Source of the DNA: Nymphaea colorata
Lineage: Eukaryota > Streptophyta > Magnoliopsida > Nymphaeales > Nymphaeaceae
DNA length: 64,000 nucleotides
NCBI RefSeq assembly: GCF_008831285.2
Contig: NC_045144.1
Location: 4,084,268 to 4,148,267, forward strand
Direction: 5' to 3'
The notes under the pieces were generated by a model. That model did no database searches and had not been told where the DNA came from. It saw nothing but the letters and a program-made list of their open reading frames with translations. Every line of letters begins with the position of its first letter. Position 1 is the first letter of the stretch. This document shows positions 1 through 64,000 of the stretch, one piece after another. The translations under genes and the position numbers were made by a program.

Positions 1-83
1 TTTAGCTTTTCATTTTTCAGCTACTGGATCATCAGCAACTCATTTTCCTACTTCATACTTACACGAAGACAAGCTTCTCTGTG

Positions 84-3000
84 TCAAAACATCGGTGAGC
101 ATATACGAGCACGGCCAGGATTAAGTAGTGAATCCGACATTGTCCACCCCTACAAAGAAGCAAAAGAAAAGGAAACAGAAGCCAATCATTATCCACAACA
201 TAATCAAGGAAATAACAAAGGACCAACAATAGATTCCAAGCAAGACTTACCTGCTCTGCAGCTTTCTTTTTAAACATCCCATATGAGGTAGAAACAATTC
301 TGCAAGATTCTGCAACATAAGCCCCAAAATCACCAATTGTAGGCATGGGACTCCTCAGTAAGGCATCATCTCTTTCTGACCGATCAATGTCAAGCTTCTT
401 TGAAAACCCTTTCCTTGTTGATGCTCGGATGAAATGTAAAAGAACATAGGCCTGCATCACAAGCATTCAGTCACCAGAGATTACAAAATATTTCAAAACT
501 AGAACAAGTTGCATATTGGACTTACGTGGAAAGCAGCCTTCAGAATATCATCTGGCTTCGCCTGATCCTTGAGCAATGCATAAACATAGCCTTTTAGGGG
601 ATTGTAGGTAACAATGTACCGTTCTTTCTGCAATGAGATAGAATCATCAGTGTAAAATGAAGATCATAAGATAGCATTCGTTCTCAGTTCAAATGTATAT
701 ACAGGAGATCAGAAATTACTTCGAAAAGAGGTTCAATTGCAAGAAAGGAAGCTGGCTCTTGAAATGCATCCTTGAATCTTGACCCTACCAGTCAACAAAC
801 GGAAGTAGATAAAATAAGAGAGAAGCAGAAAAGCAACAAAGGTTGACAGTAAACCAAGACAAATATCGTACCTAGAACAATTGGTCTATCTTTATGCCAA
901 GGAGGAGTGAAGATCTTTTCCATCAAATTCCCCTCCTTTAGTGAAGGAACTTGGCCTGCAAGTTAGAGACCAAATATAAAATTACCAAGCCATGAATCCA
1001 AGCAAACTACAGGGCCATTAAATTATTAAACAATATCAAATGGAAGTAGAGTATATGGTAGGTCAAGACATAGAAGGCCTTCTCAAAATGAATTGTTACA
1101 GTAAAGCCATTTAAGCCATCATTTTGTTGTACACCTCAACTAAGCATAACATATATTCACATCCTGAATACATGTAAATTCCAAGACTTGTGAAGAAAAA
1201 TAAAATGCATGCTATTTTGTTAACATGTAAAAATTGATTTGTGGAAATGGAAACGTTGAGGTCAAATGTATAGATATATGCATATATATATATATACTTG
1301 ACCTCCCTAGTTCAGATTTCTAGCTCCGGCTGTGTATACCATATATGTACGTGTCTATAATATATATGTGTGTTGGTGCAGTGGTCTGAGCTTGCATAAC
1401 CTTGTCTTTATCATGGTATTACAAAACCCTCATGTCATATAAAGTGTGCTTATATTGTGTTGCATCCTATGTCTCTATCATGTTATCAAGGTCACACTTG
1501 AATGGACTTGTGGGCATCTGTCCAGGTCATGATATTAAATTCTAATTTTCATGATCGGTGTCCTTTCCATACCTGTTTTTAAGAAGGATTCAACAGCCAC
1601 AGTGAACCTTGCTTTGTTTAAAGTATGCAACACAACAGACTTTACCTGAAGGTGAATTGAAGCATAAAAAAAATTAGCCCAAAATCAAACATTAGAAAGA
1701 GGAACTAAGAACCTATTAGACCAAAAAAGATAGTTAACCTCTTTATAAGCACTGAGAACATATCCACATGACAGGAGTGAGAAGGTTGCCACCAATGAAG
1801 GATTATGCTTAGACATCATAATACTTAGTCCTGTCCCCAACTTCACACAACAAAAAATGTAAAATCAGCATTAGTAGACATCATGGAGCAGAAAAAATAT
1901 TTTCCAGAAACAAAAGAGAAAGCACTCAGGAAATTAAAACGAAAAAATAAAAAAGCATCTGATGGTTGTGAATTAAGCACACAGATATTCAAGAGTAATT
2001 TCGACCCAAGTGCAGACACTTTTTCCTCATACAAAGTCATACAATCTCATCTGAGAAAAGAAAAACAATATCCCCAATTTGTATGGTATAGTTACTAATT
2101 AGAGCTAAATGTCTGTGTCAGCAATATCCCCAATTTGTATGGTCTATAGTTACTAGTTAGAGCTAAATGTCTGTATCAGCATATATTAGTATACCATTTA
2201 TGCCACATGAGGAAAAAGCTATTTCAACAAGTGAAGATATAGGCAGCATATCCATGCACAAACCAACTGACAACTTTATCAGATCTCATAACAAAGCATG
2301 GTGCCCGAATAACTTGTGCAAAACCTCTGCATCCAACTATGCATTACCACCAAATTTCAACATAGTGATAACATCTTATTATAGCGTGTGAAGATCTTAA
2401 GCAGCTATTCTGGGTTCAACCGATTTCATCTTCTAGTTTGCTTCAGAGTAGATTGTTACCTCAAGAAATGCATGTCTGCTGTTCATTTTTTCTTCTTTTC
2501 AAGACCAATTTAAGCATAAATATGGAATGATCTGAGAAAACTAAAAGATGAAAGAATTGGCTTTGGTTTCATCGGAAGTGGACAAAACTTGGCTAGTTTC
2601 TCTACAGGCCAAAGTCTAGAATTCAGAAGAATCAACCTAGAAATTGTTCAATTTTAATGGCAGAATGAAGTTCTTCAAAAAGCAGAAAGTGCTTCTGTTT
2701 GTTTAACAAACCATGTACATGCTGAATCTTACAAAATATATTGGCAGTCTGTAAACAATGTGCACAATCATAAAATTTCATGCATTTACAAAAACTAACT
2801 AATCAGCTAAGTCACACGGATATGCCAACTATGGTGGCGCACCTGCACCGGTGCGGGTGTGGCCCGACACGGCACCCGAATCAAGTGCTGCTGACTGCAC
2901 CCGTTCTTCTTTTCTCTTTTTTTTTTTCATTTTTTTTCCTTCTCCTATTTTTCCCTCTTCTTTTTTTCCCTCTTCTCTCTCTCTCCCCTTATGTTATTTA

Positions 3001-3090
3001 ATAAAACTTTGAATTTTGTACGAGATTAAGGTAACCTTGATAAAAAAAAGTTAAAAAATATAGACAAGTAAAATTACTCATATAACAAAT

Positions 3091-3145
<55 letters not shown>

Positions 3146-6100
3146 TCTCGCCACACCCACACCCAATTTTTTTTGGAACTTGATGCATCCCTCACCACCT
3201 GCTACACCCGCACCCCGCACCCATGTGACATAGCTAATCAGTAAATAATTCACTATGCAAGACAGTAGTCCGGGTAGCACTGTCCAGATATATGGACAGG
3301 TAAGAACACTTACCCATAGAGCACACTTGTATATCAAACAAGTAAAATGCACATTAATTAGTAAGAGAAGCCCACAATCTGAAGAAATAATAGAAAATGC
3401 AAATTAACTTACTTCCTTCAATGCAACCTCTCCTCCCCCTGCCCTCTCTCTCTTTCACTCACAAACACACACTCTTTTCTCTCTCAACGAAAAAAATTCA
3501 TTATCAATGTGGTTCAACTTTCAAATAGTTGCAGTGCATGTTACAATGTTCCATACAGCAAGAGAATAACTGAATAAGACTGTAGCATACCAGATCTGCA
3601 ATATTTCCAACGCACTCCCCTTTAGCAGTGACATCACCAATATTTTCTCCTTTTGCAAAAGCTTTGTATATGGGGGCCCTTGTTGATGTCGATGTAACAG
3701 CAGCAACATTCTGCAAGAAACATTTATTAGGCAATACACGAACCCCAACAAACTGAATCCAACTAAAACTGAAAAAAGCTGTCAACCTTAGCAATGTTAG
3801 CTGCACAAGCAAATGGCAGAAAGAGATGAGGTACTGCAGTAGTTGCCAGCTCTATACCAGCACCCAGCTCCATCAAGAGGTCGCCCGCAAACCGAAGCTG
3901 CCACAGACATCTGACACCTCAAAATGCATATTTCAGAAATATCAAAAGCAACTCAAAAAGGAGAGTTTACATCCTTGCTTACTTGCTTAAGATCATAATC
4001 AAATTTCTTTCCTTGGCGTGAAAAGAGCATCTTTCCTAAACGGCCTGCACCATCCTGTGGAACATCAAAAGTTCTTACAAAAAGGGTATACAGAAGACGG
4101 AAGCTAGCAATTCCATAGAAGAACCTCCAACAAAAAAAAAAGGAAGCACTTCATATTACGAAAGTGGCAAAAGGAAAAAATGCACAGGAAGAAAACAGTT
4201 TTTAATGCATTAGTGTTGGTTTATTTCTTAAGCTGGTAGAAGACGTGGTACCAATATGATTGTTAGGAAGAAAGGGGAAGTGGGGGTAGAAAGGGTTTTC
4301 TGTGAAAGATTTTACCTTGAGAACCCAGTTGACAGCCACAGCTGCAGATGCAGCGCCATTTCCAGACATCCCAACAGAATGCAACAATGATCGTGTCGTG
4401 AAAACACCCATAGCTCCACCAAAAAAGTGCTGCAGAAAGTATATCTCATTAGTACGAAAGTGATAAGCAGAAAACGAGATGAACAAAAGCATATTCTATG
4501 TATGTGTGCAATTGTTGCCTAACCTGCCATAGGCGCAGAATTTCTAAGTGAAAAACAATCACTTGAAGCAATTTATGATAAAAAAGATTGAAGAAATTTA
4601 ATAATGAAATGCAAAATTCAGGTTGCTGGAAAAGCTTGTGATGCTTATAACAAAGTTCAGATGATTATCATCGTATTGGCACATACATAAAAAGGAACAA
4701 TTATCATACTTGGGGCTTCTGCTTTAGGCAACAACATACCTTCAAAGCTCTCCATTTCATGTAAGGTACATAAGAAGGGGAGACACTATCTGGAAATCCT
4801 TCAGGCACGACATAAGACCTGATAAAAGAAATTAGCTCCTGCAACAAAGAACTTTGAATCAGATAATTCTCATGCAAAACGCAACAACAAGAAGAACGCA
4901 TTTCCACTGAATGAGAAATCGTGTGATTTTTTATGCACCAGTATTAGTTAGAAAGACATTTTTCCTTGTTTTCCTTGCTGGAAGCTTCTATGCGTTGGAA
5001 GGACCAACTTTTGCCGGAAGCTTTTGTCAATTCAGATTTGCATTCACTTTATATGCATGTCTATCTTAGGTTTTTTCTTTTACATAATCAATCCATAGGA
5101 AGCACCATGTTAACGAGAAAGAGTTGAACCATCTCTGACAGAACAATTATGACAAATATAGCTCATGATGACGTAGTCATGTTGAGGTTCATAGGAAATT
5201 AGCTATTTGCCCATTTCGTTAAAGAATGGACTTTGCGGCAAAACAATCCACCATATAAAGCATAGTGACTCTCAGAGCGTCCATCATATAATGCAACATC
5301 TGACTTCAAAAGGAAGGTTTACGTGTTGCAAATGAATCTCACAGCACAAGAAATCGATCAATATCTCCTTCTTTTTTAAAAAAACACAAGAGTAGAGCAA
5401 AATGGCAATTAATTGGAACCCAGCAAATTTCAAGCAATCTGACTCACTATGTTCAGACCTTACTTCTGTCATATTATGGCAGATTCCCTTAAAAACATGC
5501 AATATGAACGTTGTTCGGAAGCCCACGGATCCGGTCAAACGTCACATGGAAATCTTCAAACTTTAGTTCCAAAGTCGGAATTAAAACTGAGACATGTTTC
5601 AGAGGCTCAAATGAACAGAGTAAACCAACTCTCCTAGAGCGTTGAAGGATGAGTGAAGTTCAAACAAAATTAAACAGCATTAATATGGATTTTCAAATTT
5701 TGAAGCAGAAATGCACATGGAACATAAAAACTTGTAGCAACTACAGACAACCATAACTTCAAAATTAAGTTTTAAAAAAAATGGAAGAAAAGGTATGATG
5801 ACGACGATGCTGCCTTTCATTTCAATAGGAGAAATGATTCAACAACCCAAAAGCGAAAAAAAAAAAAACTTTTTTTAAAATATGAAAAAGGAAAGAAAAG
5901 AAGGAAGGTTGGGAAACAATCAGGAGAAAATAAGGGAAGAGCTCACATCGAACGGGTTCTTGGGGGTCTGGAGAGCGACGGCATGCATCGAACGGCTGAA
6001 GCTCCCGGATGGATCCGCCTCGACTACGTAATTCCATCTGCGACCGTCCAATTCCTCGGAGCAGATCACTCTGGCCTCCGGCCTCGACTCGCTGACAAGG

Positions 6101-6276
6101 CCGATCCGCATCTCCGGGCGGAGCAGCGCGGTCTCAGGGGCGGCGAGGTTCGTGTTGGCAGAGGCAAGGTTCGCACTGAGCCTCATCGTCTCGCGCACGA
6201 GCATCCTCGCGTCCTGGCTGGTCGCAAGCGACTGAGCGCTCGCCCTCGCCCTCGTCGGAGTCTGGATTGGCGCCAT
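84..6276 (-). CDS. RUS6: Root UVB sensitive 6 (RUS6)-like protein, DUF647 family, 13 exons
   Basis: Exons on the minus strand, in coding order: 6276-5947, 4838-4740, 4429-4316, 4054-3983, 3897-3787, 3710-3591, 1840-1739, 1645-1573, 955-872, 784-720, 627-526, 451-251, 149-84. They join in frame to 512 codons plus TGA, close to the length I recall for Arabidopsis RUS6. The DUF647 core starts at FIRSYVVPEGFPDSV in exon 2 and continues through HFFGGAMGVFTT (exon 3), ELGAGIELAT (exon 5), AVTSTSTRAPIYKAFAKGEN (exon 6), DLLGTGLSIM (exons 6-7) and VAVESFLKTG (exons 8-9). The C-terminus is the RUS6-type LLNPGRAR. All introns are GT-AG. The start is the ATG at 6276; the upstream in-frame TTG at 6294 is not a credible start. 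RUS1 and RUS2 act in root UV-B signalling and auxin transport, while the biochemical role of RUS6 is poorly known. Intron 6 (1841-3590) carries a hAT-type MITE. Confidence 0.93.
2066..2179. repeat. Two-copy tandem duplication, 56-bp period, in RUS6 flanking intron
   Basis: The block starting CAATATCCCCAATTTG at 2066 recurs at 2122, with a two-base insertion and two or three substitutions. It lies within RUS6 intron 6 and probably arose by replication slippage or unequal exchange. Confidence 0.85.
2807..3233. mobile_element. hAT-type MITE in RUS6 intron 6, family member 1
   Basis: This 427-bp element is flanked by the perfect 8-bp duplication CTAATCAG (2799-2806 and 3234-3241). The ends are imperfect inverted repeats: CTAAGTCACACGG on the left and, reverse-complemented, CTATGTCACATGGG on the right. 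The subterminal DNA is rich in GCACCGGTGCGGGTG-like words, the middle holds poly-T/CT and an (AT)n tract, and no coding potential is seen. The 8-bp duplication points to mobilisation by a hAT transposase. A second member with related ends sits in a CLPX intron at 31293-31876. Confidence 0.8.
3094..3143. repeat. (AT)n microsatellite
   Basis: About 50 bases of uninterrupted AT dinucleotide lie inside the RUS6-intron MITE. The tract is probably length-polymorphic. Confidence 0.95.
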
Positions 6277-6524
6277 GTCAGCCTCCAACAGCAACCTCAG
6301 CTGAGACGCTTCCTCTCCAAGAGCCTCTCTGCTTCCTCGTAGGGCTGGAGGGGTTTGGAGTACGCTCTTCGTCTTCTTTTACGGAAGAAGCAGAAGAAGG
6401 AGGAGAGAAAGAGGGTGCAGCCTCGGTTTCGTCGTTGCCTTGTGGGGCTTCACCCGCCAACAGTTGTCCACCCGTGGGCCGTGGCGGAGCTCACAAAGAG
6501 AGAGGGAGAGAGAGAAACGGCCAA

Positions 6525-6531
6525 ATTTATA
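6525..6531 (-). promoter_or_regulatory. Possible TATA box of the RUS6-like gene
   Basis: The minus strand reads TATAAAT here, 249 bases upstream of the RUS6 ATG, in an otherwise purine-rich GA-repeat stretch (6490-6520). Position and sequence suit a plant TATA box with a 5' leader of about 220 bases. This is inferred from sequence alone. Confidence 0.35.
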
Positions 6532-6709
6532 GTAGGGAATCTCCTTCACTGCTTCGGCCCCAAAGACAGCGAGAAGAGAGGACAGGACGCCAAGGGAAAG
6601 TTTCGGACCAAAGGTCCAAAATGCAAACGCACAAGTTCACCCAACGAAAAGTTTATACAATTTCATATAGCTTTTAGACTTGAACTATATTTGTGGCACA
6701 TTTGATTCT

Positions 6710-6889
6710 TATTTCTAGAACAAGAAAACTTACTTTCCTAACTATATTACTCTATATTTCTAGAACAAGAAAACTTACTTTCCTAACTATATTACTCTAT
6801 ATTTCTAGAACAAGAAAACTTACTTTCCTAACTATATTACTCTATATTTCTAGAACAAGAAAACTTACTTTCCTAACTATATTACTCTA
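6710..6889. repeat. Minisatellite: four identical 45-bp units
   Basis: The unit starting TATTTCTAGAACAAGAAAAC occurs four times head to tail with no visible mismatch between units. It lies about 430 bases upstream of the RUS6 start codon. 45 is a multiple of three, so one frame stays open across the array, but nothing else suggests coding. Confidence 0.95.
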
Positions 6890-8426
6890 GCGTTGGTGGT
6901 TCCGATGGCATGAACACTCTTCCATTTCATCATTAATATGGGACAAGAAAACAATGCATAAGCTGAAGTAAGTAGATAGCCGACTACAAACCAAGCACCA
7001 ACACAGCTTTAGATCCTAAGAGTAGAGGAATGAAAGCTTTAGTGGGAAGAAAACAGTTCTGAAAATCGTATTCTAATTGTTTACGTCTCTATTTAAAAAA
7101 AATTTTTTTGAACGGTGACTACACATATCGCTGACCCTTTTAAGGAGAAAAAAAATTCCACATTCTTTTAAGAGCATCAAGTGTTCGTCAACACGCGGAT
7201 CGTATTGCTCATACATTACAAACAATCTTCACCGAAGTGCACAACCTCATTAACCATGAGGCAATCAATCGTCCAGGTAAGATGCTGCCGACGCCTTTTC
7301 CTTTGGCGACAATGTAGACCAACCAATTTCCTTGGGAGGACGACACTTGGAGGTCCCTTTTCTCTGGATTTGGTGCCGAAGGTCCCTTTAATCTTATTGG
7401 AGGAGACTGGATTTTGTATTTAACCTCTACGCCCATAGCTTTTCCTCCGTGGCATGAAGAACTTCACATTGGGTGAGCCCCAAGAATACTTTGTCTGTAT
7501 ATATAATTGCCCTTAAAAGATTTAAAAATATTTGAATTGATACTCGCTCCGGCAAAATTTCTAGCTCTCCAAATTGCATACATGCATGTTCTTTGGAAAA
7601 AGAGAGAGACAGACATTACATCAACGCCAACTCAGCCTCCCCTGTCACAACTCACAAGAGGGAGGCCATGAGCCACTACCAACACGTTGGCGCTGATGCA
7701 AACACCGTCTCCTATCTCTTCACATTATCACACAAATTCATAATCATGTCTACATATTTTTTTGCATATTACATGTCTATACCTATATATATATATATTT
7801 CTATCATGACAGATGTCATATGTTGCCGAACAACAAAAAGGCAGTCACTAAATTGGTACTGGCAACGGCTTAAGTAAGTTGAAGATTTACTATGGTTTTA
7901 ATTAATAGTGATTTATGACTTTTTTTTTAGTGACGAATTTTTAAATTTAAATCATATGACAACTATGTGAGAAAAGTAGGGCACGTGACAACTTGGAAAA
8001 AGAAAAATAAAATAAGTTAGATGGGAAGTTAACGCAGGAGAAGAAATGGGGAGCCCACCAATACCATGTGATGTAGGGCATGCTGATTAAAAGAAGGAAC
8101 TGATGTACTTGCGATCGATCCATGTATTGCGAAAAGGGAAGAAGACAAACCTCAGTCTGTTGGTTGGCAAACATTTGTTTCTCTCTGCATTCAATGCAAA
8201 CAGAAAAGTAAAAGGAATCCTGGATTTTCTTATCAGAACTTGATAGAGATCATTCACACTCACACACACACACACACACACTTACGCGCCATGCACACTC
8301 ACATATTAGCTTCACCTGCGGTACATGTGTGTGGTATGACGAGTAAATGTTAAATCACTCAAATGTCTAAGAGACTAAGACCATGAGCACGTGAAATGAA
8401 TTCCTATTACTAGTTTTAAGAACTTT

Positions 8427-8466
<40 letters not shown>

Positions 8467-9480
8467 TCTGTTTTAAAGTTAATCTGTATTCAATTAGAAG
8501 CGGCATATATACAGGAAGCTTTCAATGCTTAACAAGCCCCTAAACAACTAACAGATTTCTCAATCCACATCAAGCTAGCTAGCTGGCTCTTTCTGACCTA
8601 CAAATATATGATGTCCCACATTTGCCTGGAAACACCTAACAACCAATAATTGTCATAATTTTACGTTTTATGTGTGTGTATGTGTGTGTGTATCGTACAA
8701 CCCTTTTAGTTTTATTCTAATTTTAATTATGGAAAGAAAAGGCTGAAGAGGAATATATATACTAGTGAGACTAATTTGTCTTTCCGCATAAGTATGAACT
8801 TTTTGGACGAGAGAGGTACTTTCAAAATTTAAACTTGTCTTCATAGACATCAAATTTGTGCAATCAAAGCAAGTGAGACATTTAATTGCATGAATCAGGA
8901 GAATTCATTTCTTCATCTCCAATTCATCATACAAAACAAAGCAAGCCACATTATTGTACTGTAGCTTGGGAGCACAAATTAACACATAAGAAAAAAATGA
9001 TTTTTGAATGAATAATCTATGAAGAACTGATGCAAAAATAAACATGATCTTCAAATTGGTTAGTGTATGTATATAATTTGGAAAGTTGGAGTAAGGGAAC
9101 AGAGAGGTTCAATTGATAATAACTAGATGAAAATTCTGTTGGTGTGGTGTTGCAATGTTGAATTATGGCAAGGTGATAGGGCAGGTAGTACATCTTTATA
9201 GTTGGTAAGCAAGGTTCTTATTGATATTAAGGCAGCCTCAAGATAAATACAGAAGCCTTCAAATTACAATATCAGTTGAAAATATTAATATAGGAAGTGG
9301 TAACAATCATAATTAATTTCTTTCCTTATGAAATAATGAAGCAACATTTTGGTAAGATTATTTCCAATGCAATCCTGCTAGGGGAAGGCCCCTGACCATA
9401 TTATTGAAGAGCTATGAACAAAAGATACAAAAGAGTGGAGGAATGTACACAGGAAAGAACACAAAAGCATCACTTATGCT
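6890..9480. other. Intergenic DNA without recognisable genes
   Basis: AT-rich sequence with scattered short open frames that show no family resemblance. It holds simple repeats: (CA)n near 8252-8281, (TA)n at about 8430-8464 and (TG)n near 8671-8692. I see no gene, no RNA gene and no bounded transposon here. Confidence 0.7.
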
Positions 9481-9989
9481 AAAGAGCTAAGCGACAAGTT
9501 CAAATTCCATCCACGAGAGGAGGGGTCCCAATGAAGGATAACATTGCATTGCAAGGAGTAAGACAAAATGATACCCAACTCTTTAGAGGGATTACGACAA
9601 CAAAACTTGAGATGCGAATTCAGCCTACATATGTTGTGGAAAAATGGTTGAAGTTGAGTTTAGCCATGAATCACCTGCCACATAGTTTTAATCCACTGCA
9701 TGTTGTTGAAAAGAACGTGCACACTTTGCCCCTCAATTTGCAGCATGGACAGTAGTTGTTCCAAACTAGTAGTTTCATGGAAAAGAGGATGGAAACTGAA
9801 CGTGAAAAGGAAACCTGGTAGTGCTTCCTTGTGTCGAATCTGCCTTTTGGAAGAGATCAAAGACTCAACTTTAACAGTCATTCAATTTTAATGTAACTAT
9901 TTGGATCAGAAGGTCATAATCTACTTTGAGGAGATTTAGACCAGGAAGTTTGTTTTCACCCAAAGAGAAATCGCCTTTCTTTTATCTTG

Positions 9990-11230
9990 TGGCCAATTAA
10001 AAGATTGGTAAATCAAGCAGCACTCCTTCCAAATTTTGTCAATATTCTATTGTGGGCAAACGGGCGATCTTCAAAAACTATTGAGTTTCTCCATGTCGAA
10101 ATTTTCCATATCGCCAGTGGAAAGGTTATTCACCAGTACCGGCTCAACCAGTTACCTTGTGAAAACGACCTCAATGCCCTACAGGGTTTGTGGAATTTGG
10201 TGAGCATGAGATGCCAAAGGTCAGTAATGACCGGACAACCAAAAAACATATGATTAATAGACTCCTCATCATATAGGCAAAGAGGGCTTCTATTCAACAG
10301 ATGAAACCCTCTATGTTGAAGGTTATCCATAGTGCTCAACTTTCCTTTGCTCGCTATGTAGGCGTACCACTAGGTCCTTGGGGGAACAACGGCATCCCAG
10401 ATAGTCTTTTTCCAATAGAAAGAGTTCCCTTTATTCCTGATATCCTCCCAAATATGCTGCCAAGATACATTATCCCAATCTAAGTCCTTCCTTTGCCATG
10501 AGTCTTGAGATTGGGAAAGGCGGATAGAGGTTAGATGGGGAAGAACATCCATAACCAAGCGGTTGGCATGAAAGTCATGTTGAATGGCAATCTTTAAATC
10601 TGCAATAGAAAATGGCCGCATAGCCTCTAAAATATAGAACTCAGAGGAAGGGACTTTGAACAACAAAATACCCTCCCCCTAGTCATCCAATCACACTCAG
10701 GCTGTAGAGCCATTCCCCACAGACCATCTGACCTCTTTTTTAATAGTGTCCCAACCCCATTTCATCCTTTTTTAGAGCCATGAGTCTTTGGCCTTACCCT
10801 TGGATGTCCAGAGACTGTGGTTCATGAGATATTTCTTCGAGACAAGGGATGCCCAAGAAGCTGTGGCATGACCAACCTAACCTACAGAGCAAGATTTCTT
10901 AAATATGCTCTGTTGAGGTCTGTAATACTTTTCAAGCTCATACCCCACTCCCCTTTTCGGTCTGCAAAGCTTATTCCACGTAACTAAGTGGTATTTGTGG
11001 CATCCTAGGTTAGAGCCCCATAAAAATTAGCTGCAAGAGACTCAAGTACTTGAATAATCTTTTTCGGAAGTTTGAATGGGAAATACCAGAAAAATATTAG
11101 AGGTATAAAGGAAGATTGAAATAAACATAGTTTGTCGCATTGGAGAGTAGCGAGGCCTTCCATGCCGCCAATTTCTTTTGAACTTTAAGGATGAGGGTTG
11201 GCAGAGATCAAGACTAGGTTTTCCCACTTT
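9990..11230 (-). pseudogene. Degraded LINE (non-LTR retrotransposon) fragment with zf-RVT region
   Basis: In minus-strand order, 11227-11042 reads like the region after the reverse-transcriptase core of plant LINEs, although frames shift. 10666-10370 reads like the stretch between RT and zinc-binding domain, including DSWQRKDLDW and FYWKKTIWDAVVPP. 10339-10130 is a zf-RVT-type motif: TMDNLQHRGFHLLNRSPLC followed by DEESINHMFFGCPV, giving the expected C...H...C spacing. Downstream (10130-9990) is a WRNSIVFED-like segment usual at the end of this domain. The reading frame is broken many times and neither a 5' part nor a poly-A tail is clear, so this is an old 5'-truncated copy. Confidence 0.75.
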
Positions 11231-11240
11231 GAAATCAGAG

Positions 11241-11696
11241 TGTTGGGGGTTGTACTACAGTCATGAGCATCAGATCACGATAATGTGAATGTTTGTCTTG
11301 TTATATGATATTGATTGTTGTATTCCCTTTAGTACCACTTTTTTGTGGAGTTAAAACCTTGGTGCATATGTCATGACTGCATAATGAAAGTACATGTTTG
11401 TTAGTTGTTATTTCCACCATTGTAATACTAAGATAGTAGTTTTTTTGTGTCGTCATTTATGTTTTCATTTTACAACCTATTTTTCATATCTATAAGCAAT
11501 GCATGTAATAAGCTGCCCATTAAAGTCATTTTACTCAAAGTGGGTTAGTGAGAATGGTACTGAACTGCCAATTAAAATCATTCTCCGAGTGGGTTAGTAA
11601 GAGCGATGTTTGTACTATAGAAGTCTTGCTCTAACCAGCTCCAGAAAAATGCTTTGCTTGCTCCTTTCATGCATGATTTTCTCAATTGTCCTAATT
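11241..11696. other. Short intergenic stretch between LINE and Ty3 element
   Basis: AT-rich sequence with no recognisable gene. A phrase resembling GTGGGTTAGTRAGARYG occurs twice (near 11540 and 11590), a weak local duplication. The last five bases, TAATT, are the target-site duplication of the Ty3 element. Confidence 0.6.
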
Positions 11697-12112
11697 TGTT
11701 CTCTTGTGTCGTGTTTGTATAGTCATCCTTTGCTTTAGTTGTATTTGCTTTACTTATGTTGAGTCTTGGTGTAAGCTCGAACGTTCACCAGTGTCGGAGC
11801 ACCCTCCCAAAACCGGCCCCAAGTGTAAGATTGAGATTCCTTGTTTTGGATGGTCGGCATGGGAATTCTGTAAGCGGGTTCGACCATCCTTTGTAAGTAA
11901 AATGTAAAGCTTACTTGCTTTCTCTCGTGATGTACTCAATTGTTTAAGTGAATATATTGTGAGTTTTCTTTTCACACTCTTTGTGTATTTTGTGCCTTAA
12001 GTTTTCGAAAAAGCATTCAAGTGATTTGTGCCCACTTTAACATGGTGAAGGCTTGCGGCTTACTGGCGAGAGTTTGTCGCGCCGCACAGTCCAAAAGAGT
12101 TGGCCCGTGACA
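11697..12112 (+). repeat. 5' LTR of the Ty3 element
   Basis: Starts TGTTCTCTTGTG and ends GGCCCGTGACA. It aligns end to end with 16291-16706 at the same length of 416 bp. Confidence 0.93.
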
Positions 12113-12126
12113 ACTGGTATCAGAGC
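12113..12126 (+). promoter_or_regulatory. Primer-binding site (initiator Met tRNA type)
   Basis: Immediately after the 5' LTR the sequence reads ACTGGTATCAGAGC. TGGTATCAGAGC is the usual plant retrotransposon match to the 3' end of initiator methionine tRNA, which primes minus-strand DNA synthesis. Confidence 0.9.
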
Positions 12127-12242
12127 CTAGATTCTGTTCAATCTGAGGAAGTGATTCGAGAGTCAGAGTAGAGTTTCACACCGGCTTGCTACTGTTGAGG
12201 AAGACGAGCCCGGCTCATGACTAGGAAAACCTGGAGGAGACG

Positions 12243-13230
12243 GTGAATCGGTTGGTCGCAGATGTGGCCACCCATGAGGAAGCCCTCGGCTTTGCTACCG
12301 AAACCTTTGAGGGATTCAAGGAGAAGATGAAGTTGATGCAGGAACAAATGGCCGAGTACGTGGCCATAAACCGATCACTCTCTAACTTGGTGAAGACTCT
12401 ACAGGACGAAGTCGTTGGACTTCGTAACTAACTTAGCCAATAGTAGTCAAGAGAGGACCAGTAGGGTCGGCGTTCAACGTCCAGTGAAGTACAGTGGTAG
12501 TCAGGATGCTAGGGTGATCGACAACTTTCTGTTCCAAGTTGGCTACTACCTGGACTTGCAGAACGTAGTAGAAGAGGACTTGAAGATCAAAACCGCAATG
12601 ATGTTCTTAGAGGGAGATGTTGTGGCTTGGTAGAGGTGGAAAATGTTGGACATTGAGAATGAAGATTGCACGATTCGTACCTTCGACAAATTTAGCAAGC
12701 ACTTGAATGGATACTTCATGTCTGTGGATGTTGAAAGACATGTTTATCGGTTGGTTGTGAACCTGAAACAGACAAGTGCTTTGAGAGATTATATCAGGGC
12801 CTACTAAAAGGTCATGTTGGACGTACTTATGATGCCAGAAAAAGATACACTTCATTGGTTCGTCACAGGGCTCCAATCTTGGGCCCAAGCCGACGTAGAG
12901 AAATTCAATCCAGAGACTTTGGAGCAAGCATATGTGGCAGCTGAGCGTTTGGCCGACACCCAATGCAAAAGCTATACTAATACCTTCAATTCTACGAAGA
13001 AGTCCGACCACGGCGGTAAGAGGGAGGAACGACGAGACAACACAAATGAATCATCGCCCCAGAAGCCAACCGAGAGAAAACTCTTCTTTCGCAAGGACTA
13101 TACTGGGCCACCAAGAGAAGTGACTTGTTGGGTCTATGGAGAAAAGCACCAAGCGCATGTTTGCCCGAAACATGTGAGAACTACCGGGCAGGCCAATGCT
13201 GTGAGGGCCATCGAAGGCGAGACCGAATAA
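12243..13230 (+). pseudogene. Ty3 gag, broken by stops
   Basis: Open segments at 12243-12431, 12415-12633 and 12814-13230 give a retrotransposon Gag-like region followed by a basic stretch and a single zinc knuckle near 13126-13164. The knuckle reads C-x2-Y-x4-H-x4-C instead of C-x2-C-x4-H-x4-C; the second cysteine is replaced by tyrosine, as a TGT to TAT change would do. In-frame stops at 12631-12633 (TAG where Trp is expected) and 12805-12807 (TAA where Gln is plausible) kill the product. Gag would normally form the capsid particle. Confidence 0.85.
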
Positions 13231-13242
13231 GGGCAAACACGG

Positions 13243-16200
13243 ATGGGTGCCGCCCAGACGATCAATGTTGCCCAAAGTCGCGCAGTATCTAGCAGTATGG
13301 TGAACAAGGAGTTGATGTTCCTATATGTCACTCTAAATGGAATATATATTGTTGCGATGGTAGACTCCAGGGCAACGCATAACTTCGTCTCAGGAGAGGA
13401 GGCCGAGCGAGTGAGATTGAAGTCTGTACCGCAACAGAGGACCCTTAAAACGGTAAACTCTGAAGTCAGGTCCATCCTAGGAGAAGCAAGGGGTGTAACA
13501 GTTCAGATTGAAGGTTGGACGGGAGTCACCAACTTCTCCGTAGTACCCCTGGATGATTTCAAGGTGATTCTTGGGATGGAGTTTGTTAGAGGCTAGAATG
13601 CATTGATGTTGTCAAAGTTCAACACATTGACGTTAATGGGTGCAGACCAATCCCATACAGTGTCTTGTCACTCCACCAAAAGCAAGTCTCAGCCGATGTT
13701 GTCGGCAATACAGCTGAAGAAGGGCGTGCGTCATGGGGAACAAACATTCCTCATAGCCGTATGTCTACAAGAAGATGACCCTCAACCGAGAGTCATTCCC
13801 CCAGGGCTAGCCCCTGTCCTGAAGCAGTTCGAGGGAGTGATGCCCCCCGAGTTGCCCAAACGCATACCTCCTAAGCATGAGATTGATCAGGAGATTGATT
13901 TTGTTCCCGGAACCAAGCCACCAGCTATGGCCCCCTACAGAATGGGACCAACCGAACTGAAGGAGCTGTGAAAGCAGCTTGATGACATGCTTGAGTCAGG
14001 GATCATCCGTCTCACTAAGGCACCCTTCAAAGCCTCTGTATTGTTTCAGACAAAGCATGATGACTCCAAGAGACTCTGTGTGGATTACCGTGCTTTGAAC
14101 AAAGTGAAAGTGAAAAACAAGTATCTGTTGCCTTTGATTGCAGACTTGTTCGACCAGTTGGGCAAGCGAAGATCTTTTCAAAGCTAGACCTTGGTTCCGG
14201 CTACTGGCAAGTCAGAATCATAGAAGGTGATGAATCAATGACAGATTGCGTCACCCACTATGGAGCGTATCAGTTCCTAGTCATGCCATGCGGATTGACG
14301 AATGCCCCCGCGACTTTCTCGACCCTCATGAACAAGATATTCTACCCATACCTTGACAAGTTTGTGGTAGTCAACCTTGATGACATTGTAATCTTTAGCA
14401 ACAGCCTAGAGGAGCACGTTGATCACTTGAAGACAGTGTTTCAAGTACTCAAACAAAATGACCTTTATGTAAAGAAGGAAACGTGCTTCTTTGGCCAAGG
14501 AGAGATCAGCTTCCCCAGCTATATTATAAGAAATGGCCAGCTGCGAATGGATCTGGAAAAGTGAAAGTTGTCGAAGACTAGAAGCCACCCTCGAATGTGC
14601 CTAAATTGTGGTCCTTTCTTGGGTTGGTCAATTACTATCAGCGGTTCACCATGGGGTACTCATTGATAGCAGCGTTTCTCACTGACCTACTAAAAAAGAA
14701 TCGATTCTGGATTTGGACTCAGTCTGCCCAAGATGCCTTTGAAGGCCTGAAGCATGCCCTTGTACAAGAGTTCGTTCTCAGATTGCCAGATCATTCAAAG
14801 CCCTTTGAAATATACATAGATGCCTCAGATTTTGCCATCGATGGGGTACTAATGCAAGAAGGTCATCTGATCACCTATAAGAGCCAGAAACTGAAGGACC
14901 CTGAGAAGCGGTACACAGTGCATGAACAGGAAATGACCGCCATTGTGCATTGCTTGCGCATATGGAGGCATTACCTACTGGGGGCAGAGTTCGTTGTCAA
15001 GATGGATAATGTGGCCACAAGTTACTTCAAGACTCAGAAGAAGTTAACTCCGAAGCAGGCTCGTTGGCTGAAATTTTTAGCGGAGTTTGATTTTGCTTTG
15101 GAGTACAAGGTTGGTAAGACCAACGTGGTAGCAGATGCATTGAGTTGAAAGGCAAAACTTGCAACCTCTCGAGCGGGGACCTCCGAAGCCCAATTGGAGA
15201 GTGCGCTCCTCGAGCGGGTTCGTGAAAGAATGCAACAGAACTCATCGGCCCAACACGTGGTTGCCTTGGCCGAAGCGGGGAAGACTCGAAGATTTTGGCT
15301 GCGAGATGGATTGCTCCTCACCAAGGGCGGACGCGTTTTCGTGCTGAAGTGGGGTAATCTCCGGCGGGAGCTAACAAATGAGTGCCATGAGTGCCACGAT
15401 ATGCTTTGGGCTGGCCATCTAGGCTAGGAGCGGACTCTGGCCCTTCTCAAACGGGGGTATTATTGGCCCCAGATGCGCGACAATGTGGAGGCGTATCTGA
15501 AGACCTGTCTCATCTACCAGCAGGACAAGGAGAGTAACCAGAAACCTACCGGCCTGCTTGAGCCTCTTCCTGTTCGGAGCGTCCATGGGAGAGCATCTCC
15601 ATGGACTTCATTGTGAGTCTACCCAGAGTTGATGGCTACAACTCTATCTTCTTTTTGTGGATAGGTTTTCTAAGTATGTCACATTCATTCCAATTACGAA
15701 GGAGAGCCCAGCGGAGAAGACGACAGAGATGTTTGTGAAAAACATTGTGAAGTACTGGGGCGTGTCGAAGAGTATTGTAAGCGATCGCGATGCTCGCTTC
15801 ACAGGCAAGTTTTGGCGTGAAGTATTTCGGTTGTTTGGCTCAGACTTGTTGTTTTCCACAAGCTTCCACCCGTAGACTGACCGCCAGACCGAACACATCA
15901 ATGCCTTGTTGGAACAGTACATGTGGCACTTTGTTAGTGTCAACTAAAAAAACTGGGTAAAGCTGCTCGTTGTTGCCCAATTCTATTACAACTTGCAGAA
16001 GAGCGAGTATTCAGGTCACAGCCCCTTCGAAGTAGCCACCGGACAACAACCGTTGATGTCTCACACTCTTGCTGCCCAAGAGAAGGGAAGACTCAGCTTC
16101 GCCTACCAGATCCTTCGACACAAAGTCAACTACCTTAGCGAACCGAAGCGATACTTGGTCAAGTGGGTAGATGAAGATCAACCAACATGAGAGTATGTCT

Positions 16201-16280
16201 TTCCTTTGAAGCGAAGCCATCCAGAAGAAGTCGGGATCTACCACGAAGCTGCTAGCATTGAGGACACCGCTTGATTTGAA
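13243..16280 (+). pseudogene. Ty3 pol (protease, RT, RNase H, integrase), broken by stops
   Basis: Protease, 13243-13596: the active-site motif is DSRATHNF where DSGATHNF is usual. Reverse transcriptase, about 13840-14570: [25 protein letters not shown] and NLDDIVIFS, the last with Asn in place of Tyr of the YLDD motif. RNase H, 14780-15146: IYIDASDFAIDGVLMQ and HEQEMTAIVHCL. Integrase, about 15360-15950: an ECHECHDMLWAGHLG zinc-binding start, a CLIY segment where CxxC is expected, then the MDFIVSLP and SDRDARF core. The tail RYLVKWVDEDQP resembles a weak chromodomain-like end. At least nine in-frame stops interrupt it. Nearly all are one transition away from CAA, CAG, CGA or TGG. Confidence 0.9.
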
Positions 16281-16290
16281 GGGGGGAGCA
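16276..16290 (+). promoter_or_regulatory. Polypurine tract
   Basis: A purine run containing GAAGGGGGGAGCA directly abuts the 3' LTR. This is the standard plus-strand priming site of LTR retrotransposons. Confidence 0.85.
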
Positions 16291-16706
16291 TGTTCCCTTG
16301 TGTAGTGTCTGTATAGTCATCCTTTGCTTTCGTGGTATTTGCTTTGCTTATGTTGAGTCTTGGTATTAGCTCGAACGTTCACCTGTGTCGGAGCACCCTC
16401 CCAAAACCGGCCCCAAGTATAAAATTGTGATTCCTTGTTTTGGATGGTTGGTATAAGAATTCTGTAAGCGGCTTCGGCCATCATTTGTAAGTAAAGTATA
16501 AAGCTTACTTGCTTTCCCTCGTGATGTATTCAACTGTTTAAGTGAATATATTGCGAGTTTTCTTTCCACACTCTTTGTGTATTTTGTGTCTTGAGTTTTC
16601 GAAAAAGCGTTCAAGTGATCTGTGCCCACTTGAATACAGCGAAGGCTTATGGCTTACTGGCGAGAGTTTACCGTGCCGCACGGTCCGGAGGAGTTGGCCC
16701 GTGACA
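16291..16706 (+). repeat. 3' LTR of the Ty3 element
   Basis: Starts TGTTCCCTTGTG and ends GGCCCGTGACA, 416 bp, and is followed by the TAATT target duplication. By eye it differs from the 5' LTR at about 44 sites, roughly four transitions per transversion. Confidence 0.93.
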
Positions 16707-16711
16707 TAATT

Positions 16712-17202
16712 TCTAATAGCTTTTAAATGTTTTCTTTTTCCCTTAATGTTGTCATCCAGTTGTAGTATGAATCAATTGTCAAGATTATCTTCACTTTGAA
16801 ACATATATATTGGTCTTATGAGGACAAAAAATTTGCAAGTTCAACAATAGCAATACTTCTCAAAAAATCCTAGGGAGCAAGCGAAGGTTGAGCGTGTATA
16901 AAACACACTATCAACGCACACACAAAAATTGATTTAAATATATAATTAACAAAATTGAAAATGAGCAAGAAGCCTTAATAGTGAGAGTAGGGAATATCCC
17001 ATATAGAAAGAAGCTAGGAGAGTTGGCATTTGGGTGACCCAATAGCAAGAAAATTACTCATTTGACTAATCAAGCCAACAGCCAGAAGCTTATAAGGGCT
17101 GGTTTCATCATTTGACAAGTTAGTTAGTAAAAATAAATAAATAATAAAAATATAAAACTATAAAAATTAAGGAATGCAAGAAAAAATACACACTCCAAGA
17201 GA
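16712..17202. other. Spacer between Ty3 element and solo LTR
   Basis: AT-rich sequence with no recognisable gene or bounded repeat. Confidence 0.6.
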
Positions 17203-17207
17203 TTACA

Positions 17208-19533
17208 TGTAATGCTTGGCGCTTGGTAGATCGGGTTAGATCGGGGTCCAGATCCAGACCCAAACTCCACCGCATGAAGAGGAGCCCGACGCCGGCTATT
17301 CCTCTTCATTTCTCTTGTGGTGCTCGATGCGGAGAAGCAGGAGGCGGAAGGAAGTGCAACTGTTGCAAAGATGAAGGGCCATAGTAGTGCTGAGGTAAGC
17401 CCTCTCGATCTCTCTCTGGCTTTTATGTTTTCTCCTTCTTCCTCGCCCACTACTGCATCCCTATCCTTGTCTTGTCCCTTTCATTGATCTTTGTCTTCTC
17501 CCTCTTTATTTCGAGTTCTCTCTGCTCAATCGCCCTCTCTTCCACCAGCTCTCAACCCTTGTCTTTTCCTCTCTACCCTTGCATGTGCTGCCCCTCTATC
17601 ACTCACACCCTCTCGTGTTCACTCTCGTCTTCAATCTCCCTCTCTTGCTTTTCCCTGCTTTCTCCAAGCTATGTTGCCCTAAAAAGTTACATGATTATCT
17701 TTTTAGCATCATGGGTTAATTTTTGAAGTGGTTAGGAAGCATGATAGAGATTTTGATGTGGTAGGGAATGTGTAGAACTGTTTTAAGGAACTCGTGAAGT
17801 ATGCTATTGTTGATGTGCATATTATGTCACTTGTTGGGACAGAGACCTGTTAGAAGGCTTTATGGGCGGATACTACCTATCATCACCCACTTGAGGCGAT
17901 GACCTACGTCTCAATGATCCTATTTCTTTTTTGTATAGACTTTAGTGCGAAACGAGCAGAAGACTTATTGCTTGAATATTTTTGTAGGTACACCAAGAAC
18001 ATTGAGTATACCTTGAGCAATAAGATTTGAAGCTCGAGGTAATTTGGGTAATTTTGGTGATGCGCAACAGGTATAGCGGCATTCCAAACAAATCCCTACC
18101 TTGGGCCAAATTCAGAGTGTGTCAGTTTCAAGATTGTTGTAGCCTATGATTGTGTTATGTTGAATGAATGTTTGCATGTGATTGAATGATTATGAGATTG
18201 GTTGAATGTTTTTAAACTACTACGTAATGATAAGTGCATGCTAGCAATTATAGTTGCTTAAGACAAATTAGGTAGGGTATCAAGTCAAGTGTCTCCTCGA
18301 CGCCGATTGTGCATTAGAAAACATCTTAAAATGATATTTGTATAGGACAACTACGAGTCAATCAAGGATCGAGACCACTCTCCATGGTTCGGCTAAGTTT
18401 TGTATGATGTGATTGATATGTTTGATTGATGTGAATCTTGCAATATATTTCGTGTGCATTTTTCGTGTGAATGTACTCGTAAAGTTATGACAGATAGCTA
18501 AAACTATTGGCTGTATGTGTAGCCCTCGTAAGCAGGCGTTTTGAGGTATGGGTGCACTCGTGAAGTGAACCAACCTCGTCTGCTAGCCGGTCATTTTGTG
18601 AATATGTTCTCATAATGATAAGTTAAGAAATAATAATTGATAGGAGGTCAGTGGGTTATGGCAATGTGCTTGAGATATGTCCCACCCTCGCCACTAGTCT
18701 CACCTGCTCAGAGCGCAGGCAGTGCAAGGCCCTAGGATATCATTGTGTGATGTGCTTGGAGTGTTGGGCTCTCGTCTTCCCAACCTGAGTGTCATAAGGA
18801 AGGCTGAGCAACTCTCCTTAGAATTCATACATCCATGGATGATTGCTCTACTGCTGCAGCATGAACAAATTCATATCATTTCGGGCCACCATGGGGTTGT
18901 CTCCCGACTGTAAGTCAGCCTGGTGTGCACACACCTATGCTGCACCCATAGGAGTTGTCAATTCATTAAAGTAAATGTAACTAAAATGATTGTAAATGAA
19001 GTGAATGTGATTATTGAATGTGTTAATTATGGTCATTCAGTGCTCCCTACATATTGTGGTATATGTGACATGATAGTATTATGTTTTCATATTTGTGATA
19101 TCCTAGATTTGAACCATTACCTTAGAGGGTTAGAGATTTATCTGGTTTGTTGTCATACTGTGAAGGCTAAACTTCTGTTGTTTATTTTTTTCAGGTTTTG
19201 ACAAACATGGGACAACAAGTTGATTAGATGACTCAACTCACATCCTATTGGGGAGATTTTGGGTCTATTGTAGTGTCGGCACGTCATGTTTTAGTCTCAT
19301 TGATGTATCGTTTTTAGTAGGCATCACTGTTGTGGTTTTGGAGCATTTTTGTCATATGTGTTATTGAGAAATATAAAGTAATTTTTTTTAACTGAATTTA
19401 CTATATAATGAAATGTCTGCCTTATTGTCTTTTGATGTGCATAGTTCCTTTTGATTGTTGTGTCGTCGCACCTCGACATTTTATGTTCTAACAAAAAAAA
19501 GGTTATTTGGGGTCAAAGTGTTGGAGTGTGACA
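17208..19533 (+). mobile_element. Solo LTR, about 2.3 kb (probably a Ty3/Tekay-like family)
   Basis: The block starts TGTAATGCTTGG and ends GGAGTGTGACA. It is flanked by the perfect 5-bp duplication TTACA (17203-17207 and 19534-19538). There is no primer-binding site or coding sequence inside, so it fits a solo LTR left by LTR-LTR recombination. A truncated relative lies at 56848-58989; the two share landmarks such as GTCCAGACCCA, GGCGGCATTCCA and GCCACTAGTCTC. Long LTRs of this style are typical of Tekay/Del-type Ty3 elements in plants; that assignment is inference. Its 3' part has an intron-like TTTTTTTCAG, and its 5' part is CT-rich. Confidence 0.8.
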
Positions 19534-19782
19534 TTACAACTTAATTTTCTATCATCTTCCTACAAATTATAGTTCAACAATGAAAAGTGTGTCAAGAAAA
19601 AAAAGTAACATGAGCTTTGGTAAACAAAAAAAAATCAACCAACTAATATTTGGGGCATGAAACTTCTTAATAGCCTTTAAAAGTTATTTCCTGAAGGTAA
19701 TGGCAGTTCACTTCAATGTTGTTTATTCACTCATGAAATGTGCACCTACTACCAATATAGACAATAGTTTTGTTGTTGCAAT

Positions 19783-20283
19783 TAGGGGTGAACACGAGCC
19801 GAGTCGAGCCCAAGTTCAGTCAGCTCGAGCTCAGCTCGAACTCGAAAAAAGCTCGATCGAATCAACTCAAGCTCAACTCGGTAGTTAGGCATTGAGCTCG
19901 AGCTCGACTCGATTAAGTCTCGACAAACACTCTTTTATCTAAAGCCAAAAGACAAAAAGAAATTCTCTTTTATCTAAAGCCGATCCTAGGGCAGTCTGTT
20001 CTCCTTCCTTCTACTGCAAACTATTTCCTCCCCAACCCATTCCCAGTGATCAGCTTCTCTCTCTATAATGATAAGGAAAAAACGAAAGAAATTTCCATGA
20101 TCCGTCAAGTCTCCTTCTCCCTTCCTTCCACTTGATCTTCCTTGTATTCATGGCTTGAGAAGTCGACAGTTCATCACAAGCAGCCTTAAGTCAACCAATC
20201 AGTCGTTGTGTTCACCATATGCCTCCAGTGATATGTGCCAAAGAGAACTTGCCATCTTTGCTGAATAAAATGCAGAAATAAAG

Positions 20284-20322
<39 letters not shown>

Positions 20323-20731
20323 TACATACATGCACATAGGAAACTTGCACTTTTGCTGCAGGCACTAACCTTGAAGGTTGAAGGCTGAAGCGGAGCTGCC
20401 GGCTACTGCGACAGGAACCTTGAAGGCTGACGACTGAAGGCTGAAGTAGGTGGAAGATCTTAGGAGTTAGGTTAGGGTTGCATTTGGGGGCAAAAAGTTT
20501 CAAAACTCAGGGCAAAAAGTTTCGAAATGAGAGAGGGAGAACAAAAAGGAAAGTAGTGAGTTTCCCGCCTAAGACATTTTCAAAAACCGGTTTTTCAATT
20601 AAAAAAACGAGTCAGTGACATTTTTGAGCCGAGTTGAGCTTTAACAGTTCGAGTTCAGAGAACTCGAACTCGACTCGATTAGTTGAATGAGTCGACTCGT
20701 GAACTCGAGATCGACTCGTTGTTCACCCCTA
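19783..20731. mobile_element. hAT-type MITE with TAGGGGTGAACA ends
   Basis: This 949-bp element is flanked by the perfect 8-bp duplication GTTGCAAT (19775-19782 and 20732-20739). The terminal inverted repeat TAGGGGTGAACA is perfect. The next bases on both sides are GAGTCGAG/CTCGAACTCG-rich subterminal repeats. No transposase is present. The internal sequence includes a (GA)n tract near 20286-20320. 8-bp duplications and TAGGGGTG ends are a common plant hAT pattern, so this is a non-autonomous copy mobilised in trans. Confidence 0.88.
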
Positions 20732-20739
20732 GTTGCAAT

Positions 20740-23700
20740 ACAACTTTAATGGGGTTTCAAGATGGATTCTCTTATACTCAAATAAGTTTTTTATCTATAG
20801 AATCTCTTTGGTTGATGAATTTAGTTTGATATTCTAGTTAGAGGTTTTTTATTTAACTTTTTGAAGATATCAATGGACATTCAGGAAACATGAAACTTTG
20901 TTGTAGAATATTTAATGTGGAATTTTCTTTCTTTTTGCATAAACATGAGTTGTTAGATTTAAAGATGAAAGACAAGATACAATAAATCTTAGAAATTTCG
21001 TGAAGTTGACAATCATCAACACAACTTCCGCAGACAAGAAAGTGCCATCAAATTATGACATGTTACAACATCTCAATTTAAGATCATGAAAGAATTCAAT
21101 TAATTGATGAAGTGTTAGACTTTAAGCCATCACAAATTATCTTTTTTTCACATCAAGGGTCTCTCAAGTCTCTACAACTTAATCACCACTAGTCATTAAC
21201 CAATCCTCAACACTTGAGTCACATTTAGAAAGAAAAAGTAGCCTCTAAAATGAGTAGGTTACTTCTATTCTAAGAAAGTAAGTTAAACATGTATCCCAAA
21301 TTTGACATTTCAGATTTGTGTATGAGAACATCGATCTTTGATTTGTTGATGCTTCTATCAACACTAATATGAGTATATGACAATTTTTCCACAAATAACT
21401 ACATCAATAAGGCTTGCCAAACTAATAGGTTCCTTTGTCTTCTTTTTCCTTTGTCAATGGCAACAGCAGGCATCATAAGAGTAAGACAACTTACATTGAA
21501 GACAAATGTTTCTTGTTGAACAACTGATTTTGGTTCGTCTCATCACTTTCTTTCATGTTTCCTCTCCTTGATGGGAGAAGTGTCAACAAAAGTCTTTAGT
21601 TTCTCAAAAAGTCATATTCATCACCAAGGCTGCCAAAAAGGTTGATCCTTTTTTCTTAATCTTTTGTACTTGATGACTCATTAATTAACTGTGAATGGAC
21701 GATATTGCAAGAGTAAATCCACATTCCTTGCTAAGTTGAATGGCTTACCATGACTCCCGAATATGCTTTCATAAATCTAATATATGCATCAAAGTTGTTT
21801 CATTCTTCATAAACTTCTTTAAACTCAAGTTTCTTTTTTCATATCAAGAAATAAGAATCCTTCATCAGCAAAAGAGTCCATTCAATTTAAATGCTAGGGC
21901 ATCATTAAGTGATGTCCAAACTGAAAGGCGAATCTTAGTGTAGCTTTCTATCTTGTCATTAACATAGCCCAATTAAGATTTGTCAATAAGAAAAAGTCAA
22001 CAAAAAGTGATCATAGTTTGAACTAGTTGCGGTATGTATGCAAGTCATTAAAAGTTATGATGGTGATCCAGTGTGATGTTTTGGCTAGACCAACTTAAGA
22101 GTATTATGGGTTGTAATAGGTTGATTCACATTACATGTGCCAACTAGTTATGACTAGCTCTCAATAGCTGGTGAAGAACTAAAGGAACCTGAAAAAGAGA
22201 AGAAAGCAAACTAGTCAATGAAAGAGAAAAAAAACTTAGATGTTGGCACTCAAGGGGGTTTGGTACCAAGTCATTAATATTCATGTATGCATCAGGTATA
22301 CATGTACATACAAAGTGCGAACAAATAATGTTGTGCAAATGCAAAGTTAAAAACAATTAAAAAATGATTAAAAAAGTAATAGGCCTAGATTCACTCTTAC
22401 GATGAATTTTATTTTGGGCAAGTCGATGACAATCTAGATAACATTGATATGAAGGGCTAATAGCATCAACAACTTTATGTTATGAAAAATTATATTCTTG
22501 TCGAAGGTAACTGTCATCAACAATGATAAATAACTTTTTGCATGAATCTGAAACAATTAATGAAAATTTATACAGGAGTCCTTACACCACATTACAGTAT
22601 TCTGCCGGCATCATCCCTTTAGAAGGTTCATGTTTCCAAATTGCATGAAATCTCTTCGTTGGTAGCTCTATATATGTGTGTGTGTGTGTGTGTGTGTTAA
22701 TTTCCTTTCATTTCCCTTATCTCCTTCTATAAAAAGTACACAATGCTTGTAGCCAAACTTGTTTTATTATCGATTCTAACTGTTTCCATTGTGTGCATAG
22801 CAAAATAGAAGAAAGAGAGGAACTTTCCTTTAATAGACTCTTACTCTTATATTGCAATAAGAGGCAAAGTTAGCTCTCACCTATATTTGTAATTGTATAT
22901 ATTCAAGAAATTTGAACTATTGCAAAGTAGAATGTTTATTAATTTCGCTCTTGTTTATCTTTCACTGCAACAAAAGGTGCCAGCTCTGGAGCTATACTAG
23001 CACCACTGGCAAGTGGCAACACCAAGCCACCACTGCTGTTATGAATGGCCTAACATCAAACTCTGCCGCTAATTCAGCGCCCTAATTGACCATCTTAACT
23101 GACCCGCAGCTTAGTGCCAGTGTTAATTGTTACTGGCACTGCCCAGGTAATGCCAGAGTCCCTGTGCTCACTGGCACTACCTTCAGCGCCAGTGATTTCT
23201 CCTTTTCCCTTGTAATAGTCAGAGTAATACTTTTGGATATTATTCCACAAGTAATACAAAGTGTCCAGTCCTGCTTAAATTACAAACAATACTATGGTCT
23301 CCAATAAAATGAACATAGAACGTGTACAACAAAAGACATTACTAATTAGTTCACAAGTGGGAGAACATATGTTCTTTCATTTTATATGTGGTTGGTCTAT
23401 ATGTACCACTGATTAGATCATGATTTTTTGCTACTCACTGCATTCTATAAACATATATGTTTTACATGCATACTAAAAAATTTAAGGTTTTCAAAAACAT
23501 GCTTTTAAGCAACTTGGGCAAAAGATAAAAATATGTATCAAATGTTATTGCCTCTGCATGTCGAAGAACAGGCTATGAACGTACAACTTTCAAAGTAAAG
23601 TTTTGGCATAACTAACGACAAGAAGTCATTACATGCCAAAAAGAAATAGTGATGTGCGGATGACATTTTTTATGCAAATGCCGCGGGTTATAGCGTGAAG

Positions 23701-24059
23701 CAACAAACCATTGCACAAAGGAAAAATGTAGCAAGGAACAAGACGGTTTTAAAATAAATATCAGATGCTTTGGGATGAAATTCTCACCAAAAAACATAAC
23801 AACCTTTTTGCATGCTTAAAGATGTTTGGCTAATCAATCTATCATCATTCAAGCTTTGAAGGAAGAATATATATATATATATAAGTACCAGAAGCTAGTT
23901 ATCTGAGTACTTATAATAAAATTTAGCAACGCTGCAACTTTTAGTTCTCTTGTTTTCTTTTTTTTTTCAACTGTATATTTAATAGCAGTTCTGCACTTAA
24001 AATTTTTAAATTGAATTAACTTTTACAAAACAAAATTATTGTTTTTTGAAAAGTTATAT

Positions 24060-24118
<59 letters not shown>

Positions 24119-24488
24119 CAATGAAACAATAAACTGTTAGGTGCTAGAAACTTAGATGCTAGACTAATAAGGAACAATTTAGTCTCTTATCTTTTTTGCA
24201 GATAGGTGGTTGGGAGAAAAATGTCAAAATAATATTTAAATAACAAAAATGTATCATCACTTTTTTCTTATTGTTTTTCTCTGAGTCATCAATCTAAATG
24301 CATCGATGACTGAGATTATTCCTTATTTGTTTAACAGTATGTCCTACCAGTTTCTCATTTAAATAGCGGTCATTTGAACAAGCACTTCTGTCTAATGAGA
24401 GGTCAAAACAGAACCAATTTTTTTGTTGAAACCACCCTTTATCAAGATTCTAATTGCTAAGATTACATTAAGTGACCCACTATACAAA
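20740..24488. other. Intergenic DNA without recognisable genes
   Basis: AT-rich sequence, including (TG)n near 22675-22697 and a (TAA)n array at 24061-24117. Around 22980-23220 the words TGCCAGTG/CACTGGCA recur on both strands, suggesting a decayed inverted-repeat element. The stretch 21000-22400 has no bounded repeat and no convincing coding frame, though it may be old transposon debris. Confidence 0.55.
24061..24117. repeat. (TAA)n microsatellite
   Basis: About 19 uninterrupted TAA units. Confidence 0.95.
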
Positions 24489-24497
24489 GTTAACATG

Positions 24498-24699
24498 GCA
24501 GAGCCAAGGGGGGGCGGGCAAGGCATAGGCCCTGATCAGCCACCTCAAATTTTTTTTATTTAAATTTACATGTAAATTGAAAAAGAAAAAATCACTTGTC
24601 GTATATAAAAATTTTGAAAAATAATATTTTGGCTCTTATCAAAATCTGAAAACTATAATTTGTACCCCTTCATGAAAAAATTGAAGCTTCGCCCCCACT
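24498..24699. mobile_element. 202-bp non-autonomous element with a 9-bp target duplication
   Basis: The perfect 9-bp direct repeat GTTAACATG flanks the block (24489-24497 and 24700-24708). The left end has GAGCCAAGGGGGGCGGGC and the right end, reverse-complemented, has AGTGGGGGCGAAGCTTC, so the ends are loosely inverted. The middle is AT-rich and non-coding. The 9-bp duplication would suit a Mutator-like transposase, but the inverted repeats are too short to be sure of the class. Confidence 0.65.
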
Positions 24700-24708
24700 G
24701 TTAACATG

Positions 24709-26300
24709 TAAAATATAACGGTGGAATTTAATATGACAACAACATCGGAAATTGTTGTCATCGGTAAGCCCATATCGACCATTTTCCTAAAAGGAAAAAG
24801 TTGTCATAACCTACAAAACATAATTCCGTCTTCACAATTCCAATGAAAGTAGGATTAGGAAAAACAAGGCCCTTAATGCGCTTTCTTGCCGATTCTGGGT
24901 CTTTCCCAAGCTAAGACTCTATACAAGATCATGAGGACTAGGCATCTTTAACTTTGTCCGTTTTGTTGCATTTTTTTCAGAACGCGAATGAACCACTTTA
25001 CAGAATGAGAAAGAAAGGAGGTGAGAGTCCAAACACCGATGGTTGTCCTTCCGTTTCGGGTGGTTCTAGTGAGAGTTTAAAACTTCTCCCATCCTCGGTA
25101 CTCGTCATCTTCCCAAAGAAATTTAATAATTAATTTACTGTCCCATAGATCTTATATTTGTTTTACATAAAAGAAGGAAGATGGTGCAAGATGAGAAAAC
25201 TGAGATGTCATATACAAACAAGAGATAGATTTGGTAGACATTACATTACAGTAGTGAAACATTCATGTCGAGGAGGAGGAGGCGTACGTCGGTTTGAACA
25301 ACTCCAGAAAAAAAAATTCATCTGTTCATACCTTTTGAAATTAAACTTGGATGGTAGTTTTTGAAATTGTTCAAGAGCAAGAACAGCAAGATTGACAAGC
25401 ACTTTTAACATAAAAAAGGCAAAGCAAAATGTCCCAAGGACTGTATACTTTATTAGCTCGTTAGGTGCTACTGCTCTTATGCCATACAATGAAGATTGAA
25501 GGCACACTCCACCAAGCGGGGGAGAGAGAGAGAGCCCAGGATCTACATGACTGTTCGTATCTGAAAAAGAAAATGATATAATGGAAAAGAGTGTGGACGA
25601 GAAAATTTCCATGGTCGGTCAGGAGGGTTTAGCTTTGACGACAAATAAGGACCTGATGTTTTTGTTGCTTTTTTATAATTATTTCTATTATTTGAAGGGA
25701 AAAAATCTGCTAAGTGGTCCTACTAAAATAGGCCCCATGCATAAAATTGTTATTATGATGCTTTTATAGGGGAATTTTCTGTTTTCAGGTTTTTTTCCTT
25801 ATAATTTCAAGAAGAGGCAGTGATTTGTAATAACGGTTTATTTTTTGCGACAATTGTGAAATAACAACTGTTACCAAATAAAAGCTACAAATTAAAGATT
25901 TAGTAAAAGATTATTATTTATTTATAAACACTTGCTGGATTCGTGCTTGAGTTGACACACTGCTCCTTGCTTTTATGCTAAATCCACTAGGCACAGTTGT
26001 TGTTGTTACTTCAACCGTGGTTGATTATGGTCAGGCACTTAGCAATAAGATCTCACAGAGTTTTTGATACTCTGAAGGTTAGCAAGAAAAGGATTGATTT
26101 TAAGGACTAATTTAGGATAGTCAACTAAATGTTGGATGAATCCAGAAAGGAGCATGTTGGAGGAGGTACCGCTTCAGGGTGGTGGGGATGACTCCAGTTG
26201 GCTGACGTGAGCCGCCGGCCCTCTCTCTCGACTCGGTTCAAGTTCGCACGGTACCGCCCTGGACCAGAAATCCCGCTGCCACCTTCTAAAAAAATCCATC
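24709..26300. other. Intergenic DNA upstream of CLPX
   Basis: No gene recognised. The final part (26200-26570) turns GC-richer, then CT-rich, as expected for the CLPX promoter and leader. Confidence 0.55.
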
Positions 26301-26396
26301 CCCACAAATCTCTCTCTCTCTCTCTCCCTCCCTCTGTTCTGCATCACTGTCATCATCGCCGCCTTCTTCTTCTCCTCCTTTTTCTTTGGGTCTCCA

Positions 26397-26404
26397 TTTA
26401 TAAT
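26397..26404 (+). promoter_or_regulatory. Possible TATA element of CLPX
   Basis: TTTATAAT lies 170 bases upstream of the CLPX ATG, after a CT-rich stretch. It is a plausible TATA box, inferred from position only. Confidence 0.3.
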
Positions 26405-26573
26405 CCGTCAAGCCTATCTGTTTGTGTCCTCACTCACTTGCTCTCTCTCCCTGATTCGATTGATCGCGGTTCACACAGAATCGTAGTAATTAATTAACTA
26501 TAATAAACAAAGGAAGACGAAGAAGAAGGAGAATTGGGGGAAGAATCGACATCTCCTTGTATCGGGGCTTACC

Positions 26574-29500
26574 ATGTCTGGTTTCCTTCGATGGCGAAGG
26601 CTGAGAGATACCGCCAAGTCTACCCAATTGTTCTCTGATGTCCTGTACGCCAGACCGAGGCCGAACCAGCCGCTCTCCTCTTCCCCTGAATTGCCTCATC
26701 ACTGCCTCCTCTTCTGCTACTCGCAGAGGTGTTGCATCTCCACCAGGTTGAACTACCTCCATATCGGGGCTTACCGGCGGAAGGAGGTACCACTGCTAGG
26801 GTGTCAGGAGAGGAATAAGTGGGACGGGAGTAGCAGGACGAGGGCCGAGGCGAGCTGCCCACGATGCTCCAAGCAAATGGACATCCTCTTCCACGGCCGC
26901 GATCGGGCGTTCCAGGCCGTTAACCTCTGCCCCAATTGTAAGACCGCCTACTATTTCCGCCCTTTCAAGTTGGGATCCTTGCAGGGGAACTTCGTTGAGG
27001 TAGGCAGGGCAGGAGGAGAGGATCTCGACAAGAGACAGAACGATCAAGGCGAGACCTTTCCCGACCTCATATGCACGGGAAGGGAGGACGTTCTGGTAGA
27101 GGATAAGATAGATGACGAGTGCCCGATCAAGCTGAGGCTTTCTTTCTGGGAGTCGTTTAGATCCCATGGCGGAGATCCGCCGGAGAATTGGCAGCCCCCA
27201 GGCAACGGCCTCGCCGTCCAGAAGCCTCCGGGGCCGCCTTTTCCTCCCGGTCTCAACGTGGTGCGCGCGTCTGGAACCGGTGGTGGGGGAGCCGGCGCTT
27301 CCGGTGGATCATTTGGGTCCAAGGATGGGTGGGGCGGATCGAATTTGGGGAAAAATCTGCCCACCCCCAAGGAGATCTGTAAGGGACTCGACAAGTTTGT
27401 GGTTGGCCAGGAGCGTGCCAAGAAGGTGCAGTTTTTATGCGGTTCCTTGCTTTTGTACTGTACCTCCCTCTTCTAAAGATGCTGCTCAATTTCGATCTAG
27501 TAATGAACGTTTTCCTGTTCTGTTTGCCTCTAGAATGCTATTGCTAACCCTGATTACCCCTTCAGTTTACATCTGCCCCACAAGCATCGGCAATCGAAAA
27601 GCTTTTACTGCAACATTTCTGATGCTGGTTTAAATAATAGTTCTTATATCTTCAGGTTGTGCACTTTTTGTGCTTTGGCATTTCGTTCTTAGCTTTGGCC
27701 ATCTTTGCGTGGGCACATTTTGTATTGGTGTAAATTCTTGTAGAAAGCATGATAGCACTAGAAGAAAAATAGTAAATGTGATACCCCTCTTCTCTGTCTA
27801 CAGGTTCTTTCAGTCGCTGTCTATAACCACTATAAGAGGATATACCATTCATCGCTGCAAAAGAGGTTGGTCAAACTATAGGACACATAATTTGCACGGT
27901 TAACGTTACTGAAATGGTTGACCAATTTGTATTCATTCGTTAGTTAAAGCTCATATTAATTTCTCTGTGTTTGTTGGTGGAGATGTGAGACATTAACATT
28001 TTGAGGGTGACAAATATCATCGGAATGGTTCCTGTCGTAATCCTCTTACTTAAACCTGTTCTTTTCAGTTCTAGCGCAGGGGCAGATTCTGCAAACCCTG
28101 ATGCTGAACCTGACGATGCTGATTCGGTGGAGCTTGAGAAAAGCAATGTTCTTTTGATGGGTCCGACTGGTTCAGGTACTACGGATTCTTTTAGTGCAAA
28201 AATGGCTATATTCTTTTTCTCCTACCAGTAAGGCCGTAAGGGACAGTCCGTGCTACATTTATTTCTATTCTTTATATGTATATATATATATATATATATG
28301 CATACTGCCAGTTATCTCGTCTCACATGCCATTGTATGACTTGTAAGGACAGGGAAGACATTGCTGGCAAAAACATTAGCCCGATTTGTAAATGTGCCCT
28401 TTGTTATTGCTGATGCAACAACATTAACACAGGCAAGTCCTTTAACTGATTGAGGTACTTTTGGACACACCATTGTTCCATTCTAATTGCCTTGGGGGAA
28501 AACTATGTAAAATATTTAAATGTGGAGGCAAAATAAGATAACAAAGTCTTTTTTTCATGTCTATGTGTTTCAATTGCTTCATGCAGGTATTATTGATATT
28601 ACAATCCGTAGACTGCTTTTTTCGTTTGAAGACCATTTTCTTTGTTTTCATGATGTATTATGAGTACTGAAGTGGATGCACCCCTTATGTCTGAACCAAC
28701 TCTTTGACTTTCCATCATCGATTGTATGCTCAAATATATGACTTGTTCTCTGAAACCATTTTCTTATTAAATCCCTTTTATTCCTATTTGTTCCTTTCTT
28801 CCATGGAACTCTTAACGAACAGGTGTTGAATTGGTGGAATTTGTAGACCTACCAATGTGTGCTGTACCATCCTGAATGGTCAAGCTGTGGATTGGTTGGC
28901 AATAAAAGGAATTAAAAAAAGTGTTAATGCTTTGTTTTCCTCTCTCAAGTTATTTGATTCATATGGACGACGTTCTGTTAACCATGTCAAATTTCATATG
29001 CTACCTTTTATATAATATCTCTATTTTCCTCAGTCTACATCTAATTTGATAAGCTATTTTTTATTTATATATTTACATGTAACAGCTTAATCCTGTAATA
29101 GTTCATATTGCATGTCCTTTTACCAGCATATGAAATTTTCAGTTGTGCAGCTTTACTATCTCATTTCCCTTGCTATGTCGTTTTGTTTTCTAAGGAAGTG
29201 TTTCAATTGCCACCTCAATTTTATTTTCTTAATAAAACCACATTCAGAATATTTAGTTCTTTCTTATCCCCATTTTGCTACCTGGTAGAAAAATGTATTT
29301 ACATCTTCAACGTGGAATTGGTTTATGCTATGCCAGCATAATACATCGATAGAGTGGATAGAGGTTTAACTGAATGCATGGAACGATCGCTGGTTCCCAA
29401 GGAAATAGATACATAAGATTCTTCTGGTCTCGCTTTTCTGTTTTTAGTATGTTAGCATCCTAATCAGAAGTTGGTCACGAGTTGCTCAGGACCCTTAAAG

Positions 29501-32500
29501 GACTAACTGAGACTGGTCGGTCTGATTCGGTCCAAGTCAATTGACTATATAAATAACATATATTTATATGAAAATAAATAAATATAAAATATGTACATAT
29601 ACAGTGCACACACACACACACCGTGGCTGCACATATATATTTATGCTTCAAGGATTAGTTGGCTAATCGATGGTTAGGCTGACTGACAACTAATCACTAG
29701 TTTAAAACAGAGGTTAGCCAATAACTGACTCAACTGGCTAGTTGGACTAGTCAGCTGTAGGGATTTTGACACCTATGCCTCAAAAGTCTTGGACTATTCT
29801 GGGACTTGAATTCACCCACTGATAGTCTCCCAGTTTTATACAATACAAAAAGAATCAAGTGCTCTGCTTGGGGGAACTATTTATCAGTCTCTCTATTTCT
29901 AATAATTTGACTAGTGAATAATTCATTTCACTAGTCATATCCTGAAAAGTTCTTGTTAGATTGACTTTTTTAGCCTATTTGCTGTTACTAGAATTGATTG
30001 TATCTGAAACTTTTTTTTTCGCTTAATTGGATTTGAGTCTCTGACATGCAATAACCTTTACCTGCAGGCAGGATATGTCGGAGAGGATGTAGAATCAATA
30101 CTGTATAAGTTGCTTACGGTATAGTTCATGAACATTGTCAATTTCTCCCTAGCTAAAAGTTAAACCATCATCTTGTTCCTTCTTTCCATTCTAATTGTTA
30201 TTACCTCCTTTCTATTTCCTAAATGATATTAGGCTGCTGAGTTCAATGTTGAGGCAGCTCAGCAAGGCATGGTCTACATTGATGAAGTTGATAAGATAAC
30301 TAAGAAGGTACTGTTTGGCATCATTTGATTCATCAAATTAATTGTTGCATTAAATATTCTTCAGCAACTATGTATGTATCTCCTTGATATTTTTTTTTTC
30401 AATATGTGCGTAGGCCGAAAGCTTGAACATCAGCAGAGATGTTTCTGGTGAAGGTGTTCAACAGGCATTACTTAAAATGCTGGAGGGAACTGTAAGCACT
30501 TGCTGACCGTCTGGTCTCCCATTAGATGTTTTGGTAACTCATGCCATGTCTGTAATATTGTTGATACAATTGTCATCAACATATTTGTGGTGTGCATATG
30601 AATGTGCTTGTATACATGTGATGTGGGGCTATTATATGGTTAACCGTCACATTTTCTGAGCTTCCATTGGAAATGAGACTCACCAGCCCCTCCTTTCGTC
30701 GCATTGATTGGGTCAACCATTTTGTGCTTTTAGATACATTTTCTTCATTGCATAAACATGCTGCAATACTCCAAATAAAAAATAGCTAAATCCTGACAAA
30801 GAAGACTGAAGATAATGTACGAGCTCCCTCACTACCAATTCATAACCTCTTCTTGTTTTTTGAGCAAGCCTATCCTACATGCTTCTGAAATTTCTTATGT
30901 CTGTAAAAGTTAATCCCTCAAGATTACTGCTTGATGTTCATGCCTCTTTTTCTCTTAAGTTGCTGTGTACTATTTTTTTAGAGCTCTTTGGATCCAGGAC
31001 TTTGAGAGGCATTCTGCACAGGTATCCTTTGACTTCTGCAGTAACTGAATAAGATGTTTGTTCATCCTCTTCATGGAAGCTAGCCATTTGTTTTGTTTTG
31101 AGTAAGCAGTTGTTTCCAAAAATGCATTTTAAACTTATTGCTAGGTATGTGGAAAAAAAAAAAACTTCATTCTAATTGTCTAGTGTCTTTTATTTATCAA
31201 TATTGGTACTTCAATTCTCAGAATAGCTACCGAACCTCAAGAATAGTCAAACCAGCTCATGATTTTGTGGGTCAACTAAAAAAAGAGATGGGCTGTGTCA
31301 CACGGGTAGTGCCGGAAAATGCACCAGTCCGTCGGATGTAGCTGTCGGAGGTCTGCACGGTGCCGGAAAATGCACCAGTCCGTCGTTGCTGCAACTCGAC
31401 GCAAACAAAGAGACGCCGGTATGCTCCGCCGGTGAGTTTGAGGTTGGAAAACCTCGTCGGAAATCGGAATTGCCTGGATTTAGCGTTCCCCTAAATCTGA
31501 AAACTCTAAACCCTAAAAGCTCGTTGACACTCTCTTTATCGAAATGTTTTTAACTTCTAAGTTTTATGTTTTATTCATTTTTTACCCAAATTGCCATTTA
31601 AATTTTTTCAAAATTACATTTGATGCCACCGCCCGAAATCAAAAACTTCTTTAAAAAAGATGCGAAAAAACGCGCTTTTTTGGCTTTTTCGTTTTTTGAA
31701 AAAAACACGTATGGACAATTTTGGACTCGGTCAAAGTTGACCGAGTCTGAAAAAAAATGACCCCGGGTACGTTGACCGTACCTGGTGCTGTCAACACCGC
31801 ACACCCGCACCGGTACCGGTGTCGTACCGGTACCGTGCGGGTACTCATCCTTAAGAGGAGTACCCGTGTTACATAGGAGATGGGCAAGACTCATGGATCA
31901 TTGATGGTTACATTCTGAGAATGAAAAGCAGCAGGTATTTTTTATGTGGTAATACTAACTGATCAGGCACAAATCAAGATAACAACAATATGTCAACCAG
32001 AACATCAGATGACCTTGATACATTACCCTCCCCATTATCGCAATTATTGCCAATGTTTTCAAAATATCACGATAGTATCACTAAAGCAGAATGAAAAGAA
32101 AAAGCAGCAAAATGTCACACTATTTGAGAATATCACTGAAATGGATATCTTGCGATAATATCCTGATATTTTTTTTTGCAAAAAAAAAAAAAAAAATGCG
32201 TTCTGAACATTTTTTTAATTTTATTTGTCATTTTAAAACCTTTTTGAGTTTTTATAAATGTTTTGTAAGAAAATCAGAAGAAAGCACTTAGTGTCGTAAT
32301 TTTTTCTGTTATTCTACGAGAGGAAACTCCTACTGAGAAGACATGAGAACAACTGTGGACATGCTTTCAACATTCAGAATTTTCATCGGATCTAATAAAG
32401 GAGGATTACTTTGCCTTAAGAACTGTAAAGTTTAAACTGTGACTCCATTTGGAAGCTTAAGCTCACATGCTTGAGGCAGGATTGATAATTATGTCTACTC

Positions 32501-34055
32501 AGTGCTACTTTAGTGATCTCACTCTAAGCTTTGTCCATGCTACCCTCACATCATGAGAGATGGCTTCCTTACTTTAGCCACAAGGGATGTGTTAAGTTAT
32601 GAAAAGTAGTTAGGCATAGTGGAAAGTATTAGTTCATCTCGTTTTAGGGGTTGCTCATAATGTTGTGGTTACGGATGGGAGTTGGTTAACCTTTACTCTG
32701 GGTGTACCCATTGTTCAGGGTTTGATATCAATCCCATTCAGTTGTGCATATAAGCTATTCGAATGGTTTGTCTATCTCTTGAAGTTCCTCCCTGTGAGAT
32801 CCGAACAAAGCAATTGCCAGCATGTGAAAATACGAGATCTTACCAATTATCAAAAAAAGTAAAATCAGGGAGATATGTTCAGTTCTAGAACATTACAAGT
32901 TTCATTACTAATTGTTTAATATCTTCTATATGCATATCATTCAATTCTGGACAAAGATGATAATAATAAATTTTGGCATCCACCAAGAGAAGAATGCTTA
33001 GTGGGTCAAGTCACAACTTAAGTTGTGAAGGTCGCGGATGATGTTATGCCAACTGATCAATTATACTGCTTTCTTCCATTTGGATTTGCCTGTTCTTCCA
33101 TGTGCTGTAATTGTGATGTCTTGTGTTAAATCATTTTTATGTATTTGTCTGGCAAATATATTGCTGTATAGTGTATTGTGTGGTTTTTAGTTTACCTTAT
33201 TAAGAGGGAAAGAGGAACACCTTAATAAAGACTGTGGGCGCCTGATAATGTCATTGCAACTTCTTGTAAGCAAATATGTGCGACCATCTCCAATTCCATC
33301 CTTTAAGCGATGAAGTAGGTTGTCATTATTGGCTGCGCTAGCCTATTGTGGCGTGTAGTTTTGTGAAACCTCCTCTTAGCCATTTGAATAGGATTGATGG
33401 TGTTTCTGTCTTTATGATGTTCTTAAGTAAAAAATTTGTGAGGTTGAAACTGGAAAATACGTGAGCATGATAAATGCAGTTCATAAATCCATATCCTCAA
33501 GTTTTCCATCTATTTTCAGGTTGTTAATGTTCCGGAGAAAGGGGCTCGGAAACATCCCCGTGGTGACAACATTCAGGTATCCCTTTATCAAGTACTCTTA
33601 GCATAAGGAGAAAGGAGTGGCTCTTATAAATAGTTCAACACACATACACGTCTGAGTTTTATATTGTAATATTATCTAGCAGCCAATGATCTATTGGTCT
33701 TCCGTTTGATCTGGTCTTATGTTGTTCCAATCATCCATTATTCTTCTTGTAACGTTGGTGCATGTTATTGGTTTGGCATCTTTATGCTGCAGTGTATCTT
33801 TTGGTAGGAGAGATGGGCATGGCATAATCTACACTGCATATTTGTGTGCCCACTGCCCATTGTCCAAGTGGATTTTCACTGTTGTGGCATGAAAATTAAG
33901 TTCAAGTGCAGCTTGACTATTAGCAAAGAGAAATTCTGAAAAATGCATTGAAGGCCCATGAATGGAAAAAGTAAACTTCCTTATTCTTTTATAGAGTGCA
34001 ACTAGGCATAAATTCCTCAATATCTAAAATGAGTGAGGAAAACATGTCGCAAATG

Positions 34056-34147
<92 letters not shown>

Positions 34148-34793
34148 AGACACAATCATAATCAATTCTAAGGCAAACATGGCATAGTTATGACGCTATA
34201 GTGATTAGAAGCAAATAAGAAATTTAGCTGTAATGCTGCAATCAATTAATCAAACAAGATAAACCACAAGCATTTAGTGTGTCATTATGACGACCATCAA
34301 GCACTAGACTGGCTGCAGCCAGGTCTGACATTGACCATGCTGCATTCAGGTTTTCACCCAAGTATCTTTTTGCTTTTGTTTGTGTTTTTTGGAAGAAAGG
34401 GTGGGTGGGGGTGTGTGATTGGAGAGAGAGAGAGAGAGAGCTGATCCTGATACCTTTTCTTCGTCTTTGCAAAAATTTTTAATGCCAACAAAGAAAGAGT
34501 AGGTCAGTATTTGACCAAGTCTGGTTTATTCATGGAAAAACCCTATGCAGATTCAATTGTTTCTTAATTTAACTGGCTTGCAATCAACCTGTATCCTTTG
34601 TACACATTTGTTGGATACTGTTTTTTGGCGCACCTGCACCCTAGTTGCATTACTCAGTGCAGCGATCTATATGGCAATTCTATGTAACATAGTCATTAAT
34701 CATTATAAAATTGGTTGAGTGACTATAAAATTGGTTATCATTATAAAATTGGTTGAGTTGGGTATCGCTACCGCTTCTTTCAGCTACAAAATG

Positions 34794-34875
<82 letters not shown>

Positions 34876-36854
34876 ACACACACACACACACACACACGTA
34901 CAGAATTTTTACCCATTTATTTTCCTTTTACAGATAGACACAAAGGACATTCTCTTCATATGTGGTGGTGCTTTTGTTGATTTGGAGAAAACCATTTCAG
35001 AAAGGTGAGTATGTCGCGTGTTGGTTCATTTTGATGCAGTATATATGTTTCTGTCAACTTTAAATTGCACTTCCTCAGGCGTCAAGATTCTTCCATTGGC
35101 TTTGGAGCGCCAGTACGTGCAAACATGAGGACTGGTGGGCACACAAATGCTGCAGTGACTTCATCCTTATTAGAATCAGTATGAAAAATTGTTTGATTTA
35201 AAAGCTGTAGTAATAACTATGGCTTCCTTTCTGGTTTGATCTGAACTTCTGAAGTCACCCTGAAGAATGTAGCTGCTATGTTCAGGTTGAAAGTGGTGAT
35301 CTTATTGCATATGGTCTAATACCGGAATTTGTTGGGCGGTTCCCAATTCTTGTCAGCTTGTCAGCTCTGAATGAGGACCAGCTTGTTCAGGTAAACTGAA
35401 ATGACTTGTGTTTGTTTATTCTTTCTTATTTAGTATTTTTAAACCTCAAAATCTGTTGTTGTCAGTTAAACCAAGTTATTGATTTAGCTATTTGAAGTTT
35501 ATTTGTAAGATGTTTCCTCTCAATTCCCTTTACCTTAAAAAAGGTTTATCATTTTCTAATCATGCAAAAAACTTTTTTGCACTATCTTATTATGATGCAC
35601 ACACATCACCCTAAGTATTTTCATAGATTGCTCATCACTGATTTGTCATTTATGCTTGGAAATTTTGATGGTGCCATATGATTAAGTCTTTTGCAAACTG
35701 AAATACATTTTGTGTATTCTCCTCGTTGGCTGATTCCTGGTGGTTTTGTAGTATTACACTTTCTCCTTAGCTAAAACTTTGTTCGGATGAGCATGACTGA
35801 GCAGATTGGCGTTTCCTTTGTTTATTCTAAAGTGCCTTTGGACCTTAGCGTTGTCGTACTGTTTCATCTAGTCTGTAATACTGAGTCAAGCTAGTAGTCT
35901 TAATCTCTTCTGCAGTGCTTAATGAACCGTAGCTTTGTCGTAGTGTTTCAGTTAATTTGTAATGCTAATTCAAGCTAATGCTCTTAACCTCTTTTTTAGG
36001 TTCTTACTGAGCCAAAGAGTGCTCTTGGGAAACAATACAAGAAAATGTTTACCATGAATGATGTAAGTGTTTATATTTGACTGAACTTCTGATTAAATGC
36101 TCTGAAATGGTTGACAGTTTAATGTTGAACTTTGTGGACATCACTACTTTTCATAATCATGTTGTTAAGGAAGTGATAATTTATGTTGCATTAATTTTCA
36201 GGTTAAGCTACATTTCACAGATGAGGCCCTTAGGCTTATCGCAAAAAAAGCATTGGCCAAAAATACTGGTGCTCGAGGTTTGCGATCTATATTGGAGAGC
36301 CTTTTGACAGAAGCTATGTATGAGGTAGGGATGATTGTATTGATTGGTTTCTGTTTTGTGAGCACAGGTTCCTTATCTTGCATTTAGAACAATGAGGAAA
36401 AAGTTTGGTCTAGAACCGTGTTTCTAGTTCAGTTCATAGAGTGGGCAGTTCCTAAGGCCTTGGTTTATTTCCTCAGATCCCAGATGTCAAAACAGGAAAT
36501 GATAGAGTTGATGCTGTGGTAGTTGATGAGGAGGCTGTTGGATCAGTGGATTCTCCTGGATGTGGTGCTAAAATTCTGCGTGGGGATGGAGCATTGGAAC
36601 GTTACCTGTCCCAGCGGAAACAGAAAGAAAAGGACCCTGTGGTATGAGTCACCTTTCTTTATGTGTTACTCTGAACAGCAATGATGCCCGTGAATTCACT
36701 TTACATGCAGAGATCTGTTCAAGTTACTTCTGCTAAATCTGGAATACCTTTCATTTGATGCGCTATAATTGTGATTTTGCAGGCTCCAGCCGAGGCAACG
36801 GAGGGTGAAGGAGAAATTGAAACAGAGCACTCTACTCGAGTGATGAGCATGTAA
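26574..36854 (+). CDS. CLPX: ATP-dependent Clp protease ATP-binding subunit ClpX, mitochondrial type, 15 exons
   Basis: Exons: 26574-27425, 27804-27865, 28069-28175, 28353-28432, 30068-30118, 30233-30307, 30414-30491, 33520-33576, 34934-35004, 35079-35178, 35286-35390, 36000-36062, 36202-36324, 36477-36641, 36783-36854. They join in frame to 686 codons plus TAA. The N-terminus is Arg-rich and fits a mitochondrial presequence. A zinc site follows (CPRC ... CPNC, about residues 94-125), then a Gly-rich linker. The AAA+ core has Walker A GPTGSGKT, the GYVG pore loop, Walker B VYIDEVDK, the RKH-type loop (GARKHPRG), the ClpP-docking IGF loop (SSIGFGAPV), the arginine-finger region (PEFVGRFP) and sensor 2 (GARGLRS). 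ClpX unfolds substrates for the ClpP peptidase in the mitochondrial matrix. Intron 4 begins with GC rather than GT. Introns 4 and 7 are 1.6 and 3.0 kb long. Confidence 0.95.
31293..31876. mobile_element. hAT-type MITE in CLPX intron 7, family member 2
   Basis: This 584-bp element is flanked by the perfect 8-bp duplication GAGATGGG (31285-31292 and 31877-31884). The inverted ends are CTGTGTCACACGGGTA on the left and, reverse-complemented, CTATGTAACACGGGTA on the right. These match the ends of the RUS6-intron element at 2807-3233. Near the left end a phrase beginning GTGCCGGAAAATGCACCAGT is repeated. The right end is rich in ACCGGTACCGGT. It encodes nothing. Confidence 0.85.
34062..34144. repeat. 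Compound (TA)n(TG)n microsatellite in CLPX intron 8
   Basis: About 35 bases of TA followed by about 48 bases of TG with no interruption. Confidence 0.95.
34795..34898. repeat. Compound (TC)n(AC)n microsatellite in CLPX intron 8
   Basis: CT repeats give way to CA repeats about 35 bases before the acceptor of CLPX exon 9. The pyrimidine-rich run may serve as part of, or compete with, the polypyrimidine tract. Confidence 0.9.
35837..35999 (+). repeat. Duplicated splice-acceptor region in CLPX intron 11
   Basis: Two diverged copies of about 80 bases lie head to tail (about 35837-35915 and 35916-35999). Each ends in a pyrimidine run plus AG: CTCTTCTGCAG in the first copy and CTCTTTTTTAG in the second. 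The second is the acceptor that keeps the ClpX frame. The first is a decoy: joining there would add 84 bases containing an in-frame TAA. Confidence 0.7.
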
Positions 36855-39800
36855 GATTATTCCATGTTGTCGAACATACAAATGGAAAAAGTTACGAAAG
36901 GCAATGTAATGATCTTTGTAAGCAACTGTCTTGTCAATGGAAATGTAACATGCTAATTAAGATAGTTCCATAAATCTCACAAGTTCCACATTTTTTCTGC
37001 TGTATGTTTATTATTTATCTGAAGGTCTTATTTTCCGCAATCATGGTGAAAGAAAACTAGCATTCAACGAATAATACATACAAAAATCACGACTCCATGC
37101 TAGTGCTTGGTGCTCCCTACTGCTTGCTGCTATTTATGGTAGTATTTAAAAGTAAAAAGTATGCCGGTCGATATTGGGGGTGCCCTTCAGTAGGCATCTA
37201 TTATATAGACGGCAGCGGAGTGGCTGAGCTATCAACCTACAATGCAAGATGGAAGCTTTCAATTCGTGGGAGACCTATTCCAAATAATGTATTAATCTAC
37301 CGTGGCAGCTTTCGTTTGGTCTCAGTCCTACTTCCAAGTAATTTATTGTAGCATGGGCTGAAGACAAGATGCTGGCATCGTATGAAGTTCTGGCATCGTA
37401 TGAAGTTCCACCTCGAGCGGCATCTCTATTGTCCTGACTTTATCAATGAGCTCTAGGCCAACGTTGCAAATGGATATGCATGGATAACCCGTCTGGACCT
37501 GGATAAACCCTGCTTGAACGCCACTCTTTCCTTCCTCCTCCATTTGGCGACTTCACTTCCACTTGCCGCTGACCGAACCTTTTAAAATTCTTTTGTTTCA
37601 AAAACTGCGTCTTTTAGACTTTTAAAATTCCCTCGTCATGGTTTTTCTCTCTCTTTTTTCCTGCATTCTCCGTAACTCGCATACTTCTATAGTGACTGAC
37701 GATGAACATTACGAGCTTAAGGAGCATTTGTTCCTTCCTCTATTTTCCATTTGCATTAGGACAAGGATCTTCTGGTAATCCTGCTTTACAACTCTGATTC
37801 CAATAACTTGCTCTTCCGGTCCTATGATAGTCTCCTCTTTTCCAATTCCCACTTGATCTTTAATTACTCGATGCCAATCTCTGTGTGCAGCTTGCTAAAT
37901 TTCTGGTGCCAATAATAACCACATCCGAGTCATTCTCATCGAATAAGGAACAACTATGATCCAGCGAAAAGCAAACGATATGCCTCCAACCAGAAGAGTT
38001 CCAGATACCTTCTATCAGTGCCCACAAGTCTTCCCTAAGTCAAGCTCTAATTGGCATCTACCAGATCTGTGAACGTTGCAATGTAAGCGTCACCGGATCT
38101 GCAGAACGGCCCAAGTTTGAATGAGTTTACGGGCTCTCATGAATTCTACCAGACAATAACTTGTTTCTCAAAGATGTGATGAAAATCAGATCCTACCGCT
38201 ATGTGGTTGAACTATGATGGTAGTTGAATTTAGGGTTTTTTTTTTTTTTTTGTCAATAAAATTGGGGACCCAACCCCCGCAGTGTTTTGCCGGATGGTAG
38301 TGGAATTTGGGCAGCTGCAAGACCGATCAAAATAATAAGCCTCTTTGGAAGTATTTTATCATATGTATACATTTAGAACAACCCATCCAAGTGGATTTCT
38401 AGGTTTTAGACCATCGAGATCAGATTGGTAGGTTGGAACTTTAACGAACTTCACATTTTGATTTCTCGAATGCTTTTCCCAAGTTGTTTAGATCATCGAG
38501 ATCAATTGGTGGGTTGGAACTTTGACGAAGAACTTCACATTTTGATTTCTCAAGTGGTCTTCCCAGGTTTTTGAACAAGTTTTCCTGTGTTTTCAAGCTC
38601 TATTAGAGGGTAAATTTTGTAGATCCTTTCTTGGGAATCCTTGATTCGACATGGCCCATTGGGACCATGCACGGTGAGGATACGGTTCTAGATTTCGCCT
38701 TTTACGGCTGTTCCTTGTTTGGCCTGGTCTTGTTTACATTGTATTTAAATCGTCTAAATGGAAACATGGTGCGGCGAAGAGCAAACGATTCTTTCGCCTT
38801 TCACTGAAGAACAATTGTGGCTGCGTTGCAAAAACCAGAGACTGAGAGACCAAAAGGGCTTTCATTCTAGAACCGAAAATTTGAAAGTTGTTTTTTTGGT
38901 TGCCTGTCATATTACTAAATAGGAGAATATCCAACTTTTGGGTTGAGGTTAGTCCCATGTGCAAGCTTCACATTTCCAAAACTTCTACTTCAATCCCATT
39001 TTTTGGTTACAATGGTGAATAAAATGCTTGTTAAACCTGCCATGTCAAAGCACATGAAATTCTATGCTTTTCCATATAAACCTATTCTCAAAGTGATCGT
39101 TTACTCATTAAATTTAAATGAAACTGTAATTTATCTTAGTCTAACTGAGTTTTTTTTACCACGAGTCAATGGGGCGAAGATAATGGCAGGCTCCCATAAA
39201 GGCGGGTCCATGTCAAGAAATTCAAAAAGCGAGAGCCTGAACAATATTTTTTCTTGCATTATACGTACAGTACCTCGCACGACCACCTTGATTAAACGAA
39301 ACATGCTCCTCAACTTTTTGAAGGTCTCGGATGAGAATGCATTTAGGGAAGATATGCTGACGACGTTAAGATTTGACAGAAAAAGCAGATTGACAGAAAA
39401 AGCAGATTCAAGGTCTCTCTCTCTCTCTCTCACGCACACACACACGCACAGAGATGGTGTCCGATGGACCAATTCTGAGATATATGTGTCGATTGCGACG
39501 CAAAACTAACACAGACGAGACCACTTAAAGAATGAGGGTAGAAGGAACAGACAGAAACAGAAGTCCCTCGCGTTTCAAAATCATAATAAACTTAAAAAAG
39601 TTTCCCAACATCGTTTAAATAGAAACTGCCAAACTGCTACCTCTAGAAGCAGAACACCAGAGACGTTGGCAGCTCAACTTGAGAAAAGAGATTAAACAGC
39701 AGAACCACGCCGCTGGTGCTGATGGAGGGGTTTCCTTGGCCCCCTTGTTAAATGATTTGGTTTAAGGCAGATCACAGATATCCCTCTGATTTTCAACAAA

Positions 39801-40410
39801 CAATAACCTTCAGCTTCAAACGTAAAAGCCCAAGAACCTAAAGCCTAAAGACAGCCAATGTCTTTCTTTATAAGCATCAGAGAGCCTAAGGTCTAAGGAA
39901 AGCCAATGTCTTGTATAAGCACAGCATTGACAGATGACTTCACTGCACTGGACAGCCAGGCTTGTCTTTAGTGTTTGAATTCTACCCATTTATAAGGGCA
40001 TAACATGGCCCACTTTGAGCTGGCAGAGCAAAATCTACAGCTTTTGGATACAGACATTCAATACATCATACATGTTTGTGCCTTCCTTGCCCCTTCCACT
40101 GTAACTGACGTCAAGGTAGTAGAAAATGAAAAGTAAGGCTCTTCCATCCATTAATAACCAGCTTTTAGGAAATAAATAAAAAGCAAAACAAAATTAAACA
40201 TTTCAGTAGCACCACCAACCGTTCAAACAAAAACTTCTCGTTCTTATTCTCCCAAGAGAGAGAAAAACAAGTGAGGATGAGACCAAAAAGGAAAAAAAGA
40301 AGGGAAACAAACTAAAAGAAAAACTGAGCCTTAATAAAAAGCTCCTGGGGATGGTGCGGGAGCAAGGATTTTATAAAAAAAAAGGAAGATGCCTGTCAAA
40401 TTCTTGCCGC
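36855..40410. other. Intergenic DNA between CLPX and fructokinase (convergent 3' ends)
   Basis: No gene recognised. It holds small local duplications: an 18-base repeat near 37372-37407 and a roughly 80-base repeat at about 38408-38575. A CT/CA microsatellite lies near 39413-39447. CLPX and fructokinase converge here, so both 3' untranslated regions lie at its edges. Confidence 0.6.
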
Positions 40411-42920
40411 TTAGGAGGATTTGTGGCTCTCGATCAGCTTCAAAGCAGTGTTAGCATCAGGAAGAGCAGGAATGGCGCCTTTCTGTGTTGTGCAGATGGC
40501 TCCACATGCATTTGCAAACTGCAGGGCGCCCCTCAGTTTCTCTTCATTCTGCACGGAAACAGCCATATGATTCAGTATTCCTCTTCTTTCTTTTCCTTTT
40601 CGCCTTGCTTCGCAGCGCAGGCCAAGAGGGGAAAAAAGGGAAAAAAAAAAGAGGCATCAGTTAAGCACCTGAACGAGATTGTCGAAGTCCTTGCTGAGTT
40701 GGACCAAGAGAGAACCAACGAAGGCATCACCGGCACCAGTTGTATCAATAGTCTTTACTGAGAATCCGGCTACTCTTCCTTTGAAATTCTGTAATATAGA
40801 GCAGATGTTACAACATGGATCAGTCCCATTAGGCCTTTGTTTAACTAGAAGAACGATGCGGAGAAAAAAAAAAGAACAAATTAAAGACCTTGGTGAAGTA
40901 TCTGCAACCCTTCTCCCCATCGGTGACTACCATCAATTTCAACCCGTCATGCCACAGAGAAAGAACCACATCTTCCTTCTCGGAGTCTCCACCAGTCAAG
41001 AATGAAACCTCATCATCACTAACCTGCAAAGTTACCACACTGGAACCCTCATGAAAATGAAATTATGCAGTAACTATAGCAGAAAATGTTGAAGGAAGCC
41101 TTCAATATCTTTTTCTCAATCAAACCTTAAAGAGCATAAAAGACCAGAAGAGTTGCAATTAATTTTAAGATATCAAACGTGAAACCAGTCGACACTTTTA
41201 AACAGTAACAAGGTTATGCCCTTCTCTTAGATCTCAAAAGCATTGTTTAGCGACAGAACCAAGAACCAGCAAAAGAACATTTGTTTTTTAATAACTCCAT
41301 TCTTCTAGACGGGGAAAAGATCGATTTATCTCATGGGAAATGATAAAGACATGGATCAAATTCAAGTTCGTTACCTTGATGAAATCTGCCTCATTCCAGA
41401 TGCTCTTAATACCTTCACGCGCAGCATCAGCAGAGGGCCAAAGGGGCAGCCTCACATTTGGATCATAAGAGAGCAGCAATCCAGCTTGCCTGGCAGCCTT
41501 CATGGCAGCAAGATGCGCTGATCTGCAGGGCTCAGAAATCAAACTAATTGAACCGTAGTGGAAGATCCTACCGCTGGTGATCAAACCTAGATTGAGTTCA
41601 GATTCCTTCAACAACATATCAGCACTAGGATTTCTGTAGAACATGAACTCCCTTTCACCATTCTTCTTCAAGGTAACGAAAGCCAGTGCTGTTCGAGCAT
41701 GTTCGTCGAAGCAAACGCCACTGTGATCCACGCCATTGATCTTTAGGATGTCCACCAACATGCGGCCAAATTCATCATCGCCAAACTGCAAACAAAATAA
41801 AACTTCAGAGGAACTGAAGAGCCATGGCGAAAAGAAATGAAACTTGCGTAGAAAAGGGGGATCTTTCCTCGGGAAGAAACTGATTTTCAGATCTAGTAAA
41901 TTTTCCATGTTACATTTTCGAAATATGAACACGATTAGTAGATCAACAGAAAATGTAATACAACAACGGATCATACTCCATTGCAGCGTAAAATGTGTAT
42001 AAATCAATGAAAAGGAGAAAACACTAGATTATATATATAATAAAGGAGGCCTTCATATTAAAAGGAGTGATGAAAGTCAAACAAGGAAAAGAAGGACCGG
42101 GGCCAACAAACGCAAGCAAGAAGCAAAACGAAGACGTCCAAGCGCCAAAGCAAGTAAAAGAAGATGGTGCATATGAATGGTTCAAGAAACAGAGGAACTG
42201 AGAAGAAGAAAAAAAGATGGAAAGCCAAGAATGTTTTCCATGTATCTCTCACTCGGTGATCTCTCCAAGCGATGCCAGCTTAGACATGAACAGAAGACAA
42301 GCTATCGGCCAAACGCACAGCAGACACGTAGGAAGAGTCTGATCTATGTAAGCAGGGAACCAAAAAAAGGGAGGGCAAAAGGAAAGAGAGCAAAATGGAA
42401 GTCATCCAATATAAGAAAAAAGCGCACATGATACGAACTTGAGAAACACCAAGATCTGTCAAGCTAAAGACGAAGCTGATGACGGAGTTTAAGAAAGGAA
42501 AAATAAAGAGACGAAAAAAAAAACAGAGCAACCAGACCCAGAAAGATGGATCTTGTAACCAAATATCGATAGAGAAGCCTCCATCCCCAAAGCAAGCACT
42601 AAAATCTGGAAAAAAAAAAAAATCCTAGCCATCCACATGACAAGGTCCCGTGAATCTAAGATCTCAAGAACCACCAAGATCTAATCACATGGATAATAGG
42701 AACAGACAGAGGGAGAGGAGATCCATCATCCAACCTTGCCAACGAAGGCAGATTTGCCACCAAGTTTGGTGATAGCCACCGCAACGTTGGCGGGTGCACC
42801 ACCGGGGGCCTTGAGGAAGCCGGAGGATTCGGCCAGTGAGAGACCAGCCACGTCCGGCACGAAATCTATCAGCATCTCGCCGAAGCAAACGATCAATGGG
42901 CTGCCCTCCGAGATCGTCAT
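40411..42920 (-). CDS. FRK: Fructokinase (pfkB family), 5 exons
   Basis: Exons on the minus strand: 42920-42735, 41785-41375, 41023-40889, 40788-40669, 40548-40411. They join in frame to 329 codons plus TAA, the usual length of plant cytosolic fructokinases. The enzyme phosphorylates fructose with ATP to fructose 6-phosphate, feeding sucrose-derived carbon into glycolysis and starch synthesis. Seen motifs: [13 protein letters not shown] near the start, the pfkB signature region [28 protein letters not shown], substrate-lid residues NPSADMLL, and the catalytic/anion-hole signature [11 protein letters not shown], where the second Asp is the general base. There is no transit peptide: [15 protein letters not shown] starts directly, so cytosolic location is inferred. 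The start is the ATG at 42920. A partial copy of exon 5 lies at 49409-49520. Confidence 0.95.
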
Positions 42921-43062
42921 TGTTTCTTTCTCTTCTCTCACTCTCTCTCCTACGCAACAAAAAAAAAAGCAGAGAGCCCAAGAAAGAAAGCCCCCGACGA
43001 GAACAACGGACAGAAAAAGCCCAAGATCAGAGGTCCGAGGCCGCGCCTTCTCCCAACGTTTG

Positions 43063-43070
43063 TTTAAATA
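43063..43070 (-). promoter_or_regulatory. Possible TATA box of fructokinase gene
   Basis: The minus strand reads TATTTAAA here, about 145 bases upstream of the ATG, just beyond a GC-rich stretch. Spacing fits a leader of about 110 bases. Inferred from sequence. Confidence 0.4.
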
Positions 43071-45365
43071 GAGCAGACAGCCTTCTCTTTCTTCCTTTTT
43101 CTATATTTTTAATTTTCTTTTTTCCTTCTTCTTCTTCTTCTTCTTCTTGTTTCAAGATTATTTCCATCTACATTTCCATGAATCTTCTCAGATCTGGAAT
43201 GCTGACTCACTCTACCTAATAAAGATAAAAAAAGTCTTTACCTAATAAAAGATTTTAGATATGCTCAGACTCCTCATGAAAACGAGAATGGAGGCAGATG
43301 TTTCGTATTTATTTTCTAAACTTTGCTACTTCATTTTTCTTCAAGCAGTCTGCTTGACCATTGCAGAACGTGCATGCTACTTAGCGAGTTGGGTCTCCGT
43401 ATAAACATGTCCCTGCTTATACATTTTACACTGATGAAAGTATGTTTTATTATACATTGGTAGTTGGAGCTCCTTCCTTCCGTTCTTTTCAAGTTTGAAG
43501 GACAGCGACACGATGCTCCCTTCGTCCCCACTCTTCAATCAACCGTCCTGCGCATTAAGTGGGGCCTCTCTCCATCCTTGATTCCTTTCCCGTCCGTCTT
43601 TCGAAGAGATCTTAATGGGCTGTTGTAGCTGCGCCATTAAATTCAGTGTCTGCCATCACTACCAGTATCTTATCAGTTGCTAACTCCACCAATCGGCTGA
43701 ATTTTACAAGAGGGCCGATTTTGATCATGTCCGTCGATTCATCATTGTAGTTTTTATATCATATCGATCGATGTTTTGAATACAGGAAAAAAACAATAAA
43801 AAAAAGTTAACACAAATATTTAAAAGAAAACTTGCAACCAAGCTCAAAGAAAGTCCTTTCAAGTGGGTGTTGATATTGACAACGCTGATCAGACTCAGGG
43901 TGAAATTTTGGGCCGGATTCAGGCATGGCATCTTGCTTCAAGAAAGTCCAATAAATTGAAGAACCGGATTAGATTCTGATACAAACAGGTTCTGCTTCGG
44001 GTTTAAATAATTATTCGATTGAAAAAATGGCATTAGATTCTGCTTCAGTTGGGTTTAGATGTGAGACCCAAATCTTCTTATCGTTTGGAGACAAGGGGGC
44101 TGGTATATCGTGGATATGGTTCATATTCAAATCTGGATCCCATTGCAAAAAACTGGGCATAAAATTCATTTATGATCCAACAAGATGCTTTATCTGGATC
44201 ATCCCACGAACTGGATCTGATCCAATTGGGGGCTCCCTCTCCGAGCCCATGTACCGCGGAGAAAACGATGACGACGACGCACGTGAACAGAGTTGGCTAA
44301 GGCCGTTTGTTGGATTTGGATTTGGATTTGGATTTGGATCTTTCCTTTTTTTTCTCCTTCCACAAGTGCCCTTATCTGTAGCTCGACCACATGAAACTCA
44401 AACGGATCAAGGGATCCGAGATTATGATGTCCACACAAACCTAAGGACCGCTTTTGTGGACCCAGCTTGTAATTGTATCCATTCCAAAGATAGATCCAAA
44501 TGTTAAATAGCAATTTAAGCTTCTTTTTTTTTTCTTCTTCTTCTTCACATGAGTTTTAGATCGAGATATGTAAGCGGATGAGATTTCAGTCCGATCCAGA
44601 TTGAATTCTACGTGCGTGAATTCATATTCTGGTTCCAATTTAGATCTCACTGTATTAAAACAAAAAATCGGATCTCACTAGCATAAGATACGACATTTAT
44701 ATGTAATTGGGTCGGAGAATCCAAGATTTACGGTAAATATAAGCTCGCACAGTCAGTTTTCGTGGCTTATAACCAACGAACAAAAACTAACTTTTTGGAG
44801 GATATTAGGATTGTTAATGGGTTGGATTTGAATTGGATGTACCCTTTGATCATATCAGATTTATTAGATGTTCATGCTTCATATATTTTGGATTTGATTA
44901 TGAATGAGCAAAGTATTATTTCATACCCAAATCTAGTTTTAATCTGAATCACATGTTAAAGCCGACTTTCAAAACGTATGAATATTAGTTATAAGAAAAT
45001 TTAACTCCCTATTCAGGCTTATTAACTGATCAAAAAATTAATTTAAAAACGAAACTTGAATCTGAAAATATATTGTTTCCTAAATCTAAATCTGATCTGT
45101 TTCCATAATCAAACTTTAACTTTTTTATCCATATCTGACTTATTTAAAATAGTTTAATCAATTACTTGATCCGAAAATAATTCATTGACATCCAAAAATA
45201 AATCCTTTGCTATTGTTTGTTTTGTTTCCTTTTGTTCATTCAACTGATGATTTTGATTCGTCGAGAGCAGTTGCTTCTTGGATGCCCTTGAAAGCTGCAA
45301 TTTCCTTTTGTGGATCAAAATGACGTGACTGGGGAGTCTCTTTTTTTACAAACAAGTCTACAAAA

Positions 45366-45620
45366 CAATTACTCCAAGTTTTTGTTTCTCAAGGTCAAAA
45401 AGTTATAAACGAATGGTATGCAATCCTGCATGTAAAGGTTGAAAACAGTTGATTAGTTAAAAACAGGAGTCAACTGCAAAAGAAAACAACGGTAATATAT
45501 GAGGAGCGGCAAAAATTACTCCTCCAAGTTTTTGTTTGTCAAGGTCAAAAAAGTTACAAATTAATGGTATGCAATTCTACATGTAAAAGTTGAAAAGCAG
45601 TTGATTAGTTAAAAACATTT
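45366..45620. repeat. Two diverged copies of a ~100-base block
   Basis: The phrase CTCCAAGTTTTTGTTT and the following hundred bases, ending GTTGATTAGTTAAAAACA, occur at about 45371 and again at about 45521. Several substitutions and small gaps separate them. Confidence 0.8.
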
Positions 45621-45660
45621 TACGGGCGTCAGTGTCAACTTTTTCTACTGCAAAAAAAAA

Positions 45661-45762
45661 AGTCAATATATAAGTTAAAGAATATCGAAATAAACATGGA
45701 AAGCAAAAAAAAAAAGAGTCAATATATAAGTTAAAGAATATCGAAATAAACATGGAAAGCAG
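45661..45762. repeat. Tandem duplication with ~57-bp period
   Basis: The phrase from AGTCAATATATAAGTTAAAG to CATGGAAAGCA occurs twice, separated only by an A-rich run, with essentially no differences. It is a recent local duplication. Confidence 0.9.
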
Positions 45763-48700
45763 TAAGCCGTGATATCATAAAAGGATAAGATCATTTGCTC
45801 AATAAAGATGACAGAATTTTTGCAAATAATATTGTTACGCGTTATTTTCAAAACAAGTGTCACCTTTTCTATTTCGTGAGACGTGACGCACTGATTCCTT
45901 CCATATCACTGTTACACGTAGAGCCACGTATGATCAGGCTTATGAAATTTCAATCTTGGTCTTCATTACTTCATGGCTGATTGAATTAGAATGCTTTGGA
46001 TTCAAGTCTGATAACCAAACCTGATTAGATTTGAATATCGGATCGCGGATCCAGTTTTAGTGCTGAAAAACAGTGCACAAATTGAATCCACTTATAAAGA
46101 TAGTTGGATCCGAACTAGTACATCCCTAGCAAAAGAGTCAGAGGTCGAATTCAGGTAAAAATACAAGCCCTCGTCTAATTAGACATTGTGCACTGGAGTT
46201 GGATCTGAAATTCGAAGTCCAAAACCATATTTCAATATTTTGGACATGTTGGGGGTTCAGATGAGCCTCTCACATAAATTCACAACTGGATATCATTCAC
46301 CAAATCTGAATCAGATGAGACTGATGCGATCTTAATTCTATCGATGGGTTGGGACCAATTTCTGACATCCCTGCGGGAATGCCATGCAGCACGAAGGAGA
46401 AAGACGTCATTTCATATTACGCCTTCAACGCAGGAAGGGGAAAAGAGCGATGACGAGGATCCTACAAGGATTGAGCCACTGCTGGCCCCACCTACTAAAT
46501 CCGACGGCGGATAAACTCCCCAATCTCTCTCCTTATTATATTATATATATACATGGGACAAAAACCAATAGTTCGACCTTGCATTTAAATTCAATTATAT
46601 AAAACACAATTAATTCGTACTTTATTTATAAAGCACGAATCAAGCTCTTTAGGTAGCGTTCGGATGACATTAAAAAATAAAACTGTTTTTCTAAATCAGA
46701 CTTTGTTAACAATTGGTTTTTTAACCACACGCAAAAATGGTGTTTGTCACATTAAGGAGTAAAATTATTGACTCCCTTTTGAAGGTAGAGCATCGTTTTA
46801 GGGTATCATCCAATCCAAATATCGTCAGACACGATGAAAAGTCAATTGATCAAATCGATCTGAATGTAAACAAACAATTTTGTTGAACTTAGGAAACCAA
46901 TGTTATTAAATTGGGTTGATTCGTATGGAACCAATTTGATTCATCGGCCTATTTAAGAGCGTCACTAGTTATTTTATAATATTATTTTATATACATTTTT
47001 CAGAGTTTCCTTGTTAGTTATTGTACATATATATATATATTAAGAAGATATTTTTTAAAGTATTTTTTGTCGTTTGGCAGCCGGAGTCTGAATCGGCCCA
47101 TCCACCCACCGCAGCCACAGCTTGGCCGAGCCGATGAAGCCAAAGTGCGCATTCCGAGCCGGCAGTGATTGGGCGATCGAAGGCCAGGGTAGAGCACAAC
47201 ACGTAGACTCGGTAACCGACAGATCTCAGAAAAGGCCGCTTCCATCGATAACCGTGCTCGCCTCCTCTCTTTCGCGGCTCCTTCTTCTTCACTCCACCCC
47301 TAGTGAACGAATGAATGAATGAATGAATGAATGATCGAGGAGGAGGCCACCGATTCCTCAAGAAACCGCCATTGAGAGCGGAGGTTCGAATGGCGTCCAT
47401 TGGAAGGGCCGGACACGGTTTGGTTCTTTACGGGGAGAGGCAGACGGTGCCAGTCAAAGCCTGCGGCCGACTCCCCCCGGTCAGAAAAGGACGACCCGGA
47501 TCCCGGCGGCCCCCACGGGCACCCGGCCAGTAGAAGCTTGGGTTTTTCTAATTCCCTTTGTCCGCAGCCAATAGAGTTGAAGCACCACCGGCCGGGCCGG
47601 CGGCCGCTCTCTCTGGTCGGTCGGTTGCCTGAAAGTAAAATACACCCACGTTGACGTTGCCGGTATTGGAATTCATAGCTCCTATTGGGTATCGCTTTAA
47701 CCACAAGCTATAACCGCCGTTGGCTTCGTTCACTTTTACGATTGTTAAAATCAATAAATAAGCCGTAACAGTACATAGGCATTAAACTGCAGGCAACCAA
47801 GCAAAGTTTTGGGTTTGAAAGCGTAGATGGAACGGATGGTGAAGTTTCTGCTGCATCTCTTCTTCCACCTACCTCTACAGCCGAGCTAGTCCATTGCAGA
47901 CCGTCTGTCTTCCCTGAGAGAGAGATCTATGCGTGCCATCTTTTCTGGACCTAATAAGACAGCTACTGGTAGGTGGAGGAAGGGAGGTGGGGACGCCATT
48001 TCTCTTTCAGCAGGCCCAAGTTGCCGCGCTGGTTCACAGGAATATTTAACCGTGACTGCAATCTGAGAGATATATATCTTAAAAGTTTCGGCTATGAAAA
48101 ATGAAAACTAATTGAGATAAATATGTAAGTGAAGTTGGTAGCAAAAGAAATTAAATAAATCCATTAAACGCAAGTACAAACGAAACGACCAGCTAACCTG
48201 GATGAGGTCATTATAATTGAGACTTTATCTTTTCGGCAAGAACCAGCGACTTTAACATATCTAATTCAAATCGAATGTACCCTTTCATTGTATTTTTGTT
48301 TTATCGATTTTTCACATACTCAGATCCAAATTCACGTTTGTATATAGATGCAAAAGAAGTCCATACAATTTTTAAATCCAAAAATTGAATGTAATCTTTA
48401 TAATCAGACTTTTAAAATCATAACTGAATCCAAACTGCATCATAGTAATATATTAAGGACTCATTTTCAAAATGTATGCGTGTCAGATAAAGAATATATA
48501 TTTATTTAAAGCCAAATCGAAATCTAATAATCTCATGTTGTCGTTTGTTAAATCCCAAATCCAGACGTTAAGTTTATTTTTTTCATATCTGATTTTTCTT
48601 AGGAGTCCAATCCATTGACATCCCCAGCTAAAACAAATAACACATGACGCTGACCGTATTCATAACATTTACTAATTAAATTGTTACGAGATAGTGCCTA

Positions 48701-49408
48701 GAACGATCTCCATTACATCTTGGGATGTTAATTAATGGCGTGGACTATGGTAGTATCAAGCCACTAACCACGAGTTCGACTTAATTGGATTCAATGTAAT
48801 CAGATCCATGGAACTCAATTTCAGTGTCTATTTTCTAAAACTGAATTTGGATCCACTAATCATTATAAGATAGATCATTAATAAGTATATTTAACACTTC
48901 TTTTTAAAATTTGCTCTACTTGCTTCAATGGACATGGTGCCCAGAAGTGTTCTTAGCTCCCCAGCAAACAGAGAACGATTGATATTTTGGGTGTTAATTT
49001 TGATCACCTCGGGTATGAGATCCAAGGCGCTTTGAGATCAGACCCACCTGACGAGTTCAAATCTATGATCCTTAATGAGGATCTTAGATCTTCTTTTTGG
49101 AAGATGGATGGATTACAATCCGCTTTTTGAAGTCATCTGCGTTTTATTAATCCAATATGAATCATCCGAAGCCAAAATTCATGGATTTCATAGATAATAG
49201 CGATTCTAGATTCATGGTTCTCCATGAACTTTTAAGGTGAAATATTGGAACCTTCCTAGACCCTAACAACTAAAAATTGAAATATGTATAGAGAACGTAT
49301 CATTGATACTTGACAATATATATATATATATATATACACCCCCAAATGGACGTTCCTTGCACCTTGTTTTGCTCCCAAATTAAAACGGCATTTAGGAAAG
49401 GAGAGTCC

Positions 49409-49520
49409 GTGGCTCATGAATCTTGATCAGCTTCAAAGCAGTGTTAGTATGAGCAGTAAGAGCAGGAATGGTACCTTTCTGCGTTGTGGAGATGGCCTCA
49501 CATACGTTTGCCAACAGCAG
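49409..49520 (-). pseudogene. Fragment of fructokinase exon 5 (duplicated, non-functional)
   Basis: The minus strand encodes a run resembling the last exon of the fructokinase at 40411-42920. Shared phrases include TTQKGTIPAL against [10 protein letters not shown] and NTALKLI in both. There are several substitutions and one extra codon. The frame is open for about 36 codons, but no other exon, splice site or start is present, and the homology stops abruptly at both ends. It is a gene scrap about 6.5 kb from the fructokinase start, probably left by ectopic repair or transposon capture. Confidence 0.85.
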
Positions 49521-49633
49521 TATATACAAAGTTTAGTATATAAAATTTATTTTATTTTTAACTTGATGGCAGGCCATGGATCCTACTGGCCCTTCTTGCC
49601 TCCGTCCCTGTATGTAACCGACGTAAGATGTAA

Positions 49634-50112
49634 GTAGGGATATCAATAAATTTGATTTGGGTTTGATATCCGACTGAACCACTTAAGAAAATTATATATG
49701 AAAAGAGAAAAAATATACATCCAAACAAGATATTAGATCAAATTCGGATTTAACAAATAACAATCCATCAGACTGGAATTCATATTCAGATTCAAATTTG
49801 GATTCAGATGGGATTTAATTTTAAATAAATATCTTATATCTAATGCCCATACATTTTGACATTGGGTTCTTAACGTATCCGAATGGGGTAACTAAGATTT
49901 GGTTTAAAAGTTGGATTCAAATTGATATGTGAACTAAAAAATCATATTTGGATTGAATTCTTATGTGGCACATACTTTTTTTTTCATTCAGATTTGAATT
50001 TGAATCATTGAATGCTAATCCAAATACATGAACATCCGAAAAAAAAAAAAAAAAAAGAGGATGCAGTTACTAGTACATCTGACTTGAATCCGATTTATTG
50101 ACAATATTCCTA
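49634..50112. mobile_element. Decayed inverted-repeat element (MITE-like)
   Basis: The left end reads TAGGGATATCAATAAAT. The right end, reverse-complemented, reads TAGGAATATTGTCAATAAAT, so the ends are an imperfect inverted repeat. Between them are GGATTTGGAT-type words and an A-run. I could not find a matching target-site duplication, so the borders and class are uncertain. Confidence 0.45.
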
Positions 50113-51066
50113 GATCTACCACGTAAGACCATATGAAACTAAACTTTCAAATGGAACAAAGGATCTAAAATGAAGAAATCCACACAAATCAAGGGATCGC
50201 TAGGTGGACCAGCTTCTTACATCCGTCTCAAAGTTGGATCCAAATATTAAGTTAGCTATCTTTTCCTTTTTCCCTTTGATGAAGTTTAGATTAATGATGT
50301 AAATGGCGGTTCAGATTTGGGTTAGGTGTAGCCATCTATTAGACTTAATGAAACTTGGATTCATCTCTTCTTTGTAAAACAAAAATCAGATCTGGATAGT
50401 ATAAGATCCAAAATTTATATGTTACAGCAGAGTCTCAATGGCAGGGCTAGAAATTTAAACGGGAAAGCACGCACATAACTTTTAAGTTCAAGAGGTAAAA
50501 GGAAAAACAACCTTTATCTCAGGCATTTACATTCTCCGCTCTCATCATTCAAATTAAGATTCAGTTTCAAAGTTACATAGATCTCTCTCTCTCTCTCTCT
50601 CTGTCCACCCACTTCACAAGCAGCCAGCTCCCAGAAAAATCCGTCCATCCCCAACCGCCCAGATCCTCCCCTCCCACTATCTTGATCAGTTGTTGTCTTT
50701 TCACATCGGATATCCTTGGAGAGATGGTGACGGTTACATTCGAAAAGCATCAAGTTGTGCAAGAGATTACAGGTTTCTCCCCCAAGAGAAAAAACCAGTG
50801 TGATCAGATATCACAACATGGCGTCCTTTCAGGAATGGTAACATGTTTGGTCAGTGTTCGGTGATCTACAAGGGCATACCTGCCCTTTTAGTGGAAGCTG
50901 GACCCAGTCAAGGCCACTCCTGCAGTACAGCGTTGCCCTCGCAACTGCAAAAGCTACATAAAACTACTCCCTCTCTTTCACAGCGATCTCTTTTTCTCTC
51001 GACTGCATCAAAGAAGACGAAGAAGAAGAAGAAGAAAAGGAAAGGATTGGGTGGAGGCGGCAAGCA
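50113..51066. other. Upstream region of the phytocyanin gene
   Basis: No other gene seen. It contains a (CT)n run near 50580-50602 and a GAA-rich leader just before the ATG (51013-51045). CATAAAA near 50956 could be a TATA-like element but is weak. Confidence 0.45.
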
Positions 51067-52333
51067 ATGGGGAGCTCCTGTATGGCAGCAGTACCTCCTC
51101 TGAGAATGGCGTCGAAGGCGCAGATGCTACTGCTGCTACTGCTAGTGGTGTGTCGGATGGAGTGGGGGTGGGCCTTCGAGTTCACTGTCGGAGGGGACAT
51201 GGGTTGGGCCATTCCTCCTGCCAATGACACCGACATGTACAATCAGTGGGCTTCCAAGAACAGGTTCCAAGTAGGCGACACCCTCCGTGAGTTCTCTCTC
51301 TCTCTCCTCTCTCTCAACAGTTTCATATTCACGTACAGAACATATGACATACTTTACAGCATGTCTCTGCTTCAACATTTCTGTTCTTTTAGCCAAAAAC
51401 CAACGTGAAAATCAAGACATGTAAGTTGGTAGTCGATAGTGTTTCCAAAATCACGTTAATTATGTCACAAACACTCCGCCTGCTCAATGTAAAATTCACT
51501 TTCAGTTTAAGAAAAGTGAAGAAGCGTAGCTGAAATGGCGCCTTGACACCTTCCTCAACCATCACACATCTCTTGGAAGATGTTGCAGGCTGTGCTGGGT
51601 AGCCATCTGAAATTGAGTTTTCCAGCAGCCGGGTACCGCTGTGGTCGCCATCAATTTACTGCTAGTCTAGTCCTTGTAGGCTTTGATGTTTATTTCCACG
51701 TTACAAATTCAAAGCCTCTGCTTTAATTAATTGCCGCCATTAATCGATTGAAGGTCTTGTCCTTGTTACAACGCAGAATGAAGTATTTCCTCGACTGAAA
51801 ACATAAAACATTAGCTGAGATGAATTACTTCGTCTAAGGACAGGCTCTTCAATGTTCTAGCTTTCCTTCTTTTCTTTTCTTTTTTTCCGTGCTCTTTTCT
51901 TTTGCTGGTAGAGTTCTTCGTATGAATTAGAGTGAGAAAAAATGAAAGGGAGAACCGGGGAAGGTTACTGACAATGTTCCAACTCTTGGTAGACTTCAAG
52001 TACAAAAAGGACTCGGTAATGGTGGTGAGCGATACGGATTACGACAAGTGCAACTCCTCCCACCCACTCTTCTACTACAACAACGGGAACACCGACTTCA
52101 AGATCAGCCAGTCGGGCCTCCTGTACTTCATTAGTGGCGTTTCCGGCCACTGCGAGAAAGGGCAGAAGATGATTGTCAAGGTGCTGAGCGGGCCAGCCTC
52201 TCCATCCCCTGGGGGGAGCCCTTCGACGCCCTCCCCACCTGGCTCCAACGCCGACGTCGCCGGCCTTCTCCCAACGTCCGCCACCGTCTGCTCCCTCGCC
52301 GCTTCCATCCTGGTGGCGCTTGTCGCACATTAA
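51067..52333 (+). CDS. Early nodulin-like protein (phytocyanin family, plastocyanin-like domain)
   Basis: Exon 1 is 51067-51286 and exon 2 is 51993-52333, joined in frame (CTC C + AC TTC) to 186 codons plus TAA. An N-terminal signal peptide has the hydrophobic run MLLLLLLVV. The plastocyanin-like domain runs from FEFTVGGDMGWAIP to GHCEKGQKMIVKVL, with DKC and GHC as the disulfide pair. A Pro/Ser-rich arabinogalactan-like linker (PASPSPGGSPSTPSPP) follows, then a C-terminal hydrophobic tail typical of a GPI-anchor signal. The usual His before the DKC segment is replaced (KKDSVMVV), the second ligand Cys is Ser (YFISG) and the axial ligand is Gln, so copper binding is unlikely. This is normal for early nodulin-like proteins, which act at the plasma membrane or cell wall. 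A later ATG at 51106 would also leave a full signal peptide. Confidence 0.92.
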
Positions 52334-53833
52334 ACTCTGCCGAGTCGTGTCGATGTGATGAGTTCGCCTTGCTTCTCTCCCCGTTCCTGTTTTATCCGTT
52401 TCAGTTTCTACTTTCTGGTTTCTAAAGGAAAAAAAGAGTGGGGAAAACGTTCCTTTATTGTGAACCTGAAGGCCGAAGTGCTTGTTGATTAGGTTTAGTT
52501 ACATCTCATGTTAATTCTTGCACGTTTTGAAAGTGAAACTTTTGATTTGTGGTTGCTTGAACGAAGACGTGGCGTCAGATCGTGTTTTGAATCCCTGCTT
52601 TGAGCATGTTGTTTTGGGTGTTTGATTACCTGATCTAAGATTTCGGGAAATTAAACCTAGGATTTTAGATCTATGATACATAACAAGGATGGCATGTCCT
52701 CTGTTTGTCAGATGCATGACTTAAGCATGGTTTCGTAGTCCTTGATTTTGATAATCTGTTGATCTCAAGACCGATTCATAGATTTGGTTGGACAATGGAG
52801 TTCTCAATCATGGTTATCAGGTCTGCGTTTTCCTAAAAACTCTGAACTTAAGGTGGGGTCGTATTTGACAAGACCCTCAGATGTTAGACCAAGGGTAGTC
52901 AAATGCCCTAGGGAATGGAAGTTTCTTGGGCCCTAACAACGGGAAATTTAAATATTTATAAAGTACTTTCTACATATGACATTAAATATATCATGAAAAA
53001 TCTATTTTGTTCTTGGGGAAGCCAGAATTAGTTACTCTTTCAGGGGCCTTTTTTTTATATGACAATGTTTTACTATTGTCTTACAGAACTGCTTACGGAT
53101 CAATCAAGGTAAAATAGAGAATTATTATACTTTTTTTATATATATTATTGTATGTTTTTCAAATTGAATGGATAATGCTCGAAACCATGACGTTTCACAT
53201 GTTCCAAAATGACACTTATTTAAACTAATATCCTTGTTTGACCGTTAGCAAAAATGAGGCCGATAGTAAGGCAATCAGAAGCGTGAAGGCCATCAAAATT
53301 GGGGCAAAAATATATCTACAAATAAAATTTCCTTCATTTTCTAGTTAGGAAAAGAAATTTACACCACCTTTAGAGGTGTGTCACCGTCTTCGTCTCATAA
53401 AGGCAAATGGAGAATAGAAGATCCTGTTGCAACGTAGTTTCATGAAAACTGTGGAACTAACTTAGAAATCAAAACTTGTAGTTTTTAAAAGTTTCAATCA
53501 TGCAGTCTCTGTCCACACATATTGTGATGTTGCGGAACTAACTTAGATCCTGTTGCAACATATTGTACGTGTAAATGTTTACACAAGTCTCTGTCTGGTT
53601 TTATGTGTACACTGAATTCGCCTTAACCTGCAGTGTGATGTTGCGGATCAAACCAACCAGCTAAAACAATATAATATACAACCTCCGTTGGACCGCTGTT
53701 GCAGCTGCTGCTCCCCACGATGGCCGAAGATAGCCAACGCTTTCACTCTCATAGATCAGTAACCAACATAGGTGGAAATTCACATATGAGCTTAGCTAAA
53801 ATGAAGGAACGGCTTGTAAACTAGAAAGATTGC
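52334..53833. other. Intergenic stretch between two converging genes
   Basis: It contains the 3' untranslated region of the phytocyanin gene and presumably that of the minus-strand ATPase gene. No other gene or bounded repeat recognised. Confidence 0.55.
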
Positions 53834-55243
53834 TTAGATTCCATCACCGTCATATTGTACCCATCTTTCAGTAACAACTTTAAAATTCTTATCCCTTTTC
53901 TTCACCTACAAAACCAGTGTATAGTATGCAGGTTGACCATAAAAAAGCAACGTAGTTAATGGGATGCTCTACAAAGAACTACTAAAGTAATAACGTACCT
54001 CAACTAGTGGCCTCCCTCCACGTAGCAACGCATCCACACTTCGATCAGTCTGTACAAACAGGAGCTGTGTCAAGAATATGATATGACAGGCTTGCCATGC
54101 TCATATACCATGAAAAGGGACAAGAAAAGAAAAGCACAGAACATAAGCAAATGAGGTATGCTGCCTAGTAGGAACGTGTGAGAAAGAGAGGAAACATGCT
54201 TAGCAAATGTGATCACAACTTGTGAGCATATGATTCCAATGATCATATTCACAAGCCATCTGCAACAAGTGGAATGAGCATACTTCCAAGTCTATATGAC
54301 TTGTATTTATTGGATTGTCAATGTTTCTTAAAAGATTTTAACAACATTAACCTATCTAGTATATGGATTGTGGCTATGCATGTGGTTCTGCTGATCTTTG
54401 AAAAGAAAATACATAATGTATCCAGGGATTTTTTAGCTAAAGGAAGGCCCTCTGCCAGATTAGGACATTGCGAATTTGCTTCATTTTTCAATAAATTCAA
54501 AAGGGATGTCCAACCTGGTTTAAATCCAAATAATAATACATCCATATCAAGAAAATGACTCGCTGCACACAAACACGTAGACATGAAGAAAAAATTGATT
54601 GCCTATAATGTTTAAATAGAATTAGTGTAATTTTGTACTAGAGAGTGTGAACATAAGTTGATGCTAGGTTTTGTCCAATCAATGCCAAACTACAGTGAGT
54701 GGCTACCTTACTGTATAATTAGAATGCATTAACACTAAAATCAGCATCAGAAATATAATACAAAAATGTGCAGACTTCGTACATCAAGATGCAGACCACA
54801 ACTAGCTCATAGGTAGCAAGCACATCATAGCCAGTTGTTACCCATTATCTTCACATCTACAAATCATTCTTCTATTGACAGTTAATGAACAGAAAAGACC
54901 TTGGTGAATATTAGTGATATTGAATTCGAACAAGCTGATATGTCTGAGACACAGATTAGTACTTTTTTATCACTTAATCTGAACACCAACCCCATCCCCC
55001 TTTTCCCTCAAAACCTCCTCTCCTTCTCTCTCTCTCTCTCTCTCTCTTGCAACAACAACAACAACAAACAAAGGCAAAAACAAGAAGAAGATAGTATACC
55101 CGATGAACAACCCAGTAGTCTCTTTCTCTCATTTCTATCAAAAATGGGAAAGTTGGAGGAGCCTTGCGTTCAAGAACACTTTTCTGTGAACCTCTGGCTC
55201 GTGCCTCTTCGTCCCCTAAAGTAACAGTTTGTACTCCACCAAC
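53834..55243 (-). CDS. 3' end of a SpoIIIAA/Ycf45-like P-loop ATPase gene (SPD1 family), three exons, partial
   Basis: Minus-strand exons 55243-55100, 54049-53999 and 53905-53834 join in phase 0 and end in TAA. The 88 residues begin VGGVQTVTLGDEEARARGSQ, continue KSVLERKAPPTF, MRERDYWVVHR, SVDALLRGG, and finish RWVQYDGDGI. The GG-x-TVTLGDEEA ... LERKAPPTF ... VD-x-LLRG pattern is the C-terminal part of the SpoIIIAA/Ycf45 AAA-type ATPases. In plants these include Seedling Plastid Development 1 and relatives, which are plastid proteins. Exons for the Walker motifs are not visible in the 1.1 kb upstream. At 56330 a nested transposon block begins and runs to the window edge. Either the gene continues beyond the window across a giant intron or this is an orphaned tail. 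Splice sites and frame look intact. Confidence 0.72.
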
Positions 55244-56329
55244 CTATCCAAAAGTAGCAAATGAGAATGCAACCGCTTTAGGTAAATAGGGTTCTCAACA
55301 TGATTCAAAATATTGAGGAATCAGAGTAATAACTATTTTTGTAAACATCATTTGTGGAAAAATTAGGGGACAGCAAGAAGCAGTTTCTTCATCTTCCGAT
55401 GATCTTTCAATAAACAATGAAAGAGAATGTAATTAGTATCAGCAAAGACATCTCTTAAACATCCAAAACAATGGGTTCTAAATCTTTTTTATCTGAATGC
55501 AGAAGGTGGTTTGCATCATGACCTATGGTAGAACCAGATAAGTTGTGCATAGATGCAAAGGCAGAACCATAAAATTTATCTAAGACACAGACTAGTCATG
55601 CTTTTTGGGCCATCTCCCTAGTTCCACCCTGCATGCATGACAGAGATACAAGAAGCAAATTTGTCATTTTTTCAGAAAAAGGGACATAACGACATATATT
55701 TTGATGAGATAGACCTCAGTAATGTTGAACCTATAGGAAAACAAACCTGCAAATGGATTACCCCCAAAAGAGGCTACTTCAAATCCTAAGTAAGCTTAAA
55801 GCTAAAGAAGCATTTTCCCTTCAGATGCACAGAAAACTCTCGGTAGTTGGGAATCATTAACCACAAATGCATAAGAAAAAGATGCACACATACAGACAAG
55901 GTAGAGGAACCATTTGGCCAGATTCCTAATCATGGCTAGTCTTCTAATGGCAGGTGGTTGTGGAAAATGACCAAATGACTGGAGGGAAAAGATAACAAAA
56001 GAACATAATAGAGCTACCAAAAGCACACACACACACACATAGATATATATAGAGAGAGAGTATAATAAAGAAACAATTTCAAGCTAATCGCAAAAGTTTA
56101 ATTACGATCATTATATGCTCATGAGAGCTAAGTATATTGGAGAAAGAACAAATATCATACAGTCAGCAACAAAAGCAAGTGCACTTAACAGGACAGACAA
56201 GAGCACAAGAGCATAAAGGCATGCAAAAGAGCAAAAGCACAAAAGTACAGACAAGAGCTTTGGTACACAAAAAAGCAACGGCACTAAGATACAAACAACA
56301 GCACAAGTGCATTAAAAAAAAAATTACTA
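55244..56329. other. Intron or upstream sequence of the ATPase gene tail
   Basis: No upstream exon could be recognised on the minus strand. A short (CA)n lies at 56022-56038. At 56150-56310 the plus strand is a low-complexity run of AAGAGCACAA-like words, immediately beside the Copia fragment border. Confidence 0.5.
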
Positions 56330-56847
56330 ATGTGAATCCCAATGGACTTTTCTAGGTTTTTTCATAAATTGACTTAGTTTCTCAACAACAAAGCTAATAT
56401 TTGGTCTACTCACAGTGACATACAGAAGCTTGCCAATAAGAGACCTGTAAGATCGTGAATCCACTAGCTCCAATTGATCATCATGAAGATGAAGACGTGG
56501 ATTCATTGGAAGATTAGATGGCTTGGCTCCTAACATCCCTGTATCCTGCAGTAGGTCAAGTACATATTTTCTCTGAGACAACACTACACCTTCTTTGTTA
56601 TGAGCAACCTCAATCCCAAGAAAATATCACAAGTGACCAAGATCTTTCGTAACAAAGTGCTTCTGAAGGAAAGTCTTTGTGACCGAAATTCCTTGATCAC
56701 AATCACCTGTCATGATCACAATCACCTGTCAGGATAATGTCATCAACATAAACTACCATAACAACTATACATTTGGAGGTATTCTTGATGAATAGAGAAT
56801 GATCAAACGGAGATCTTTCAAATCCACACCGTGAAACGACCTCAAAT
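56330..56847 (-). pseudogene. Copia retrotransposon, reverse-transcriptase C-terminal half, broken
   Basis: The minus strand encodes FEVVSRCGFERSPFDHSLF, then the YVDD catalytic box within VVYVDDIILTG, then VLSQRKYVLDLLQDTG and SYRSLIGKLLYVTVSRPN. These are hallmarks of Ty1/copia reverse transcriptase. A 19-base tandem duplication (about 56694-56731) shifts the frame just after YVDD. The RNase H domain and 3' LTR are missing beyond 56330. The upper border is the start of an inserted LTR at 56848, and the rest of the element is at 58987-60801. Confidence 0.88.
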
Positions 56848-58989
56848 TGTAACACTAGACTTCTGTAGGTGGAACGGATCGGGTCCAGACCCAAACCCAA
56901 ACCCACTTGCATGTTAGCCTGACGCCCTCTTCTCCCTCGTCTTTCCCTCTTCTCCCTCGTCTTCCTCTCAATCCCCCTTTGTTGCCTCTCATGCCAGCGC
57001 AAAGAAGAAGAAGAAGACGGAGGTTGGTGTAATGCGGCAACGAGAACGGTGGCGCTGGCGCTCAGGTAAGGCTTCTGACTTCTCTCCGCCTCCTCCTTCC
57101 TCTTCCTTCTTCTCCTCCTCCCTCCTGCACAGCCTTCTCTCCTTTCCGTCAGCACCCTCCTTCTGCCCACACGATTTCTCTCTCCCTCTCCCTCTTTGCT
57201 CAAGCTCTCTCCTCGTCCCTTCTGTCTCCTCCTCACCATCTCCCCCATGTCCCTCACTCGATTTCCCCTCTCTGCTTGTCTCTCCCCTCTACCCGAACCC
57301 TCTCTCACTCGTCTTCAGCCACCCCTGCAGCTACCGTGGGGTTCTTCTATCGACAAACCCCCCCTTTTTTTACCTCTCTTTCGCTAAATCTTACCATATT
57401 TATTGTTGTTGGATTGGATTGCAGTTTGGGGACACAATTTTTCCTTATAACAACGACTAGAATGCGTTGGTGTGGCGGCATTGAAGGATTTTAGCCGCTT
57501 GAGGATCACTCGAACTAGGGAGGTGGCTGTCGGGAGGACTGCAGCAGCTAAGACTTTGAAATTGGGGTGAGGCTAAGACTTTGAAATTGGGGTGAGCAAG
57601 GCCTAATCAAGCCTAGATGGTTGAATATTTTCTGTTGGAGCATGTATAATTGTTGATTGAGCATGCTAGAATTAAGAATTGATGATTTAGGATATATGTT
57701 AGCGACTTTGCTTTTTGGAGAAAGTCTAGGATTATTTTGGAGATGCGATGATCCATGCTTATAATGACCTTTTTAACATGATAAGTTGATTCTCGAAGCT
57801 ATTGGGAAACATGGTAGAGATTTGATGGGGTTATGAAGATTTAGAATCATTTTAGTGAACACGTGGCTCATGCGATTGTCGACGTTGTTGGTTGGGAGAG
57901 AGTAGGTAAGCGGAGTGTAATTATTGGGAAGACGTCTCAACTATGGAAGCAAGGGAGAAACATATTAGTGATTGGTTCAATCGTAAGCGCAGAGCTTAAA
58001 TCATTTGGTGACAACCTAAAGGAGTTGAGAAGAAGCCTATTGGAGGGCTTTGTGGGTCGACACTACCATTCGACACCTTCTTGAGGCGATGGCATGCCTC
58101 AATGATTATATTTTACACTTGTATATATTGTAAAGTGAAATAAGTAGAAATCTTATCACTTGCTTATGTTTGCAAGTACACCGGGCACGTCCAGTTAGAC
58201 CTTGAGCAACAAGACATGAAGCTCGAAGCATTTTGAAGTGTTTTGTGGATGCGTGACAGGTATGGCGGCATTCCAGGCAAATTTCTACCTGGGGCCAACA
58301 TGTGAATGTGTGCTTTCGGGATCATGGGATCCTACGATTGTGATGTGAATAAACGATTGTGTTGTGAGTGAATGTATGTATGCATGCGCATGATTTGCTA
58401 TGTGATAAGTTTTGTTTTGGAAAGCTATTAGAAGCTTGTTTTAAAAACTATTACGCATTTGCATGTGCATGCTCAAATTGATAACTGCTTAGGACAGATG
58501 AGGTGGGGTATCGAGTCGAGTATCTCCTCGACCCCGATTGTGCATTAGAAAGCATCCTAGAATGGTAACTGTATAGGACAACTACGAGTCAATCACGGAT
58601 GGAGACTACTCTCTGGGATTTGGCTAAGTTTTGAAAGATGTGAACGATGTATTGGATAAATGTGAATTTTGATGAATGTGAATGTTGTGAATTGTTGTAT
58701 ATACATTGTCGTGAGCAATAATGCAATTGAATGAGATTGAAAGGTAGTTGTACCCGTATTGTTATGACGGCTAGCTAAGAATGTTAATGATAAGTGTAGC
58801 CCTCGTGTGGAGGCAATTGGAGGTGTGGGTGCACTCGTGAAGTGAACCAACTTCATGGGCTAGCCAGTCATTTTGTAAATGTGTAATTATAATGATAAGA
58901 ATGAAAGAATAAGAGATGAAAGGCCAATGAGTTGTGGCATTATGTTTGGGAGTTGTCCCGCCTTCGCCACTAGTCTCGCATGTTCAAAG
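56848..58989 (+). mobile_element. Truncated long LTR inserted in the Copia element (relative of 17208-19533)
   Basis: It starts TGTAACACTAGAC and follows the 17208-19533 LTR through shared landmarks: GTCCAGACCCA, GAGGCGATGGC, TATGGCGGCATTCCA, GTGAAGTGAACCAAC and GCCACTAGTCTC. It breaks off at TGTTCAAAG, the place corresponding to about 18713 in the other copy, so roughly 820 bases of its 3' end are gone. The five bases before it (CAAAT) should be the target duplication, but the partner was lost with the missing end. The CT-rich part at 57080-57330 gives long but meaningless open frames. Confidence 0.75.
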
Positions 58990-60801
58990 ACACATTTAGA
59001 GCCAATAATATCACAATTTTAAGGAGGATCAACCAATTCTCAGGTACCACGCTGTAAGAGAGTATGCATCTCATCTTGCATGGCTTTTCGCCATTTACAG
59101 TCTAGTAATGTCTGTTGATGACTAGTTGGTACAGTATGAACTATCATAGGCTCATAGCATAAAGAAACTGTAGTAAGTTGTTATCAAGGTGGTCAGTGGA
59201 AACAAATTATGAGATAGGATGCATAGTACACTGTCTCTTGCCTTTGCGCAGGGCTATAGGCAAGTCCTGAGAAGGATCAATGTCAGGTATACTTACTTCA
59301 ATGGAGATCACATCCCAAAAAGATTCTGATGGTCGACCATACATCCCAAAAAGATTCTGATGGTCGACCATGAGAGGGATCCTGCCGACGAGTGTATATC
59401 AATGGAGGGTCCTGAAACCTATTCATAGTCGGAGTAGGAGAGGGAAAAGACGGCAACAGGATTGGAGGGATAGGTAGAGGAATAGGACATGGCATCTCAG
59501 ATGACACAGAAGTAGGACTGAGACTCAAAGAAAGTGACATCCGCACTGATATACTCTTTGCGAGTTATCGGATCAAAGCACTTGTACCCTTTTTGGTTTC
59601 GAGGATAGCCAATGAATACACACTTAATGACTTGAGCAGCAAGTTTATCACGTTTAGGCCCAAGGATGTAAACAAAACAGGTACAGCCAAATACTTTTGG
59701 TGCAACAGGAAGTAAGCTTCGATTGGGATAAACAAGTTTAATCGGTATTTTGTTGTCAATAGAGGATGACGGTAAACGATTTGTCAGGTAACAAGGCATG
59801 AGTATGGCATCACCCCATAAGTATGCAAGTATATGATTAGAAGTTGCCTATGTTTTCGTTCGACAAATTCATTCTATTGTGAGGTATGAGGACATGTAAA
59901 TTGAGGAGAGATACCATTTTCAGCACAAAAGGTCATTAAGATAGATGATTTGAACTCAAGAGCATTATCAGTGCAAATACACTTAACCAGAGAACCAAAC
60001 TGAGTTTTTATTTCAATAATCATATTTTTGAGAATAGGTACTACTTCAAACCTTTCTTTCAAAAAAAATACCCAACTAACTCGAGAGTAATCATCAACAA
60101 CAACCAGAAAATACGTAAACTTAGATCGGTTAGCAACCTTGCTAGGACCCCACACATCAACATGAAGAAGATCAAACAACCCTTGACTTGATGGACTAAG
60201 ACTCGAAGGAAAACTACTACGAGTATTCTTGCCAAGTTGAGAGGCCTCACACTGAAACGACTCTGGGACTGAAAGGTGAGGTAGAATGGAAAGGAGCTTG
60301 GACCCTGAAGGATGACCAAGCCTGAGATGCCACTAAAAGGGTGTAGAATCTGATGTAGAAGATGTAGCAGCAAGAGCCATAGGGGCTGACAGGATGTAGA
60401 CGCCCCCTTTTTCATAGTCACCACCAATAGTCTTCCTAGTTTGTAAGTCCTAAAATGAGCATGCACCAGGGTAAAAAATAATGCGACAGTGTAAATCAGT
60501 AGTCAACTGTTTAACAGAAAGCAAATGGGATGGAAACTCAGGAGCATATAAGACATGTGAAATGATCATAGACTGAGAAAGTTTCACATCTCCATAACCC
60601 AATATAGGTGACATTCTACCATCTGCAATTTTGACATGACGTGGCTGAGAGAATCTATGCAACGTAATGAACAAACTAGGTCTACTGCAGAAATGTCTCG
60701 ATGCTCCTGAGTCAATAATCCAAGAGATACTTGAATCAGGCGTGGATGTACCCGTAGAGAGAGCTCAATCAATCAAAGTAGTGGAAGCTGAAGCCTGTGA
60801 G
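58987..60801 (-). pseudogene. Copia retrotransposon, protease-integrase-RT start, broken by stops
   Basis: In minus-strand order: the protease active site WIIDSGASRHFC near 60720, the PEFPSHLLSVKQLT region, the GAG-pre-integrase WHLRLGHPSGS, the integrase core (LHVDVWGPSKVANRSKFTYF, VVVDDYSRVSWVFFLKE, CTDNALEFKS), then PKVFGCTCFVYI and CVFIGYPRNQKGYKCF, and finally the start of the RT. Stops interrupt it at several points, for example a TAG near 60450-60470 where Gln fits and another just before WHLRLGHPS. A 31-base tandem duplication lies at about 59309-59370. Its 5' part is cut by the hAT element at 60802, and its RT is cut at KCVF (58987) by the truncated LTR. Confidence 0.9.
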
Positions 60802-60811
60802 CAATGTTATC

Positions 60812-61009
60812 CGTATCGTACGATACGAACGCGTATCGTACGATACGTATCGTCCGTATCAACGTTTTCGATACGTTACACCTATTAAATACGATACGCG
60901 TACGTATCGTGCGATACGGTGGGCGTATCGCACGATACGCGTACGTATCGTGCGATACGGTGGGCGTATCGCACGATACGTGCGATACACCCCCGTATCG
61001 CACGATACG
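60812..61009. repeat. Array of seven 16-bp palindromes at the 5' end of the hAT element
   Basis: The palindrome CGTATCG-YR-CGATACG occurs at 60812, 60832, 60903, 60924, 60944, 60965 and 60994 (first base of each), with further half-sites between. Two 41-bp units (from 60903 and 60944) are tandem duplicates. Subterminal repeats of this kind in plant hAT elements such as Ac are known binding sites of the transposase. Here the same role is inferred for the BED zinc finger of the encoded protein. Confidence 0.85.
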
Positions 61010-61021
61010 GGAGTAAAATTT

Positions 61022-61047
61022 AAAAAGGGGCCGTCGGGCCCCTTTTT
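61022..61047. repeat. Perfect 11-bp inverted repeat (hairpin) in hAT 5' region
   Basis: AAAAAGGGGCC (61022-61032) and GGCCCCTTTTT (61037-61047) are separated by four bases. It lies between the palindrome array and the transposase start. In RNA it would form a strong stem with a U run, and its role is unknown. Confidence 0.85.
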
Positions 61048-61333
61048 GCTTCTTATTCTCAAACCGACGCTCCTCTCTCTCTCTCTTCTTGTTTCTCAAC
61101 ACTGCGAGGGACGTGGGAGGGAGAGATTTTCTCCATTGCATCAAGATTTGCCGGTGAAGAAGCTTCATTTCTCGTTGTGGGGAGTCTTGGGACGGTGGGA
61201 AGCTTGGAGAAAGAGGGTTTTTTGGTTTTTAACACCAAGAAGGTAAAAAATAACTCATTTTTGCCGTTGAATCGTTCATTTCTCTTATTTCCTACATTTA
61301 TTTGTATGTTTTTACTTGTTTTGTGAAGATATA

Positions 61334-63851
61334 ATGTCGGATCCTGCATGGCAGTGGTGTACAAGGGTGAATCCCAAAGATAGATTAAGAGTTAAGTGCA
61401 ATTATTGTAAGCAAATCATATCAGGAGGGATTTCTCGCTTTAAACACCATATAGCTGGTACACACAGCGATGTGGCTGCTTGCAATGGCTCCCAAGAGAT
61501 CCCATTGCCAGCGTATGTAAAGCACCAGTGTCAGCAGCTTCTTGATGCAGTGAAAGCAAGTAGGATTGAAAAGGACATGGAAGATGCGGAGGAAGGATAT
61601 GGGGACCCACATGAAGGAGAAGAAAGTGAAGGTGAATATGTTCAACTTGAACAAGAAGATGTTGGTGTCAGTTTGGGAACAACTAAAGGGAAAGGCATCA
61701 TGCATGGAGGTGGTTCTTCTGCAACTGCAACCAGAAAAAGAAGAGGTGCAAGTATAAGTTCAGTTTCACGAGGACGTGGCAGAAGTCAGGGTCGTACTGG
61801 TGGTGGTAGAGTACCTACTATGAGGTCGAGCAATATGTCTGGTTCGATCAAGAATTTTTTTCCCAATTATACTGCTGCTGGTGCTCAGCCTGAGATTCGT
61901 ATAGCCATGCAATCAAAGGATATTATTGAAGCAGCAGATGAAACCATAGGAAGGTGGTTCTATGATGCATCCATTCCCTTCAATGCAGCAAACTCTTATC
62001 ATTATCAGCCTATAGCAGATGCGATTGCTAGTGTAGGGCGAGGGTATAAAATGCCCTCTTTTCATAAATTGCGAGGTAAAATTCTCAACAATATAGTTAG
62101 AGATGTGAAGACATATTGTGATGAACTAAAATTGAGTTGGAAAGCTACAGGATGCAGTGTAATGGCAGATGGGTGGACAGACATCAAGAACAGAACATTG
62201 GTAAACTTCCTTGTATATTGCCCTCTTGGTACTATGTTCTTAAAATCTGTTGATTTGTCTGATACTCCGAAGACTGCTGATGTGTTGTTTGGGATTTTTG
62301 ATAAAGTTATAGAAGAAGTTGGGCCTGAAAATGTCGTACAATTTATCACTGATAATGCAGCAAATTATAAAGCTGCAGGTGAAATGTTAGCAGCACGATA
62401 TGGGACATTTTATTGGAGTCCATGTGCTGCTCACTGTGTAAATCTTATGCTTCAGGATCTTGGTGAAAGGGATGATATGAAGTTGACAGTTCACAGATGC
62501 CAAGAAATCACGAAGTTTATTTACAATCATGCTTATGTCTTGAATTTGATGAGGAAATTCACAAATGGGGCTGAATTGATTCGACCTGCACAAACACGGT
62601 TTGCTACAAATGTTTTGACTGTGCAGGGTATAGTCAAGCAAAGATCTTCTCTCAGGCAGATGTTTTCAAGTGATGATTGGGCTGCATATCCACATGCCTA
62701 TAAAAGAAAGGCTACGACAGTTGTGGATACCATCTTCGATGTTGACTTTTGGGAATCATGTGTGCACTTATTGAAGATTTGTGTACCTCTAGTGAAAGTC
62801 CTCAGATTAGTTGATAGTGAAGATAGACCTTCTATTGGATATTTATACGAGTCTATGGATAGAGCCAAGGAGGCCATTAGAGATAATATGAAGGGAAAAA
62901 AGAAGTTGTACATGCCTATATGGAAGATTATAGATGAAAGGTGGTCTGGACAACTTCATCGCCCACTTCATGCGGCAGCCTACTACCTAAATCCTGCCAT
63001 TAGATATCTTCCCACTTTTAAGAAGGACAGAGAGGTCGAGTATGGCATGTTGGATTGCATTGATGTATTAGTAAGTGATAGTAAAGAACAAGACGCTATC
63101 CATATGTCGATCAACAAATATGATACGGCTTCTGGTACCATGGCGAGAGACACAGCAGTTCGATGCAGGACAACTATGCGTCCAGGTATTAGAAAAAGAA
63201 ACTTTATACTTTTTGTTCTTTAGCACTTATTCTACCTTCTCATATATTTATTTCTGACAACATTTTTACTTTCCATCTGTTATTAGATTTGTGGTGGGAA
63301 AGGTTTGGGCTTGATTGCCCAGAATTAAGGAAGCTTGCAATTAGAATCCTCAGTCAAACATGTAGTGCAACTGGATGTGAAAGAAATTGGAGTGTATTTC
63401 AGCACATCCATAGTAAGAAGAGGAATAGGCTGGAACATAAAAGGTTGAATGACCTTGTTTATGTTCGTTATAATATGAAGTTGAGACAAAGGTAAACATT
63501 TGTTTTGTTATACAAGAATATCAAATTCTAATATATATTTTAATCTCTAACAATTTGTTAATTTTTTCTCTTGTTAGGCAACTAGAAACAACATCTACGA
63601 GGAAGCATCACAATCAATATGATCCTATCTTCATTGACCATTTTGATATATTAGATTCTTGGGTTGAAGAAGAACCAGCTGCAATACTTGATGAGGACGA
63701 TCTTGATTTTTTGAATGTTGAAGGAGCGGCAGAGATTGTTGAAGAAGGAGAGGCTGGGGGGGAGCAATGGAATGTTGGTGACATTCCATTTGCAACAGAG
63801 GGGATAGAAGAAGAAGTTAATGAAGGAAGTGAAGATGATGATGAAGAATGA
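61334..63851 (+). CDS. hAT family transposase with BED zinc finger, DUF659 and dimerisation domain, three exons
   Basis: Exons 61334-63185, 63287-63491 and 63578-63851 join in frame to 776 codons plus TGA with no internal stop. The start is the first ATG in frame (61334), just after a possible acceptor (TTTTGTGAAG) of a leader intron whose donor may be at 61242. Order: a BED-type zinc finger at about residues 10-55 (CNYC ... HHIAGTH); an acidic segment; a basic RG-rich, NLS-like stretch (KRRGASISSVSRGRGRSQG); the DUF659 catalytic part with VMADGWTD and ITDNAANY (the two Asp positions) and SPCAAHCVNLML; the C-terminal hAT dimerisation domain with WWERFG, SATGCERNWS (the conserved Glu-x-x-Trp area) and NRLEHKRLNDLVYVRYN; and a Glu/Asp-rich tail. 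It should cut and paste its own element in the nucleus. Confidence 0.92.
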
Positions 63852-64000
63852 AGATGATGATGCAAATGACGATTGACGATGCTTTTTGTTTTGAGTTTTG
63901 AAAACTATGTCAATATGTTCTGAGTTTTGACTTCTGAACTTATGAATTGTGATGTAATTGAATACTCTTAGGTTGTTTAGTATGTTATTTTGTTTTTTGA

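Follow-up and report, generated by a model that had tools for sequence, protein, structure and literature searches.

A complete hAT transposon with a palindromic left end in a decayed Copia element of Nymphaea colorata

The element, its transposase and the sequence around it

The window, by which we mean the whole 64,000-nucleotide stretch of Nymphaea colorata DNA that was analysed, corresponds to C7:4084268-4148267 of an assembly of 407,766,735 bp in 783 contigs. Its gene content is plant-like, with plastocyanin-like, pfkB, Copia and Ty3-type pieces. At its downstream edge a hAT transposon is inserted into the remains of a Copia element (Table 1). The original prediction had placed the transposon at 60802..64000. 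The start was borne out; position 64000 is the edge of the window and not the end of the element. Sequence fetched past this edge gave a length of 3,463 bp (C7:4145069-4148531, plus strand), with the 3' tip at the equivalent of position 64264. The terminal sequence reads ...GACAGTGATAACATTG and is directly followed by CCTGTGAG (equivalent of 64265-64272), an exact copy of the octamer in front of the element. Thus, both the complementary 3' end (GATAACATTG versus CAATGTTATC at the start) and the downstream 8-bp repeat that had been expected beyond the window are present. The inverted tips at 60802 and 64264 match perfectly over 10 bp, not over the 12 bp originally quoted. No second copy of the element was seen within the 64-kb window.

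Table 1. Coordinates of the hAT transposon, its parts, its host sequence and nested family members (TSD, target duplication; TIR, inverted tip)
Feature	Position	Strand	Remarks
Decayed Copia polyprotein pieces, more than one frame	59500..60793	-	Host of the hAT insertion
Left 8-bp TSD copy, CCTGTGAG	60794..60801	.	Exact repeat flanking both sides of the element
hAT transposon, first 3,199 of 3,463 bp	60802..64000	+	Runs on to the equivalent of 64264
Left TIR, CAATGTTATC	60802..60811	+	Right tip is the exact inverse, GATAACATTG
Subterminal array, seven exact CGTATCGNNCGATACG palindromes, proposed sites for BED-finger pairs	60812..61009	+	Role proposed from Hermes (PMC10368747)
Two perfect 41-bp units	60891..60972	+	Within the left array
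Candidate 5' leader intron, 86 bp, GT-AG, T 50%, GC 27%	61243..61328	+	From borders and composition only
Coding exon 1 (BED finger, residues 3-44; DUF659, residues 241-392)	61334..63185	+	
Intron, 101 bp, GT-AG	63186..63286	+	
Coding exon 2 (most of the hAT dimerisation domain, CERNWS motif)	63287..63491	+	
Intron, 86 bp, GT-AG	63492..63577	+	
Coding exon 3 (acidic tail; stop TGA 63849-63851)	63578..63851	+	
Nested insertions	L027/L054 (C14) at element position 3256; L039 (C11) at 3164		

Three coding exons with GT-AG borders make up an uninterrupted transposase frame of 776 codons, in agreement with the original prediction. Judged by its borders and composition, a further intron is likely within the 5' leader, so that the gene would have four exons. 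Pfam assigned zf-BED (PF02892, 1.2e-6, at the N-terminus), DUF659 and Dimer_Tnp_hAT (PF05699, 2.3e-13, residues 606-681, at the C-terminus) to the protein, each above cut-off. Together with the motifs DGWT (279-282), TDNAAN (from 339), CAAH (364-367) and CERNWS (from 648), this accounts for the BED finger, both Asp boxes, the CxxH box and the dimerisation Glu/Trp motif that had been recognized earlier. The BED and dimerisation domains, the two Asp with CxxH, the 8-bp TSD and the 10-bp TIR identify the element as a hAT.

The best solved relative of the transposase is that of Hermes, from the housefly (E 3e-7). D279, D340, C364/H367 and the Glu motif align with Hermes and are the predicted catalytic residues. 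Trp319 of Hermes acts in hairpin formation; in a weak alignment, its position is occupied by Phe423. Since the Trp of a Hermes-like insertion domain is replaced by Phe, we class the element as hAT only and not as Hermes-like. Three relatives from the same genome (64-68% identity), chosen among 150 because they scored high and had a long open frame, all carry Phe here as well. Phe423 therefore looks like a feature of the lineage, and we dropped the idea that it is a defect. One of these relatives (L066) has lost the second Asp and has Asn instead. DUF659 stretches that exceed the cut-off number at least 150 in the genome, since each of the 150 scored among 1,131 candidates did so; copies of the element's own family are included. 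Simulated under neutrality, with indel and CpG rates assumed, a frame this long stayed open at 1% divergence with a probability of 0.048. An AlphaFold model of exon 1, made without alignment, had a mean pLDDT of 39.3 and was not used.

The Copia sequence had been described as dead, and it is broken in several frames with its domains in separate pieces. Pol_BBD, the integrase core and SH3 scored above cut-off and gag_pre-integrs below it (26.2 vs 28.4 bits); a protease-like DSGAS was found by eye, and two of the five Copia pieces tested matched no domain. In the three-frame translation, read by eye, the ~1.3 kb from protease to integrase is interrupted by no fewer than three stops and one frame change. 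The host is far more decayed than the hAT, and by this relative decay the order originally proposed stands, with the hAT arriving later. A perfect 31-bp tandem duplication lies within the decayed Copia (59310-59371).

Elsewhere in the window, direct repeats of 416 bp (11697-12112 and 16291-16706, 89% alike) flank reverse transcriptase and RNase H pieces (14064-15145) and are probably the LTRs of an old Ty3-type element. There is also a perfect minisatellite of four 45-bp units without mismatch (6710-6889), pieces of a pfkB-family sugar kinase (41291-43100, minus strand; fructokinase-like by eye) and a piece of a plastocyanin-like (phytocyanin) gene (51926-52330, plus strand). Three of the eight other window pieces tested for domains matched no family. 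Neither a tRNA nor an Rfam family at gathering score was found in the window.

Copies, age and selection

We studied the best-scored 40 of 836 first-look candidates in the genome, the window copy (L015) among them; the sample consequently favours young, complete copies. A one-alignment rule set aside 11 of the 40 as not full length before anything was counted (L040, L045-L054), of which L046-L049, whose left end formed an alignment of its own, may be complete. Of the 29 full-length copies, 27 have a perfect 8-bp TSD, and all 27 are different. Of the remaining two, L041 has 4 mismatches and intact tips, whereas L044 has 5 mismatches and lacks the left tip.

All four splice dinucleotides are kept in each of the 29 copies. 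The frame reaches the homologous stop in ten copies, is clearly broken in 15 and has a shifted acidic tail in four more (L020, L028, L029 and L037), counts that depend on seven consecutive G in exon 3 (63756-63762, placed by eye). Copies of both subfamilies described below appear frame-shifted at this run, which could reflect slippage or long-read sequencing error.

A search of the element's own genome for near-identical copies, as had been proposed, yielded three pairs. The window copy and L016, a copy on the same contig whose frame is open as well, are separated by 4 substitutions over 3,442 aligned bases. L016 has a left array shorter by 21 bp, so the two copies are unlike in array length. 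The pairs L028/L030 and L027/L035 differ by 2 substitutions in 3,481 and 3 in 3,470 bases, respectively (substitutions only; identities that count gaps come out lower). Plant substitution rates are 7e-9 to 1.3e-8 per site and year, and at these rates the L015/L016 pair is about 45,000-83,000 years old and the other two 22,000-62,000 years. In a tree, the copies fall into two subfamilies, each of which contains a young pair. As each subfamily contains a pair less than 0.12% divergent, amplification reaches near the present. Recent mobility of the element is well supported, and the element may still be mobile, as the original prediction had it.

The element could nonetheless be intact but silenced, having moved at some point in the past 100,000 years or so in a family that is now inert, and would then be young without being mobile. 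We give this explanation only a little under an even chance. Plant genomes usually methylate high-copy DNA elements, and the broken frames in 15 of 29 full-length copies, with the shifted tail in four more, agree with an inert family. The pairs below 0.12% divergence in both subfamilies bring amplification close to the present and argue against it, as do the frame-intact copies found in both.

In comparisons with the window copy, dN/dS was 0.16-0.79 in 27 of 28 cases; the exception was L018 (3.43). The values below 0.8 are in keeping with selection acting along a line of functional source copies. A ratio below 1 would likewise be expected of a domesticated host gene, whose open frame reflects host function and not mobility, and such domestications of plant hATs exist (DAYSLEEPER; PMC3499209). 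For the window copy we rejected this very improbable explanation: it is contradicted by a multi-copy family with tips and perfect TSDs at 27 different targets. That the near-identical copies are assembly duplicates and not separate insertions, as differences of only 2-4 substitutions in an assembly of 783 contigs might suggest, is refuted by TSDs that differ within pairs (CCTGTGAG at L015 vs GTACAGCG at L016, both on C7 and about 6.4 Mb apart; GTTATAAC at L028 on C13 vs GCCTTTAC at L030 on C1).

Two family members are inserted into other family members, both with 8-bp duplications. The 40 bases across the nested empty sites are found with at most five mismatches in 27/29 and 26/29 copies. The exact 27-mer across the empty site occurs in no uninterrupted copy for L027 and only in L042 and L043 for L039. 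Among the 27 TSDs, position 2 is T in 15 (binomial 0.005) and position 7 is A in 16 (0.002). These two positions lean towards the Ac/Hermes-type target pattern nTnnnnAn, as quoted for Hermes, but both are matched in only 7/27; the strongest bias, G at position 1 (15/27; 5e-5), lies outside this pattern.

Ends, tips and short relatives

The elaborate 5' end that had been pointed out earlier is an array of CGTATCGNNCGATACG palindromes. All seven exact palindromes of the window fall into it, together with 17 of the window's 18 CGTATCG/CGATACG heptamers. As single-stranded DNA, the 5' end folds far better than shuffled sequences (z -10.3). The first palindrome covers element bases 11-26. Across the 29 full-length copies, the number of palindromes ranges from none (L042, among the most diverged copies) to the seven of the window copy, and the commonest arrangement has five, at bases 11, 31, 122, 143 and 172 (10/29). 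In all 29 copies, the only sites at the right end are half-sites that share one orientation and lie in the terminal 91 bases; the 170 terminal bases examined contain no palindrome. At the left end of Hermes, two BED domains are reported to bind a quasi-palindrome in bases 11-27, and its two ends are asymmetric (PMC10368747). This analogy supports, but does not prove, a Hermes-type docking logic with a different motif at the left end of our element.

The genome contains 307 exact occurrences of the 17-base left tip CAATGTTATCYGTATCG, compared with 0 for a reversed-pattern control. Chance does not explain such a pattern, given these numbers and the concentration of heptamers in the array. There are 74 occurrences of the right tip of the autonomous element and 138 of a second right tip, CGCCTTTTATAACATTG. 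We paired tips by exact matches on contigs C1-C4 only, which hold 94 of the 307 left tips. Seventeen of these paired with the first right tip (15 at 3.4-3.5 kb) and 29 with the second at 432-811 bp. One further pairing with the second tip spans 7,001 bp, and 47 of the 94 had no exact match to either right tip.

We inspected ten left tips, namely the first eleven listed minus one already studied, which are not a random sample. Five have a 3' end backed by a perfect TSD, the short elements measuring 432-784 bp. The 3' end of L063 has a single TSD mismatch, and that of L060 is doubtful (one mismatch, unlike tip); for three of the ten, no TSD-backed 3' end was found. L055-L059 and L063 (all on C1) are short hAT relatives that share the left end of the window element. 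Their right tip is another one, namely CAATGTTATAAAAGGCG in inverted form or a variant close to it. Over the left end, two short elements match the window element at ~71% identity and have five exact palindromes each. The others keep fewer (two in L058; one each in L057, L059 and L063; none in L060), so that only some of the short elements point to constraint on the array as a whole.

The short relatives may be mobilised by the element. We consider it possible, and rather doubtful as yet, that this is a currently active two-part hAT system, in which the left end, an array of perfect palindromes read by pairs of BED fingers, was recombined onto another right end to give passengers of 0.4-0.8 kb. 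If so, the two ends would be interchangeable modules that one transposase can pair, and the requirements for end asymmetry in hATs could be tested in natural end swaps.

Outside this genome, searches of viral contigs with exons 1 and 2 gave no confirmed relative. The left-tip pattern occurs at five loci in viral contigs (L002-L006). A tblastn search of plasmids and phages with exon 1 gave no match. In the genome contigs searched, a 17-residue match to exon 2 in a Microbulbifer contig (L001) was taken as chance. The element's sequence strings were not found in the literature searched. Among the matches listed, those on water lily and hAT did not deal with the subject, and those of a further search did not name Nymphaea; the main text of a survey of MITEs in 207 genomes is likewise without Nymphaea (PMC12550479). 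As far as these limited literature searches can tell, this is a new family of a known kind.

Interpretation and relation to known hAT elements

Taken together, our findings indicate, with a probability of about 0.9, that a complete autonomous-type hAT, from the plant lineage that bears DUF659, inserted very recently into a Copia element that was already dead. The reading is carried by the gene, the tips, the target duplications, the recent copies, the selection on the frame and the asymmetric ends. The element was originally called intact, young and autonomous. It is intact in that all 3,463 bp are present, with matching tips, an exact TSD and an unbroken frame. It is young by its near-identical copies, such as L016, and of the autonomous type in having a complete transposase gene of its own, the whole frame of which is kept in 10 of the 29 full-length copies.

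By this reading, the gene would be expressed and spliced, and the resulting transposase would consist of a BED finger at the N-terminus, a DDE core of the RNase H-like type and a tail for dimerisation. BED fingers would bind the DNA in pairs at the left-end palindromes and singly at the right-end half-sites, and so bring both 10-bp tips to the core. The core would then cut out the element, leaving hairpins on the flanking DNA, and join it into an 8-bp staggered target. Copies may still move in this way at present.

Intact, young, multi-copy plant hATs are useful as tagging tools and are a live source of mutation. The family is also a natural test of subterminal repeats, with palindromes numbering from none to seven and short relatives in which a similar left end is joined to a foreign right one. 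The biology of the element is that of known hATs, so the surprise is moderate.

Tag1 of Arabidopsis is near 3.3 kb in size and has several introns and tips beginning CAATGTT, and the window element resembles it in size, in having several introns and in the start of its tips. Short subterminal repeats bound by the transposase are described for Tag1 (PMC3143072), which is a further likeness; their motifs, AAACCC and TGACCC, differ from ours, and the two elements were compared by description. Also by description only, the Hatvine elements of grapevine are similar in being multi-copy hATs with short TIRs (8-23 bp), 8-bp TSDs and some intact ORFs, and differ in that DUF659 is not mentioned in the main text on them (PMC2528002). 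The maize Ac/Ds system, in the outline given in PMC3260210, combines autonomous elements with shorter dependent ones that have common tips and some subterminal repeats. Full-length elements alongside shorter ones with a common end are likewise found here, whereas our short relatives share the left end only.

With Hermes, the window element has in common the BED finger, the DDE core, the dimerisation tail and the 8-bp target duplication, and also a palindromic site, proposed here to serve paired BED domains as in Hermes, from left-end base 11 and the asymmetry of the ends (PMC10368747). Unlike Hermes, with its motif AAGT/AAGC, it uses CGTATCG/CGATACG in up to seven palindromes, has introns and a DUF659-type core, and carries Phe in place of Trp319 in a transposase of low overall sequence similarity (E 3e-7).
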